Below are positions 1 through 64,000 of a stretch of 64,000 nt of DNA, in pieces. The notes beneath the pieces were generated by a model that saw nothing but the letters and a program-made list of their open reading frames with translations, did no database searches and had not been told where the DNA came from. A program made the translations under genes and the position numbers. Numbering within the stretch: position 1 is the stretch's first letter; the number at the start of each line of letters is the position of its first letter. The stretch lies in assembly GCA_018066285.1 (NCBI GenBank), contig JAGHRS010000008.1, positions 60,864 through 124,863 of the forward strand. Direction: 5' to 3'. The DNA comes from Candidatus Treponema caballi (GTDB taxonomy: Bacteria; Spirochaetota; Spirochaetia; Treponematales; Treponemataceae).

Positions 1-55
1 GCGAAAGATATCGCTAAGACCGGCTTTTTGTTTTATAATGAAAACGGAGATTTGT

Positions 56-502
56 ATGAACGTAGTGGATATAAAATGTGTCATGAATGAAGGAGCAATC
101 CTTCCTGTTTATAAGACTGAGGGCAGTGCCGGAGCTGATGTATGTGCCCTGCTTTCCGAACCACTCGTCCTTAATCCGGGAAAGCGTGCCATGGTGCCCA
201 CCGGGTTGTTCTTTGAGATTCCTCAGGGATATGAGATTCAGGTACGTCCACGCTCAGGACTTGCAGCAAAAAACGGCATTACCTGCCTTAATACACCAGG
301 TACAATCGATTCAGATTATCGTGGCGAAGTCAAAGTCATCCTGATTAATCTGGGAGATGAGCCATTTACAATCAACTCTGGCGACCGTATTGCCCAGATT
401 GTTGTTGCACCGGTAACCCAGGGACATTTTTCTGTAACAACGTCGCTTTCAGAAACTGAACGCGGGACAGGCGGCTTCGGCTCAACGGGAGTTGCCGGAT
501 AA
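56..502 (+). CDS. dut: dUTP diphosphatase (dUTPase)
   Basis: Motifs [54 protein letters not shown] track starts at 38, but that ATG lies inside a TATAAT; ATG at 56 follows GGAGA. Confidence 0.95.
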
Positions 503-1623
503 TGAAGAAGATTGCGCGGCGGACTTTTACGCGGTATATCTATCGCGAACTGCTGCTGTATTTCAGTGTATGCTTCCTCTTCTTTTTTCTTGTTTTTTTT
601 GTAAACCAGATTCTTTTAACCATAGAAGATCTTCTGAAGCAGCACGTTCCTATATCCGGTATTATTAAGCTCATTACGTATTCACTTCCGGCAATCATTG
701 CACAGTCAGCACCATTTGCAACTCTTGTTGGTTTTCTGATGTGTCTTGGACGTATGGTGACAGATAATGAAATACTCATCCTCCGTGCTACAGGTCATTC
801 ATATTCGTTTATCTTGATTCCTGCTATAGTACTTGGACTGATAATATCTATAGCTTCATTTTACGTGAACGATTATCTGCTTCCGTTGGGAAACGTCCAG
901 TATAACCGGCTGTATCAGGAAATCCTCTTTTCGGACCCCTCTGTTACAATTGAGTCAAATTCAATAAAAAGAACAAAAGATACCATCCTGGTAATAGGGG
1001 ATGTTGAAGATAATGTTGTTTCTGATCTCCTTATGTTCAATACGGATTCAAAGGGTAACCGGCGGATCATTATTTCGGGTGAAACGGTCATATCTGCTCC
1101 GGAAGATCCATCTATCCTCATGCAGCTTGATTTAGGTCATCCTGTAACAGTGTTCCTCGATTCAAATAAAAAGGAATCTTTTGATTACCTTAATTCTGAT
1201 AAGGCAGTCATGAATGTTTTTACAAGTCAGCTTTTTGTTTCTTCTGGCGGAGATAATCCTCGTGAAATGACTTCTGGTGACTTGAAAAAACTTATTGATG
1301 AAATGCGGGAACAGGGAAAAGTAAGCAAACAATATCTGAATATATATGAACTGGAATATTACAAGAAGTTTTCAATGCCATTTGGTTCATTGTTTTTTGC
1401 CCTTCTCGCAATTCCACTTGCAATAATTTTTGGAAAACGGAACGGCCAGACAATTGGCCTTATAATAGGCATTCTGCTGTCAGTCCTGTATTGGGCAATG
1501 ATGATTATGGGGCAGACACTTGGAATAAGAAACGGCCTTAATGGTTTCTGGACAATGTGGTTGCCGGACATCCTTATAGGTGTGCTGGGATTATTCCTGT
1601 ATGTAAAGGTGCGTGTAAAATGA
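502..1623 (+). CDS. lptF: LptF/LptG-family permease (YjgP/YjgQ)
   Basis: Multi-TM LptF/G architecture, tandem with a second copy. Confidence 0.8.
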   Translation: MKKIARRTFTRYIYRELLLYFSVCFLFFFLVFFVNQILLTIEDLLKQHVPISGIIKLITYSLPAIIAQSAPFATLVGFLMCLGRMVTDNEILILRATGHSYSFILIPAIVLGLIISIASFYVNDYLLPLGNVQYNRLYQEILFSDPSVTIESNSIKRTKDTILVIGDVEDNVVSDLLMFNTDSKGNRRIIISGETVISAPEDPSILMQLDLGHPVTVFLDSNKKESFDYLNSDKAVMNVFTSQLFVSSGGDNPREMTSGDLKKLIDEMREQGKVSKQYLNIYELEYYKKFSMPFGSLFFALLAIPLAIIFGKRNGQTIGLIIGILLSVLYWAMMIMGQTLGIRNGLNGFWTMWLPDILIGVLGLFLYVKVRVK

Positions 1624-2693
1624 CACTTGTGAGTTATCTTCTGAAAAAGTTCATTCCCGCGTTTCTCCTTACAATGCTTTTCTTTGCTTTCATCATTGAT
1701 CTTGCGGATATACTTATAAATCTGTGGAACTATATTCAGAATCAGGTCCCTGTTTCGCAGATACTTAAAGTCATGGTGCTGTATTTCCCGAAATCCCTCT
1801 GGTATGCTGCACCTCTTTCAGTGCTTTTTGCAGTATCCTTTACCTTAAGCGGCCTGTATGCTGACAGCGAAATGACGGCAATCTTTGCATCGGGTATTTC
1901 CCTTTTCAAATTTTCAATTCCGCTTCTTGTAATTTCTGTTATCCTGAGTTTTGGCTTTTTTTATTTCGAAAACACCTATGTGGTTCCCTGTTACAAACAG
2001 AAAGTTGAACTTCAGAACAGCCTTCTTGGAAAGGACCAGTCAAAAAACAATGATGATGTTGTTGTCATTTCTGAAGGTGGAAGCATTGTATATAAGGCTT
2101 TGTTTTTTAATGATAATGAAAAGCGCATTTATTCATTGACTGTAGTTGTAGAAGAAGATAATGCATTGAAAGAAATAATCCTTGCAGATTCTGCAAGCTG
2201 GTCTGAAGAAAAGGAAAGGTGGGAACTGTTGAACGGCATCGTTTATCGTTATGATGGTTCTTCATTTTCAGTCGATGAATGCACGGAAAGTGATCTGAAC
2301 CTTCTTACTGAGTTACCCGAAACATTTCAGAATTCAGAAATATCCGTAGATGAAGTAAATGTAGATGATGCAAGAAAATATATAGAATTGCTCAACAGAA
2401 CGGGACTCCCTTCCGGAGAAGCGGAATCTGTTTATTATAAAAAATATGCATTCCCGTCGATTATCGTTCTTGTTGTTCTGCTTTCCATTGGCCTGACTGG
2501 CCGCTCAAAACGCAATGTAATGCTTGTAAGCCTTATTCTGTGTGTGTGCGCTGCAGTCCTTTTTTATGTAACGCAGATGGTCACTATGTACATGGCAAAG
2601 TTTGAATACCTTTCAGCTTTTGCAGGAGCGTGGCTGCCTGTCATTGTCTTTTTCATAATAAGCATTATTCTCCTTAAGTTTACGCGGACATAG
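1620..2693 (+). CDS. lptG: LptF/LptG-family permease
   Basis: MTLVSYLLKKFIPAFLLTMLFF start overlapping the previous stop; same fold; ORF track start (1557) is too far upstream. Confidence 0.8.
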   Translation: MTLVSYLLKKFIPAFLLTMLFFAFIIDLADILINLWNYIQNQVPVSQILKVMVLYFPKSLWYAAPLSVLFAVSFTLSGLYADSEMTAIFASGISLFKFSIPLLVISVILSFGFFYFENTYVVPCYKQKVELQNSLLGKDQSKNNDDVVVISEGGSIVYKALFFNDNEKRIYSLTVVVEEDNALKEIILADSASWSEEKERWELLNGIVYRYDGSSFSVDECTESDLNLLTELPETFQNSEISVDEVNVDDARKYIELLNRTGLPSGEAESVYYKKYAFPSIIVLVVLLSIGLTGRSKRNVMLVSLILCVCAAVLFYVTQMVTMYMAKFEYLSAFAGAWLPVIVFFIISIILLKFTRT

Positions 2694-2748
2694 GCTTTTC
2701 AAGCCTTTAGCACAATACTTTTTCATCCGATAAAAGAGACGGAATACT

Positions 2749-3885
2749 ATGAAAGAAATATTTACACTTTATCATAATGATGCAAAATCACGGGCACGTA
2801 CAGGATGTATCCAGCTTGCCCACGGACCGGTACAGACACCTGTCTTCATGCCTGTTGGAACAAATGCGACCGTAAAAGCCATGACAAAGGACTGGCTTGA
2901 GGAAATCGGATTTGAGATTATCCTTGCGAATACATATCATCTGTACCTGAGACCGGGAGCCGACCTTCTGGAAAAAGCGGGCGGACTGCACGGTTTTTCA
3001 GGGTGGAAACGCAATTTCCTTACTGACTCAGGCGGATTCCAGATTTTCTCACTTTCAAAACTTAGAAAGATAAAGCCTGAAGGTGTTACCTTCCAGAGCC
3101 ACATAGACGGCTCCCGTCATTTCCTGACGCCGGAGTCCATTGTTGATGTACAGGCTCAGTTCAACAGTGACATCCAGATGCAGCTTGATGTATGCACGGG
3201 ATATGGAACTGAATATAAAAAGGCAGTGGATGCATTGAAAATAACTACTGACTGGGCCAAACGCGCAAAAGGGGAGTGGCTCAGAAAAGTGGATGAAGGC
3301 TATACGGGCATGCTGTTTCCGATAGTGCAGGGTAACTTCTATCATGATCTTCGTAAACAGAGTGCAGAGTTTGTGGCTGACCTTGACTGTCCTGGAATCG
3401 CCATTGGCGGACTTTCTGTAGGTGAGCCTCTTGATGTTTACTCAGAATATCTTGCTTATACTGCAGAACTCCTGCCTGACAACAAACCGCGCTATGTCAT
3501 GGGTATCGGCACACCGGACTTCATTCTCGAAGCTGTTGAAAACGGTATTGATATGTTTGACTGCGTCCTTCCAACAAGAAATGCGCGGAATGGCTCTTAC
3601 TTCACACATGACGGTCCTCTTTCCATAAAGCAGGAACGCTATAAAGACGACTTCTCTCCAACCGACAGCGAATGCAATTGCCGTGTCTGCCGTGAATATA
3701 GCAGATCGTATCTCCGCCACCTGTACAAGAATGATGAAATCTTAAGCTCAATGCTTGCCTCATATCACAATCTGTACTTCCTGCACAGCCTTGTGGATGA
3801 TATACGTAAGGCGATAAACGAAGACAGATTTGTTGAGTTTAAAAAGCAGTTCCTGGATCGTTATACAGGAAATAAGGGTAACTGA
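2749..3885 (+). CDS. tgt: tRNA-guanine transglycosylase (queuine tRNA-ribosyltransferase)
   Basis: LTDSGGFQIFSL, GGLSVGEP, YVMGIGTPDFILEAVENGIDMFDCVLPTRNARNG, zinc ligands CNCRVC. Confidence 0.97.
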   Translation: MKEIFTLYHNDAKSRARTGCIQLAHGPVQTPVFMPVGTNATVKAMTKDWLEEIGFEIILANTYHLYLRPGADLLEKAGGLHGFSGWKRNFLTDSGGFQIFSLSKLRKIKPEGVTFQSHIDGSRHFLTPESIVDVQAQFNSDIQMQLDVCTGYGTEYKKAVDALKITTDWAKRAKGEWLRKVDEGYTGMLFPIVQGNFYHDLRKQSAEFVADLDCPGIAIGGLSVGEPLDVYSEYLAYTAELLPDNKPRYVMGIGTPDFILEAVENGIDMFDCVLPTRNARNGSYFTHDGPLSIKQERYKDDFSPTDSECNCRVCREYSRSYLRHLYKNDEILSSMLASYHNLYFLHSLVDDIRKAINEDRFVEFKKQFLDRYTGNKGN

Positions 3886-3886
3886 T

Positions 3887-5224
3887 ATGAAGAAGATTAT
3901 TGCCCTGTGTCTGAGCTTCATTCTGTGCTTCAGCATTGTTTTTGCAGAAACAGAGGATGATGAGCTGACTGAAATTCAGAAGCGTAAAGACACACTTACG
4001 TATGGACTTGAATCAGAGATAACCAGTCTTCTTGATACCTTGATAAAGGAAGAAGATGCAACAATGTCTGATGACATCTACAAGGTGTTCCTTTCATCAA
4101 AGAATGTAAATGTAAAAGATAAGATAATCAGTTACTATACAACAAATAAGGATGCGCGCCTTACTGATTTTGCAATCAGCGTCATATCAGACCCATACGA
4201 TGAAGAAAAAAGCACGATAAATGCGCTTATCCGTTATTGTGGTGCCTTGAAAATAAAAAAGGCGGCTCCGTATCTTACTGATATGCTTGAAAATGAGCAG
4301 GAAGATTATTTTGATGCGGCTCTTTCAGCCTTAGGTGATTGCGGCGGTCCTGATGAAGCAGTTTTTCTTGCTGATTTTCTTGATAATGACATACTGTCAA
4401 CGGCGAGAAAACAGAATCTCATGAAAGCTCTTGGTGCAATTAATGCTGTTGAAACATGGGATAAACTGGTTGAAATCATTGAAGATGAAGACCAGAACAC
4501 GTATGTCCGTATGTACGCTGCAGAAGCAATCGGCGTCATGGAAAAGAAGGAGTCCGTTGCCGTTCTGATAAAGCTGTTCCAAAACAAGGACTCAAATATA
4601 CGTACTTATGCAGTGAAAGGCCTTTCTTACTTCGATACTGATGAAGTTGAGCAGTTCATGATTGAAGCGCTCCGTGACAACTATTACAAAGTACGCCAGG
4701 AAGCAGCCAAAGCCGCTGGTAAATGGCAGTTTACCGCATGTCTTCCAAGTTTGATCTACCGCGCTAAGAATGACACAGAGACAACCGTAAAATATGAATG
4801 CTATGCGTCGCTCGGCATGCTTCATGAGCAGGAGGCGTTTGATTTCCTGACTGAAGTAATGCAGGACGAGAAAAAGGGTGATGTAGCGCGGTCAAAAGCC
4901 GCAGAGGTTCTTCTTAAGGAAGGAAGAACTTCAGAAAAACAGCTTGTCTTAGAAATTGCACAGAAATGCCTTGAAGACGACAAGAAAAAGACCTTACGAT
5001 ACAATATTGGAAAAGAGCTTGCAAAGTATGAGGACTTTAACTTCCGTACTATCTGTAAGGGGTATCTTGAAAGCAGCGATCCTTCAACCCAGGGAATTGG
5101 AATAGATATTTTCAGTAAAAACATGTTCCATGACCTTCTTCCTCAAGTACAGGCAATAGCAGATAATCAGAAGAGCGGACTCAGGTCAAAAGCAAAGCTT
5201 GCTCTTGAAAAAAACGGGGAATAA
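3887..5224 (+). CDS. Secreted HEAT-repeat protein
   Basis: Signal peptide MKKIIALCLSFILCFSIVFA; repeated HEAT-like helices (VRMYAAEAIG, IRTYAVKGLS, VRQEAAKAAG). Confidence 0.75.
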   Translation: MKKIIALCLSFILCFSIVFAETEDDELTEIQKRKDTLTYGLESEITSLLDTLIKEEDATMSDDIYKVFLSSKNVNVKDKIISYYTTNKDARLTDFAISVISDPYDEEKSTINALIRYCGALKIKKAAPYLTDMLENEQEDYFDAALSALGDCGGPDEAVFLADFLDNDILSTARKQNLMKALGAINAVETWDKLVEIIEDEDQNTYVRMYAAEAIGVMEKKESVAVLIKLFQNKDSNIRTYAVKGLSYFDTDEVEQFMIEALRDNYYKVRQEAAKAAGKWQFTACLPSLIYRAKNDTETTVKYECYASLGMLHEQEAFDFLTEVMQDEKKGDVARSKAAEVLLKEGRTSEKQLVLEIAQKCLEDDKKKTLRYNIGKELAKYEDFNFRTICKGYLESSDPSTQGIGIDIFSKNMFHDLLPQVQAIADNQKSGLRSKAKLALEKNGE

Positions 5225-5257
5225 CAGCAGCCTCACAGTTAAAGGTCTGACGAAGAA

Positions 5258-5306
5258 AAAAAGCCGGGTGCCAGATAAAGCGTACTTCACTGACAACCGG
5301 CTTTTT
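5258..5306. terminator. Bidirectional intrinsic terminator between convergent genes
   Basis: AAAAAGCCGG ... CCGGCTTTTT inverted repeat. Confidence 0.65.
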
Positions 5307-5352
5307 ATTTGCCCTGTCATGCAGGGCAACGAATCTTACAGTGCAGCAAATC

Positions 5353-8043
5353 TTACAATGCAGCGACTGCAATTTCCTTAACTTCGTAAGCGTAGTCATG
5401 TTCGTTGATTTCGAACTTGAGCTTGTCGTTTACCTTGCTGTTGAGGATTGCATTTCCAAGTGGTGACATGTAAGAAATGATGAAGTTCTCCGGATCTGAT
5501 TCCCATGGTCCGAGGATTGTGAATACTTCGTCCTTGTTTGTATTGGTGTTGAGCAGTGTAACCTTTGTACCGAAAGATACGCGTGCCGTAGTAACTGTTG
5601 TCGGGTCAAATACAACTGCGCGGTCAATCTCATCCTGAAGGCGGGTAATCTGAGCATTAAGCTGTGTCTGGCGCTCACGTGCTGCCTTGTACTCAGCGTT
5701 TTCACTCAAGTCGCCCATTGCAATAGCATCTCCGATTTCCTTGGAGTTCTTTGGAACTTCAACCTTGATAAGGTTCTCAAGCAGATCTTTCTTGATTGCA
5801 AGCATCTTTGATGTAACGATAAGTCCGCGTGGTGTAACAGCCTTTTCTTCTGAGCCTGGGAACTTGAACTTTGGCATCTTTTCAAGGATGCGGTTACGCA
5901 TTGTCATCTTGATTGCCGGGTCGAAGTCTGAAAGGTCATCAACCAGTGTATAGAGACGTGTAATGGTCTCTTCATCATGATCAAGCATGTACTTGAGCAT
6001 CGTATCGTCCTTGAACAGGAGCTGCTCAATATTGTGCAGGATCTTCTTGTTTTCTGTCGTATCACAGTGGTTGGCAATTTCCTTGTAACAGATATCCATG
6101 ATATGGATAAGTGTGATCATCTGCTTTTCATAAGGAATGTTTACAGCCTTGAACCATTCTTCATCCTGTGACTTGCCGAAGAACCATACTGTGGCAGCAC
6201 GGAAATCGCGGTAGTTCTCAAAAGCAGTTGCAACGAGTTTCTTGAGCTTGTCCTCAAAACCGTTGTTGATGAGGGTCGTAAGCATTTCTTCCTGCAGAAC
6301 GGTCGGGAACAGGCGGATATAGACATCAGCCCAGTCTGGCAGCATTCTGATGCAAGTGAGGAAGTCCTTGCGCAGTGAAGTGTTCTTTGTATCTTTGAGT
6401 GAAAGATAGAGCTCGTTCGGGTTTTCAATATGGCTGAAAATCTCGCCGAACATTTCAGGCTTAAACTCTGGGTCAAGGTTTGAATTCTTCTGAACGATGC
6501 TGCGTACGGTGAGGTATGCGGCAAGAGTCTGTTCAGTAACCTGTGTGAAAGCCTTGATGTAGCCGTCGAAGTAATTGAACATTTCAATGAATGAGTCTGA
6601 TTCAGAATCAAGCTCAGCAAGTCTCATGATGATGTCGATGCGGGCAAAGAAGTTCTTCTGAGCCTTGAACTCATTTGCAAGCTTCTCTTCTGGGGTAATC
6701 TCGTGGTCGCGGACAACGTACATATTGATGTCGTTAGGGCTGATACCGAATGACGGATTGCTTTCGAGAATCTTGCGTGCCTTTGTGCTCCAGCTTGTCC
6801 ATTCTGAAGGAGTCAGGATTGAAGGAACGAGCTCAGCCTTGATGCGCTTGAAGTCGCAGCAGTTGTCAAAACTCTTGATGACAGTCTGCAGTGTCCACAG
6901 CGGATCGTCCTTTACGCGCTTTACAAGGTCAGGCTTTTTGTTGGTTGCCTTGATAACCCAGATGTGGTCCTTCTTAAGAGGAGTGAGGGCGCTGATGGCC
7001 ATTTTGAGAGCCATGTCCTTCTTGCCTTTCTGAGCTCCAAAGTTGATGGTGATTGAATCGTTTGTTACAGCAATGATTCTACCAACTCCCCATGAGCGGT
7101 GGAATACGAAGTTGCCCTTATCAAAAGCGATGTGTTTTTCAAAATCAGCAATGGCTTCGAAAACGTTGCGCCATGACTGAGAAAGGTTTGAAACGCGGAT
7201 GTAGTCATCGAGCTGACTGTGGCCGGCAAACTTTTCGCGGTAGCATTCAACAATTTCACGTCTTGCCTGTCCGTCTTTCTCATCGATTGAAAGAATCAGC
7301 TTGAGAATGTCGATTGCTGTATCCCATTTCTGCTCTTTCTTGTAGTATACATACAGGTCCTGCATGAGAAGGGCGCTCTTTTCTGCGTTGATTGTCTTTG
7401 AGACCTTTCTCTGAACCATGAGGAAGAAGTCGATTTCTTCAGGAATAAGTGAAATGAGTTTCTTCCACATTTCCTGAACCTGATTTGAAGACTTTGCATT
7501 TACGTAGCGGACGAGCGCCATCTTGTAGTAGTCGATTGCAGTTTCAGTGTCGCCGTCTTTCTCGTATTTTTCAGCAAGAAGCTTGACAATATCTGCTTCA
7601 TCATGGTCAACACGAACGATTGTCTCGTAGATTTCCCAGACTTTATCGACATTCTTTTCGCGATAGCAGTCTGCAAGTGTATGAAGTGCGAACTTGTTGT
7701 TTTCGTCTTCATCAAGAATTGATTCACAAAGATAGGTGACAATATCATTCTTATGATTGTCAGTGAACAGATCAATGAGTGTAATCAGAGCTGAATTATC
7801 AAGAGCCTTCTTCTTCAGACCAAGCATTCCTGAAAGATACAGTGCGATAACACTGTTCTTTGTGTGGGAAAGATGCTCATCACAGATTTCCTTGATTTCA
7901 TCGATGCAGTTCTCTTCATGTGCCTTTGCTACTGTAGCCGCCAGCTCGATAAAATTGTTCTTTGAATAGTTGGAAATGGCTGCGCGTGTCCACTTTTCTT
8001 CATTCAGCTGATCCTGAACGAGCTTAACAAGTTCTTCTGACAT
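5353..8043 (-). CDS. greA: Transcription elongation factor GreA with long TPR-like N-terminal extension
   Basis: C-terminal GreA coiled coil (GDLSENAEYKAARERQTQLNAQITRLQDEI) and FKBP-like domain after ~700 aa of helical repeats; likely start MSEELVKLV at 8043 with AGGAG upstream. Confidence 0.9.
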   Translation of the reverse strand: MSEELVKLVQDQLNEEKWTRAAISNYSKNNFIELAATVAKAHEENCIDEIKEICDEHLSHTKNSVIALYLSGMLGLKKKALDNSALITLIDLFTDNHKNDIVTYLCESILDEDENNKFALHTLADCYREKNVDKVWEIYETIVRVDHDEADIVKLLAEKYEKDGDTETAIDYYKMALVRYVNAKSSNQVQEMWKKLISLIPEEIDFFLMVQRKVSKTINAEKSALLMQDLYVYYKKEQKWDTAIDILKLILSIDEKDGQARREIVECYREKFAGHSQLDDYIRVSNLSQSWRNVFEAIADFEKHIAFDKGNFVFHRSWGVGRIIAVTNDSITINFGAQKGKKDMALKMAISALTPLKKDHIWVIKATNKKPDLVKRVKDDPLWTLQTVIKSFDNCCDFKRIKAELVPSILTPSEWTSWSTKARKILESNPSFGISPNDINMYVVRDHEITPEEKLANEFKAQKNFFARIDIIMRLAELDSESDSFIEMFNYFDGYIKAFTQVTEQTLAAYLTVRSIVQKNSNLDPEFKPEMFGEIFSHIENPNELYLSLKDTKNTSLRKDFLTCIRMLPDWADVYIRLFPTVLQEEMLTTLINNGFEDKLKKLVATAFENYRDFRAATVWFFGKSQDEEWFKAVNIPYEKQMITLIHIMDICYKEIANHCDTTENKKILHNIEQLLFKDDTMLKYMLDHDEETITRLYTLVDDLSDFDPAIKMTMRNRILEKMPKFKFPGSEEKAVTPRGLIVTSKMLAIKKDLLENLIKVEVPKNSKEIGDAIAMGDLSENAEYKAARERQTQLNAQITRLQDEIDRAVVFDPTTVTTARVSFGTKVTLLNTNTNKDEVFTILGPWESDPENFIISYMSPLGNAILNSKVNDKLKFEINEHDYAYEVKEIAVAAL

Positions 8044-8069
8044 AGAAATTACTCCTGTGCTACCTGACG

Positions 8070-8996
8070 TCATGCTGTGTATCTGTCATATACACGCGGG
8101 TCAAGCAATTTTATTTTCAATAAGACTTCGTTGATTCTGGCTCTTTCTTCATTAGTGTTGACGTAATAATCAATAAGCCAGAAATAATGATTGATAAGCC
8201 TTGGGGTAAGTAACGAAACCTCACTCCCGGCTTCCTTAATTTCATTTTCCAGGGCGAACACGTTCTGTTTCAGCTTTCCAGCTTCCAGAGCGCGAAGTTC
8301 GCGTGTTACACTGAATACTCCATACAGAACACCATAAACGGGAATCCATTCTTTCAGAATTTTACCTGTGTATCCGGCTTCCTGTACCTGCTGAATGAGT
8401 CTTGTAACAATTTCTGCATCAAGGAATTCAGTTTCAATTTCTTGAGCATTTATGTAAAAAGCTTCTCTGAAAAAAGCCTTGGCGTTTTTTTCTTCTCCGC
8501 ATAAAGCGTAGCAGTCAGCCAGTTCAGCAAGAATTGCCGCTGAATCAGACTTAAGCCCATACGCTTCTTCAAGAAGATAACGTGCGCTTTCATAATCACC
8601 GAGCTTTTTAAAACAAAGACCCGTCTTCCTTTTTATCTCTGCCTTTTGAGCATTTGTACCATCTGGAACTACTTTGTTATAGTTCTCAAGAGCAAGCGTG
8701 AAGATTCCGCTTTTCATGGCGTAAACTGCACGCTCATTCTGCCTGTCACCGATATATGCGGAGAATTCCTTCCATTGTCTGACAAGGTGCTCTCCTTTTT
8801 CATAAGGTGAATCAAGCTTTGTTATGATATCCAGAGGTTGCCGCCAGTGATTTGCGCACTTGATGGCAAAGACTATTTCTGCATTCTCGAGGTCTTGAGA
8901 CAGCGTTTCTTCAAGTACGCTGACGGCTGCGGAAGGGTTTCCGCCTTTCATCAACTCGTATGCCTGATGCAGTCCGTTCTCTGGTAAATTACTCAT
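8070..8996 (-). CDS. TPR-repeat protein
   Basis: TPR-like repeats (KLGDYESARYLLEEAYGLKSDSAAILAELADCYALCGEEKNAKAFF). Confidence 0.6.
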   Translation of the reverse strand: MSNLPENGLHQAYELMKGGNPSAAVSVLEETLSQDLENAEIVFAIKCANHWRQPLDIITKLDSPYEKGEHLVRQWKEFSAYIGDRQNERAVYAMKSGIFTLALENYNKVVPDGTNAQKAEIKRKTGLCFKKLGDYESARYLLEEAYGLKSDSAAILAELADCYALCGEEKNAKAFFREAFYINAQEIETEFLDAEIVTRLIQQVQEAGYTGKILKEWIPVYGVLYGVFSVTRELRALEAGKLKQNVFALENEIKEAGSEVSLLTPRLINHYFWLIDYYVNTNEERARINEVLLKIKLLDPRVYDRYTA

Positions 8997-9160
8997 AGTG
9001 CACTGTCTATTATTGCAGAAATGAAGACTTTAGTCAATAAAACACAAAAAAAAGTAAAATGAGGACAAACTTTATAATATATTCACTTGAATTATGTCAA
9101 GTCCCGATTTGCATAAATTTCGAAAAAAAATGCAAATATTTTCACTAAATAGATTTTTAC

Positions 9161-9189
9161 TAGACATTAAAGAAGTGGTTTGCTACTAT
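9161..9189 (+). promoter_or_regulatory. Promoter of rpe: TAGACA-17 bp-TACTAT with extended -10 TGC
   Basis: -35 9161-9166, -10 9184-9189; predicted +1 at about 9196. Confidence 0.6.
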
Positions 9190-9197
9190 TAATGTAT

Positions 9198-9848
9198 ATG
9201 AAAACTCCTATTCTGGCTCCGTCTCTGCTGTCTTCGGATTTTTCAAGGCTTGGCGAAGCTGTTCAGAAAATTGAAAAAAATCATGGTTCCTGGATTCACA
9301 TTGATGTCATGGATGGCACCTTTGTTCCTGAAATAACTATCGGACAGCCGGTAATACGCTGTCTGCGTCCTCTTTCAAAACTTCCCTTTGATGTACATCT
9401 GATGATACGTAATCCCGAAGAAAGGGCAGATTCTTTTATTGATGCAGGTGCCGACTATCTTACATTTCATTATGAGGCATGTTCTGATCCTGGAAAACTG
9501 ATTGATCATATCCATGAACGCGGAATAAAGGCAGGAATAAGCGTTAAGCCTGAAACTCCCGTGTCTGTTCTGGAGCCTGTTCTGGAAAAAGTTGATCTTA
9601 TTCTTGTAATGACGGTAAATCCCGGATACGGAGGACAGAAAATCATTCCCGAATGCATTGAAAAAGTCGCCTGTCTTGAAGAGATTAGACGAAAACGCAA
9701 TTTGGGATATATACTGTCAGTAGACGGTGGCGTTAATGAAAAGACTGCAGGGGATGTAATCCGCGCAGGTACAGACGTTGTCGTTTCGGGAAGTTCGTTC
9801 TTTGCAGGAAAACTTACCCTTGCCGATTTGACAAAATATGCAGGATGA
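9198..9848 (+). CDS. rpe: Ribulose-phosphate 3-epimerase
   Basis: APSLLSSDFSRLG, WIHIDVMDGTFVPEITIG, DVHLMI, VMTVNPGYGGQKI, SVDGGVN; ATG at 9192 also possible. Confidence 0.95.
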   Translation: MKTPILAPSLLSSDFSRLGEAVQKIEKNHGSWIHIDVMDGTFVPEITIGQPVIRCLRPLSKLPFDVHLMIRNPEERADSFIDAGADYLTFHYEACSDPGKLIDHIHERGIKAGISVKPETPVSVLEPVLEKVDLILVMTVNPGYGGQKIIPECIEKVACLEEIRRKRNLGYILSVDGGVNEKTAGDVIRAGTDVVVSGSSFFAGKLTLADLTKYAG

Positions 9849-9874
9849 GCTGCAGTGGCTTTAATGGAGTACGT

Positions 9875-10876
9875 ATGAGAAAGAAAGTTGTTACTATAGT
9901 TGCAGTCTTCTGTCTGCTGTTCTGCCTGAGCGGCCTTTCAGCGGAGACATCCCAGAACAGTCTTCTCGTTCAGGGACTTGAGGCTTACAGACGTGGAGAC
10001 TGGACAAGTGCCCTCTTCTTTCTGAGAAAAGCAGGTACTCAGCCTGAAAATATAAATGCCGAAACATGGTATATCCTTGTAATGTCAGAAATGTATGCAG
10101 GTGATTATGAATCAGTTCTTTCTGATGGCACCTGGTTCCTGACTCATTTCCCCGGAAGTTCGTATGTCCCTCAGATTGAGTATCAGATAGGACGTTCCCA
10201 TTTCATACGTGAGGATTACGAAGAAGCCGTTGAGACCTTTACGTCATTCTGCAATTCCTATCCTGAACATGAACTTGTTTCTTCAGCGTTGTTCTGGATG
10301 GCTGAAGCCCTGTACCAGACATTTCATTTCGATGAGGCGGCTCCCATTTTTGAGCGCATAGTAAAGGAATATCCTGACAGTCCTAAAGTAACGGAAGCTG
10401 CATTCCGCATTGAGTTGCTGAACCAGCGTGTCCGCGAGGAGAAACTTCTGTATCTCCTGCGTGTGACCGGAGAGGAATATCTGGCTGCACGTGAAGATTA
10501 TGAACGCCAGATCCGTGAATCCCAGACGGATGAAATGGTTAACATGAAAACCGCGATTACCGCATTACAGACGCAGGTGGATGAACTTCAGAACCAGCTT
10601 GAGGTTGAGCTTTCAAGAAACCGCATGCTGACTTCACGTATTGAATTCCTTGTGCAGCAGAACAGCCAGTTGCAACAGATTGCGGAAGATGCACTGACAA
10701 GCCAGAAAAAACAGGCTGCAGAATCTTCGCGTTCTGAGAAAAACGGAACAGCAGTTGTTTCTGGAACTTCTGAGACTGCATCGCAGAATCAGGATGAACT
10801 TGATCTTCTGAAAAAGAAGGAAGCGCTTCTGCGTATTCTTCTTGATTCCGGAGATCAGGAAGGAGAAAGCAGATGA
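9875..10876 (+). CDS. Secreted TPR/coiled-coil protein (YbgF/BamD-like)
   Basis: Signal peptide plus TPRs (QIGRSHFIREDYEEAVETFTSFCNSYPEHELVSSALFWMAEALY). Confidence 0.55.
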   Translation: MRKKVVTIVAVFCLLFCLSGLSAETSQNSLLVQGLEAYRRGDWTSALFFLRKAGTQPENINAETWYILVMSEMYAGDYESVLSDGTWFLTHFPGSSYVPQIEYQIGRSHFIREDYEEAVETFTSFCNSYPEHELVSSALFWMAEALYQTFHFDEAAPIFERIVKEYPDSPKVTEAAFRIELLNQRVREEKLLYLLRVTGEEYLAAREDYERQIRESQTDEMVNMKTAITALQTQVDELQNQLEVELSRNRMLTSRIEFLVQQNSQLQQIAEDALTSQKKQAAESSRSEKNGTAVVSGTSETASQNQDELDLLKKKEALLRILLDSGDQEGESR

Positions 10877-11973
10877 AAAAAATCAAGCAGCTTGCCTGCA
10901 TCCTTGTTCTGATTTTAACAGTTTCTTTTGTTACGGCTGAAAATGTGGTCCTTGAATCAGATGCCCTTAAACTGGAGTTGCATGAGCAGACCGGTTCCTT
11001 TACTCTTTACAGGAAAACAGGCAGTAAAGGCAAACTTCTTGCGCTGAATGATGTTTCAGACAGCTCTTCATCTACTTTTTTCGCGGTAAAGATGAATGGT
11101 GTAACACGACCTCTCAGCAGGTCTTATGATGTTACGGTCAACTGTAAGGCAAATGCAGACGGTTCTGCTTCTCTCGTATGGGAAATTTCGGGAACGCTTT
11201 CTGTAGAAGCCTGCTTTACGCTTATGCCGGCTGTTTCGGGTACAGATGCAGATACAGTGCGTGTAGATATGGTTGTCATGAACCTTTCTGAAAAAGATGT
11301 TGTCTGTTCATTAAAGGCTGTAATTGATACTGTGCTTGGAGAAACGGGCAGGACTCACTTTACGACAGCGAAAGGAACTGCAGTCAGCAACGAAAGGGAG
11401 TATACCACCATGGTTCTTGATAAATGGTTCTCATCCACTAATGGAACTGACTCGGTAGCTGTTATTCTCGCCGGAAGCAATGCTACGAATCCTGATTATG
11501 TTCTTGCTGCAAATCGTGACCTGCTGCTTTCTGATACATGGAAGCCGGTTGCAAACGAGGGACGGACTTTTGACACATTCCAGAGTCCGAACAATTCTGC
11601 TCTCGGTATATGGTATGAGAATGTGAAACTCCGCTTTTTCGAGACATTTAGAAGGACCTTTTTTATAACTACTGCATCTGATGACGAAGCCCTTCCTGTC
11701 GCATCACTTGTAGGTCCTGTTTCTGAAACAGAAGAGTATGTGGCAGATGAGGGTACTGTCGAAGCCGCGGCTCAGATAGTTGACGCTGTTGTTGAGGCGG
11801 CGGTTTATCAGAACCTTTCTGAAGATATCAATACAAGTGCCGTTGATTATGCATATATACAGTCTCTCCTTGACCGTATCGCAGAACTTGATGCATCCGG
11901 AAACCCGGATGCAGAAGAGATTTCACGCCTTAATACTGAAATTGATGCTCTTTTGCTTGAGTTGACCAGATAG
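10873..11973 (+). CDS. Hypothetical secreted protein
   Basis: Signal peptide MKKIKQLACILVLILTVSFVTA; overlaps preceding gene start/stop. Confidence 0.6.
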   Translation: MKKIKQLACILVLILTVSFVTAENVVLESDALKLELHEQTGSFTLYRKTGSKGKLLALNDVSDSSSSTFFAVKMNGVTRPLSRSYDVTVNCKANADGSASLVWEISGTLSVEACFTLMPAVSGTDADTVRVDMVVMNLSEKDVVCSLKAVIDTVLGETGRTHFTTAKGTAVSNEREYTTMVLDKWFSSTNGTDSVAVILAGSNATNPDYVLAANRDLLLSDTWKPVANEGRTFDTFQSPNNSALGIWYENVKLRFFETFRRTFFITTASDDEALPVASLVGPVSETEEYVADEGTVEAAAQIVDAVVEAAVYQNLSEDINTSAVDYAYIQSLLDRIAELDASGNPDAEEISRLNTEIDALLLELTR

Positions 11974-11983
11974 GAGAATTGTT

Positions 11984-13081
11984 GTGGGTGAGCAGAATCC
12001 GTTAAGAAAAGCAAAAAAACTCCTGCATTTAAGGCAGTTTCCCAAAGTCATTGCTCTTCTTGAACCGCTTGTCATTGAATATCGCGACTCATTCAGTTTT
12101 CATTACATGCTGGGAATAGCCTGTCTTTATGTAGGAGACAACGGAGGAGCAGAAGCATATTTCAAGCGTGCACGGCAGCTCCGTATAACGGATCCGGATA
12201 TCATTGCGGCACAGGGAACGCTTTATCTGCGCCGCGGTGAGGTTTCGCGTGCAGTTGAATATTATCTTGAAGCCCTTCAGTATGACGGTTCCCACAGAGA
12301 AGCCAAACGTGGACTTCGTTTTATAAAACGTCACTCTGTTCCTGATGAAATGTCAGAAATCATCATGACATCCCGCATAAAGAGGTTGTATCCGTCTCTG
12401 GGAATGCATCCAGCCATAATTCCGTCAGTGCTGGCTGTGTGTCTTCTGGTTGCGGCCGGTTACTGGTTTATGCAGAATTACCGTACTGTATTCGGAATCA
12501 ACGGCGCACGTGCTGACCTGGCATACCTTGACCTTACGACAGATGAACGGTCTCAGCCTCTGGATGTTGATCTTGAATCCGGAGTCTATCGCTATATCCT
12601 TACAAAAGATGAGATGATAAAAGCTGAGGAGGATGCAAAGAAATACTTCCAGCAGGGAAATGACAATGCGTCCCAGGTTGAAATAAACCGTATCCTTAAT
12701 TCAAATGCAAAGAATTCCATCAAGCAGAAAATGACTCAACTTATGGAATATCTTGAAAAACCGACATTTGATTCACTTTCTGATGCATTTACCTATGCCG
12801 AAGTGGCAAAAGATCCCTATCTTTATATGGATTGCTGGGTAATCTGGACGGGAAGACTAGCAAATGTTACGGAATATGCGAATGGAGTAGAGGCAACGCT
12901 TCTGGTCGGATATGAGAATCTGACGAGTAAGGAAGGGGATGTGCCTGTGTTTATTCCTGATACGATATTCCTGGAATATGGAAAACCGATAAAGATGCTT
13001 GCGCAGGTTGCTGTACGGGATGGCGGTCTTCTGCTGAAAGCTGCTGCGGTATATCAACCGCTTAATGGCGACGAATTGTAA
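11984..13081 (+). CDS. TPR protein with one predicted TM segment
   Basis: TPR-like repeats, TM helix [19 protein letters not shown]. Confidence 0.55.
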
Positions 13082-13146
13082 AAAAACATCTTTTTTTTGA
13101 AAAAAAGTGGTGCTGCACGCCTAATAATATATGGGAGGAGATTAAG

Positions 13147-14262
13147 GTGGCAAAAATGAAGACAGAAACAGAAATCCAGAACGAAAAAGAGGAGAAGCTC
13201 AAGGCTCTGGAAGTTGCCCGTCTGCAGATTGAGAAGCAGTTTGGACAGGGCTCAATCATGAAACTTGGAACACATGCCAATGCAGCAGGTATTGATGTTG
13301 TTCCTTCTGGCTCAATACTTCTTGATGAAGCGCTTGGTATTGGTGGATATCCACGCGGAAGAATCATTGAAATGTACGGACCGGAATCATCCGGTAAGAC
13401 AACGCTCGCACTGCATGCTGTTGCCGAAGCTCAGAAACTTGGCGGTATTGCAGCATTTATTGATGCGGAACATGCACTCGATCCTGTATATGCGAAAAAT
13501 CTTGGTGTTGATATCGACAGTCTCTGGGTAAGCCAGCCGGACAACGGCGAGCAGGCTCTTGAAATTACCGACCAGCTTGTAAGAAGCGGCGCAATCGACA
13601 TCATCGTCATAGACTCCGTTGCAGCCCTTACGCCTCAGAAAGAAATTGAAGGTGAGATGGGTGACAGTGTTATGGGTCTTCAGGCCCGTCTCATGAGTCA
13701 GGCTCTTAGAAAACTGACTGCTATTGTCGGTAAATCAAACTGTATCGTCATTTTCATCAACCAGATCCGCATGAAGATTGGTGTCATGTTTGGTAATCCT
13801 GAGACAACGACAGGTGGTAACGCACTGAAGTTCTACTCAACAATCCGCATGGACATCCGCCGTATTGAGTCAATTGACGGAAAGGGTGAGGAAGAAGCAG
13901 TCGGTAACCGTGTCCGTGTAAAGATTGTAAAGAACAAGGTGGCGCCACCATTCAGAAAGGTCGAGCTCGATATTATGTTCGGCAAGGGTATCAGTGCTGT
14001 AGCAAGTCTTCTTGATGCAGCTGTAAAGCATGGCCTTATCGACAAGCGTGGTGCATGGTTTACTGCCGGTGAGGAAAAAATCGGACAGGGCCGTGAAAAT
14101 GCCATCAATTTCCTTGTTCAGAACAATGAGTATCGCGAAAATCTTGAGAAGAAACTCCGTGAAATCATGTTCCCTGGTCAGGAAATCAAGGCAAAGGAAG
14201 CTTCTGCAGACGCAAAAGCAGTTGCTGCAAAGGTTGCCGGAACAAGTGCCGGAGAAAACTGA
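13147..14262 (+). CDS. recA: Recombinase RecA
   Basis: [68 protein letters not shown] start with GGAGGAG upstream. Confidence 0.98.
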
Positions 14263-14265
14263 GGC

Positions 14266-14784
14266 ATGACGCCTGTTGTTCTGGGGCTCGGCTCCAACCG
14301 TGCGCTTTCAAATGACCGCGCGGCCCTGAGCCCCTGTGATGTGCTCGCTCTGGCCTGCAAAGCCTTGAGTGATGTGCTTTCCGGACTTACTGTAAGTTCT
14401 GTATACTTAACTAAGCCTATGTACGTTACGGACCAGAACGATTTCTACAACATGGCGGTATTCGGTTTCTACGACGGCACTCCCGAAAGCCTGCTTGAAA
14501 AAACGCAGGCGATAGAAGCTGCGTATGGACGGGACCGCTCAAAGGAAATCAGAAACGGGCCGCGCTCCCTCGATATTGATATAGAGCTTTTCGGAAATGA
14601 GCAGATAGACACTGAAAAACTGCTTGTTCCTCATCCTCGTATATATGAACGGGCATTTGTTCTTGTTCCGCTCCTTGAGATTTTGCCGGATTCTGCCGAT
14701 ATTCCAAGCAGGGAACCCTTTGAAAAGGCTCTTAAATCAATTGGAATGCAGGGAGTACAGAAATATGGCAGAATTTTCCCTTGA
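14266..14784 (+). CDS. folK: 2-amino-4-hydroxy-6-hydroxymethyldihydropteridine pyrophosphokinase
   Basis: LGSNRA, DFYNMAV, RNGPRSLDIDIELF, PHPRIYERAFVLVPL. Confidence 0.93.
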   Translation: MTPVVLGLGSNRALSNDRAALSPCDVLALACKALSDVLSGLTVSSVYLTKPMYVTDQNDFYNMAVFGFYDGTPESLLEKTQAIEAAYGRDRSKEIRNGPRSLDIDIELFGNEQIDTEKLLVPHPRIYERAFVLVPLLEILPDSADIPSREPFEKALKSIGMQGVQKYGRIFP

Positions 14785-15559
14785 AAACGCTACAGAAAAT
14801 ATCAGTACAGGTATTATCTCATCGGAGGAAAAGAATAATGCAGAGCAGGGACGTCAGTTCCGTCTTGGAGAGTTTGAAGGTCCGCTTGACCTGCTGCTGT
14901 TTCTTATCAAGAAAAACGAGATAAACATATACGACATTCCTATTGCTGAGGTAACGGAGCAGTTCCTTGAGTATCTGGACTACGCCGTGACCACAGATCT
15001 TGACAGCGTGACTGAATTCTACGCAATGGCCGCGGACCTGCTCTATATTAAGAGCCGCATGCTTCTTCCTGTTGAAACAGCCCTTGATGATGAGGATATG
15101 GAAGATCCGCGTCAGGAACTTGTTGATAAGCTCATTGAATATCAGAAGTACAAGAAACTTTCTGAACTTATGGAAGAACGTGAGGATGAAAACGAGTGGT
15201 CTGTTGAGCGCAAGAAGATTCAGCGCGTTCTGCCATTTGAGGAAGAAGGACTTTGGGAACAGGTTGATACCTGGAGTCTTATGAAAACCTTCTCGAAGCT
15301 TGTTTCAGCGTATTCTCACGACAAGATTCTTTCTATGTATGAAGAAATTTCTGTCAGTGAAAAGATAACTTTAATGAATGAACTGCTTGACGATAATGGC
15401 GAATGTATGTTTACTGATTTAATCGTCCGCCGTGATAATCTTATGGATATTGTCTGTGCATTCATGGCAATTCTTGAGGCGGTAAAATTCAAGATGGCCT
15501 GCATCTACCAGAACCGCATGTTCGGAGATATCAAGATCCGCCGGTTTGAGGCGGCCTGA
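14765..15559 (+). CDS. scpA: Segregation and condensation protein A
   Basis: FEGPLDLLLFLIKKNEINIYDIPIAEVTEQFLEYL; followed by scpB. Confidence 0.93.
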   Translation: MAEFSLENATENISTGIISSEEKNNAEQGRQFRLGEFEGPLDLLLFLIKKNEINIYDIPIAEVTEQFLEYLDYAVTTDLDSVTEFYAMAADLLYIKSRMLLPVETALDDEDMEDPRQELVDKLIEYQKYKKLSELMEEREDENEWSVERKKIQRVLPFEEEGLWEQVDTWSLMKTFSKLVSAYSHDKILSMYEEISVSEKITLMNELLDDNGECMFTDLIVRRDNLMDIVCAFMAILEAVKFKMACIYQNRMFGDIKIRRFEAA

Positions 15560-15573
15560 GCAGGAACATCAGC

Positions 15574-16119
15574 ATGGAGTTTCAGTTGGAAAAAGAAACA
15601 GCACTTGTAGAAGCAATACTCTTCCTTGAAAGCGAACCGGTAAACGAGGATGCGCTTGCAGAAATTTCACAGCTTTCAAAAGACGTCGTTGTTATGGCTC
15701 TTGAAGAGCTGAAAGAACGCTATGCTTCCGAAACAAGCGGCATTGAGCTGCAGGTTATTTCGGGCGGATGGGTCATTACCCCGAAAAAAGACCTTTGGGG
15801 CTTTCTTAAAGAGCGTTATGGCAAGAAGAACGAAGGAAGACTTTCCCGTTCTGCTATGGAAACGCTTTCCATAATAGCGTATTCACAGCCGGTAACCCGT
15901 GCTGAAATTGAGGCTATCCGCGGTGTTTCCGCAGATAATATGGTGCGTCTTTTACTTGAGCGTAACCTTATCAAGGAAGTTGGTAAAAAGGATGTGCCGG
16001 GAAAACCTGTACAGTATGGTACGACAAAAGAGTTCCTGAAGTTCTTCAGGCTTAACAGTATATCAGATCTTCCAAAACTCGATGAAACAGAAAGTGAGCG
16101 TTTCGAACTTGCAAGATAA
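15574..16119 (+). CDS. scpB: Segregation and condensation protein B
   Basis: LSRSAMETLSIIAYSQPVTRAEIEAIRGVSADNMVRLLLERNLI. Confidence 0.93.
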   Translation: MEFQLEKETALVEAILFLESEPVNEDALAEISQLSKDVVVMALEELKERYASETSGIELQVISGGWVITPKKDLWGFLKERYGKKNEGRLSRSAMETLSIIAYSQPVTRAEIEAIRGVSADNMVRLLLERNLIKEVGKKDVPGKPVQYGTTKEFLKFFRLNSISDLPKLDETESERFELAR

Positions 16120-16147
16120 CAATTCAGAAAACGAAGAAAGAAAGGAA

Positions 16148-16864
16148 ATGCGCCTTCAGGTGTATCTTGCCCATGCAGGTGTTGCGAGCCGCCGCGCCTG
16201 TGAAGAGATTATCGCCGCCGGCCGTGTCGCTGTAAACGGAACTGTCGTAACTGTTCCGGGAACAAAAGTCATTGAATCAGACACTGTAACCGTTGACGGC
16301 AAACCCGTGCAGCAGGAAGAGCAGAAGCGTTACGTGCTCCTTCATAAGCCGGCCGGCTATGTCTGTTCCCTTGCAGATGAAAAGGGCAGAAAAACAGCCG
16401 CGGAACTTTTGAAACCGCACTTTACCGAGCGCCTTTACAATGTCGGCCGCCTTGATATGTTCTCTGCGGGTCTTATCATTTTCACCAATGATGGAGATTT
16501 TGCAGCAAAAGTCTCTCATCCTTCCGCAGAGATAGAAAAAGAGTACATTGTAGAAACAAGTCTTCCTATTCCGGAGGGGCTTGTTGAAGCGTTCATGAAG
16601 GGAATACGTATTGAAGGAGTCTTCTATAAATGCAAATTTGCTGAGCAGATTGGTGCACGACGTATCCGTGTTGTGCTTATTGAGGGAAAGAACAGAGAAA
16701 TCCGCCGTGTCTTTGAACACTATGATGCTGCAATCAAACGTCTTACGCGAATCCGTATAGGACCAATTCAGAATGACGGACTTCAGGCGGGCCAGTTCCG
16801 CGAACTGAAACCAGATGAAATAAAAAACATTTTAAAAGGAGTATCTCATGATAGTCGCCATTGA
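16148..16864 (+). CDS. rluB: 23S rRNA pseudouridine synthase (RluB/RsuA family)
   Basis: S4 domain RLQVYLAHAGVASRRACEEII; GRLDMFSAGLIIFTNDGDFA; EGKNREIRRVFEH. Confidence 0.9.
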   Translation: MRLQVYLAHAGVASRRACEEIIAAGRVAVNGTVVTVPGTKVIESDTVTVDGKPVQQEEQKRYVLLHKPAGYVCSLADEKGRKTAAELLKPHFTERLYNVGRLDMFSAGLIIFTNDGDFAAKVSHPSAEIEKEYIVETSLPIPEGLVEAFMKGIRIEGVFYKCKFAEQIGARRIRVVLIEGKNREIRRVFEHYDAAIKRLTRIRIGPIQNDGLQAGQFRELKPDEIKNILKGVSHDSRH

Positions 16865-17480
16865 TGGACCTGCCGGTACAGGAAAGAGTACCATTGCAAA
16901 GCTTATTTCAGAAAAACTCAACATTACATTCCTTAATTCAGGAAGTTTTTATCGTGGTATAACGCTCACAGTGCTTAGGCGTGGTGTTGACATTACAGAT
17001 AAGGAAGCTGTACTCCAGGTTGCAAAAGACCTGAAAATGGATTATGTGAACTCTCATCTCATCCTTGATGGTGAGGATGTTGAAAGCCTGCTTCATTCAG
17101 ATGCCGTGGATGCAAATGCATCTCAGGTTTCAGCAATTGTTCCCCTGCGTCATGTCGTTAACGAGAAGCTCAGGGAAATTACAAAAAAACTGAGTGTTGT
17201 CTGTGAGGGAAGGGATATAACGACTGTTGTATTCCCGAATGCTGAATATAAGTTCTATCTTGATGCTTCAATTGATGTTCAGGCTATGAGACGTTTCAAG
17301 CAGGGCGTAAGCGATCTTTCTCTGGAAGAAATCAAAGAGGCAATCCGCAAACGTGATGAAATGGATAAAAACAAGGAAGAAGGTTCGCTTAAGATAGCGC
17401 CGGATGCGTGCTATATTGACACATCGGACTTGACCATAGAACAAGTTTGTGAGATAATTCTAAACAAAATTCAACTATAA
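16848..17480 (+). CDS. cmk: Cytidylate kinase
   Basis: IAIDGPAGTGKSTIAKLI, FLNSGSFYRGIT, EGRDITTVVFP. Confidence 0.95.
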   Translation: MIVAIDGPAGTGKSTIAKLISEKLNITFLNSGSFYRGITLTVLRRGVDITDKEAVLQVAKDLKMDYVNSHLILDGEDVESLLHSDAVDANASQVSAIVPLRHVVNEKLREITKKLSVVCEGRDITTVVFPNAEYKFYLDASIDVQAMRRFKQGVSDLSLEEIKEAIRKRDEMDKNKEEGSLKIAPDACYIDTSDLTIEQVCEIILNKIQL

Positions 17481-17489
17481 GGGTTATTT

Positions 17490-19208
17490 ATGGATCAGAT
17501 GGAAGTGGTAGCGAATGAGTCTCAGAACTCCAAAGAGAACATTCAGACACAATTACAGGAAGAGTATCTTAAAAGTTTAGAGTCCCTCGAAGAAGGACAG
17601 TGTATCGACGGAACTGTCATTCAGGTAACACCGGATCAGGTTTTCATTGATGTGGGTTACAAGTCAGAGGGCAAAATTCCGACATCGGAGTTTTCGGAAT
17701 TACCAAAAGTCGGTGATGTAGTAAGTGTTGTTCTCATTCAGAAAGAGAACAAGCATGGCGAAGTAATCGTTTCAAAGCAGAAGGCTGACTTGAAACAGCT
17801 CTGGAAGAACCTGCGTCAGGCTTTCCAGGACAAGGCTCCTGTAGATGGCACAATCAGCAAGGTTGTTAAGGGCGGTTATGATGTCGACCTCGGCAGTGAT
17901 ATACATGCTTTCCTGCCTATCAGCCAGTCTGACAGTCAGAAAGTAGAAAAGGCTGAGAAGCTTATCGGCCTTAAGGGTAAGTTCTATGTAGAACGCCTTT
18001 ATTCAGACAACAAGGCAAACGTTGTTGTCAACCGCAGAAAGTATCTCGAAGAATCAATGGAAAAGAATCGTACTGATTTCTTCGATAAAATTCAGATTGG
18101 TGACACTGTAAAGGGAACTGTAAAGAGTTTCACAAGTTTTGGTGCTTTCATTGATCTTGGTGGATTTGACGGACTGCTTCATATCAATGATATGAGCTGG
18201 GGTCATGTAACCCGCCCGAAGGACTTCGTTAAGAAGGGCCAGGAAATTGAACTCAAGGTTATCCGCCTTGATGCAGCAGAGAAGAGAATCAACCTTTCAC
18301 TCAAGCACTTCTCAGAAGATCCATGGCTGCACTTCGAAGACAAGTATCATGTAAATGATATCGTAAAGGGTAAGGTAACAAAACTTACTGATTTCGGTGC
18401 TTTCATCGAGCTCGAAGAAGGTATTGAAGGTCTTGCTCACATCAGTGAGTTCAGCTGGACAAAGAAGATCAGCAAGCCGGGCGATGTTGTTAAGATCGGT
18501 GACGAACTTGAGTGCATGGTTCTCGGATATGATATTCAGGCTGGCCGTGTTTCTCTGGGCCTTAAGCAGGTTACAGAAAATCCATGGGATACAATCACAG
18601 AAAAGTATCCTGTAGGAACAAAGCTGACACGCAAAGTTGTAAAGATTACAAATGCTGGTGCATTCGTTGAACTTGAAGAGGGTATTGATGCATTCCTTCA
18701 TGCAGATGACCTTTCATGGACAAAGAAAATCAAGCATCCTGGTTCAGAACTGGAAGTCGGCAAGGAAATCGAATGTGTTGTAACTGAGGCTGATGCAGAA
18801 AATCACCGCATCCGCGTTGGTGTAAAGCAACTTTCAGAAGATCCTTGGAAGGCATTCATTGACCAGTATCCTGCAGGTTCAACACTTGAAGGTGAAGTTG
18901 TTTCAATTACAGACTTTGGTGTATTCGTACGCGCTCCTGGTGGAATTGAGGGCCTCGTAAACAAGGCAAACCTCAGCGAGAACCGCGAAGAAACATTCGA
19001 AGACGCTGTTAAGAAGTACAACGTTGGCGACAAGATTAACGTCTTCGTCGTTGATGTTAAACCGGAAAAGCAGCAGGTTGCATTCTCTGTCAGAGAATAT
19101 ACAAGAAAGCAGCAGAGAGATGAGATTTCTCAGTATATGTCATCAAATGACAATTCTGAGGATGACGGATATACTCTCGCTGACATGCTTAACACAAAAA
19201 AGAACTAA
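17490..19208 (+). CDS. rpsA: 30S ribosomal protein S1
   Basis: Multiple S1 domains (GTVKSFTSFGAFIDLGGFDGLLHINDMSWGHV...), conserved cmk-rpsA order. Confidence 0.96.
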   Translation: MDQMEVVANESQNSKENIQTQLQEEYLKSLESLEEGQCIDGTVIQVTPDQVFIDVGYKSEGKIPTSEFSELPKVGDVVSVVLIQKENKHGEVIVSKQKADLKQLWKNLRQAFQDKAPVDGTISKVVKGGYDVDLGSDIHAFLPISQSDSQKVEKAEKLIGLKGKFYVERLYSDNKANVVVNRRKYLEESMEKNRTDFFDKIQIGDTVKGTVKSFTSFGAFIDLGGFDGLLHINDMSWGHVTRPKDFVKKGQEIELKVIRLDAAEKRINLSLKHFSEDPWLHFEDKYHVNDIVKGKVTKLTDFGAFIELEEGIEGLAHISEFSWTKKISKPGDVVKIGDELECMVLGYDIQAGRVSLGLKQVTENPWDTITEKYPVGTKLTRKVVKITNAGAFVELEEGIDAFLHADDLSWTKKIKHPGSELEVGKEIECVVTEADAENHRIRVGVKQLSEDPWKAFIDQYPAGSTLEGEVVSITDFGVFVRAPGGIEGLVNKANLSENREETFEDAVKKYNVGDKINVFVVDVKPEKQQVAFSVREYTRKQQRDEISQYMSSNDNSEDDGYTLADMLNTKKN

Positions 19209-19230
19209 ATCTTTTCGATGAGTGTGAGTA

Positions 19231-20751
19231 ATGACCTCAAGTATAGATGAAGAGAAAATTAAGACACTCATCGAAATTAACACGCTGATAAATTCAGCGT
19301 TCACCGACGTAAACGCAATGCTGGTTTACATTCTTGAATCAGCAATGCGTCTCGTCGCTTGTGAATCATCATCCATCCTTTTATACAATAAAGCAGCAGA
19401 TCAGTTATATTTTGAAGTAGCTCTGGGTCCTAAAGGTCCTGAATGCAAGTCTATTCCTGTCTCAAAGGGTAGTATTGCCGGTTATGTTTACGAACATAAC
19501 AAAAGCCTTCTGATTGATGATGTTGCTCATGATCCGCGTTTCTTTTCTACTGTTCAGGAAAAGACAGGTTATGTTTCAAGAAACATGATTGCTGTTCCGA
19601 TGCGCGTTCAGAATGTCTGCATCGGTGTTATAGAGCTTCTGAATAAATCTGACAATCTTGATTTTACCAGTTCAGATCTTGAGATTATTGAACTTCTTTC
19701 AAATCAGGCAAGTATTGCGTATCAGAATGCAAAACAGTACCGTCAGGCTCAGAACGAAATCAGCGTTCTTCAGAATACAATTACACAGGGTTCAGAATAT
19801 CATTCTTTCATAGCAAAAAGCCCTGTTATAATGGATCTCCTCTCAGTAATAAGCCAGGTTGCACAGACTTCTTCTTCAGTGCTTATTCTTGGTGAGAGCG
19901 GAGTAGGAAAGGAGATTTTCGCTGAGCAGCTGCATCTGAAGAGTCCACGCTCTAAGAAACCTTTTGTCCGTGTAAACTGTGCAGCTCTTTCTCCGCAGCT
20001 TCTTGAAAGCGAACTGTTCGGTCATGTGAAGGGCGCTTTTACTGATGCTGTTACAACGCGGAAGGGCCGCTTTGAAATGGCTGACGGTGGAACGGTCTTC
20101 CTTGATGAGATTGGTGAGCTTCCGCTTGACCTGCAGGCAAAGCTGCTTCGTGTCATTCAGACAAAGAGTTTTGAGAAGGTCGGTTCAAGTGAAACGCAGA
20201 GCGTAGATGTCCGCATTATTTCAGCAACAAACCGTGATATAGAAAAGATGGTTCAGGAAGGTTCTTTCAGAAGCGACCTGTACTATCGTCTGAACGTTCT
20301 GCCTCTGTATATTCCGCCGCTACGGCAGAGAAAAGAGGACCTTGAACCGCTGGCCATGTTCTTCTGCAGAAAGTTCAGTGTTGAAACAAAGAAGAATTTT
20401 ACAGGTTTCTCAGCTGATGCAATTGACCTTCTGTACAGTTATTACTGGCCTGGAAATATCCGTGAGCTTGAGAATACGATTGAAAGAGCGTGCGTTCTTG
20501 GAAAACCACCGTTTATAACACCTGTTGATATGAGGCTTAATGTAAAAGGTTCAATAGAAGATACCGTAGCCAATTCTGCTGCAGATGATCCATCTGACAG
20601 AACATTGAAGACTGCAATCAACAAGTTTAAAAAAGCATATATCACTAAGATTCTGTCAGAAAGCTCATGGAATCAGACAGAAGCTGGTAAAATACTCGGA
20701 ATTCAAAGGACTTATGTATCCCGGTTGATGAACGAGTTAGGAATACGCTAA
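19231..20751 (+). CDS. GAF-domain sigma-54-dependent transcriptional activator (NifA-like)
   Basis: N-terminal GAF, AAA+ [21 protein letters not shown] loop, [13 protein letters not shown]-terminal Fis-type HTH. Confidence 0.9.
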
Positions 20752-20779
20752 AATAGGATATTACATAAGGAGTTCTTAA

Positions 20780-21457
20780 ATGGATAAAGAAGAAAAAAAG
20801 ACAGCATCAGAGAAATTCAATGCCTGGCTTGTAAAATATCGGTTTGTTCTGCTTGGCATAATCGGAGCAATTATCGTATGTGCAGTTGTAATCGGCGTAA
20901 TTATTACCGTTGATGAAAGCAACCGTGAAAAGGGTTTTGCAGCTCTCGACAAACTCGAGACAGAGTATTCTGAAATGCTTGCAGATACAGAAATGAGTTC
21001 AGAGGGAAAGGCTGATAAGGTTGCCACATTTCGCGACGAACTTGCAGGTCTGACTAAAAAAGGCGCTGTTGGTTCCCGCACATACATGATGCTTGCTGAC
21101 ATTGAATTCAACGAAAAGAACTATGATGCAGCAATTGACGCATGGCTCGCTGCTGTTGATGCAAATGAAAAAGCTTACACAACACCACTTGCATGGTATA
21201 ACATAGCAATCGCATATGAAGAAAAGAATGATATTGATAATGCCATTACCTATCTCCTGAAAACAGTTGATGCTGAAAACTTCCCTCTTAAATCACGTGC
21301 TCTGTTTAATGCAGGCCGTCTTGAGGAAGAACGCGGCAGATATACAGAAGCAATTGACTGGTATACACAGGTAAATGATGATTTCGCCGGTGATTCTTGG
21401 GCTAATTTTGCAATGAGCCGCATAATCACTCTTGAATCAGAAGGAAAAGCTAACTGA
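20780..21457 (+). CDS. Membrane-anchored TPR protein
   Basis: TM helix FVLLGIIGAIIVCAVVIGVIITV then TPRs. Confidence 0.65.
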   Translation: MDKEEKKTASEKFNAWLVKYRFVLLGIIGAIIVCAVVIGVIITVDESNREKGFAALDKLETEYSEMLADTEMSSEGKADKVATFRDELAGLTKKGAVGSRTYMMLADIEFNEKNYDAAIDAWLAAVDANEKAYTTPLAWYNIAIAYEEKNDIDNAITYLLKTVDAENFPLKSRALFNAGRLEEERGRYTEAIDWYTQVNDDFAGDSWANFAMSRIITLESEGKAN

Positions 21458-21505
21458 TAATAATCAGAACAGTTACATTTATCATTTATTGAAAAAGGAC
21501 AGCGT

Positions 21506-22141
21506 ATGCATACAAAAGAAATACGGAAGTTATTTTTGATTGTGTGCCTCGGCTGTCTTTTTTTATGCTCCTGCGGACTTGACGAATATTACGTTATATA
21601 TCCACCAGCGTGTGATAATCCACATCCCTATAATCAGGATGACCAGATGTTCTATCGTTTCAGAACAGCAACAATTACAACGCTTATGTCATCGCAGGTT
21701 TTACTGAAGGGAACTGCAATATATTATAAAATCTATCCAGTATCAAATGAGAGTACAATGATATCGGATATTGAAAAAATAAAAACAGCTAATACAGAAT
21801 TTTCATCTAACGGATATTCAAGAATTACCGGTACTTACAAATATCAGGCAGTGAAGTTTATTTCCGGAAGTAATGAAGTTGAATATCTGTCTCCGACAGG
21901 TTCTGATATTGAATGGACAATGAATCTTTACTCTAATCTCGTAAGGGGAGATGGAACAGGTCCTCTGAAACTGATTAAGGCAGAATCAGCATCTTCAGTT
22001 TATGATGGTATGGTTGAAATGCCTTCAGCAACTGGTGATTATTATATAAATGCCTACGCAGTAACTGTCGGAGATGTGTCTTTGCAGTCACAGTATAGTC
22101 AGCTTGCTCCACTTGGAGTTTTGAAATTTACCATACAATAA
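21506..22141 (+). CDS. Hypothetical lipoprotein
   Basis: Lipobox-type signal peptide LFLCSCGLDEYY. Confidence 0.6.
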   Translation: MHTKEIRKLFLIVCLGCLFLCSCGLDEYYVIYPPACDNPHPYNQDDQMFYRFRTATITTLMSSQVLLKGTAIYYKIYPVSNESTMISDIEKIKTANTEFSSNGYSRITGTYKYQAVKFISGSNEVEYLSPTGSDIEWTMNLYSNLVRGDGTGPLKLIKAESASSVYDGMVEMPSATGDYYINAYAVTVGDVSLQSQYSQLAPLGVLKFTIQ

Positions 22142-22162
22142 AACATATACAGGATAGAGAAA

Positions 22163-23578
22163 ATGAGTAAAAAAGGAAAATCAGCAATTGAAGGTGGAAA
22201 TCACGCAGCATTATGGCATGGCCGCTTTAAGGAAGGTCCTGATGCTGCTGCCGTTGAGTTTGAGACGTCCATCTACGAGGATATGCGTCTTGCAGAAGAC
22301 GATATAAAGGGCAGTCGCGCTCACGTCCACATGCTTGGAAAGCAGGGTATCATCCCGGAAAGCGAGTCAGAGGCCATTGCTGAAGAACTCGCTAAGATTG
22401 CAGAAGAAATCCGCTCAGGTGCGCTCCAGATTGACACGTCAGCAGAAGATATTCACTCATTTGTAGAAGGTGTGCTCACCGACAGGCTTGGCGACACAGG
22501 CCGTAAAGTACATACTGGAAGAAGCCGCAATGACCAGATTGCGCTTGATGAACGCCTGTATCTGCGCCACGCCGTGCCAGAACTTCAGGAAAACGTCAAG
22601 ACACTTATAAAGACACTTATCACCATAGCAGAAGAGCACACCGGAACTCTTGTTAGCGGCTATACGCACATGCAGCGCGCACAGCCGGTAACGCTTGCAC
22701 AGCATCTTTGCGCCTGGTCCTGGATGCTGAAGCGGGATTATGAGCGCCTTTCCGATGCTGTAAAGCGCATCGGTCTTTCACCGCTCGGTGCAGGCGCGCT
22801 TGCCGGAAGCGGATTGCCTCTGAACCGCGAGATGGTCGCAGAAGAACTGGGCTTTGATGGTCCGACACAGAACTCTCTTGACAGCGTTGCAGACCGTGAT
22901 TACTGCATTGAACTTGCGGCTGATTTCTCCATCCTGATGATGCATCTTTCACGCTTCTGTGAGGAAGTAGTGCTGTGGTCTACGGAAGAATTCAAGTTCA
23001 TCAACCTGTCAGAAAAATGGTCTACAGGTTCAAGCATAATGCCACAGAAAAAGAATCCTGATTTCGCTGAGCTTATCCGCGGAAAAACAGGACGCGTTTA
23101 TGGAAGCCTCGTTGCCCTGCTTACAATAATGAAGGGCCTGCCGCTTACCTATAACCGCGACCTTCAGGAAGACAGAAAGAACCTTTTTGAAGCGTACGAT
23201 ACTACATCTGCTTGCGTTATGATTTTTACTCAGATGATTGCTACTGCAAGCTGGAATGAAGACAGAATGAATGCAAGCTGTTTTGGCGGACACGCAAATG
23301 CCACTGACCTTGCTGATTATCTGGTAAAAAAGGGAATGCCGTTCAGAACTGCACATGGCGTTTCAGCTCGTGCTGTACGCTATGCAATTGAGAACGGCAT
23401 TAATCTGGAAGATGTTCCGCTTGAAGAATACAGAAAGCTTTCAGAGCTTATCTGTGATGACGTATACGCCTGTCTGCCGCCTAAAGCATGTGTTGATGCA
23501 AGAAAAACAACTGGCGGACCGGCAGAAGTGCGCGTTCGTGAACAGATTGCAGCTCTAAAGGCTTTCTGCGCAGAATAA
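22163..23578 (+). CDS. argH: Argininosuccinate lyase
   Basis: HTGRSRNDQIALDERLY, SGYTHMQRAQPVTLAQHL, GSSIMPQKKNPD. Confidence 0.97.
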   Translation: MSKKGKSAIEGGNHAALWHGRFKEGPDAAAVEFETSIYEDMRLAEDDIKGSRAHVHMLGKQGIIPESESEAIAEELAKIAEEIRSGALQIDTSAEDIHSFVEGVLTDRLGDTGRKVHTGRSRNDQIALDERLYLRHAVPELQENVKTLIKTLITIAEEHTGTLVSGYTHMQRAQPVTLAQHLCAWSWMLKRDYERLSDAVKRIGLSPLGAGALAGSGLPLNREMVAEELGFDGPTQNSLDSVADRDYCIELAADFSILMMHLSRFCEEVVLWSTEEFKFINLSEKWSTGSSIMPQKKNPDFAELIRGKTGRVYGSLVALLTIMKGLPLTYNRDLQEDRKNLFEAYDTTSACVMIFTQMIATASWNEDRMNASCFGGHANATDLADYLVKKGMPFRTAHGVSARAVRYAIENGINLEDVPLEEYRKLSELICDDVYACLPPKACVDARKTTGGPAEVRVREQIAALKAFCAE

Positions 23579-23944
23579 TCAGCCCAGAATCTTCTTTACG
23601 ATGGCGCTCAGTTTTTCTGATGTAAATGGCTTTACAATCCATCCAGTCGCGCCAGCAGCTTTTCCTTCCTGCATCTTATCATCCTGGCTTTCTGTTGTCA
23701 GGGCAATAATTGGGGTGAATTTGTATGCAGGCATCTTTCTCAGGTTTCCGATAAGATCGATTCCGTTCATGTGAGGCATGTTGATATCAGTAATGACGAG
23801 ATTGAAAGCATCCTTTTCTGCTGCCTGAAGGCCAGTAATACCGTCATCAGCTTCGGTTACTTCATATCCCTCGTTTGAAAGAACGAATGATACGCTCTTT
23901 CTGATTGTAATGGAATCATCCACAATCAAGATTTTCTTTCCCAT
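23579..23944 (-). CDS. cheY: Chemotaxis response regulator CheY
   Basis: Single REC domain ILIVDDSITIRKSV, LVITDINMPHMNGIDL, ALTTES, WIVKPF. Confidence 0.9.
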   Translation of the reverse strand: MGKKILIVDDSITIRKSVSFVLSNEGYEVTEADDGITGLQAAEKDAFNLVITDINMPHMNGIDLIGNLRKMPAYKFTPIIALTTESQDDKMQEGKAAGATGWIVKPFTSEKLSAIVKKILG

Positions 23945-23956
23945 TTGTTCCTCTCC

Positions 23957-25048
23957 TTAGTAAATGGTTGTTCTTCTTACTATTTCTGCAGGTATTTCCC
24001 GCAGTGGCAGAATAGTGTCTACCGCACCAGCTTTTATTGCTTCGTTGGGCATGCCAAAAATAACGCACGATTTTTCATCCTGTGCGATAGTAAAGGCACC
24101 CGTTTGTTTCATTTCCAACATTCCACGTGCACCATCGTCTCCCATGCCGGTAAGTATGACACCAACAGCGTTTTTACCGGCATAACGCGAAGCTGAGCGG
24201 AAAAGGACATCAACCGAAGGCCTGTGACGTGAAACCAAAGGTCCTTCCCTTACTTCAACGTAATAACGTGCACCGCTTCTCTTTATGAGCGTGTGCTTTC
24301 CTCCGGGTGCAATAAGCGCAGTTCCCGGGATAACAGAATCGCCGTCTTTAGCTTCCTTAACATGTACTTTACTGATGCCGTCCAGTCTGTTGGCAAAGCC
24401 TTCAGTAAAGTGTTCCGGCATATGCTGGACAATGACCATTCCCGGTGCATCAGAAGGAAGAGCTGAAAGAAGTTCAGCAAGAGCTTCTGTTCCACCTGTA
24501 CTTGCACCTATGACGACAATTTTCTCTGTTGTATCGAGTGCAGTCGGGCCTTCTTTTTCAGTACGGGCAGGTCCTGCCGGCAGAATGACATCTGCAGTAA
24601 GTTTAGGATTTACTGCAAATGAAGACTCGGGTTTCTTTCCTCTGCACCTGCCCCGTGCAAGATAAGCTGCACGTACGGCGTCGCATATGAGAATGCGTGA
24701 TTCTTCAAGAAAGACCTTGGTGCCTATTTTAGGTTTCAGAATGATTTCTGAAGCACCGTACTCAATTGCCTTCATGGCATTGTGAGAGCCTTCTTCAGCC
24801 ATGCTGGAACAGATGACGACAGGAATTGGTTTCGTTTCCATTATCTGCTTGAGGAAGGAGATGCCATCCATTCGTGGCATTTCAATATCAAGCGTTATGA
24901 CATCCGGCGTAATTGTTTCAAGTTTTTTAAGTGCAATAACAGGATCTGCTGCTGTTCCCACAACTTCAAAATCTTTCTCGTCTGAAAGGATTTGAGTAAG
25001 TGTTTCGCGTACAACAGCAGAATCGTCAATAATGAAAACCTTAATCAT
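23957..25048 (-). CDS. cheB: Chemotaxis methylesterase CheB
   Basis: REC + [75 protein letters not shown]. Confidence 0.97.
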
Positions 25049-25050
25049 AC

Positions 25051-25938
25051 TCAGCAGATCTCCTTCCTGTACGCAGTCGGACCCACAGTTTTTAACGGAA
25101 GATCCATAGAGAACACTGTTTCTGAATGTCCCAGGAAAAGGTAGCCTCCCGGAATAAGGTGATACAGCAGATGTTTGATTATCTTTTCCTGCGTCGGTTT
25201 ATCAAAATATATAAGTACATTGCGGCAGAAAATTATTTCGAATTTTGCGGGAATTTCCCAGGAAGAGTCCATGAGATTAAGTCGCTGGAAACTGCATTTT
25301 GCTCGGAGTTCTGGCTTTATCCTTACGGTATGCTGTTCCTTGTCTTTGTTTCTAAGGAAATAACGGCGTTTCATCTCAAGAGGAATGCCTGAAACATCGG
25401 CTTCTGTGTACACTGCATTGACAGCTTTATCAAGTACTTCAGTTGAAATGTCTGAACCAAGAATGCTGAAGTCAGAAAAAGACTTTGAATGCGTGCGCAT
25501 GTATTCACTCATTACTATGGCGAGTGTATATGGCTCTTCTCCGCTTGAACTTGCAGATGACCACAAATGAATTGTTCTGTGTCCTTTTTCCGTAAGATCA
25601 GGAAGAACGATGTTAGCCATCGTTTCAAAATGATCAGCTTCCCTGAAAAAGTCGGTTTTGTTTGTGGTCAGTGCATTTGTCATGAAAATCAGTTCCTGAC
25701 CCGAAGTGTCTTTATTGAAGACAAAGTTCAGGTATTCTTCGTAAGAATGCATTCCAAGTGCACGGAGACGACTTGCCAGACGGGATTGCATCATGACTTT
25801 TTTCCCTTCCGGCATGCGGATACCGACGTTTTTCTGGATATAGTCAGAAATTATAGAGTAATCTTTATCTGTCAGTTCTACTGGTGTAAAAAAGTTGGGC
25901 ATTGTCAGTATCTCGTTATTACGTGTTGTTTGCGTCAA
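25051..25938 (-). CDS. cheR: Chemotaxis methyltransferase CheR
   Basis: [44 protein letters not shown]; alternative start MPNFF at 25902. Confidence 0.95.
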
Positions 25939-28144
25939 GCTCCTTCACTATTTCGGAAAGCTTGTAGATATCAAGGATGAGGGCAACAGAGCCGTCTCCA
26001 AGAATTGTTGCACCAGATATGCCTTCAACATTCTTGTACAGTTTTCCAAGCGGTTTTATTACTGTCTGGTGGTTTCCGATAACATTGTCTATGACAATAC
26101 CGATCTTTGTATCCTGATCGTTGACAATAACCATCTGCTGCTGTTCAGGTCTGCCTTCTTCCATACCGAAGAACGTGCGGAGGTCAATGTACGGAACCAT
26201 CTCGTCGCGAATCTTGATTGATGAACAGAACGCGCCTTTCCTGGTAAGAGAAGGGTCAAATGCGATGCACTGATCGACATTTGAAAGCGGCAGAACGTAA
26301 TAATGCTCTCCGTTTCTGATGAGGATTCCTTCAATAATGGCCAGTGTAAGTGGAATCTTAAGTGTAAAGCAGGTTCCTTTTCCAGCTTTTGTCGTTGTGG
26401 TGACTGTTCCACCCAAAGATGTAATGTCTTTCTTTACAACATCCATGCCGACACCGCGACCTGAAATACTTGAGACTTTATCCGCGGTAGAAAAGCCCGG
26501 TCTGAAAATCAGGTCCGCAGCTTCTTCATCAGTCAATTCATCCTGTGGGCTGATAAGTCCACGTTCAATTGCTTTAGACTTTATCTTTTCAAGGTTAAGA
26601 CCCGCGCCATCGTCTTCAATGGATATAAGGACGAATGCGCCGGCATGCTGTGCACGGAGAGTGACGGTACCAACCGGGTTCTTTCCATTCTGTTCGCGGA
26701 CTTCAGGTGCTTCAACACCGTGGTCGCAGGAGTTTCTGATAAGATGAACGAGCGGGTCGTTAAGCTTTTCAATAACGGTCTTATCAAGTTCAGTCTCAGC
26801 TCCTTCTGTGATAAGTTCAATCTGCTTGTTTGTCTGAGAGGAAAGGTCGCGGACAAGGCGTTTGAAACGGGTGAAGATTGTGCCGATCGGGAGCATGCGC
26901 ATATCCATTGTGGTATCGCGCAACTGCAGGATAAGGCGTTCTCCCTGTTCACTGAGAGTGGAGAGGGCAGAGCTGTCAATCTGTGTGGAAACCTGTGCCA
27001 TGCGTGCGTTGAATGTGACAAGTTCTCCTACGAGGTCAATGAGCATATCCAGCTTTTCGGAGTTGATCTTGATAGTCTGGTTGCTTACTTCCTGTGTTTT
27101 CTTTTCTGTCTGTTCACGCAGGTGCTTCTGTTCCGCAAGAGCTGACTGAACAGCTTCCTTACTTACAAGTTTGTTTTCTGTAAGAATGGTTCCCAGTGGT
27201 TTCTGGTTTCCGAGTGCGTGATCAATCTCTTCCTGTGTAACGAGATTTTTCTCAATGAGGATTTCACCGAGTTTTTTGGGAACCTGAGGTCCTGTTTCAT
27301 CTACTTCGGTCAGTTTGCTGATTTTTACCTTACTGCCCGGATCAAGGAAGATGAAAACATCATTTATGTCGTTTTCAGGCTTAGAAGTTGTGAGGATAAT
27401 ATCCCATGACATATAACACTGACATGGATCAATATCTTCGAGCGAAGGAATTGCACTGAAGAACGGCGTGATGGAGACTGCACCCATTTCTGCCAGTTCA
27501 GCGAGAAGCGCGTGCGGGCGGGTTCCGTTCATGAAGATATCGAGAGCTGGTTCAAAAGAAATGCGCCATGTTTTCTCGACTTCTTCCTCATTATTGTCAG
27601 GAGCGGAAGACTGTGCCATCTGGTCTTCCGGAGCTGTTTTCTGTGGTTCTGGCGTTGAAATGACAAAGGAAGAACCATTTCCTTCTGCAGGCTTTCCCTG
27701 TGGCTTTTCAGCAGCTGCCGGAACTGGCTTTTCTTCCGGTTTTGAAGCGGAACTTGTATCATTCTGCAGAAGGATGACCTGGAATTCGCTTATGAGGCGT
27801 TCAGTTTCCGCATTGATTTCAGGACTGTTCTGGTCATCAAGCATGTTACGGATGTGGTCACGTGCCTGAAGGGTAAGTGTGATGAGCTTTGAAGTGACAG
27901 CGAGACGTCCGTTTCGAACTTCATCAAATGTTGTTTCTGCTTCGTGACAGAAGTGAGAGACCTTGTCATAACCGAACATTCCGGCAGAACCCTTTATGGT
28001 ATGCATGCTTCTGAAAACAGCAGAGATTGTTTCCATATCATCCGGATGTTCTTCAAGATCGAGAAGATAGTCTTCAAGCTTATCAAGCAGGTCATTTGCC
28101 TCGTCTAAGAAGACGCCGGCCATTTTATCAAGTGATTCACTCAT
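25919..28144 (-). CDS. cheA: Chemotaxis histidine kinase CheA
   Basis: HPt FRSMHTIKGSAGMFG; HATPase LVHLIRNSCDHGVE, GRGVGMDVVKKDI; CheW-like C-terminus. Confidence 0.97.
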   Translation of the reverse strand: MSESLDKMAGVFLDEANDLLDKLEDYLLDLEEHPDDMETISAVFRSMHTIKGSAGMFGYDKVSHFCHEAETTFDEVRNGRLAVTSKLITLTLQARDHIRNMLDDQNSPEINAETERLISEFQVILLQNDTSSASKPEEKPVPAAAEKPQGKPAEGNGSSFVISTPEPQKTAPEDQMAQSSAPDNNEEEVEKTWRISFEPALDIFMNGTRPHALLAELAEMGAVSITPFFSAIPSLEDIDPCQCYMSWDIILTTSKPENDINDVFIFLDPGSKVKISKLTEVDETGPQVPKKLGEILIEKNLVTQEEIDHALGNQKPLGTILTENKLVSKEAVQSALAEQKHLREQTEKKTQEVSNQTIKINSEKLDMLIDLVGELVTFNARMAQVSTQIDSSALSTLSEQGERLILQLRDTTMDMRMLPIGTIFTRFKRLVRDLSSQTNKQIELITEGAETELDKTVIEKLNDPLVHLIRNSCDHGVEAPEVREQNGKNPVGTVTLRAQHAGAFVLISIEDDGAGLNLEKIKSKAIERGLISPQDELTDEEAADLIFRPGFSTADKVSSISGRGVGMDVVKKDITSLGGTVTTTTKAGKGTCFTLKIPLTLAIIEGILIRNGEHYYVLPLSNVDQCIAFDPSLTRKGAFCSSIKIRDEMVPYIDLRTFFGMEEGRPEQQQMVIVNDQDTKIGIVIDNVIGNHQTVIKPLGKLYKNVEGISGATILGDGSVALILDIYKLSEIVKELDANNT

Positions 28145-28454
28145 GTGCTGTCCTCATTTTTTCTTCTGTTGCTTTGATGACTTCCTCATCACCGAGGTTG
28201 GCATCAGGAATAATTCCACAGGTAAAAAGACGCTGTTTTACGCGTGGAGAAAACGGTCCCTTTGCTGTCAGCTTATGATCCTTGCAGCTTGAATAAAAGC
28301 TGTAAATAAGCTGTACAGTTGAGACATCTATATCTTCAAGTGCTGAAAAATCAAGCAGAATATCTCCTTTTTTCTGAAGTGCAGAAATCAGGATTTTCTT
28401 CAAATCATCTGCATTCTGAACGGAAAGTTCACCTTTCATCTCAATTGTAGTCAC
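28137..28454 (-). CDS. STAS-domain protein (anti-sigma antagonist-like)
   Basis: DILLDFSALEDIDVSTVQLIYSFYSSCK; GTG start. Confidence 0.8.
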   Translation of the reverse strand: MTTIEMKGELSVQNADDLKKILISALQKKGDILLDFSALEDIDVSTVQLIYSFYSSCKDHKLTAKGPFSPRVKQRLFTCGIIPDANLGDEEVIKATEEKMRTAHE

Positions 28455-28533
28455 TCTGCTTCCTCCTGTTGCTGCTTTTTTTTACTTGATTTATCAATCT
28501 GAATGCCGTAACATTGATTGTACGGAGACAAAT

Positions 28534-28995
28534 ATGAACGAATCAGCAGCAAATGCATCTTATTTCACCTTTATGTTTGGTGATGTTTCTTACGCAATTG
28601 AAGTTACTTCTGTAAAAGAAGTACTACCTTACGAAAAAATCACACCTGTACCCCGTGCTAAGGAATACATGAAAGGTGTCATGAATATCCGTGGAACCGT
28701 GATATCCGTGATTGATTTCAGAACGCTTTTCGGCCTTCCGGTTAAAGAACCGACAAAAGCGACATCCATTATCGTTGCCGAAGTGGAGCAGGAAGATGCA
28801 TCCGAGCTTTCCTTCGGTTTTATTGCTGATGACGTGAGCGGTGTCGGTCCACTTGAAATGGAACCGGCCGGCTCAGGATCCAAAACACCGTTTGTAAAAA
28901 TGCTTGGCCGCACGGAATCAGGCATGGTACTTATCCTCGATATGGATAAAATCTTCCAGTTTATCGAGGAAGATACGGAACCTAAAACCAAGTAA
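28534..28995 (+). CDS. cheW: Chemotaxis coupling protein CheW
   Basis: FGDVSYAIEVTSVKEVLPYEKITPVPRAKEYMKGVMNIRGTVISVIDFRTLFG. Confidence 0.95.
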   Translation: MNESAANASYFTFMFGDVSYAIEVTSVKEVLPYEKITPVPRAKEYMKGVMNIRGTVISVIDFRTLFGLPVKEPTKATSIIVAEVEQEDASELSFGFIADDVSGVGPLEMEPAGSGSKTPFVKMLGRTESGMVLILDMDKIFQFIEEDTEPKTK

Positions 28996-29575
28996 TGTTG
29001 CCAGCACTCTTCCTTGATTCCTGCAAGGAAGACTGATAATTTTCATCCCGCTTTGTGATTGCCTCAATCGCATCTCCGGTTTTCTGGATGCGCTTGAGGT
29101 ACACTTTGCTTGTCAGCGGGTTGAAGTATATTTTCCGCGGAAAAATTCCGCCTGTATCATTAACAAGAACCGGTATCTTTTCTTCTTCAAGATATGAAAG
29201 CGCAAAGTTGATGTTGTTGATGCCGGTCATGTTCATCTGTTCATTAGTTGTTTCCAATACGCTTGATCCACCAAAAACCTTTGCACGCAAATCTTCATGA
29301 CGTGAACCGTTTTTCAGCATATCGTTAATCAGAAGTTCCATGGCAAAATCACCAAATCGTCCTTCATCTTCAGAAGAAACCGGAGAATGCTTATTTGATT
29401 TTGGAAGCATGAAATGATTGAGTCCGCCGAATTTGTTTACGGAATCATACAAGGCAATGCTTATGCATGAACCAAGAACGGTCGCGATAAACAGATCGTC
29501 CTTACTGGTGAGGAACTCGCCCGGGTGAATGGTGATTATATCTTTCTGAAAATGCGGATCAAAATGCCTGTTCAC
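28982..29575 (-). CDS. cheD: Chemoreceptor glutamine deamidase CheD
   Basis: ATVLGSCISIALYDSVNKFGGLNHFMLP; AKVFGGSSVL. Confidence 0.93.
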   Translation of the reverse strand: MNRHFDPHFQKDIITIHPGEFLTSKDDLFIATVLGSCISIALYDSVNKFGGLNHFMLPKSNKHSPVSSEDEGRFGDFAMELLINDMLKNGSRHEDLRAKVFGGSSVLETTNEQMNMTGINNINFALSYLEEEKIPVLVNDTGGIFPRKIYFNPLTSKVYLKRIQKTGDAIEAITKRDENYQSSLQESRKSAGNITWF

Positions 29576-29586
29576 TCAACCTGCCT

Positions 29587-31338
29587 CTAAAAGAATGTTA
29601 TGTCTCCGGCGTCTGTGCCTTGCTGGACATCAACACCAGCGACGCTGCCTGCTTCAAGTTTGTCTTCTGTAATGGTGAAATGCCCGATGAAGTCGAGAAT
29701 ATCCTGGTTGTGGATTTCAATGTTTTCAAGGCTGTATTCATTCTTGACTTCTGCACACTTGTTTTCGTGATATTCGAGCAGTTCGTTGACAGACTCTGTT
29801 GCTTCTGTAAGTTTTTCTGAAAGTTCCATGAGGCTGCCCATAAGTTCATCTATACGGTTGTATGATGTGAAGAATTCCGGAGTATAGATGGTAACTGACT
29901 TAACTGATGAAGTAAGTTTGTCATAAGCAGATTCAAGTGCACTTGAATAAGACAGTTTCTGCTCATCAACGGTACTGAAGTTTATTTTGTCTGCTGCAGA
30001 CCTCTCAAGGAAGAGATCGATTTCCTGCGTGACGGCATCAGTATAGTCAGAAAGCTTCTTCTGGGCAGTGTTGACGTCTTCCTTGGTACTTTCAATGATA
30101 TTGGACATGTGTTCTACAGTGTCCTTGATGCTTGCAATGGCTTCGTTTCTTGCAACTTCAATGCGCTGTGCAATTGCTACATAGTTGAGCATTGTAGTAA
30201 TAGGCATGAAGCCTGAGAATACTTTTGACATGTTGGCAACATCATGCTGGATGTTGTTGACTGCTTCCATGACTTTGTTCTGAATGGTCTGATATGACTT
30301 GAAAAGGGTAGAGAACCGTTCAAAATCCTCAACTGCCTCAACCATGCGGCTTTTAAGCTGTTTAAGTTCGTTGTCTGTGTTCTCACTGGCGTTTGTGAAG
30401 CTTTCAACAGTGTCGTTTATGTCGTAAAGTATCTGGTTTGCAGCCATCTGATTTGTAGTAAACGTGTTGATGCTGTTATCAAGTTTTTCCTGGATGCGTG
30501 AAAGGCAGCGGGAACAGATTGTTGCAAGTCGTGTATTTGCCGTGTATTGCTCAAGTCTGGCAATTGGATCTGCATCGTCAGCAGGATCTGTAATCTTGTT
30601 GATTGCGATGAGGACATCATCAAGTGACTGTCTGATTATGTCCTGCATCTGAATGCCTTCCATAGCTTTGATGATAGGATGCTTTACTTCCTTTGCCTGT
30701 TCAATGATGGTGCCAAGCTTGTCGGTGATGCGGTTTGATGCTTCAAGCATACCTTCGTTTGAATCGGTTATCTTCTTCTCACCGTCTTCGTTTACGCTGT
30801 CAGTTGCCTGAATCTGAGCCTGGAAATCAGCGAGTGATTCCTGAATGCTTGACCTGCAGGTAAAAAGAGCTTCTGACTGGGTAATCAGACGCAGAGACAT
30901 TTCCTTAAGGTTGGAAGTGATGTAACTGAATGCCTGTCCGGCTTTTCCTGAGTGAATGGATACGACCATTGCATTGAGGGAAATGACTTCCATTTCCTCA
31001 CTGCCGTCTTTTATTCCAAGGATTATCTGCTGGACATCGTCAAGAAGATGCGTGTTATTGGTAAAACTTGCGAACAGATCAGAGTTTTTGGTTCTGATGG
31101 AGTTAAGGAATGCTATGTTTTTTGAAAGAAGTTCTTCCTGCTGTTTCAACAGATGCTGGAGGTCCCTCTGTATGTGGCTGAATTCCTCAAATGCAGCGTT
31201 CGAGTGCCCGCTTTTTCCTGTGGCATCAATTTCCTGGATAAGGACAGGAAAAGTGTCGCTCAGCTCAAGGAATTCCTTTTCGCTTTCGTCGCTGATGTAT
31301 TTAAGCTTTTCATAAATCTCTCTCTTGTCAATTGCCAT
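29587..31338 (-). CDS. Soluble coiled-coil protein with MCP-like hairpin motifs
   Basis: Long predicted coiled coils; MEVISLNAMVVSIHSGKAGQAFSYITSNLKEMS resembles an MCP signalling hairpin; no TM segment. Confidence 0.65.
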   Translation of the reverse strand: MAIDKREIYEKLKYISDESEKEFLELSDTFPVLIQEIDATGKSGHSNAAFEEFSHIQRDLQHLLKQQEELLSKNIAFLNSIRTKNSDLFASFTNNTHLLDDVQQIILGIKDGSEEMEVISLNAMVVSIHSGKAGQAFSYITSNLKEMSLRLITQSEALFTCRSSIQESLADFQAQIQATDSVNEDGEKKITDSNEGMLEASNRITDKLGTIIEQAKEVKHPIIKAMEGIQMQDIIRQSLDDVLIAINKITDPADDADPIARLEQYTANTRLATICSRCLSRIQEKLDNSINTFTTNQMAANQILYDINDTVESFTNASENTDNELKQLKSRMVEAVEDFERFSTLFKSYQTIQNKVMEAVNNIQHDVANMSKVFSGFMPITTMLNYVAIAQRIEVARNEAIASIKDTVEHMSNIIESTKEDVNTAQKKLSDYTDAVTQEIDLFLERSAADKINFSTVDEQKLSYSSALESAYDKLTSSVKSVTIYTPEFFTSYNRIDELMGSLMELSEKLTEATESVNELLEYHENKCAEVKNEYSLENIEIHNQDILDFIGHFTITEDKLEAGSVAGVDVQQGTDAGDITFF

Positions 31339-31342
31339 TTTT

Positions 31343-32326
31343 TTACCTGTCTCTCTCCTGATGTTCGTAATACGACTTGATTATCTCCTCGAAGTTTTCC
31401 AGTGCTTCTTCGAGCCTCATATCTGTATGGTCTGATGCGGCCTCTATTCGTTTAACTACTGCGGGAAGAGCCTGTGAAAAAGCTGATCCCGGATTAAGAA
31501 GGCAGAGTGGCTGTCTTCTTGCAATTGAAATACCAATGTTCTGGTCATAGGGCACGAAACCGATTACTTCCGGATTGATTGAAAGCTTATTACGCGAAAG
31601 TGTCAGAAGTCTGTTTCCAAGAACAGCATCATCGCCTTGTCTTCCCATGTTCATGATGATACGTGGTTTGAAAGATTTAAGCTGATTGAGTGCAAGTTCG
31701 GCACTCTCTGGAAATGTTGCTCCAATGACAGAAAGAATCTGTTCGAAAGAGTATTCCTTTCCTTCCATACGCTGCAGTACGCTGTTCTGGAGTATCTGAC
31801 GTTCCGGGCTTTTTGACGGGAATGTGCGGTAAAGAAGGCGGAAAACAGTCGTCTTGAGAAAAGAATAAGCATTGAGAATAGATGTAAGTTCTGGTGTAAC
31901 GACGATGATTCCGTCGTTGGTTGTAATGAAGAAATCTACTATATTGTAAGTTGAACCTGCTCCAAGGTCGAGGATGATGTAATCTGCATCAAGAGCCTGA
32001 ATGTTTCTGAGTATCTTGCATTTCGTAAAGAAATCCATATTTGCGACACCAGGGTACAGACAGTCTCCGGCAATGAACTGAAGATTCGGAATGCCGGTGG
32101 CCTGGAGAAGATTTGAGAAGTCTGTTTCCTGCTTTGTAATGAATGTGCCAATTCCAGCCTGATTATTTTTAAGGCCAAGCAGTGTATGCAGATTTGCACC
32201 ACCAAGGTCTAAATCAACGAGAATTGTTTTTTTGCATTGTTGGGCCAGTGTAACAGCCAGATTGAGCGATAAGACACTTTTTCCAACGCCGCCTTTTCCA
32301 CCTGCAACAGGTATCAATACAGCCAT
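31343..32326 (-). CDS. MinD/ParA-like (deviant Walker A) ATPase
   Basis: GGKGGVGKSVLSLNLAVTLAQ, LVDLDLGGANLHTLLG, YIILDLGAGSTYNIVDF. Confidence 0.88.
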   Translation of the reverse strand: MAVLIPVAGGKGGVGKSVLSLNLAVTLAQQCKKTILVDLDLGGANLHTLLGLKNNQAGIGTFITKQETDFSNLLQATGIPNLQFIAGDCLYPGVANMDFFTKCKILRNIQALDADYIILDLGAGSTYNIVDFFITTNDGIIVVTPELTSILNAYSFLKTTVFRLLYRTFPSKSPERQILQNSVLQRMEGKEYSFEQILSVIGATFPESAELALNQLKSFKPRIIMNMGRQGDDAVLGNRLLTLSRNKLSINPEVIGFVPYDQNIGISIARRQPLCLLNPGSAFSQALPAVVKRIEAASDHTDMRLEEALENFEEIIKSYYEHQERDR

Positions 32327-32410
32327 AATTCTATATTAGAAGTGAATTCATGAGCCCGCAAGAAAAATTTTAATGTAATGGGTATTAAATTATCCAATGA
32401 ATAATAACTG

Positions 32411-32438
32411 TTGACACCTCCGCGTTTCGATTTATGAT
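32411..32438 (+). promoter_or_regulatory. Promoter TTGACA-16 bp-TATGAT for the MCP gene
   Basis: -35 32411-32416, -10 32433-32438. Confidence 0.65.
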
Positions 32439-32459
32439 GAAAATAAAGTGAGGGTTTAT

Positions 32460-33965
32460 ATGCGCTTAAGAAGAAAGTTGGGACTCAGTATTATTTCAAT
32501 CTGTCTGATAATGTTTGTCATGCTTATCTTATCAGTGGTAAGTTCGACACATACCATACAGAAACTTATGGTACTTGTCACAGGTTATTTACAGACTTCT
32601 TCAGATTCTGCAGAAAATATTGCGTCATTCCAGATGTCATTAAGTTCTTATGGAAGTGTTCTGAAGACGCAGATGTCGGTTGTCATTGTCCAGGGAGCAC
32701 TTGGTTTACTATTGAGTATTCTTATTGGTTACCTTATGGGTAAGGCAATTGTGAAACCCCTGAATTTGTTCCTTAAAGAATTCAGCTGCCTTACTAAGGG
32801 AGATCTTACGCTTGATGGTATCTCTGAAAAAGATAGAAAGAAGGTTTCCGCCCAGAAGGATGAGCTTGGAGAGCTCGGCCGCGGCATTGATGTCCTTATC
32901 GAGAACTTTGCCAATGTTCTGTATCAGGTTCAGGAATCAAGCAAGAATGTCGCTGTTGGCGCAAAGGAAATAAGCAAAGGAAGCCAGGCTATATCATCAG
33001 ATTCTTCGACTCAGGCGTCTTTCGCTGAGGAGATTTCTTCTACTGTTGAAGAAATGGCTTCAAATATACGTCGCAACGCTGATAACTCATCTCAGTCAGA
33101 TGCCATTGCGCAGAAAGTGCTTGAAGCTGGAAAGCGTGGTAGTGAGGCTGTTACTCAGACAGTTGATGCCATGCATCAGATTGCCGATAAGATTTCCATC
33201 ATTGAAGATATTTCAAGTCAGACAAACAGACTTGCCCTTAATGCTGCTATTGAAGCTGCCCGTGCTGGAGAAGCCGGTCGCGGATTTGCTGTTGTTGCAA
33301 GTGAAGTAAGAAAACTTGCGGAACGCAGCCAGAATGCTGCAGTTGAAATTGGCGATCTGTCACACAACAGTGTTGAGGTCGCTGAGGAGACAGGCCGCAT
33401 CTTTGAGGAAATGGTCCCTGATATAGCCCGCACTGCAGATCTGACTCAGGAAATTGCGGCCGCAGCGCGTGAAGAAGATGTTGGCGCACAGCAGATTAAT
33501 AAGGCTGTTGTTGAACTTGATACACTTGTTCAGAAAGGAGCAACGGCGTCCGAAGAGTTTGCTTCAGTTTCAGAGGAACTGTCTGCTCAGGCAGAAAAAC
33601 TCGTTGAAGTGCTTGGTTTCTTTAAGTTCACAGCAACTCAGCCTAAAAAAGAACAGCCGAAAATCGCCGCTCCATCCTCTCGTAAGGCGCTGCCTTCAGC
33701 TCCGAAACCAGAGACTCCAAAGGCTGCTCCAAAAGCCGCCGTTAAAAGTGTGGCAGAGGAAAAGCCTGTACAGAAGCCGCCTGTACAAAAGCCAGTTCTT
33801 GCTCCGGAACCGAAGGAAGAGCCTGTTCCAGGAAGTGAGACAGCGGCTGCGGCTGAGCCTGCAAGCCAGGATGATGATCCATTCTTCAGCTCAAAGATAA
33901 GCCGGCAGGGAAGCGGATATGTTCCGGCAGAATTTGTTTCAGATTCAGACTTTGAGGAATTCTGA
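32460..33965 (+). CDS. Methyl-accepting chemotaxis protein with minimal periplasmic domain
   Basis: Two TM helices, HAMP, signalling hairpin [43 protein letters not shown]. Confidence 0.95.
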
Positions 33966-33997
33966 TTACATTTTTATTCAGTTTAAGACTGGCCAAG

Positions 33998-34026
33998 TTG
34001 AATAAATATTCATAAATCTGTATACT
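33998..34026 (+). promoter_or_regulatory. Promoter TTGAAT-17 bp-TATACT overlapped by ARG-box-like palindrome TGAATAAATATTCA (33999-34012)
   Basis: Direct sequence reading. Confidence 0.6.
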
Positions 34027-34073
34027 CTCTCTGGAGAGTGTTGTTAAAAAACACTCCCAGAGGAGTAAAATTC

Positions 34074-34880
34074 ATGAAAAAACTGATTACTGTTCTTCTC
34101 GTTATCCTCATGGCATCAGCAGTCGTATTTGCTGGTGGAAAAAAGGATACAGCAGATAATTCACTTGAAAATGTAAAGAATGCAGGTGTTTTCACACTTG
34201 GACTTGATGATTCTTTCCCACCTTATGGATATCGTGATGAAGACAACAATATTGTTGGATATGATATTGATCTTGCTTCTGAAGTTTGCAACCGTCTTGG
34301 TGTAAAGCTTGTCTGCCAGCCGATTGACTGGGATTCAAAAGAGCAGGAACTTAATACAGGTAAAATTGACTGCATCTGGAATGGTTTCACTATTACTGAT
34401 GAACGTCTTGAAGCAATGGAGTTCACAGCTCCCTATGTTGATAACTCACAGATTCTCGTTGTAAATAAGGACTCTGGAATCAAGAAGCTTGCTGATATGA
34501 ACGGCAAGAACCTCGGACTTCAGGCTGGTTCAAGTGCTGCAGACGCTCTTGATGAAGCTGCAGCTTTCAAGGCTACACTCCGCAATGTCGTTGAGTTCAA
34601 GGATAACCTTACAGCACTCATGGATCTTGAGATTAAAGGTGTTGATGCTGTTCTTCTTGATATTGGTGTTGCTCAGCAGGCAATTGAGAAGGAAGGAAAG
34701 CCATTCGTCATTATTTCAGAAGCTGTAGCTTCAGAGCAGTACGGAGTAGGTTTCCGCAAGGGTGATGTTGCTCTTCGCGATGCTGTTCAGGGTGCTCTTG
34801 AAGAAATGGTAAAAGACGGTACAATGGAAAAGCTTGACCAGAAATGGTTCGGTGAATCCAAATCTGTAATCGGTAAGTAA
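34074..34880 (+). CDS. Polar amino-acid ABC transporter substrate-binding protein
   Basis: Signal peptide; GVFTLGLDDSFPPYGYRDEDNNIVGYDIDLASEV; solute-binding protein family 3 pattern. Confidence 0.93.
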   Translation: MKKLITVLLVILMASAVVFAGGKKDTADNSLENVKNAGVFTLGLDDSFPPYGYRDEDNNIVGYDIDLASEVCNRLGVKLVCQPIDWDSKEQELNTGKIDCIWNGFTITDERLEAMEFTAPYVDNSQILVVNKDSGIKKLADMNGKNLGLQAGSSAADALDEAAAFKATLRNVVEFKDNLTALMDLEIKGVDAVLLDIGVAQQAIEKEGKPFVIISEAVASEQYGVGFRKGDVALRDAVQGALEEMVKDGTMEKLDQKWFGESKSVIGK

Positions 34881-35515
34881 TGCAGAAACTGCTCGTAATA
34901 ATGCTTCAGGGAACGGTAACGTCCCTTGAAGTATTTTTTCTGACACTTCTATTTTCAATTCCTCTTGGACTGATATTCGCTTTCGGGCGGATGTCGAAGC
35001 ATAAAGTCCTTTCAGCAATAACGAATTTCTTTATGCTTATCGTCCGTGGAACTCCGCTCATCCTGCAGCTTATTTTCATATACTTTGCCCCATATTACCT
35101 TTTCAAAATATCATGGGACCGTTTTACTGCGGCTATTGTTGCGTTCGCAATCAACTACGCCTGTTATTTTGCAGAAATCTACCGTGGTGGCATTCAGTCA
35201 ATTCCACAAGGACAGTATGAAGCTGCAAAAGTTCTTGGATTCACAAAAGGACAGACTTTCTTCAAGGTTGTTCTTCCTCAGGTGGTGAAGAGAATCCTGC
35301 CTGCAATGGGTAATGAAGTAATGACACTTGTAAAGGATACAGCTTTGGCTCAGACGATTGGTGTCGCAGAACTTTTCCGGGCAGCACAGAACGCGGCAAG
35401 CCGTCAGTTCTCCACTGTTCCTATTTTCATAGCCGGTGTTTTTTATTTTGTAATGAACTGGGTTGTTCATTCTGTCTTTGAACGGATTGAGAAAAAACTC
35501 TCGTATTATAAATAA
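34880..35515 (+). CDS. Amino-acid ABC transporter permease
   Basis: HisM-type permease; [35 protein letters not shown]. Confidence 0.93.
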
Positions 35516-35523
35516 GGTATCGC

Positions 35524-36279
35524 ATGGAAGTTGTAAGCGTTAAGAATGCAAAAAAAAGTTTTGGTGATCTTGATGTACTGAAGGATATCTCCTTTTCCGT
35601 TCACAAAGGAGAAGTTCTTGGTATTATAGGGCCGTCAGGTTCCGGAAAATCAACAATGCTCCGCTGCATCACACAGCTTGAAAAGCTGAGCGGCGGCTCA
35701 ATAGAAATTTGCGGTGACACGCTTGTAACAGAAGATGCTGACGGAAACCCTGTTTATTCAGATAAGGAAACATGCCGCCGCATTCTGCTTAAGACGGGCA
35801 TGGTGTTCCAGAACTTCAACCTGTTCCCGCATTTCAGCGTTCTCAGAAACATAACAGAAGCCCAGGTATCTGTCCTCGGCATTCCAAAAGCGGAAGCGGA
35901 AGAAACTGCCCGCGCGCTTCTTGCTAAAATGGGGCTTGCAGACAAGGCAGACGCTTATCCGTGCCAGCTTTCTGGTGGACAGCAGCAGCGCGTTTCAATT
36001 GCTCGCGCCCTTGCCCTTAAGCCTGAAGTCCTCTTCTTTGATGAGCCGACAAGCGCGCTTGACCCGGAACTTACCAGCGAAATTCTGAAGGTAATAAAGG
36101 AACTCGCTGCTGAAAAAATGACTATGGTCGTTGTAACGCACGAAATGGCTTTTGCCCGTGATCTTTCTGACTACATCATCTTTATGGATGGTGGCGTCAT
36201 TGTAGAGCAGGGTGAAGCTAAAGAACTCATAAATAACCCTAAAGAAGAGCGCACAAAAGCCTTTCTCAGCAAGTATTAA
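35524..36279 (+). CDS. Amino-acid ABC transporter ATP-binding protein
   Basis: [49 protein letters not shown]. Confidence 0.96.
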
Positions 36280-36380
36280 TCCGCATATATTGAAACAATT
36301 CCCGAAAACTGATATAAGTATTGTTTATACTGTAGACTAGCCCTAGGTGTGTCTATAGCAACTATTTTGGAGGAAACAAA

Positions 36381-36629
36381 GTGGTAAGAATCAGACTTAA
36401 GAAGTTTGGAACCAAAAAGCGTCCATTCTACCGTGTTGTAGTTCAGGACTCACGCAAGCCTCGCGATGGTACAACCATTGAAGAAATCGGCACATACTGC
36501 CCGATCGAAGTTGAGGAAAAGCAGTTCGCTGTAAATGCTGAGCGTGTTAAGTACTGGATTGGTGTTGGTGCCCAGCCATCTGACACTGTAAAGAAGCTTT
36601 TAAACAAAGCAGCAAAAGCAGCAAAGTAA
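36381..36629 (+). CDS. rpsP: 30S ribosomal protein S16
   Basis: [30 protein letters not shown]. Confidence 0.97.
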
Positions 36630-36650
36630 TACTGAAGGAGTAATTGGGAA

Positions 36651-36884
36651 ATGGAAAAAGACCTGATTGAATACATTGCTAAATCATTGGTCGATGACCC
36701 AAGTGCTGTTTCGGTACAGGAAGTCGAAGGCGAGAAGTCAATGGTCATTGAACTTCGTGTAGCCCAGGGCGATATCGGCAAGGTAATCGGCAAATACGGC
36801 CGCATTGCAAAGGCTCTTCGCACTGTGTTAAGCGCAAGTGCAACAAAATCTGGCAAACGCTACAGTCTGGAAATTCTTGACTGA
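36651..36884 (+). CDS. khpA: KH-domain RNA-binding protein
   Basis: DIGKVIGKYGRIAKALRTVLSA; rpsP-KH-rimM-trmD context. Confidence 0.92.
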   Translation: MEKDLIEYIAKSLVDDPSAVSVQEVEGEKSMVIELRVAQGDIGKVIGKYGRIAKALRTVLSASATKSGKRYSLEILD

Positions 36885-37495
36885 TGGACAAGGCTTGCGG
36901 CTTGGTGACAGGTATTATCCGGACGGCTCATGGCCTTCAGGGTAAGTTCAAAGTAGAGAGTTCTTCTGGTGAGGTTGATCACTTTTTCGAACTGACAGAA
37001 GTAACTTTGAGGAAGGGAAGTTTCGAGAAACTGTATCAGGTTGATTCAGTTGAAGGAAGCGGTGCCGGCCTTATCATGAAACTTGCGGGTATTGATACCC
37101 CTGAAGCTGTGGATAAACTCCGCGGCGCAGAGATTATCGTTCCGCGTGACAAAGCTTGTCCTTTGAAGAAGGATGAGTGGTATGTCGAAGATCTTAAACA
37201 ATGTACACTCATTTATGACACTACGTCAGAAAAGGGTGTTAATATTAACGGATTGCCTGTTGAAGGAAAACCGGCGTGCATTGTAGCCGGTCATATCACA
37301 GACGTATTGGAAGGCGGAGCTGGTGACCTCCTTGAGGTTGCGGTTTCCGAGAATTTGCACGGTGATGTTGAGGGTATTGATGGTTCAGGAAAACAGAAGG
37401 TACTTCTGGTGCCATTCAAAAACGAGTTTATCGGTACTGTTGATATCAAACGCAAGACTGTGCAGTTGATGCACCTCTGGATTCTGGAGATTTAA
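36884..37495 (+). CDS. rimM: Ribosome maturation factor RimM
   Basis: GIIRTAHGLQGKFKVES; PRC-barrel; position between rpsP and trmD. Confidence 0.9.
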   Translation: MDKACGLVTGIIRTAHGLQGKFKVESSSGEVDHFFELTEVTLRKGSFEKLYQVDSVEGSGAGLIMKLAGIDTPEAVDKLRGAEIIVPRDKACPLKKDEWYVEDLKQCTLIYDTTSEKGVNINGLPVEGKPACIVAGHITDVLEGGAGDLLEVAVSENLHGDVEGIDGSGKQKVLLVPFKNEFIGTVDIKRKTVQLMHLWILEI

Positions 37496-37497
37496 CC

Positions 37498-38274
37498 ATG
37501 AACTTCCATGTGCTGACCTTGTTTCCTGAAATACCGCGAGCTTTCTTCGAAAACTCAATCATGGCTAAAGCGGTAGAGAAGGGAATTATTGCCTACGATT
37601 TGGTGAATATCAGGGATTTTGCCTTTGATAAACACAAGACATGTGATGACAATCCGTACGGGGGCGGTGCCGGAATGCTTATGCTTCCAGAACCGCTTAG
37701 TCTGGCGCTTAAGTCTGTTTGCAGAAAGATTAACGCTGAAGCCAAGGAAAGAGGCGTTAAACCAAAGAAGCGCGTTATTTACGTAACGCCTTCAGGAAAG
37801 CCTTTCACACAGAAACTGGCACAGGACTTAAGTCAGGAAAGCGACCTGGTCTTCATCTGCGGCCGATACGAAGGTATTGACCAGAGGATTATAGACAGCT
37901 GGGTTGACGATGAAATCAGCATCGGAGACTATGTAATGTCATCCGGTGAGCTTGCTGCAACAGTAATCATTGATGCAGTGTACCGCCTTGTAGACGGTGT
38001 GATTTCTAGCGAAAGCCTTGAAGAGGAAAGCTATACTGACGGTTTGCTTGAATATCCGCAGTACACTCACCCGGAAGTGTTCGACGGCATGAAGGTTCCT
38101 GAGGTTTTACTTTCAGGACATCATGAAAACATACGGAAGTGGCGTCTTAAGATGCGGCTCCGGAAAACGCTCAGAGTGCGGCCTGATCTGGTTGCAAAAG
38201 CGCGTGAACAGGGGCTTTTATCAAAAGAAGCAGAAAAGATGATTGAGGAAATTACTAACGAAACAGGAGACTGA
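37498..38274 (+). CDS. trmD: tRNA (guanine-N1)-methyltransferase
   Basis: [40 protein letters not shown]. Confidence 0.97.
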
Positions 38275-38275
38275 G

Positions 38276-38641
38276 ATGGATCTTATTAAGACTATTGAAG
38301 AATCACAGAAAAAGGCTGAAGTAACATCATTCAAAGCTGGTGATACAGTAAAGGTTTTCTTCAAGATTATTGAAGGAAAGACAGAGCGTATCCAGGTTTA
38401 CGAAGGCCTCGTAATCTGCATCAAGGGTGAAGGCGTTCGCCAGACATTCACCGTCCGCAAGAACTCATACGGTGTTGGCGTAGAACGCGTATTCCCACTG
38501 CACTCACCACGCATTGAGAAGATTGAACTGGTCCGCCCAGGTAAAGTTCGCCGCTCAAAGCTCTACTACATCCGCGAGAAGATTGGTAAGGGTGCTAAGA
38601 TTAAGGAACTTATCGTAAAGAAAGAAGGCGATGCTGAGTAA
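38276..38641 (+). CDS. rplS: 50S ribosomal protein L19
   Basis: [43 protein letters not shown] track start (38243) is upstream of the likely ATG. Confidence 0.96.
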
Positions 38642-38658
38642 TTACCGGCAATAGCTTC

Positions 38659-38708
38659 AAAAAAAGGTCTGACTTCGTTATAAAAATGAGGTCAGGCCTT
38701 TTTTTTTC
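38659..38708 (+). terminator. Intrinsic terminator after rplS
   Basis: AAAAGGTCTGAC ... GTCAGGCCTTTTTTTTTT. Confidence 0.75.
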
Positions 38709-38775
38709 TTGAATATCGAAAAAAAAGGGGCTAGAATATAATGTAGGGTTAGTAAACTCAGGGATTTGAATCACA

Positions 38776-39969
38776 GTGGATACTTTGCAGCAGGTTAAGA
38801 TTGATACACTGAAAGAAGGGATGATATTCTCTGCACCTCTCTTTTTTGATGACGGGAAAAATATGTTCCTTCCTAAAGGGCATGCTATTTCCGAATATCA
38901 CATGAGTGTTTTGTCACGCTGGAAAATCCCGTTCATCCTGACATGCGGTCATCTTGTTACAAGCAATGAGTCTGATGCTGAGCCGGTTGATCTTGAAGTG
39001 ATTGCCGAGCTTGATGAAGTTGAAGAACTCAGCGATGCTGATGAGGTCGAAGAACTTGAAGACCTTGATGAAGTTGATTACCCTGTACCTGTTGCAGAGC
39101 AAAAAAAAAAATCTGAAAACTACGATGAACTCTACAATGCAACTGTAGAAAAGATTGCATCCGTTTTTAATTCATACCGAAAGAAAATTCCAGTTTCTAG
39201 ATCTGATGTTGATGAGATTTCTGAAGATGTATTCAACATGGTTGAAAAAGAACAGACGCTTGCCATGGCCTATATCATGAATAAAGGCTGTAACGATGGA
39301 TATGCCTCTTCTGCGCTTAATATAGCAATCATATCAGCGACTGTCGCTTTCCATATGCAGATTCCGAGACAACGTATCCTGATGCTCATTACAGCTGCAC
39401 TGCTTCATGATATCGGTATGATGCAGATTCCTGAATCTGTTGTAAATAAGAAGAATATGCTTACTTCCCAGGAATTTGAGCAGCTGAAACTTCATACACT
39501 GTATTCAGAGCGTTTCGTATCAGATACGCTTCTTTTCCCCCGTGAAGTTTCAAATATCGTCATGCAGCACCATGAACGATGGGATGGATCAGGATATCCA
39601 AACGGAAGGAAAGGAAAGGAAATTGATACAGGCGCAAGAATTCTTGCTGTAGCAGATACTTTTGAAGCACTTCTTGGAAAAAAACCGTATCACGATGCCA
39701 TAATAAGTTATGAGGCAATGAAAACACTTCTTGCCGAAAGCGGTACTCATTTTGACTCTGAAGTAATGACAGCGTTTGTTCAGACGATGGGTGTGTATCC
39801 AGTGGGGTCAATAGTCCAGTTGAGTGACGGTTCTGTTGCGAAAGTTATTGAAGCAAGTCTTGATGCTCCGTTCCAGCCTGTTGTTAAACTGCAGGGAGAA
39901 AACGCTCCTGTCATCAGATTGCAGCAACAGAAAGCTTTATTCATAGTGAGAGTTGTTGCCCCTAAATAA
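38776..39969 (+). CDS. HD-GYP domain protein (putative c-di-GMP phosphodiesterase)
   Basis: LLHDIGMMQIP, QHHERWDGSGYPNGRKGKEIDTGARILAVADTFEALLG; GTG start. Confidence 0.92.
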   Translation: MDTLQQVKIDTLKEGMIFSAPLFFDDGKNMFLPKGHAISEYHMSVLSRWKIPFILTCGHLVTSNESDAEPVDLEVIAELDEVEELSDADEVEELEDLDEVDYPVPVAEQKKKSENYDELYNATVEKIASVFNSYRKKIPVSRSDVDEISEDVFNMVEKEQTLAMAYIMNKGCNDGYASSALNIAIISATVAFHMQIPRQRILMLITAALLHDIGMMQIPESVVNKKNMLTSQEFEQLKLHTLYSERFVSDTLLFPREVSNIVMQHHERWDGSGYPNGRKGKEIDTGARILAVADTFEALLGKKPYHDAIISYEAMKTLLAESGTHFDSEVMTAFVQTMGVYPVGSIVQLSDGSVAKVIEASLDAPFQPVVKLQGENAPVIRLQQQKALFIVRVVAPK

Positions 39970-39978
39970 GGGGGAACA

Positions 39979-40371
39979 ATGGAAAATCCTGAAAACACAG
40001 CAGCACAACATCATGAAAGCACCAGACAGATTGGTAATGAAGGTGAAGATACAGCTGCAGCATATCTACAGCAAAATGGATACGCAATCATTGACAGAAA
40101 CTGGCGGACTAGACGTGGCGAGATAGATATTGTCGCAGAAAAGGATTCATTCATTGTATTTGCAGAGGTTAAGAGACAGACTTCTTTTAATCTTGAAACC
40201 CTTCGTGAAAAATTAAATGCAAAAAAACAGAAAACAATTGTTGAAACCGCTAAATGTTACCTGGCAAAACATCGACAATATAATTGTAAGTACGTTAGAT
40301 TTGATGTGCTTGTTGTGGATATGCCGGGCCTTGAGCCGGTTTTTCATATAGAAAATGCCTTTTCGGAGTAA
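39979..40371 (+). CDS. UPF0102 / YraN family protein
   Basis: GNEGEDTAAAYLQQNGYAIIDRNWRTRRGEIDIVAEKDSFIVFAEVKRQ. Confidence 0.9.
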   Translation: MENPENTAAQHHESTRQIGNEGEDTAAAYLQQNGYAIIDRNWRTRRGEIDIVAEKDSFIVFAEVKRQTSFNLETLREKLNAKKQKTIVETAKCYLAKHRQYNCKYVRFDVLVVDMPGLEPVFHIENAFSE

Positions 40372-40373
40372 GT

Positions 40374-40559
40374 ATGAGTTCTACTGCCTTGAAAAATACG
40401 TCTGAGGAAGAATTATCTCCCAAAGTTCGTGAGTTGCGGTTGAAAATCCATGATGAAAATTATATAAATAATGCTATCCAGAGAATTGCGGTAGTATTGA
40501 GCAGACGGATTGTCGAAAAACCGCAGAATCTTAAGGAAGTAGTGAATGGATCATACTAA
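40374..40559 (+). CDS. Small protein with FlgM-like C-terminal segment
   Basis: VRELRLKIHDENYINNAIQRIAVVLSRRIVE loosely fits the FlgM C-terminal pattern. Confidence 0.4.
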   Translation: MSSTALKNTSEEELSPKVRELRLKIHDENYINNAIQRIAVVLSRRIVEKPQNLKEVVNGSY

Positions 40560-40980
40560 AAATCGCGGCGGCAACAGACATTGGAATAATCGTCACGGTC
40601 AGGATAAACGCGGTAAGAAACCCGAACTGACAGCTGAAGAAGTGGCAAACCAGGAAGCCATAAAGGCAATGAAGCAGAAAATGCCTGAATGCCCGATGTG
40701 TCATCAGCCAATTACCGAGTTAGTAACAGCACTTGCAGACAAGGAAAGCGGCGAGCCCGTGCACTTTGACTGCGTCCTCAATAAAATCCAGGAACAGGAA
40801 AAACTGCTTCCTGGTCAGAAAATCACCTACATTGGTCAGGGCCGTTTTGCGGTAGTTTATTTCCCGAATGTTCATGATACGCGGAACTTCCAGATTGAAC
40901 GCATTATCGAGTGGGAAGAGCGCGACAAGAAGTTTGAGTGGAGATCAGAAATAGCCGGTCTTTACAGTCAGGTACATTAA
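40546..40980 (+). CDS. Hypothetical zinc-ribbon-like protein
   Basis: CPMCHQP ... HFDCV. Confidence 0.6.
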   Translation: MDHTKNRGGNRHWNNRHGQDKRGKKPELTAEEVANQEAIKAMKQKMPECPMCHQPITELVTALADKESGEPVHFDCVLNKIQEQEKLLPGQKITYIGQGRFAVVYFPNVHDTRNFQIERIIEWEERDKKFEWRSEIAGLYSQVH

Positions 40981-40984
40981 AAAG

Positions 40985-41017
40985 AAAGCCAATCCGCTGA
41001 GGGTTGGCTTTTTTTAT
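40985..41017. terminator. Intrinsic terminator
   Basis: AAAGCCAATCC GCTGA GGGTTGGCTTTTTTT. Confidence 0.75.
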
Positions 41018-41060
41018 GCTCTTTGAAGAAGAAATGAGTAGTGTGCTTTTTCGGCGGCGT

Positions 41061-41987
41061 TCAGTTACCGTACAGGTGGCGTGTGTTCGTAAGTACAAGC
41101 TCTGCCAGCTTTTCCGGAGTGATGCCGCGCCGTTCAGCAATATACGCATACGTGTGTTTAATAAGCAAGGGGGAGTTCGGTTTACCGCGTTCTGGTACAG
41201 GAGCCAGATACGGCGCGTCGGTTTCCAGAAGCAGCATGTCATCAGGAATGTAGCGGATAAGCGTATCCATAGCTTCCTGCTTGCTTTTCTTCGTATAGGT
41301 GACGCCGCCACCAAGCGCAATGTACCAGCCAAGGTCAAGGAACTTTCTGGCTTCTTCAATGCTGTAGGAAAAACAGTGAATCTCGCCATTGTTATATCCC
41401 ATGTTTTTTATTGAATCGTACGAGTATTCAAAAGCGTCGCGCGTATGAACCATGACAGGCAGATTAAACTCACGTGCAAGCTCTATCTGCATTTCAAAGA
41501 GCTCGCTTTCTGCGTTGAACATGGCGGCAGAAGCGAAATCAGCTTCATCCCGATGGTCGGCGCCGGCAATGTTCCAATGGTGGTCGTGGCCACATTCACC
41601 AATGCAGCATACAGAAGGAAGTCCGTCTTCTCCCTTGAGTGAGCGTTCCACGACCGAGCGCAATGTTTTAATCTGGGCTTCTCTGTCTTTTATGGCATCA
41701 GGGTCAGGCCATATGCCGGCTGTATAGCGGATGAGAGCGAGAGCTTCTTTTTTGATATCTTCAGGTGAGCGGCCACTGGCAGAAATCATATCTGAAAGAG
41801 TACCGTTCGTTGAAATGCGGGAAAGGGCATCGGTAATGAGTGCGATGCGCTCAGAAAGATCGCCAGCTTTTGTTCCCGCATCAATGACGCAGGGTACATG
41901 GGAAAGCGCAAGTTCTGCAAGAACAGCAGAAAGATCAAATCCGCGTTCAGAGAGATATGAGAGATGGCAGTGTGTATCGGTGAACAT
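41061..41987 (-). CDS. tatD: TatD-family deoxyribonuclease
   Basis: MFTDTHCHLSYL, CIGECGHDHHW, PVMVHTRDAFE, LLLETDAPYLAP. Confidence 0.93.
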   Translation of the reverse strand: MFTDTHCHLSYLSERGFDLSAVLAELALSHVPCVIDAGTKAGDLSERIALITDALSRISTNGTLSDMISASGRSPEDIKKEALALIRYTAGIWPDPDAIKDREAQIKTLRSVVERSLKGEDGLPSVCCIGECGHDHHWNIAGADHRDEADFASAAMFNAESELFEMQIELAREFNLPVMVHTRDAFEYSYDSIKNMGYNNGEIHCFSYSIEEARKFLDLGWYIALGGGVTYTKKSKQEAMDTLIRYIPDDMLLLETDAPYLAPVPERGKPNSPLLIKHTYAYIAERRGITPEKLAELVLTNTRHLYGN

Positions 41988-42055
41988 GAGGTTATTGTAG
42001 CGAATAGGGTGCATGCTTGCAATAAAGGGGTATTTCCGTTAATATTACAATTACT

Positions 42056-42140
42056 GCCGGAATGGTGGAATTGGTAGACACAAGGGACTTAAAATCCCTC
42101 GGCTGTATAAGCTGTGCCAGTTCAAGTCTGGTTTCCGGCA
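42056..42140 (+). tRNA. tRNA-Leu (anticodon TAA)
   Basis: Acceptor stem GCCGGAA/TTCCGGC + A; anticodon stem AGGGA-CTTAAAA-TCCCT; T-loop TTCAAGT; long variable arm; no encoded CCA. Confidence 0.95.
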
Positions 42141-42142
42141 AA

Positions 42143-42178
42143 TAAAAAGGGCTGTTCTGAAGAACAGCCCTTTTTATT
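42143..42178. terminator. Strong terminator after tRNA-Leu
   Basis: AAAAAGGGCTGTTCT GA AGAACAGCCCTTTTT. Confidence 0.9.
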
Positions 42179-42187
42179 TGCCAACGA

Positions 42188-42389
42188 GTTTAGTAGTCTG
42201 CGGTGCAGACTACTAAACGTCGACGGGAGGGTAGACAGTAGAGTAATGCCATAAGGCATCACTCTACCTGGGGCATTGACTTTCTCCGTCGCTGGCGCGA
42301 CTAACGGGCGACAAGAAGGCAGATTGGCTTTTGGAAAGACTTATGAATCTGCCTTCAGACGCGCAAAAACGGGGCGTAGACGCGTTTTT
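42188..42389. repeat. Cluster of consecutive hairpins (intergenic)
   Basis: GTTTAGTAGTCTGC-GGT-GCAGACTACTAAAC; GTAGAGTAATGCC-ATAA-GGCATCACTCTAC; GTCGC-TGGC-GCGAC; GAAGGCAGATT-N20-AATCTGCCTTC; AAAAACG-N11-CGTTTTT. Confidence 0.7.
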
Positions 42390-45277
42390 TAGAGCGGACT
42401 GGCATATTTTACGGTTATGCGTTTTATGGACAGTCCTGACTGGGCAAATCTGAGGGAGAAGAGTGTGTGCTTGCCGATGAGCTGCACATTGTTTGAAATC
42501 TTCTTAACTTTTCCACCCGTTCCGTTGAATGTGTAGGTGCAGATCGGAATACCGTTCAGCTGAAGCAGGACAGGCATCTGGGCAAGTTCCGGAGAATCTG
42601 ATGATGCCTCAATCGTGACCGTGTAGTTTCCAAGGTCTGTAATATCAAGGCATGATGACCAGGTGCTTGCTGCGGATGTGTCTATATCCTTTGCGTCAAT
42701 TTTGATGGATGGCGTTTTCACTTCTACAAGTGACGGAATGGTGTAGTAGGCAACATCCTGGGTGTTTGTCGTACAGGCAGTTTCAGGGCGGTTGATTATT
42801 TCAACAAGGTCACTTCCTTTTGGATGCTCTCCGTCGTTCATCCGCTTCCATGCAGGCGTCTTCTTAAGATACGTGATGATGTTGTCGGCAGCACGTAAAA
42901 GCTCGGCGCGTGTCAGCGTGCCCGCCTTAAGTTCTGCTTCAAGATTGTCACCGTGCAGGTTCTTTGATGAATCAGGACAGACCATGTATATGTCGTTCTG
43001 GGCACGCACCATGCTTGCAAGGTCGCTTCTGGAAGGGCCTTTTGTCTCATCGTTTACCTGAGCCCACCAGTCTGTCATCGTGATTCCGGTAAATCCCCAT
43101 TCTTTCCTGAGGATAATGGTGTTGAGGTCGTAGCTGCCGGCAGTCCATGTTCCGTTGACCGCGCCGTATGTCGTCATGATGACATCAGCACCGGCGTTCT
43201 TTACGGCCATCTCGTATCCTTTAAGATAAATCTCCCGTAAGGCGCGCTGGCTTACGGTACTGCTTACGGAATGGCGGCCGGTCTCCTGGTTGTTGCAGCA
43301 GAAGTGCTTTAACGAGCCTGAGACACCTGCGCTATGAAGGCCGCGGATCGTAGCGGAAGCGAATGTTCCCGTTATTAAAGGGTCTTCAGAGAAATACTCG
43401 AAGTTTCTGCCATTCAGCGGGTAGCGGTGAATGTTGACTCCAGGGCCTAAGAGAATATCGACCTGATGCCAGACCATTTCCTTTCCGGTACATCCGTAGA
43501 GTTTTTCTATCAGTTCAGGATTCCACGTGGAAGCCATCATGGTACCGCACGGCATGCTGAACGCTTGGTCGCCCGTGTCGAGCCTCATGCCGGAAGGTCC
43601 GTCGTCGCAGCAGGCGCACGGAATACCGAGCTCTTTCATGTGCTCTGTGACACCGCCGAATCCTGAAGCTGTTCCCGGCGTGACGCGCGGGCTTCCCATG
43701 CCTTCACCGTGGACGATTGAGATAAGGTCGTCATCGGTGAGCTGCTCGAGAAGCGGAGCGTTTTCAAGGCTTGAGAGCATGACGCTGTATTTAGTCTTTT
43801 CTTTGGAGAGCGCTTCATCCCTGTGCTGTACCTGGCAGGGCTTCTTTGCAGTAAGACGCTGTCTGGTGAATGTGTAGCGGTTGCCATATTTGTCGGGAGT
43901 ACCTGTCACATCAAGTTTCCCTGTCTTGCCAATAAGGGATGGATGGAAGCGGTCAAACGTGACGGAAGGAGCAAGCGCTTCGTGCAGTGTCTCTGTCACC
44001 ACCGGCTTTTCAAGTTCAAAGGCTCCGATTAAAGTTGCGCTTCTTACATCCGTGCCAAGATAGAAGCTGTATGTGCCTTTTTCAAGGACCATGCATGATT
44101 TGTTTCCTGTGACGCCCGTGTCATCAAAGCTTGCGAAGTCTGCAAAAGACACTTCAAAAGCAAGGTTTGCCGTTTCTTCCGGAGCAAGCAGTTCTGTTTT
44201 CTTGAAGCCAATGAGGCAGCGTGAAGGCTGACCAAGAAGCCCCTGCGGCTTTTCTACATAGAGCTGGACGGTTTCTTTTCCGCTGAAAGCAGTTTTTCCT
44301 GTGTTGGTGACCTCACAGCTTACCTGAAGCGTCGGAATCGCAGCTTCAATACCTGGAAGCGGTTCAATCACTGAAAATCTGTGCGGCCGTATGCTGAAAT
44401 CTGCGTAACTTAAGCCGAACCCAAACGGATAGAGTACCTTTTCGCGTGCTGCCGTCTCGAAATAACGGTAGCCGACATAGATGTCTTCCTGATAGAGCGC
44501 AATGTCGGTATCTCCGAAGTTGCCGTAAGCGGGATAATCTGTGATTGAAGAAGCGACCGTATCGGTCAGCTTGCCGGATGGAGACACTTTTCCGGTAAGG
44601 ACATCAGCTATGCCAAGGCCTCCGGTCATGCCGCCCTGCCAGGAAAGAAGGACTGCATCAGGTGAAAAGTCGCCGATGAAGCTCATGTCGATGAGGTTTC
44701 CTGTGTTAAGGACGACGACCATGCGCTTGAAAGCGGAGCGCACCGTAGAAAGCATCTCTTCTTCTGTTGCGGTGAGCTGGAAGGAGCCTGCGTCTGCAGT
44801 GTTGTCGTGGTCTTCGCCTGCGGTGCGGGCAATGATGACGAGGGCTGCGTCAGTACGGGATGCTGCGGAGGATGCGAGTTCTTCGCTTACGGACATTTCT
44901 GCCTGACTCCAGGGCTCCGCGCCCCAGCCCATGCCTTTCACGACCGGATTTGCCTTGTCCCACGCGTCGTACACGGAAGCGAGTTCAGCGTCAATCGTAA
45001 GATGCGGCTGATCAGCTTTGGAAGAGCCTGCAGCGGCAGGTGCGCGCTCTGCTTCGAGTGCTTCGACTATGCTCCAGATATGGTCTACGTTTACCATACC
45101 GCCAGAGCCTGTGCCGCTGTTGTAGTAATGTGTCTGCATGCGTCCGAAAACGGCGAGGCGGGTGCCCGTTTCAAAGGGAAGGGCGTTTTTATCGTTCTTC
45201 AGCAGGATGCAGCCTTCGCGTGCTACCTGGCGTGAAGTTTCAAGATATTCGTTCCAGTCAAGAATGTGCTTTTCCAT
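42389..45277 (-). CDS. Glycoside hydrolase family 3 beta-glucosidase (domains in reversed order)
   Basis: REGCILLKNDKNALPF, HDNTADAGSF, FGFGLSYADF precede GPSGMRLD, LGPGVNIHRYPLNGRNFEYFSEDP, KHFCCNNQETGR, MTDWWA. Start 45277 or 45295. Confidence 0.9.
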   Translation of the reverse strand: MEKHILDWNEYLETSRQVAREGCILLKNDKNALPFETGTRLAVFGRMQTHYYNSGTGSGGMVNVDHIWSIVEALEAERAPAAAGSSKADQPHLTIDAELASVYDAWDKANPVVKGMGWGAEPWSQAEMSVSEELASSAASRTDAALVIIARTAGEDHDNTADAGSFQLTATEEEMLSTVRSAFKRMVVVLNTGNLIDMSFIGDFSPDAVLLSWQGGMTGGLGIADVLTGKVSPSGKLTDTVASSITDYPAYGNFGDTDIALYQEDIYVGYRYFETAAREKVLYPFGFGLSYADFSIRPHRFSVIEPLPGIEAAIPTLQVSCEVTNTGKTAFSGKETVQLYVEKPQGLLGQPSRCLIGFKKTELLAPEETANLAFEVSFADFASFDDTGVTGNKSCMVLEKGTYSFYLGTDVRSATLIGAFELEKPVVTETLHEALAPSVTFDRFHPSLIGKTGKLDVTGTPDKYGNRYTFTRQRLTAKKPCQVQHRDEALSKEKTKYSVMLSSLENAPLLEQLTDDDLISIVHGEGMGSPRVTPGTASGFGGVTEHMKELGIPCACCDDGPSGMRLDTGDQAFSMPCGTMMASTWNPELIEKLYGCTGKEMVWHQVDILLGPGVNIHRYPLNGRNFEYFSEDPLITGTFASATIRGLHSAGVSGSLKHFCCNNQETGRHSVSSTVSQRALREIYLKGYEMAVKNAGADVIMTTYGAVNGTWTAGSYDLNTIILRKEWGFTGITMTDWWAQVNDETKGPSRSDLASMVRAQNDIYMVCPDSSKNLHGDNLEAELKAGTLTRAELLRAADNIITYLKKTPAWKRMNDGEHPKGSDLVEIINRPETACTTNTQDVAYYTIPSLVEVKTPSIKIDAKDIDTSAASTWSSCLDITDLGNYTVTIEASSDSPELAQMPVLLQLNGIPICTYTFNGTGGKVKKISNNVQLIGKHTLFSLRFAQSGLSIKRITVKYASPL

Positions 45278-45314
45278 AAGCGTAGTATACTCCATAAAAG
45301 AATTATATACAAAA

Positions 45315-45329
45315 GTTACAAAATGTAAC
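45315..45329. promoter_or_regulatory. Palindrome GTTACA-AAA-TGTAAC between divergent genes
   Basis: Perfect 6-bp arms just upstream of TATAAT (minus strand, 45302-45307) of the GH3 gene. Confidence 0.45.
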
Positions 45330-45407
45330 CTGGGTGCACTATACTTTATGTCGGAGTTTCTTGGAAAAGTGCAGTCAGTATAAAAAAAATATGCTATACT
45401 TTGTTCC

Positions 45408-46208
45408 ATGAAAATCACGATTTTTACCGTTCAGGACAGGCAGAATGCCCTTGATTTCATCCAGAAAATAACTAAAGAATGTGACCAGATTGCAGCTCTT
45501 GTGCAGGTTGGTTCCGGTGCAAAGGGTTTCACTGATGCATATTCAGATCTGGATTTTGTCATTGCGCTTGATACAGCAGAATCCATGCTCAGCGTCATGG
45601 ATTACATGCATCAGAAAATAACGGAAAAGTATGAAGTTGTTTATTTTTCACAGGAAGAAACGCGGCATCTTCAGTGCTATGTTTTGTCGAACCTTCTTGA
45701 AATAGACATTGGTTTTGGCAGTTACCAGAATGCAGCCGCCTGGAAACCTGCGTTCAAAGTGTTGTGGGATTCAACCGGTGTTGTTGAAGACAAAATGATT
45801 ACATCGCGCGAATGGATGGACAATGTCATTTTTGGCGATAAGCAGAAAAAAGACGTAGCCGCTGCATGCGATTCAGTCTGGGCACGCTTAATGCATGCTT
45901 CCGTTGCAATAAGAAGGGGTAACTTCCTCCGTGCAGTTGGTGAACTTGAGAATGCCCGCAAAATGTACATCGACTTACTTGGTAACCGTTACCGGCTTGA
46001 AAGCGGCCTTAACCGCGAAATGGACAAACTGCCTGAAAATGAAAAAGTTGCCATAAAAAGCACATTTGTCATGAGCGAAAAACCTGAAGATTTGTGGACT
46101 GCCTTAAAAAATCTTACAGAGCTTGTTTACAAAGAGCTTGAAGGAAATCCTGTCGCGATAACAAAAGACATGTTATACAGGTATTATGATAACGGAACTG
46201 TAGAATGA
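45408..46208 (+). CDS. Nucleotidyltransferase-fold protein (KNTase-like)
   Basis: VQVGSGAKGFTDAYSDLDFVIAL (GS..A.G..D..SDLD). Confidence 0.75.
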   Translation: MKITIFTVQDRQNALDFIQKITKECDQIAALVQVGSGAKGFTDAYSDLDFVIALDTAESMLSVMDYMHQKITEKYEVVYFSQEETRHLQCYVLSNLLEIDIGFGSYQNAAAWKPAFKVLWDSTGVVEDKMITSREWMDNVIFGDKQKKDVAAACDSVWARLMHASVAIRRGNFLRAVGELENARKMYIDLLGNRYRLESGLNREMDKLPENEKVAIKSTFVMSEKPEDLWTALKNLTELVYKELEGNPVAITKDMLYRYYDNGTVE

Positions 46209-46471
46209 ACTCGATTGAAGAAAAGAAACACAAGACGATTCGTGAAGCCCAGTTTGACCGGCGCCTTCAGGAAACAAAAAAGCAGATAGACCAGATTTTT
46301 GACGGTATTGAGATAAAGAAACATCTCGGTGAAAACAGCTACGTCCATCACACGGGAACAAAGGCGTTTTACCTTGATGAAGTAGTGAAGTGCTTTGAAG
46401 GAAAAGGGTACATTGTAAAAATGATGCCCACTGAATCTGTCGTATCTTACAAGATATATGTGGGATGGTAG
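46205..46471 (+). CDS. Hypothetical protein
   Basis: ORF overlapping preceding stop codon. Confidence 0.5.
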   Translation: MNSIEEKKHKTIREAQFDRRLQETKKQIDQIFDGIEIKKHLGENSYVHHTGTKAFYLDEVVKCFEGKGYIVKMMPTESVVSYKIYVGW

Positions 46472-46477
46472 CCAGCC

Positions 46478-46565
46478 GGTCGTGCGGCGTCCTGCCGCCC
46501 GACCTTCCCGAGTTTCGAGCTGGCGCTCAAAACTCGTCTGCTTTATGCGGCCGTCCATGGCCGCA
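46478..46565. repeat. Three consecutive hairpins (intergenic)
   Basis: GGTCGTGCGGC-GTCCT-GCCGCCCGACC; CGAGTTTCGAGC-TGGC-GCTCAAAACTCG; TGCGGCC-GTCCAT-GGCCGCA. Confidence 0.65.
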
Positions 46566-46571
46566 GACATG

Positions 46572-47597
46572 TTATTTAATCTCGTAGATCCAGCCGGTCG
46601 GGGCTTCCAGGCGGCCCATCTGGATGCCAGTCAGGGTGTCGTAGAGCTTGGTGAGAACTGGTCCCATCTCGTTCTTGCCTTCGTTGAAGACAATTTCCTT
46701 TCCGTGGTCGTTGATCTTGCCGATCGGGCTGATGACTGCTGCTGTACCGCAAAGACCGCACTCAACAAAGCTGTCGAGCTCGTTCTTGTTTACCGGGCGC
46801 TCCTCAACTTCCATGCCGCAGTAATCCTTTGCTACAGAGAGCAGTGAGCGGCGTGTGATTGAAGGAAGGATTGAGTTTGACTTAGGTGTAACGAGCTTGC
46901 CATCCTTTGTTACGAAGATGATGTTTGCTCCACCAGTTTCTTCAATGTATGTGTGGGTTGCAGGGTCTGTATACATGTTTTCAGCAAATCCGCAGTTATG
47001 TGCGTCAACGATGTTGTGAAGGCTCATTGCATAGTTGAGTCCTGCCTTGATGTCACCTGTTCCGTGTGGTGCAGCGCGGTCAAGGTCTGACATGCGGACG
47101 GTGATTGGCTTTACGCCGCCTTTGAAGTATGGTCCGACCGGTGTTACCAGGATGCGGAACTGATATTCTTCAGCTGGCTTTACACCGATGACCGGACTTG
47201 AACCGAACATGTACGGGCGGATGTAGAGTGTTGCGCCTGTTCCGTATGGTGGAACGTAGTCGATGTTTGCCTTTACAGTGTCGAGAACGGCCTGAATGAA
47301 TCTTTCCTTAGGGAATACAGGCATTTCAAGGCGCTTGCAGGAGTTTTCCATGCGCTCTGCGTTAAGGTCAGGGCGGAAGGTAACGATGCGTCCGTCAGCC
47401 GTTGTGTAGGCCTTCATGCCTTCAAAGCATGTCTGTGCGTACTGAAGTACACCTGCGCATTCGCTGATGACGACTTTATCATCATCCGTGATGGTTCCAT
47501 CATCCCATTTGCCGTCCTTGAAGTTAGCGACAAATCTCTTGTCTGTCTTGATATATCCGAAAGACAGGTTTGACCAGTCAAGATCTTTCTTTGCCAT
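46572..47597 (-). CDS. ilvE: Branched-chain amino-acid aminotransferase
   Basis: CFEGMKAYTTADGRIVTFRPDLNAERM, YIRPYMFGSSPVIGVKPAEEY, SLLSVAKDYCGMEVEERPV. Confidence 0.95.
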   Translation of the reverse strand: MAKKDLDWSNLSFGYIKTDKRFVANFKDGKWDDGTITDDDKVVISECAGVLQYAQTCFEGMKAYTTADGRIVTFRPDLNAERMENSCKRLEMPVFPKERFIQAVLDTVKANIDYVPPYGTGATLYIRPYMFGSSPVIGVKPAEEYQFRILVTPVGPYFKGGVKPITVRMSDLDRAAPHGTGDIKAGLNYAMSLHNIVDAHNCGFAENMYTDPATHTYIEETGGANIIFVTKDGKLVTPKSNSILPSITRRSLLSVAKDYCGMEVEERPVNKNELDSFVECGLCGTAAVISPIGKINDHGKEIVFNEGKNEMGPVLTKLYDTLTGIQMGRLEAPTGWIYEIK

Positions 47598-47755
47598 GGA
47601 TAGACTCCTTTTATTATTGATATTTTCATTGTAGCGTAACTTTAAAAATAATGCAAGTACTTTAGTATTGTTAAAGATTTGCCACTTATCCCGAAAAATG
47701 ACCACCTGTCGCTGAAAAGCGTACAGGCGGGAACTGCTCAGTTATACTCAGAACC

Positions 47756-48322
47756 ATGAAAAGAGTTACAGTTTTTTTACTTTTGGTCGCACTTATGTGC
47801 AGCGTTGGTTTTGCAGAGGACATGAGCTTTGCAGAAGGTACGTTCGTCAGCGGAGGATTCTGGAGTTGTGAAGGCAACAGATCCGGTGGTTTCGGTGAGT
47901 TCGGTTTTGCCCTTGTGGAAGAAAGCAAAAATGGTTTTGTACTTCGTGACTGCATCACTCTCGGTGGCTATGGAAATACTGTTACTGACAGCAACGGTAT
48001 GAAGTTCGGAGAAGGCATCATCGGGGATAAGCTCATGATTGGCGGTGTTACAGACTGCTCTCTGTTCAAAGTGCGGAGTTACGGTTTCATGGGAGCGGGA
48101 ATTGGCCTGTGGGGAGATGAAACTTACGGATTTGCAGAAGGAGCTCCTATGCTTGAACTGTCTTTTGGCGGCGGGTTTGAGTTCCAGTATGCAGCATCAA
48201 CCGCGTTTGTCATTGAGTTCGGAGGGCGCTGCGAAGGACCTGTAGGAAGCGAGAAAGACCGGTATCAGGCCTATACAAACTCATCTCCTCTTCTTACAAT
48301 TGGATTCAGAACACTACAGTAG
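47756..48322 (+). CDS. Hypothetical secreted protein
   Basis: Signal peptide MKRVTVFLLLVALMCSVGFA, Gly-rich beta-like body. Confidence 0.55.
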   Translation: MKRVTVFLLLVALMCSVGFAEDMSFAEGTFVSGGFWSCEGNRSGGFGEFGFALVEESKNGFVLRDCITLGGYGNTVTDSNGMKFGEGIIGDKLMIGGVTDCSLFKVRSYGFMGAGIGLWGDETYGFAEGAPMLELSFGGGFEFQYAASTAFVIEFGGRCEGPVGSEKDRYQAYTNSSPLLTIGFRTLQ

Positions 48323-48359
48323 GCATACTGCCAGATTGTCGTTCATCAGAGAGGTGGTT

Positions 48360-48824
48360 TTGAAAACTGAAATACAAATCGAGAGATGTACTGAGCCATT
48401 CTGTGTTATTCATGCAGAGGAAAAAACATCCGGCATTATGGAACTGGCAGAGAAAATCAGCATGTTCAACCCGGATGGCAGAACAGTTCTGCTTAACGGA
48501 TGGGATGGAGACTATTGCATTCAGCTGAAGCCATCAGACATATTCAGGATATTCAGCCAGGATAAGAAGGTCTTTGTTCAGATCCGGAAAGAAACACTGC
48601 TCTTCAAAATGCGTCTGTATGAATTTGAGGAACTGGCAAAGAAATGCGGCTGGACGAGATTCATCCGTATATCCAACACGGATATCGTTAATTTTGATAA
48701 TGCAGAGGGACTTGATATGTCCTTGAGTGGCGTCATCCGCGTCAATCTGAACAATGGTGAATATGCTGTTGTTTCCCGTCGTTTTGTCAGCAGGATCAGA
48801 GGTGAGTTATGTTTAAGGAAATAG
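48360..48824 (+). CDS. LytTR-domain DNA-binding protein
   Basis: FIRISNTDIVNFDNAEGLDMSLSGVIRVNLNNGEYAVVSRRFVSRIRG fits the LytTR pattern; partner of DUF3021. Start uncertain (ORF from 48300). Confidence 0.75.
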   Translation: MKTEIQIERCTEPFCVIHAEEKTSGIMELAEKISMFNPDGRTVLLNGWDGDYCIQLKPSDIFRIFSQDKKVFVQIRKETLLFKMRLYEFEELAKKCGWTRFIRISNTDIVNFDNAEGLDMSLSGVIRVNLNNGEYAVVSRRFVSRIRGELCLRK

Positions 48825-49252
48825 TAAAAAGAGGCCTTTTAGGCTTCATGATAGGAGTATTCATTGGGGAGACGATGTTGATCATCAATTCCCTGCTTGC
48901 TGGTAAAGGTGTTTTCTACCCGATTAATCCGCTGCTCATTTCAGGAAACGGAGCGCAGCTGTCCCTGGTCGTCATCCAGTATATAATGACCGGCATCATC
49001 GGCATGACGTTTGCTGCTTCATCCGTGATTTTTGAAATGGAAAACTGGGGATTACTCAGGCAGACGGCCGTTCATTTCATCATTACATCTGTTGTGATGT
49101 ACATATGCGGCTTCATCTGCAACTGGTTCCCGCACAATTTCAAGAGTACGGCCATCTGGTTTGGTGTGTTCATTATAATCTACCTGCTGTTCTGGACAGG
49201 CTTTACCATCTACTACCGGGTTGTTATCAGAAAGATTAACGATGCAATGTAA
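48809..49252 (+). CDS. DUF3021-like four-TM membrane protein
   Basis: Four hydrophobic helices, overlaps upstream LytTR gene. Confidence 0.65.
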   Translation: MFKEIVKRGLLGFMIGVFIGETMLIINSLLAGKGVFYPINPLLISGNGAQLSLVVIQYIMTGIIGMTFAASSVIFEMENWGLLRQTAVHFIITSVVMYICGFICNWFPHNFKSTAIWFGVFIIIYLLFWTGFTIYYRVVIRKINDAM

Positions 49253-49262
49253 TTGCGGGAAC

Positions 49263-49411
49263 TTCAGCTTTTCCTGAGCGTGAACAGGTACTCGTTCACG
49301 TGGATGGGCCGGTTCTTCAGGTTCCGTGAGCCACGGAACGTATTGTAATTGAGTGCCGTTGTATTTACCGTTCCGTACCGGCCCAGCATCTGCTGCATCT
49401 GGTCAAAGCTG
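49263..49411 (-). pseudogene. 3'-terminal fragment of a D12-class adenine MTase gene
   Basis: 149-bp ungapped match to 51657-51805 with about 11 differences by eye, including the stop codon. Confidence 0.85.
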
Positions 49412-49412
49412 T

Positions 49413-49649
49413 TGTTCTTCATTGTCCTCTGTCACTATTGGAAGCAGCGGCGGTACATCATATAGTTCCTGGGTCAAATGTATCTATTTCCCTGACACAA
49501 TCAGTACTGTAAGTTATACTAATGGCGATTCTTACACTAACAACCCAATGAACTATATTCAGCATTTCTATGTAAAAGAGAAAGGTGCTTCTGACTATCA
49601 CACCGTACTTGATAGTGATGGATGGTATATCCTAACCCGTATTGATTGA
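49413..49649 (+). pseudogene. Possible truncated 3' end of an unrelated gene
   Basis: ORF track 49353-49649 begins inside the antisense MTase fragment; only the downstream part looks native. Confidence 0.35.
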
Positions 49650-49732
49650 ATATGAAAATAAACACATAAGTGTGCTATAAACCGTAAATTATTATTTTGT
49701 ATCTTTGAAAAAGTATTTTATAGTGTACTTGT

Positions 49733-51640
49733 ATGAAGAATCGGATAGCGGTTTTTGCATCTGGCTGGGCATCTCAGATTTTATCTCAGTATTTTGAGGG
49801 CTTTTCAGCAGCACTGAAAGGTTCAGTAACAGACACATATCTTTTTCTCTGTTATCCAAGTTGGGCAAGCACGCCGGAAGACCGCAACGGTGAATTCAAT
49901 ATTCTGCGTCTTCCCCATCTTGAAGACTTTACCGCAGCAGTCATCTTTTCAAACGGACTTGAATTCAATGATCAGATAGACTACATAGTGAATGAATGCC
50001 GTAAGGCTGGAATTCCCGCCATTTCGCTCGGAATTAAGTTTGACGGTCTGTATTATGTTGGCGTAGACAATGTTACAGGTATGCGTGCTCTGTGTGAGCA
50101 TCTTGCAGACGAACATGGCATTACGCATCCTTTCTTTCTTGCCGGCTCAAAAGAAAACGCTGACTCAAAACTAAGGCTTGATGTGTTGAAAGAAGTCATG
50201 AAGGAACATGGCAATGCTTTTGATGACAGTCAGGTTTTCTATACAAACTGGGAAAACGCACGTACGATTGCCTTTATAAACGAATGGTGTGAATCCGGAA
50301 AGGAACTGCCTGATGCGTTTGTCTGTGCAAATGACGGCCTTGCAATGAATACCTGTCTTGCCCTTCAGGAGCATGGTTATTCCATACCGGATGATGTATT
50401 TGTCACCGGATTTGACAATCTTTTTGATGCGCAGGTTTATGCTCCTTCAATTTCATCAGTAAATCAGAATTATGCGGTGCTTGGAAGTGAAACTGCGAAG
50501 CTTATCCTTGATGTTGCATCAGGCAGACCGCGTGAAATGGAACTGATAATACCAAGCCGTTTTGTCATAAGCGAAAGCTGCTGTTCGTCAAAAACAAAGG
50601 AAATTGATATCCTGCGGCGTAAGCTTTGCCGTGACCATTACATGCAGAAGAATGCAGATACCCAGCTTGACAGAAAACTCAACTATCTGGAACGGATGCT
50701 TCTGACCGGCAGGAAGTATGAGGATATTCATGAAAACCTGAAGGCCGCACTTGATTACGAGTTCAAGTACGAAGGAAATTCCTTTCATCTGGCTTTGAAC
50801 CCGGGTTATGAAATGTCCATCTATGACTCAAACGTAACGCTTGATTCCGACGGTTACAGCAGTACGATGCATGCGGCCATCTCCATGGAAAACGGACGCA
50901 TATCAGAAGTAAGGGATTTTTCTTCACGCGAACTTATTCCCGATCATAGGGAAGATGATAAGGAACATCTGTACGTATTCCTGCCAATACATAGTCAGCA
51001 GGAAACTTATGGTTATTTCATAATGACTGACTGTTATGCAGAAATTGACGGACATTTCCTTTCAAGGTACCAGCAGCGCCTCAATATTGCGTTTGAACGA
51101 TACCGCCAGAAACTGAACCTGGATGAGCTTAACAGGCAGCTGACTGAAATAACACGTATAGATTCGCTTACGCATGTAAAGAACCGTATGGCTTATGATG
51201 CAATGGCGCGGGATATGCTTTTCTCAATGAGGAAGATACCTGATTTCCACTTTGCCATTGCAATGTTTGACATCAACAATCTGAAAACAATAAATGATGT
51301 CATGGGTCATAAGGCAGGAGATGTGTACATAATCAACTGCTCAAGGCTTATCTGCCATACGTTCAAACAGTCACCGGTATTCAGGATTGGCGGAGATGAA
51401 TTTCTTGCCTTGCTGACAAACGAAGATTACATCAACCGCAATGTTCTGCTTGAGACAATGAAGGTGCAGATGGAGCAGCTGAAAACTGCGGATGTACCTG
51501 ATACTGAAAAAATATCAATTGCGTCCGGCATGGCAGAATTCATCCCGGAAAAAGACCGTACGGTGGAAGACATTTTCAAACGCGCTGATACAGACATGTA
51601 TGAGAATAAAGTCTCAATGAAGGGCGAAGATGCCCGCTGA
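49733..51640 (+). CDS. LacI/PBP-like sensor domain fused to GGDEF diguanylate cyclase
   Basis: N-terminal PBP-like region (VFVTGFDNLFDAQVYAPSISSVNQNYAVLG); C-terminal FRIGGDEFLALL; no HTH. Confidence 0.88.
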   Translation: MKNRIAVFASGWASQILSQYFEGFSAALKGSVTDTYLFLCYPSWASTPEDRNGEFNILRLPHLEDFTAAVIFSNGLEFNDQIDYIVNECRKAGIPAISLGIKFDGLYYVGVDNVTGMRALCEHLADEHGITHPFFLAGSKENADSKLRLDVLKEVMKEHGNAFDDSQVFYTNWENARTIAFINEWCESGKELPDAFVCANDGLAMNTCLALQEHGYSIPDDVFVTGFDNLFDAQVYAPSISSVNQNYAVLGSETAKLILDVASGRPREMELIIPSRFVISESCCSSKTKEIDILRRKLCRDHYMQKNADTQLDRKLNYLERMLLTGRKYEDIHENLKAALDYEFKYEGNSFHLALNPGYEMSIYDSNVTLDSDGYSSTMHAAISMENGRISEVRDFSSRELIPDHREDDKEHLYVFLPIHSQQETYGYFIMTDCYAEIDGHFLSRYQQRLNIAFERYRQKLNLDELNRQLTEITRIDSLTHVKNRMAYDAMARDMLFSMRKIPDFHFAIAMFDINNLKTINDVMGHKAGDVYIINCSRLICHTFKQSPVFRIGGDEFLALLTNEDYINRNVLLETMKVQMEQLKTADVPDTEKISIASGMAEFIPEKDRTVEDIFKRADTDMYENKVSMKGEDAR

Positions 51641-51657
51641 CAGCCGAACCGGCTTTT

Positions 51658-52824
51658 TCAGTTTTTCCTGAGCGTGAACAGGTACTCGTTAACGTGTATG
51701 GGCCGGTTCTTCAGGTTCCGTGAGCCGCGGAACGTATTGTAGTTGAGTGCCGTTGTCTTTACCGTTCCATACCGCCCCAGCATCTGCTGCATTTCATCAA
51801 AGCTGATGAAGCCTTCCGAGTTGTACGAGACGATGATGAACTTTGCATCAAGCTGCCTGATAATCTGCTCAAGGGAAGCGAGCGCGTACCGTTCCTTGTT
51901 GAAAGACGACCTGTTCCAGTTTGAGAGGATGCCCGACACGCGGCTTACGGGGCAGTCAATCCTGTTGTTGAGGATAAGGTTCAGCATGAAGTAGTTTGAA
52001 CCGTACGGATGCTGGTTGTACGGCGGATCAAGGTACGCTATGTCAATGTTGCCGAGCATTCCTGAAAGCATGACGGCATCCTCACGGAAAAGGCGGACAT
52101 CTGAGTCGAATGCGCTTAATACGGGTTCCGGCAGCGTGATCTGACCACAGATGCGTGAAAGTGCGTTCCGTCCGCTTCCGCCGAAGCACCCGAGCCCCGT
52201 TTTTGTGTCCTTGTAAAAGCCTTTGAAAACGCCGCTTGTGTTAGTGTGGATTGAAGCTTCGGTAATGAGCGGGGCGAGGAAAAAGCGCCTCATGCTTCTG
52301 TCAGTGACTACGCTTTCAATGAGGGCTCTGTACGTGTCGATCCTGAGCGCATTTTCCCGCGTGTAGAAGGCGCGCTCTCCCTTCTGGATGTGTTCATCAT
52401 CCTTCGGGGCATAGTTCTGTGCAATAATGCCTTCTATGGGGCGTGCGTCCTTCAAAGCGCCGCCTGCTTCAAAGCGCATGCTCATTTCCCTGTCAATGTC
52501 AGCCTTGAACGCATCATATGCCTTTCTGTCAAAATCGCACGTATTCGTCAGGTAGCAGGAGTTGAGCACGTATGAATACTGCTCAAGGTCGTTTGCAATG
52601 AGCACATCAGCGTGCTTCTTCATCATACGGGAAGCGATGCCGGAGCCCGAGAAAAGGTCAACGCACGTGCAGCGCTCTTTTCCAAGCTCCTTCTTGCATG
52701 AAATGAGCTCTTTCTCAATGTCTCCGATAAGCGCGCGCTTGTTCCCTATGTACGTGATGATCTGGGATGTGAGGAAATCTGGGTTTTCAGACTGCAGAAC
52801 GTTTTGCTCCGGGGCTTTGCTCAT
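51658..52824 (-). CDS. D12-class N6-adenine DNA methyltransferase
   Basis: QIITYIGNKRALIGDIE, CVDLFSGSGIASRMMK, IAYLDPPYNQHPYGSNYFMLN. Confidence 0.92.
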   Translation of the reverse strand: MSKAPEQNVLQSENPDFLTSQIITYIGNKRALIGDIEKELISCKKELGKERCTCVDLFSGSGIASRMMKKHADVLIANDLEQYSYVLNSCYLTNTCDFDRKAYDAFKADIDREMSMRFEAGGALKDARPIEGIIAQNYAPKDDEHIQKGERAFYTRENALRIDTYRALIESVVTDRSMRRFFLAPLITEASIHTNTSGVFKGFYKDTKTGLGCFGGSGRNALSRICGQITLPEPVLSAFDSDVRLFREDAVMLSGMLGNIDIAYLDPPYNQHPYGSNYFMLNLILNNRIDCPVSRVSGILSNWNRSSFNKERYALASLEQIIRQLDAKFIIVSYNSEGFISFDEMQQMLGRYGTVKTTALNYNTFRGSRNLKNRPIHVNEYLFTLRKN

Positions 52825-52889
52825 GAATATATGGTACAGGAAAAGCGGAATTCCGCCAATCCGGTAAAACTGTGGTATACTAGTACGTA

Positions 52890-54419
52890 ATGAAAGTTCT
52901 GATTGTAGAGGATGAATTCAGAATCCGCGAAGGCCTTGAAAAACTGACTGCACGTCTCAGCAGCGACTATGAAGTTGTCGGAACCGCTGAAAACGGCGTT
53001 CAGGGACTTGAGCTCATCAGGTCAAAGAGGCCGGACATCGTCATTACCGATATCCGCATGCCTGAAATGGACGGTCTTGAGATGATTACCAGGGCGGTGG
53101 AGGAAAAACTGCCGGTTAAGGTGATTGTGCTCAGCGCCTATTCAGAGTTTGATTATGCGCGACGGGCCATGAAGCTTGGAGTGACGGAATATCTGCTTAA
53201 ACCGCTTTCATTTGGTGACTTTTCCCAGGCTATGAAGAATGTCACCGCACAGGTAGACGCTGAGAAAAAGCGGAAACCCGCGGAGATAGGCACCATCAGC
53301 CAGATGTTCTCAGACATCATCAACAGGCGCATAGAACTTTCAGATGATATAAAGAAGTACCTTTCTAATACTTATGGCGTGGAAAACGACGGAAAGTTCA
53401 TTCTTGTCTGCCTGTATCTGGGAAACGACTATGACGCTTCTGCTGAAACGGCCAAAAGTGATTTCAGCAAATTCCTTGCGTCGTACCGCACTCAGGATGA
53501 GCTCAAGTTTACTCTTGCTGAATGCGGATCAAAGCAGGCCGTTGTCGCTGTTGTGTACAGGTGTGCTGATTTTGAGGACCTGAAAAAATGGATGATGACA
53601 GCGCTCAGTCAGTTCCCGCTGGAAAGGGCTTCCATAGTGTGGAACGTTGCTTCTGGAATTGATACTCTTGCTGCTGAACTTGACAGAATGTATCCGTACA
53701 TGGACTGGAACATATCCTTTGAGTGCGGAAAGCTCATCCTGTATCCTGAAATCACGAAAGTAAAGACAGATTCATGCATATATCCCATCCTGCTTGATTC
53801 AAAAGTAAAGACTGCGGTCGCTGAAAGCAAATGGGATGTTGCCCGGGAAGTCATGGCAGATTTCCACAAGTGCTTCAGGGACGGACACGTGTATGTTCCC
53901 AAGGAAATAAAGGAATGTTACGTCCGTTTCCTGTGGGTTGTCATTGCAATGGCAAAGGAGATAGGCAATGCCAATGCAAAGAAGGTAGAACAGCAGGCTT
54001 TGCTCAACATGATTATGAGTGCCAAGGTAAGGGAAGAACTGGAGGATGCATCTGAGTCGCTGTTCAAGACGCTTGAGGGAAATCCCGGTGAGGATGATGA
54101 ACTGCTGCTCATAAAGAAGGCGAAACGCTATGTGACGGAAAACCTGCGCCAGGGCGTAACGCTTGATGTCATTGGAAGCAAACTGAATGTTACGCCTGAA
54201 TATCTTGGAACGCTTTTCAAGAAGGAAACGGGCATATCCTTTTCCACATACCTCAGGAATGTCCGCGTCGAGAGGGCAAAGGAACTTCTGTGTACGACTG
54301 ACATGAAGACCTATGAAATAAGTGAAGCAGTCGGATATTCCGATACAAAGTACTTTTCAAAAGTGTTCCGCGAAGTGACGGGACTGCTGCCGCGGGCCTA
54401 CCGTAATACCGTTAAATAA
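52890..54419 (+). CDS. YesN-type response regulator (REC + AraC HTH)
   Basis: VLIVEDEFRIREGLEKL, DIVITDIRMPEMDGLEMI, C-terminal AraC GSKLNVTPEYLGTLFKKETGISFSTYLRNVRVERAKELL. Confidence 0.93.
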   Translation: MKVLIVEDEFRIREGLEKLTARLSSDYEVVGTAENGVQGLELIRSKRPDIVITDIRMPEMDGLEMITRAVEEKLPVKVIVLSAYSEFDYARRAMKLGVTEYLLKPLSFGDFSQAMKNVTAQVDAEKKRKPAEIGTISQMFSDIINRRIELSDDIKKYLSNTYGVENDGKFILVCLYLGNDYDASAETAKSDFSKFLASYRTQDELKFTLAECGSKQAVVAVVYRCADFEDLKKWMMTALSQFPLERASIVWNVASGIDTLAAELDRMYPYMDWNISFECGKLILYPEITKVKTDSCIYPILLDSKVKTAVAESKWDVAREVMADFHKCFRDGHVYVPKEIKECYVRFLWVVIAMAKEIGNANAKKVEQQALLNMIMSAKVREELEDASESLFKTLEGNPGEDDELLLIKKAKRYVTENLRQGVTLDVIGSKLNVTPEYLGTLFKKETGISFSTYLRNVRVERAKELLCTTDMKTYEISEAVGYSDTKYFSKVFREVTGLLPRAYRNTVK

Positions 54420-54436
54420 CTTTAGATTGTTCCCCC

Positions 54437-54485
54437 TTTTTAAAGATTTTTCATATTTCTGATATTCAAAACCCCGCCTTACTAT
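54437..54485 (+). promoter_or_regulatory. Shared motif TTTTTAAAGATTTTTC + TACTAT -10 before sugar permease operon
   Basis: Identical 16-mer and spacing to 58070-58118. Confidence 0.65.
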
Positions 54486-54525
54486 GACACTAAGAGAATG
54501 CAAGTAAAAAATAAGGGGGATTCTG

Positions 54526-55437
54526 GTGAAACGCAATTTAAAATCAGCATTCGGACATGAACAGGCAGGGCTGCTGTTTGCATTGCCTGCTGTCATATAT
54601 ATGCTCATATTTGTCGGATATCCGATTGTAAGCAATATCATATTAAGCATGCAGAACGTAACTGTACGCAACCTGGTGAAAGGCGAAAAGGCTTTTATCG
54701 GATTGAAGAACTACAGTACTCTGTTTAAGGACGCAGTGTTCTGGCAGTCTTTGAAGAACACTCTTGTATTCACGGTATCGTGTCTTATCGTTCAGTTCAT
54801 CATCGGCTTTGCGCTTGCGCTGTTCTTCAACAGAAAGTTCAAGTTTGCCAAGCCTATCCGCGGTCTTCTCATGATTCCGTGGATGATTCCAATGACCATT
54901 ACGAGTCTTATGTTCAAGTTCATGTTTTCTACTAAAGTAGGCATCATAAACTACTTCCTTCAGGCAATAGGCATCATTTCTGAGAACATTGAGTGGCTTA
55001 CTGACCCGAAGACCGCAATGATAGCTGTCGTCATAACTAACATCTGGATCGGTATTCCGTTCAACATGATCCTCATATCAACTGGACTGACCTCAATCAA
55101 TGAGGAGCTGTATGAAAGCGCTTCCATTGACGGCGCCAGCAAAGTACAGAAGTTCTTCAAGATAACACTGCCGCTCATGCGCTCAACAATAGAATCAATA
55201 CTCGTTCTGGGATTCATCTACACGTTCAAGGTATATGATCTTGTATGGGTCATGACGAGCGGCGGTCCGGTCAACTCGACGCATCTCATGTCAACGTATT
55301 CATACAAGCTGTCATTTGAGAAGTTCCAGTACAGTATGGGTTCCGCAGTTGCCAATGTGCTCCTGGTAGTCCTGCTTCTGGTCGGCATCCTCTATCTTAA
55401 AATAACAATGCAGGGAGAAGGAAAAAATGAAAGATAA
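54526..55437 (+). CDS. Carbohydrate ABC transporter permease (MalF/UgpA type)
   Basis: Six-TM permease with EELYESASIDGASKVQKFFKITLPLM EAA loop. Confidence 0.93.
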   Translation: MKRNLKSAFGHEQAGLLFALPAVIYMLIFVGYPIVSNIILSMQNVTVRNLVKGEKAFIGLKNYSTLFKDAVFWQSLKNTLVFTVSCLIVQFIIGFALALFFNRKFKFAKPIRGLLMIPWMIPMTITSLMFKFMFSTKVGIINYFLQAIGIISENIEWLTDPKTAMIAVVITNIWIGIPFNMILISTGLTSINEELYESASIDGASKVQKFFKITLPLMRSTIESILVLGFIYTFKVYDLVWVMTSGGPVNSTHLMSTYSYKLSFEKFQYSMGSAVANVLLVVLLLVGILYLKITMQGEGKNER

Positions 55438-56275
55438 GCACGCTTCAATTGATGTAAAGGCAACAGGAACCAATGTTCTTGCTGTGGTAATTCTCCTGGT
55501 CATCCTGTTTCCGATTCTGTGGATGCTTAATACCTCACTCAAGACAGAGGCAGAGATTTTCCAGTATCCGCCGACGTTCTATCCGCATGAGCTCAACAAG
55601 AAGTCCTATGCAGCTCAGGTTGAGACAGGCGACTTCAACATGTTCCAGTCTTTCGGAAACAGTTTGGTCATTTCTCTGGGAGCAATGCTCATCGCCGTTG
55701 TGCTCGCCGTTCCTGCCGCGTATGCAATCGGTTCGTACAAGTTCAAGGGAAGGAAGACAATCCTGCTGGGCTTTCTTGTAACGCAGATGCTTCCCGTTTC
55801 AGTACTTCTTACGCCAATGTTCATCATGTTCAAGAAACTGCACCTGTACAACACGTGGGGAGCAGCCATCCTTGCAGATGCAACGATCGGCATTCCTTTT
55901 TCAGTGCTTATCCTGAAGAATTACTTCTCATCCATTCCAAAGTCACTGGAAGAAGCTGCCTATATTGACGGCTGCAGCCACTTCGGGGCATTCATAAGGA
56001 TCCTCGTCCCTGTTGCCATGCCTGGTGTCGTCGTATGCGCCATCTTCTCGTTCCTGTATGCATGGGGCGACCTTGCGTACGGCATGACGTTCATCCTTGA
56101 CCAGCCTAAACGGCCTATAACAGCGGGAATATTCAACTTTATGGGCCAATATGGTACCAAGTGGAGTTATCTGTCCGCTTTCGCCATAGTCACCATCATC
56201 CCGGTAGCAATAATATTCATTTTCATGCAGAAATATATCATTGCCGGTATGACAAGCGGTGCAGTAAAGGGATAA
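55427..56275 (+). CDS. Carbohydrate ABC transporter permease (MalG/UgpE type)
   Basis: EEAAYIDGCSHFGAFIRILVPVAMPG EAA loop. Confidence 0.93.
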   Translation: MKDKHASIDVKATGTNVLAVVILLVILFPILWMLNTSLKTEAEIFQYPPTFYPHELNKKSYAAQVETGDFNMFQSFGNSLVISLGAMLIAVVLAVPAAYAIGSYKFKGRKTILLGFLVTQMLPVSVLLTPMFIMFKKLHLYNTWGAAILADATIGIPFSVLILKNYFSSIPKSLEEAAYIDGCSHFGAFIRILVPVAMPGVVVCAIFSFLYAWGDLAYGMTFILDQPKRPITAGIFNFMGQYGTKWSYLSAFAIVTIIPVAIIFIFMQKYIIAGMTSGAVKG

Positions 56276-56294
56276 TCATGCTACAATAAGACAT

Positions 56295-58058
56295 ATGGAA
56301 CGCAGAAGGAATCAGAAGCTAAGTTTCAGGCTAAAACTTCTAGTATATTTCGGTATTCTGACAACGGTACAGGTTCTGGTACTGCTTGCGTATTCTGCGT
56401 TTCATGTGTCTCATATCCTCAATGACAATACAGAACAGCTTACCCAGATAAACCTTGCCCAGACAGCGAAAAACCTTGACTTGAGCTTTGACTCCTATAT
56501 GGATGTCATGTACCAGCTGTGGACGGGAGACGATTTTGTTGCCTGGCTCGACAACATAAATACGGATACAGAGCCGAGCGTTACGACGAATCAGATGCGC
56601 CGGCAGATGAGCGCTATCCTGAACTCAAAGGAATATATCAAATCAATAACCATAATAAGTGAAAACGGGAAAGTCATAACCTACGACACTCTGACGCCTG
56701 CGACTTATGAAAACTCATGGCTCGGAAACTTCAGCATGATGCAGGATGAACTGTACACAGAAGTGTCAGCCGACAACAAGATGCACCTGTATCAGACAGA
56801 GTACGCAACGACGTTCATAAACAAAGACCATTACCTGTTTCATCTTGCACACAGAGTCATTGACTGGAAAAAGCTTGAGAAACAGTGCGGCATCGTCATT
56901 CTGTCGCTTGATGAAGCAGTGCTTTCAGACATAATCCAGCCAGATACCATGGGAGCGGATAATTACGCGCTTCTTTTGGGAAAAGACGGCACCATCATAT
57001 CCAGTGCGGAAAAAACCTTGCTTGGAAAAACTTTTGATATAAATGAAACGGCAAAAACGCATGCTGTCTATTCTTATGTAGATGAAAAAACAGGCTGGAC
57101 AATTATTCATGTCACCGACAATTCAGAAAATGCCAGAAACATTAGGCAGAACCTGCTCGTTTCCATGCTGATCAGCCTTGCCTCGCTCCTGATTACTCTG
57201 CTGTTCATATGGAACATATCTGGGCAGCTGACGCATTCCATCCGCGATGTTGTGCAGGGTATGCGGCGTACAAAAGAGGGAAGCCTGCCTGATGCAGTAT
57301 CCATAGATAAGGACATGCCGCCTGAAATTGTTTCCATAGTGTCTCAGTACAACAAGACGATTGCACGGCTTGAGATTGCCATCCAGAAGGAAAAGGAAGA
57401 GACTGAGAACCGTCAACAGGCAGAAATCCGCATGCTTGAAGCAAGAATAAACCCGCATTTCATTTACAATACGCTTGATACAGTCAACTGGATGGCAATA
57501 GACAAGGAAGAGTATGACATGAGCAATGCCATAAGCTCTCTTGCAAATATCCTGCGCTATGCAATAAGCAACAGCAGCAAGATTGTCACCATCCGGGATG
57601 AGATTGAGTGGCTGAAGCGCTATATATATCTGCAGCAGTACAGGCTGAAGAATCAGTTTGAATGTAATATCAACGTTGCTGATGAGATTCTGGACATTCC
57701 TGTGCACAAGCTCCTCATTCAGCCATTTGTAGAAAACGCCATAATCCATGGCTTTGAGAATGCGGAAGGTGTTTCTGTCCTTGATGTTGAGATGAATTTT
57801 GAGGGAGGCTTCCTTTCCATCGTCATCCGCGACAACGGAAAGGGCATGAACGAGGGCCTTGTACGCGAGATAAACTCGCTTTCATGGCAGCAGGAAAGGG
57901 GTGCTCTCGGAATTGGAATGTACAATGCACTGATGCGTCTGCATGTGTATTGCAATGGACAGGAAAGCGTCGCCGTTTCTTCAGCTCCCGGAAAGGGAAC
58001 TGAAATAAGGGTGACATTTCCTGCAGAAATTCCCGAAAAAAAAGAGGAAACAGTTTAG
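56295..58058 (+). CDS. YesM-type sensor histidine kinase
   Basis: His_kinase motif EARINPHFIYNTLDTVNWMA; HATPase PFVENAIIHGFEN, DNGKGMN, GIGMYNALMRL. Confidence 0.93.
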   Translation: MERRRNQKLSFRLKLLVYFGILTTVQVLVLLAYSAFHVSHILNDNTEQLTQINLAQTAKNLDLSFDSYMDVMYQLWTGDDFVAWLDNINTDTEPSVTTNQMRRQMSAILNSKEYIKSITIISENGKVITYDTLTPATYENSWLGNFSMMQDELYTEVSADNKMHLYQTEYATTFINKDHYLFHLAHRVIDWKKLEKQCGIVILSLDEAVLSDIIQPDTMGADNYALLLGKDGTIISSAEKTLLGKTFDINETAKTHAVYSYVDEKTGWTIIHVTDNSENARNIRQNLLVSMLISLASLLITLLFIWNISGQLTHSIRDVVQGMRRTKEGSLPDAVSIDKDMPPEIVSIVSQYNKTIARLEIAIQKEKEETENRQQAEIRMLEARINPHFIYNTLDTVNWMAIDKEEYDMSNAISSLANILRYAISNSSKIVTIRDEIEWLKRYIYLQQYRLKNQFECNINVADEILDIPVHKLLIQPFVENAIIHGFENAEGVSVLDVEMNFEGGFLSIVIRDNGKGMNEGLVREINSLSWQQERGALGIGMYNALMRLHVYCNGQESVAVSSAPGKGTEIRVTFPAEIPEKKEETV

Positions 58059-58062
58059 GTTT

Positions 58063-58118
58063 GTCCACCTTTTTAAAGATTTTTCCGATTTTTTCCTTTG
58101 AAAAGGTGGACTTAGAAT
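58063..58118 (+). promoter_or_regulatory. Shared motif TTTTTAAAGATTTTTC inside GTCCACCTTTT...AAAAGGTGGAC, + TAGAAT -10
   Basis: 11-bp perfect inverted repeat (58063-58073 / 58101-58111); 16-mer at 58070-58085. Confidence 0.65.
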
Positions 58119-58160
58119 AACATTACAATCTTATATGAAATCAAAAAAAGGAGGATTATC

Positions 58161-59384
58161 ATGAAAAGATTTGTGATGGTTTTAATGGTATTGAGCCTTG
58201 CCTTCTGCGTTTTTGCAGGCGGTAAAAAAGATGCAAAGGCTGCTCCTGCAGAAGCAAAGGGACCTGCTGGCGAAGTTGTTATCTGGTATTATTGGGAAAC
58301 AGTTGGTCATCAGAAGTCTCTGGATCATATCATTACAGAGTTCAACAACATGCAGAGCAATATCAAGGTAAGTGCAAAGTACGTACCTTTCGCAGATTTC
58401 AAGAAGCAGCTTTCAATCGGTGCTGCAGCAGCAGAGCTTCCTGACCTTGTTATTCTGGATAACCCAGACCACGCCTCATATGCAAGCATGGGTATCTTTG
58501 CTGATATTACAGACAAGTTTGATGTAAGCACATACTATCCGGGACCAGTAAACTCATGTACGCTCGATGGCCGCCTCTATGGTGTTCCATTCGGAAGCAA
58601 CGACCTCGTTCTTTTCTACAATGAAGACATGCTGAAAGAAGCTGGTGTTTCAGTACCAAAGACATGGGATGAACTTCTTGATGCAGCTGCAAAGTGCACA
58701 AAGGGAACTGTATCTGGTTTCGCACACAGTTCACTGCAGAACGAGGAAGGAACGTTCAATTTCCTGACATGGCTGTGGTCAACAGGTGCTACATCATATG
58801 AAATTGGTACTCCAAACGGAATAAAGGCACTTACACAGGTTCAGAAGATGGTTCAGTCTAACGGCATGACTGTTGAGGCTATCAACTGGACTCAGGGTGA
58901 CACAATGAACCAGTTCATCTCTGGCAACCTTGCCATGATGATCAACGGTACCTGGCAGATTCCTACAATGCGTTCAGAAGTTCCTGACATGCACTGGAAT
59001 GTTGCTCCAATCCCAATGGATAAGGTACAGGCTTCTGGTCTTGGCGGTGAGAACTATGCAGTCATTGCAGGTGGAAACGAAGATGCAGCAATTGAGTTCC
59101 TCAAGTATGCAACATCACGCGACACCTGTCTCTACATGATGAACAACATGGGTTACATTTCTTCAGACTCAACAATCGCTGAAGGACAGTTCGGTGATGA
59201 CCCTGTATACGCAGTATTCGTCGATCAGATGAAATACGCTGGTGCACGTGGTCCTCTTCCAGAATGGCCAGAGATTTCAGATGCTCTTTCACTTGCATTC
59301 AACGAAGTCATGACTGGTGCTTCAACACCAGAGAAGGCAGCTGCAAAAGCACAGGCTACCATTGACGGTATCCTCGGCAAGTAA
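58161..59384 (+). CDS. Carbohydrate ABC transporter substrate-binding protein
   Basis: Signal peptide MKRFVMVLMVLSLAFCVFAGGKK; extracellular solute-binding protein family 1. Confidence 0.93.
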   Translation: MKRFVMVLMVLSLAFCVFAGGKKDAKAAPAEAKGPAGEVVIWYYWETVGHQKSLDHIITEFNNMQSNIKVSAKYVPFADFKKQLSIGAAAAELPDLVILDNPDHASYASMGIFADITDKFDVSTYYPGPVNSCTLDGRLYGVPFGSNDLVLFYNEDMLKEAGVSVPKTWDELLDAAAKCTKGTVSGFAHSSLQNEEGTFNFLTWLWSTGATSYEIGTPNGIKALTQVQKMVQSNGMTVEAINWTQGDTMNQFISGNLAMMINGTWQIPTMRSEVPDMHWNVAPIPMDKVQASGLGGENYAVIAGGNEDAAIEFLKYATSRDTCLYMMNNMGYISSDSTIAEGQFGDDPVYAVFVDQMKYAGARGPLPEWPEISDALSLAFNEVMTGASTPEKAAAKAQATIDGILGK

Positions 59385-59409
59385 GCTGATTCTTTAGAAA
59401 GTTTATCGG

Positions 59410-59444
59410 GAGCCATGAGGACACAAGCTCATGGCTCTTTTTTT
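59410..59444 (+). terminator. Intrinsic terminator
   Basis: GAGCCATGAG-GACACAAG-CTCATGGCTC-TTTTTTT. Confidence 0.9.
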
Positions 59445-59475
59445 GTAAAAATACAGACAATGGAAAGTCAGATTC

Positions 59476-61509
59476 ATGAACAGCATACAGATTACTGATA
59501 CTTTTTTTTCAAAATACAGAGAACTTGTCAGAAAAGAAATGATTCCCTATCAGTGGAAGGTTCTCAACGATGAAATTGCGGTCAATATAGAACGGGAACG
59601 CAATGACGACACCATACCAAACGAAAAAAGCCACTGCATCGAAAACTTCAGGATAGCCGCAGGCCGCTCTCAGGGCCATCATTACGGCTGGGTTTTCCAG
59701 GACAGTGATGTATATAAATGGCTCGAGGCTGTTTCATATTCGCTTAAGGAAAAGCCTGATGCCGCACTTCAGAAACTTGCAGACAGCGTCGTTGACCTTA
59801 TTGCTGATGCACAGGAAGATGACGGCTACCTTTCAACATATTTCACCATAGAAGCTCCCCAGCGCAAATTCCGTGACCTTGCAGAAAGCCACGAACTGTA
59901 CTGTGCGGGGCATTTCATGGAAGCAGCCGTTGCCTATCATGAAGCAACCGGAAATGAGACAGTACTTGCAACAGCCCGTAAACTTGCGGATTGCATTTAC
60001 CGTTGGTTCAGTCCGGAAGAAATGGCGCATCCGGGAGCAGACGGTCATGAAGAAGTGGAAATAGGCCTGATGAAGCTGTATCACGCAACAGGAGAAAAAC
60101 GTTATCTGAAACTGGCAAAGCATTTTCTTGAAGAACGGGGAAAGAACCCTGACTTTTTCAGGGAGCAGCGCAGTTCTGAAGAAAACTATATAGCGCTCCT
60201 TAATGGAGTGGACCATTTTCCCCTCAGCTACTTTCAATGGCATAAAGACATTTACGCTCAGGATACGGCTGAAGGACACGCAGTTCGCCTTATGTACATG
60301 TGTACTGCCATGGCAGACGTCGCTGAAGCAACCGGTAACAGCCGGATGTATGAAGCGTGCCGTAAGATCTGGCGCAATATCGTTGATAAGCGGATGTACA
60401 TTACAGGCGGCATCGGCTCTACAGTGACGGGTGAGTCGTTCACCTTTGATTACGACCTGCCTGATGACACCATGTACTGTGAGACATGTGCTTCCGTAGC
60501 GCTCATGTTCTTTGCGCGGAACATGCTTAAGAATGAAACACGCGGTGAGTACGGCGACATAATGGAGCGTGCGCTTTACAATACGGTACTCGATGGCATG
60601 GCGCTTGACGGCAGGCACTTCTTTTACGTGAACCCGCTGCAGGTGTTGCCCGAAGCTTCTGCCAAAGACCCCGGCAAAAGCCACGTAAAGCCTGTCAGAC
60701 CAGAATGGCTTGGCTGTGCATGCTGTCCGCCAAACCTCGCGCGTCTGCTTGCTTCCCTTGAAAAGTACGCTTTCCACGAATACAAGGGCGCTGTCTTTGC
60801 CGACCTGTTCATGAGTTCTTCTGCTCAGTTCGGGACACTGTCAGTTGTAGAAAAGACGCGCTATCCGTGGGAAGAGGCTGTCACTTTCACGCTAGATTCA
60901 TCAGATACTGCGGAACACGCTTTTGCCGTACGCATACCGTCGTGGACATCATGGGGAAAGGGAGTGACGCTTACAGTAAACGGCGCGCACTGTGACCTTC
61001 CTGCACCAGGACAGATAATCTGCTGTCCTTCAGCTGCTGGCGATGTCCTCTGCTTTTCTGTAAGCGAAGGTTATCTGTATATCAGGGGCCAGTTCCGTCA
61101 GGATACGCTTGAGCTGACGTTCGATATGCCGGTGGTAAAAATGGCTGCAAACCCGGCTGTACGCTCAGAAAACGGAAAGGTTGCCGTCATGCGCGGCCCT
61201 GTCGTCTACACGCTTGAAAGCGCTGACAACGGGGAAGGGCTTTATCGCCTGTTCCTTCGCGATGATACAGATTTCAGCTACGAATTCAAGAAAGACATGC
61301 TGAACGGTGTCGGTGTCATTACCGGAAAAGGCTACCGGATAGCAGGAGCTGTGTGCGGTGAGTCCACACCGGCTGATACGCCGCTTTATGCACCATACAC
61401 TGATGAAACAGAAGAACGCGCAGAACAGGTCCGCCTCATCTGGATTCCATACTACGCCTGGGCCAACCGCGGAAAAGGCGAGATGGCCGTGTGGATCAGG
61501 CAGAAGTAA
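59476..61509 (+). CDS. GH127 (DUF1680) beta-L-arabinofuranosidase-like glycoside hydrolase
   Basis: YITGGIGSTVTGESFTFDYDLPDDTMYCETCASVALMFFARNML, WLGCACCPPNLARLLASL. Confidence 0.9.
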   Translation: MNSIQITDTFFSKYRELVRKEMIPYQWKVLNDEIAVNIERERNDDTIPNEKSHCIENFRIAAGRSQGHHYGWVFQDSDVYKWLEAVSYSLKEKPDAALQKLADSVVDLIADAQEDDGYLSTYFTIEAPQRKFRDLAESHELYCAGHFMEAAVAYHEATGNETVLATARKLADCIYRWFSPEEMAHPGADGHEEVEIGLMKLYHATGEKRYLKLAKHFLEERGKNPDFFREQRSSEENYIALLNGVDHFPLSYFQWHKDIYAQDTAEGHAVRLMYMCTAMADVAEATGNSRMYEACRKIWRNIVDKRMYITGGIGSTVTGESFTFDYDLPDDTMYCETCASVALMFFARNMLKNETRGEYGDIMERALYNTVLDGMALDGRHFFYVNPLQVLPEASAKDPGKSHVKPVRPEWLGCACCPPNLARLLASLEKYAFHEYKGAVFADLFMSSSAQFGTLSVVEKTRYPWEEAVTFTLDSSDTAEHAFAVRIPSWTSWGKGVTLTVNGAHCDLPAPGQIICCPSAAGDVLCFSVSEGYLYIRGQFRQDTLELTFDMPVVKMAANPAVRSENGKVAVMRGPVVYTLESADNGEGLYRLFLRDDTDFSYEFKKDMLNGVGVITGKGYRIAGAVCGESTPADTPLYAPYTDETEERAEQVRLIWIPYYAWANRGKGEMAVWIRQK

Positions 61510-61548
61510 AAATGGATGAAACTCTTACTTTCATGGTATACTGTTACT

Positions 61549-63951
61549 ATGGATGGTAAGAAATCTCTTTCTGAACGTGACATAATCACAAAATACATTC
61601 TTCCCGCAATAGAACAGTCTGGCTGGAACAAGCAGACTCAGATAAGGGAAGAAGTATCTTTTACAGCAGGCCGTATTTTTGTAAAAGGAAAAAAGACAAA
61701 ACGTGGTGAGCAAAAACGTGCTGATATAATCATCTATTATAAACCTAATATTCCTGTTGCTGTTGTTGAAGCAAAAGATAACAATCATACTGTCGGAGCT
61801 GGAATGCAGCAGGCTTTGGAATATGCAGGAATTCTTGATATTCCTGTGGCAATTAGTAGTAATGGTGATGGTTTTGTAATTCAATATCGAAAAAACTGTG
61901 GAAATACAGTTACAGAAAATGCAGATTTAGATTACTTCCCGACTCCAGATGAACTTTGGGAATGCTATAAAAAATACAATGGAATCGTGACTAAAGAAGC
62001 AGAAGAAACATCTCTTTCATCTTACTTTTTTGATTCCAATGGCCGCTCTCCTCGTTACTATCAGCGGATTGCAATCAATAGAACTGTAGAAGCCATTGCC
62101 CGCGGACAGAACCGCATTCTCTTAGTAATGGCTACTGGAACTGGTAAAACTTATACAGCCTTTCAGATTATTTACCGTCTCTGGAAATCAGGCTGTAAAA
62201 AACGAATCCTTTATCTAGCTGATAGAAATAATCTTATTACTCAAACAAAAAAAGGTGATTTCAAGCATTTCAAAGATAAGTGTCATATCATCAAGCATAA
62301 AAAAATTGATAAATCATATGAAATCTATCTGGCACTTTACCAGGGACTTACAAATTATGATGATGAAACTGATGCTTACAAACAGTTCAGCCCGGATTTC
62401 TTTGATCTCATTATTGTAGACGAATGTCATCGTGGTTCAGTTGATGAAGACAAAGCCTGGCACAAAATCCTTAATTACTTTACTTCTGCAACACAGATTG
62501 GTATGACCGCCACTCCAAAAGAAACAAAGGCACTTTCAAATATTGAATACTTTGGCGAGCCACTTTATACATATTCACTTAAGCAGGGAATTGATGATGG
62601 CTTCCTTGCTCCATATAAGGTTCTTCGTGTTGGAATGAATGTTGATTTGGAAGGTTATCGCCCAGAGCGTGGTAAAACTGATATTGACGGCGAACTTGTA
62701 GAGGACCGTCTTTATAACACAAAAGACTTTGACCGAAACATCGTAATTGATGAAAGAACAAATCTTGTTGCTAAAAAAATAATGGAATATCTTACCAACT
62801 CTGATCCAATGTCAAAGACGATTGTTTTCTGTGTTGATATTGAACACGCAGAACGAATGCGACAGGCTCTGTTAAAATATGCACCTGAAGAGATTACTGC
62901 AAAATCTGATAAATATGTGGTTCGCATTACAGGTGATGATCCGGTTGCAAAAGGATATCTGGAAGATTTTATAAATCCCGAAAGCCGCTTTCCTGTAATC
63001 GCCACAACTTCCAAATTAATGAGTACAGGTACAGATGCACAGACTTGTAAATTGATTTGTCTTGATGAAAATATTGGTTCTATGACCGAGTTCAAACAGA
63101 TAATTGGTCGTGGAACACGAATCAATGAAGATTACGGAAAACAGTATTTTACAATCATTGACTTTAGAAATGTTACAGATAAATTTGCAGATAAAGATTT
63201 TGATGGAGCTCCTGTAAAAATTAAAGAATCTCGGCAGGACGATTCACTTTCTGAAGATATGATTGATGAAGGAACTGGCGAAGAACAGATTGACCCTGTT
63301 ACAGGTGAAGGCATTGTTTTTGAAGAAGAAGTTTATGGATATAATGACGAGCCTTGCATCTTGGGGGAAGATGAGCCTGAGTATGGCAGAAAGAAAATCT
63401 ATGTAGCTGGAGTTGATGTAAGTGTTCTTAGTGAACGCCGACAATTTCTTGATGCAAACGGAAAACTTATTACCTGCAGTTTAAAAGAATACACAAAAAC
63501 TGGAATCCTTACTTCTTACCGTTCGTTGGACAGCTTCCTGCAGGCCTGGAATGATGCAGAAAAGAAAAAGATAATCATTCAGGAACTGGAAAACCAGGGA
63601 CTGATTTTTGAAGAATTAAAAGAAGAAATAAAATCAGATTTAGATATCTTTGATTTAATCTGTCACATTGCTTGGGATGCTCCAGCACTAACAAGGAAAG
63701 AACGTGCAGAAAATGTTCGTAAGCGCAATTACTGGACTAAGTACGGTGAACAGGCAAGAAATGTTTTGAACGCATTGCTCGAAAAATACGCAGAAACCGG
63801 AATTGAAAATATCGAAGATATGAAGGTCCTTACAGTTGAACCATTAAAGGATTTAGGAACACCATCGGAAATTGTAAATATTTTTGGCGGTAAGCAGAAT
63901 TATCTTGCAGCGTTGAAAGAACTGGAAGATGAGATTTATATGGTGGCGTAA
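61549..63951 (+). CDS. hsdR: Type I restriction endonuclease R subunit (EcoEI-like HsdR)
   Basis: RADIIIYYKPNIPVAVVEAKD (nuclease), MATGTGKTYTAFQIIYRL, IIVDECHRGS, QIIGRGTRINEDYGKQYFTIIDF; MDGKKSLSERDI start at 61549. Confidence 0.88.
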   Translation: MDGKKSLSERDIITKYILPAIEQSGWNKQTQIREEVSFTAGRIFVKGKKTKRGEQKRADIIIYYKPNIPVAVVEAKDNNHTVGAGMQQALEYAGILDIPVAISSNGDGFVIQYRKNCGNTVTENADLDYFPTPDELWECYKKYNGIVTKEAEETSLSSYFFDSNGRSPRYYQRIAINRTVEAIARGQNRILLVMATGTGKTYTAFQIIYRLWKSGCKKRILYLADRNNLITQTKKGDFKHFKDKCHIIKHKKIDKSYEIYLALYQGLTNYDDETDAYKQFSPDFFDLIIVDECHRGSVDEDKAWHKILNYFTSATQIGMTATPKETKALSNIEYFGEPLYTYSLKQGIDDGFLAPYKVLRVGMNVDLEGYRPERGKTDIDGELVEDRLYNTKDFDRNIVIDERTNLVAKKIMEYLTNSDPMSKTIVFCVDIEHAERMRQALLKYAPEEITAKSDKYVVRITGDDPVAKGYLEDFINPESRFPVIATTSKLMSTGTDAQTCKLICLDENIGSMTEFKQIIGRGTRINEDYGKQYFTIIDFRNVTDKFADKDFDGAPVKIKESRQDDSLSEDMIDEGTGEEQIDPVTGEGIVFEEEVYGYNDEPCILGEDEPEYGRKKIYVAGVDVSVLSERRQFLDANGKLITCSLKEYTKTGILTSYRSLDSFLQAWNDAEKKKIIIQELENQGLIFEELKEEIKSDLDIFDLICHIAWDAPALTRKERAENVRKRNYWTKYGEQARNVLNALLEKYAETGIENIEDMKVLTVEPLKDLGTPSEIVNIFGGKQNYLAALKELEDEIYMVA

Positions 63952-64000
63952 GAATTATACCTTTTAATTACCCAAAACCTAGTATATACTAAAAATTAGG

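Follow-up and report, generated by a model that had tools for sequence, protein, structure and literature searches.

The window, i.e., the whole stretch of 64,000 nucleotides analyzed here, is part of a 2.9-Mb Treponemataceae genome (contig C47) and encodes a chemotaxis gene cluster in which transcription runs leftward from position 32326 through the genes for an ATPase, a 583-aa coiled-coil protein, cheD, a STAS-domain protein, cheA, cheR, cheB and cheY. The genes and features are:

32448-33965, plus strand: divergent transmembrane MCP (Pfam MCPsignal, 110 bits)
31343-32326, minus strand: class A ParA/MinD-type ATPase, 327 aa (Pfam CbiA, tree, Walker A)
29587-31338, minus strand: BB0569-family soluble receptor-like coiled-coil protein, 583 aa (NF052273, AlphaFold)
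30895-31002, minus strand: first hairpin tip of this protein, residues 113-148, turn around G131 (hhalign, invariant residues, AlphaFold turn at 130)
30094-30219, minus strand: second predicted hairpin, residues 374-415, turn at 398 (AlphaFold; MCP homology not established)
29590-29685, minus strand: conserved C-terminal tail, residues 552-583, consensus FTI..HK..AG......E.G...GDITFF-COOH
28982-29575, minus strand: cheD, 197 aa (Pfam CheD, 103 bits)
28985-29008, minus strand: C-terminal tail of CheD, SAGNITWF, residues 190-197
28486-28995, plus strand: cheW (Pfam CheW)
28137-28454, minus strand: STAS-domain protein (Pfam STAS), the counterpart of bb0566, which has the same place in the Borrelia cluster
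25919-28144, minus strand: cheA, of the CheA1 type of Borrelia
25051-25938, minus strand: cheR
23957-25048, minus strand: cheB
23579-23944, minus strand: cheY

As described in the original prediction, the genes of the ATPase and of the 583-aa protein are both located on the minus strand and are separated by a gap of 4 bp (TAA-AAAA-ATG between the open reading frames). The pair also adjoins cheD and, as transcription proceeds from the ATPase via the coiled-coil protein to cheD, lies upstream of it. A second CheA of the same genome is encoded elsewhere (contig C5), so that the cluster represents one of two chemosensory systems. The cheW gene is inverted in the otherwise leftward cluster and shares 14 bp with the 3' end of cheD, an inversion that recurs in many relatives. 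The divergent MCP ends with DFEEF, i.e., with the CheR-tether-like pattern xFxxF, and this tail is common to most treponeme MCPs in the loci compared.

The assignment of the first gene to the ParA/MinD-type ATPases was borne out by a Pfam CbiA match of 56 bits (cut-off 25.4). The deviant Walker A motif GKGGVGK[ST] is kept in 15 class A orthologues, in which K11, K16, D38, D40 and D120 are invariant, i.e., the signature lysine and the aspartates are present. Spirochaetia encode up to three related ATPases, namely FlhG, a 380-aa protein found nearly everywhere, and class A, which forms one clade (17 rows, support 92/94) apart from the 380-aa paralogue and FlhG. This clade takes in a protein of Borrelia whose gene lies between trkH/trkA and pfk and which is probably BB0726 (strain B31); no mention of BB0726 was found in the literature searched. 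The solved structures nearest to the ATPase are those of FlhG/FleN and MinD and not of Soj-type ParA. Class A differs from FlhG as it constitutes a separate clade that coexists with FlhG and as, by inspection, it is devoid of an amphipathic C-terminal membrane helix and has an acidic tail instead; amphipathic, FFKKIMGKK-like tails are found on the FlhG paralogues. Outside of the Treponemataceae, class A genes sit among housekeeping genes (TsaD, PFK). The unlinked class A gene adjoins the phosphofructokinase gene in Borrelia and in genome G096 (L095, L098), with differing orientations.

As judged from its sequence, the 583-aa protein belongs to the BB0569 family over its full length, albeit as a distant member. 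It matches the NCBIfam model NF052273 (BB0569) with an E-value of 3e-14 and 52 bits, residues 8-549 aligning to model positions 17-554, and as the equivalog cut-off of 1000 bits is not reached, it is a distant BB0569 homologue and no certified equivalog. Family searches were done with the 583-aa query and an alignment of 21 relatives. NF052273 was matched by 16 of the 21 family members, and Pfam MCPsignal by 17 of the 21 at E ≤ 0.001, the member from the window, for which no Pfam match was obtained at this threshold, not being among them; the Borrelia and Leptospira members score 21.2 and 25.5 bits toward PF00015, below the gathering cut-off of 34.6. The protein had been described as free of TM segments, and this was confirmed (highest 19-residue Kyte-Doolittle mean 1.14): neither TM segments nor a HAMP domain were found by Pfam and hydropathy, and Pfam gave no match to a CheW domain. 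It shares with the BB0569 family that it is TM-free, that it is predicted to be an all-helical rod and that it has an MCP-like tip. The bb0569 mutant is said to lose the polar receptor clusters, reportedly in work of Zhang et al. in J Bacteriol of 2016.

BB0569 of Borrelia burgdorferi is described as an atypical soluble MCP essential for chemotaxis (PMC10703414) and as polar in Borrelia (PMC5318424). The gene order found here for Borrelia, cheW-STAS-cheA-cheB-X-cheY with X as the BB0569-type gene, is identical to the published order cheW2-bb0566-cheA1-cheB2-bb0569-cheY2 (PMC10703414). In Leptospira the BB0569-type gene is followed by the genes for a STAS protein, cheY, cheA, cheW, cheR, cheD and cheB. 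Usually one BB0569-type copy per genome is present in part of the Treponemataceae. Of the genomes drawn, all 16 of the Borrelia family and nearly all of the Leptospiraceae encode the protein, which was also found in other Spirochaetota; the family names of the drawn genomes were inferred, partly from gene order and named loci. The original prediction's naming of the pair as a candidate for an undescribed system was too strong, as the coiled-coil protein belongs, by its full-length match to NF052273, to a published family.

Two segments of the 583-aa protein had been proposed to resemble the MCP tip. The first proved to be an MCP-tip homologue, with an hhalign probability of 96% (E 3e-9; reversed control 0.4%) and with the exact turn register of MCPs in the profile comparison. 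Its residues N122, G131 and G134 are invariant in the family, and the residues matching N381, G390, G393 and F396 of Tsr are kept, while E385 is lost. By sequence homology, one MCP tip is present in the 583-aa protein. For the second segment, the hhalign probability was 1.5%, compared with 1.9% for the reversed control; a second tip homologous to MCPs was rejected upon this negative profile comparison, and the segment is retained merely as predicted hairpin. Its turn at 398 is preceded by the invariant residues I393-E394, and a position-specific scan, which is suggestive only, puts the MCP turn in the register of the second hairpin (z 2.7, rank 5 of about 536 offsets); the second hairpin might be a degenerate MCP tip. 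A profile comparison of the two halves for internal duplication was not significant. The AlphaFold model is all-helical (mean pLDDT 84.7, pTM 0.57) with sharp turns at 130 and 398, and the Borrelia member, whose separate model was based on an alignment of mostly the same sequences, has its turns at 141 and 403 (mean pLDDT 82.3), resulting in a similar predicted fold of both members. Two hairpins per chain are thus predicted by two models, and both may be packed into one four-helix rod. A Foldseek search against the PDB retrieved generic long coiled coils, with MCPs at an E-value of 0.035 or worse, and as it matches generic coiled coils it speaks neither for nor against an MCP fold.

The C-terminal tail of the 583-aa protein recurs in CheD. 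A terminus of the type G-x-[IVFL]-T-x-F(F) was found on 75 family ORFs, with GEITFF and GDITFF being the commonest, and on 13 of about 1800 other ORFs of the loci (≥150 aa), all of which encode CheD, including that of the window with SAGNITWF. The MCP encoded beside class A in genome G203 ends with SGDVTLF; it fits the pattern but fell into the family search set and is therefore not among the 13. Sites of the tail G-[DE]-[IV]-T-x-F were noted at 28985-29008, L093:6520-7914 and L086:15560-16153, in CheD, the BB0569 family and the G203 MCP. Among the CheD tails there are variants: that of another Treponema group is AGDIVWF, that of Leptospira SDITLF and that of a clade without class A G.PILF, and CheD of the T. 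saccharophilum group has lost the tail. The tail may act as a docking motif common to the receptor-like protein and CheD. Docking of the ParA-type ATPase was rejected as its main role, since Leptospira and the clade lacking class A both retain the tail; as the tail outlives class A, its binder is probably another protein. A reading as CheR pentapeptide was also discarded, since position 2 is not aromatic.

The original prediction expected the pair to be conserved beside chemotaxis genes, and this was found. The comparison covered 62 loci, taken from named genomes: T. saccharophilum, T. berlinense and T. zioleckii, Candidatus species and a large number of gut MAGs. In 46 of the 58 Treponema-group loci with room, the ATPase gene immediately precedes the BB0569-type gene (within 200 bp); cheD is adjacent to the BB0569-type gene in 44/58, and cheA lies within the available locus DNA in 36/62. 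Co-occurrence was analyzed for the Spirochaetia of a draw of 247 genomes, with the ATPase class assigned by tree for sequences in the tree and by length and score for the rest: 29 genomes encode both proteins, none the BB0569-type protein only, two class A only and 38 neither (Fisher p 2e-17, kinship ignored). When mapped on a tree of the 380-aa paralogue as proxy, the distribution of "both" and "neither" requires at least eight changes, and the co-inheritance persists where the genes are unlinked, as in Borrelia and in genomes G194, G130, G063 and G169. The two genomes with class A and without BB0569-type protein are G203, in which the class A gene adjoins an MCP gene within another che cluster, and G096. 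Eleven species that form one clade, among them Brucepastera parasyntrophica with its complete genome, have the BB0569-type protein and CheD without class A, and a CheA1-type CheA was found in 10 of the 11; this clade rules out a universal pair. Leptospira likewise has the BB0569-type protein in a che operon and is devoid of class A, and these two cases argue that the ATPase is dispensable for the basic function of the BB0569-type protein. The CheA1-type kinase tracks the same presence pattern as the pair, so that much of the co-occurrence signal represents module membership and is in part explained by the CheA1 module being gained or lost as a whole.

The pairing of a ParA-type ATPase with a soluble chemoreceptor in a che operon is already known from PpfA and TlpT of Rhodobacter sphaeroides (PMC3964821). 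There, as in the window, the ParA-type gene lies beside the gene of a soluble chemoreceptor in the che operon of a second system (PMC3964821, PMC2829493), and of 206 species, 77 were reported to carry ppfA homologues in their che operons (PMC2829493). According to its description, TlpT forms a classical MCP coiled coil, whereas the rod of the window is predicted to consist of two hairpins in one chain; among solved structures, the ATPase is nearer to MinD/FlhG. TlpC of R. sphaeroides resembles the 583-aa protein by description, being soluble, receptor-like, 580 aa in length and without HAMP or methylation region (PMC3964821). ParC and ParP of Vibrio also combine a ParA-type ATPase with an array-integrating adaptor (PMC5706961); however, ParP enters the array via its CheW-like AIF domain, whereas the 583-aa protein has an MCP-type tip and no CheW domain. 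BB0569 itself shares with the 583-aa protein the full-length family match, the solubility, the cluster with STAS, CheA1, CheB and CheY and the two predicted hairpins, but the identity is only about 16% and the match lies far under the equivalog cut-off. In Borrelia, unlike in the window, the cluster contains neither cheR nor cheD, and the orthologue of the ATPase is not linked to it.

We slightly favor the reading that the pair is a positioning and scaffold part, similar to PpfA/TlpT, of the second, CheA1-type chemosensory system. The 583-aa protein would be a cytoplasmic BB0569-family rod, in which one chain forms two long helical hairpins, and at least one hairpin with an MCP-type tip would join the receptor/CheA/CheW lattice. 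The ATPase would act as a dimerizing ParA/MinD-type switch without membrane-anchoring tail; genomic linkage, co-inheritance and analogy suggest that it may bind the rod, or a cluster formed by the rod, and may serve to place or partition the array, at the poles as well as at future division sites. By analogy, the rod would take the role that TlpT has for PpfA, or ParP for ParC, and its C-terminal tail might dock the 583-aa protein and CheD on a common partner. As it is encoded beside a BB0569 relative in many spirochaetes, the ATPase is a good candidate for placing the polar receptor cluster, an array-positioning role that is suggested by analogy. In B. burgdorferi, CheA1-GFP is polar and shifts among poles, mid-cell and puncta during growth, and the authors already proposed testing Par proteins (PMC10703414). 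Their vague suggestion of a Par role in CheA1 localization is narrowed here to a single gene (PMC10703414): the solitary MinD-like gene of Borrelia is orthologous to the Treponema ATPase and encodes a candidate partner for BB0569. The finding is useful mainly because it names this testable partner. As far as could be found, there is no earlier description of the ATPase as a partner, of its orthology with the Borrelia protein or of the co-inheritance.

A more specific reading, which we hold to be doubtful, is that one BB0569-family chain acts as an asymmetric pseudo-dimer in the lattice, as cargo adaptor of the ATPase and as carrier of a CheD-like docking tail. The pseudo-dimer would consist of both hairpins, their four arms being about 120-140 residues long; one hairpin retains the tip residues N, G, G and F, and the other a stretch I-E-x-A-[RK]. 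If true, array entry, an adaptation enzyme and a positioning ATPase would meet on one soluble rod, and the single-chain two-hairpin design is something that structure determination could address.

Against positioning of the array by the ATPase it can be held that the BB0569-type protein is the array component, while the ATPase positions something else, such as the chromosome, the division site or the flagella, and is merely co-transcribed and co-inherited with the second chemosensory module. Solitary class A genes in housekeeping neighborhoods, class A alone in G203 and G096 with the reverse in the 11-species clade, and FlhG/MinD as closest solved relatives in place of Soj-type ParA fit to this; but among the drawn Spirochaetia the BB0569-type protein never occurs without the ATPase, over at least eight changes and also in the unlinked cases, the genomes have FlhG and the 380-aa paralogue in any case, and we regard another cargo as rather unlikely. 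Still less probable, in our estimate, is that the ATPase regulates assembly or signaling of the array, e.g., the activity of CheD or CheA1, in a manner similar to FlhG/FleN. Its sequence being nearer to FlhG/FleN than to Soj, the operon place beside the receptor-like gene and cheD and the missing membrane tail would agree with regulation. To our knowledge there is no precedent for a MinD-type regulator of CheA or CheD, which counts against it, and the precedents PpfA and ParC are positional (PMC3964821, PMC5706961).

That the coiled-coil protein is no relative of chemoreceptors, its resemblance to MCPs being convergence of coiled coils, is very improbable. The window member has no Pfam match at E ≤ 0.001 and Foldseek matches generic coiled coils, with MCPs at an E-value of 0.035 or worse, which would fit such convergence, but the tip profile with its reversed control and exact turn register (96% versus 0.4%) largely refutes it, MCPsignal is matched by 17/21 members, and the Borrelia homologue is described as functioning in chemotaxis (PMC10703414).

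Some observations touch on individual genomes. In G244 (L080:655-2448) the BB0569-type protein and class A are encoded, and no CheD or CheA1-type CheA was found; its BB0569-type ORF is without the C-terminal tail. The 380-aa MinD-like protein, which has a basic coiled-coil C-terminus, is encoded in most Spirochaetia drawn (L104, L103, L102 and others), including a genome of the size of T. pallidum. In the complete genome of Brucepastera parasyntrophica a broken ParA gene was considered as class A and rejected, as it belongs to the 380-aa class; this paralogue is split over two frames (L207, G252:C1:1349810-1350650), by a frameshift or a sequencing error.
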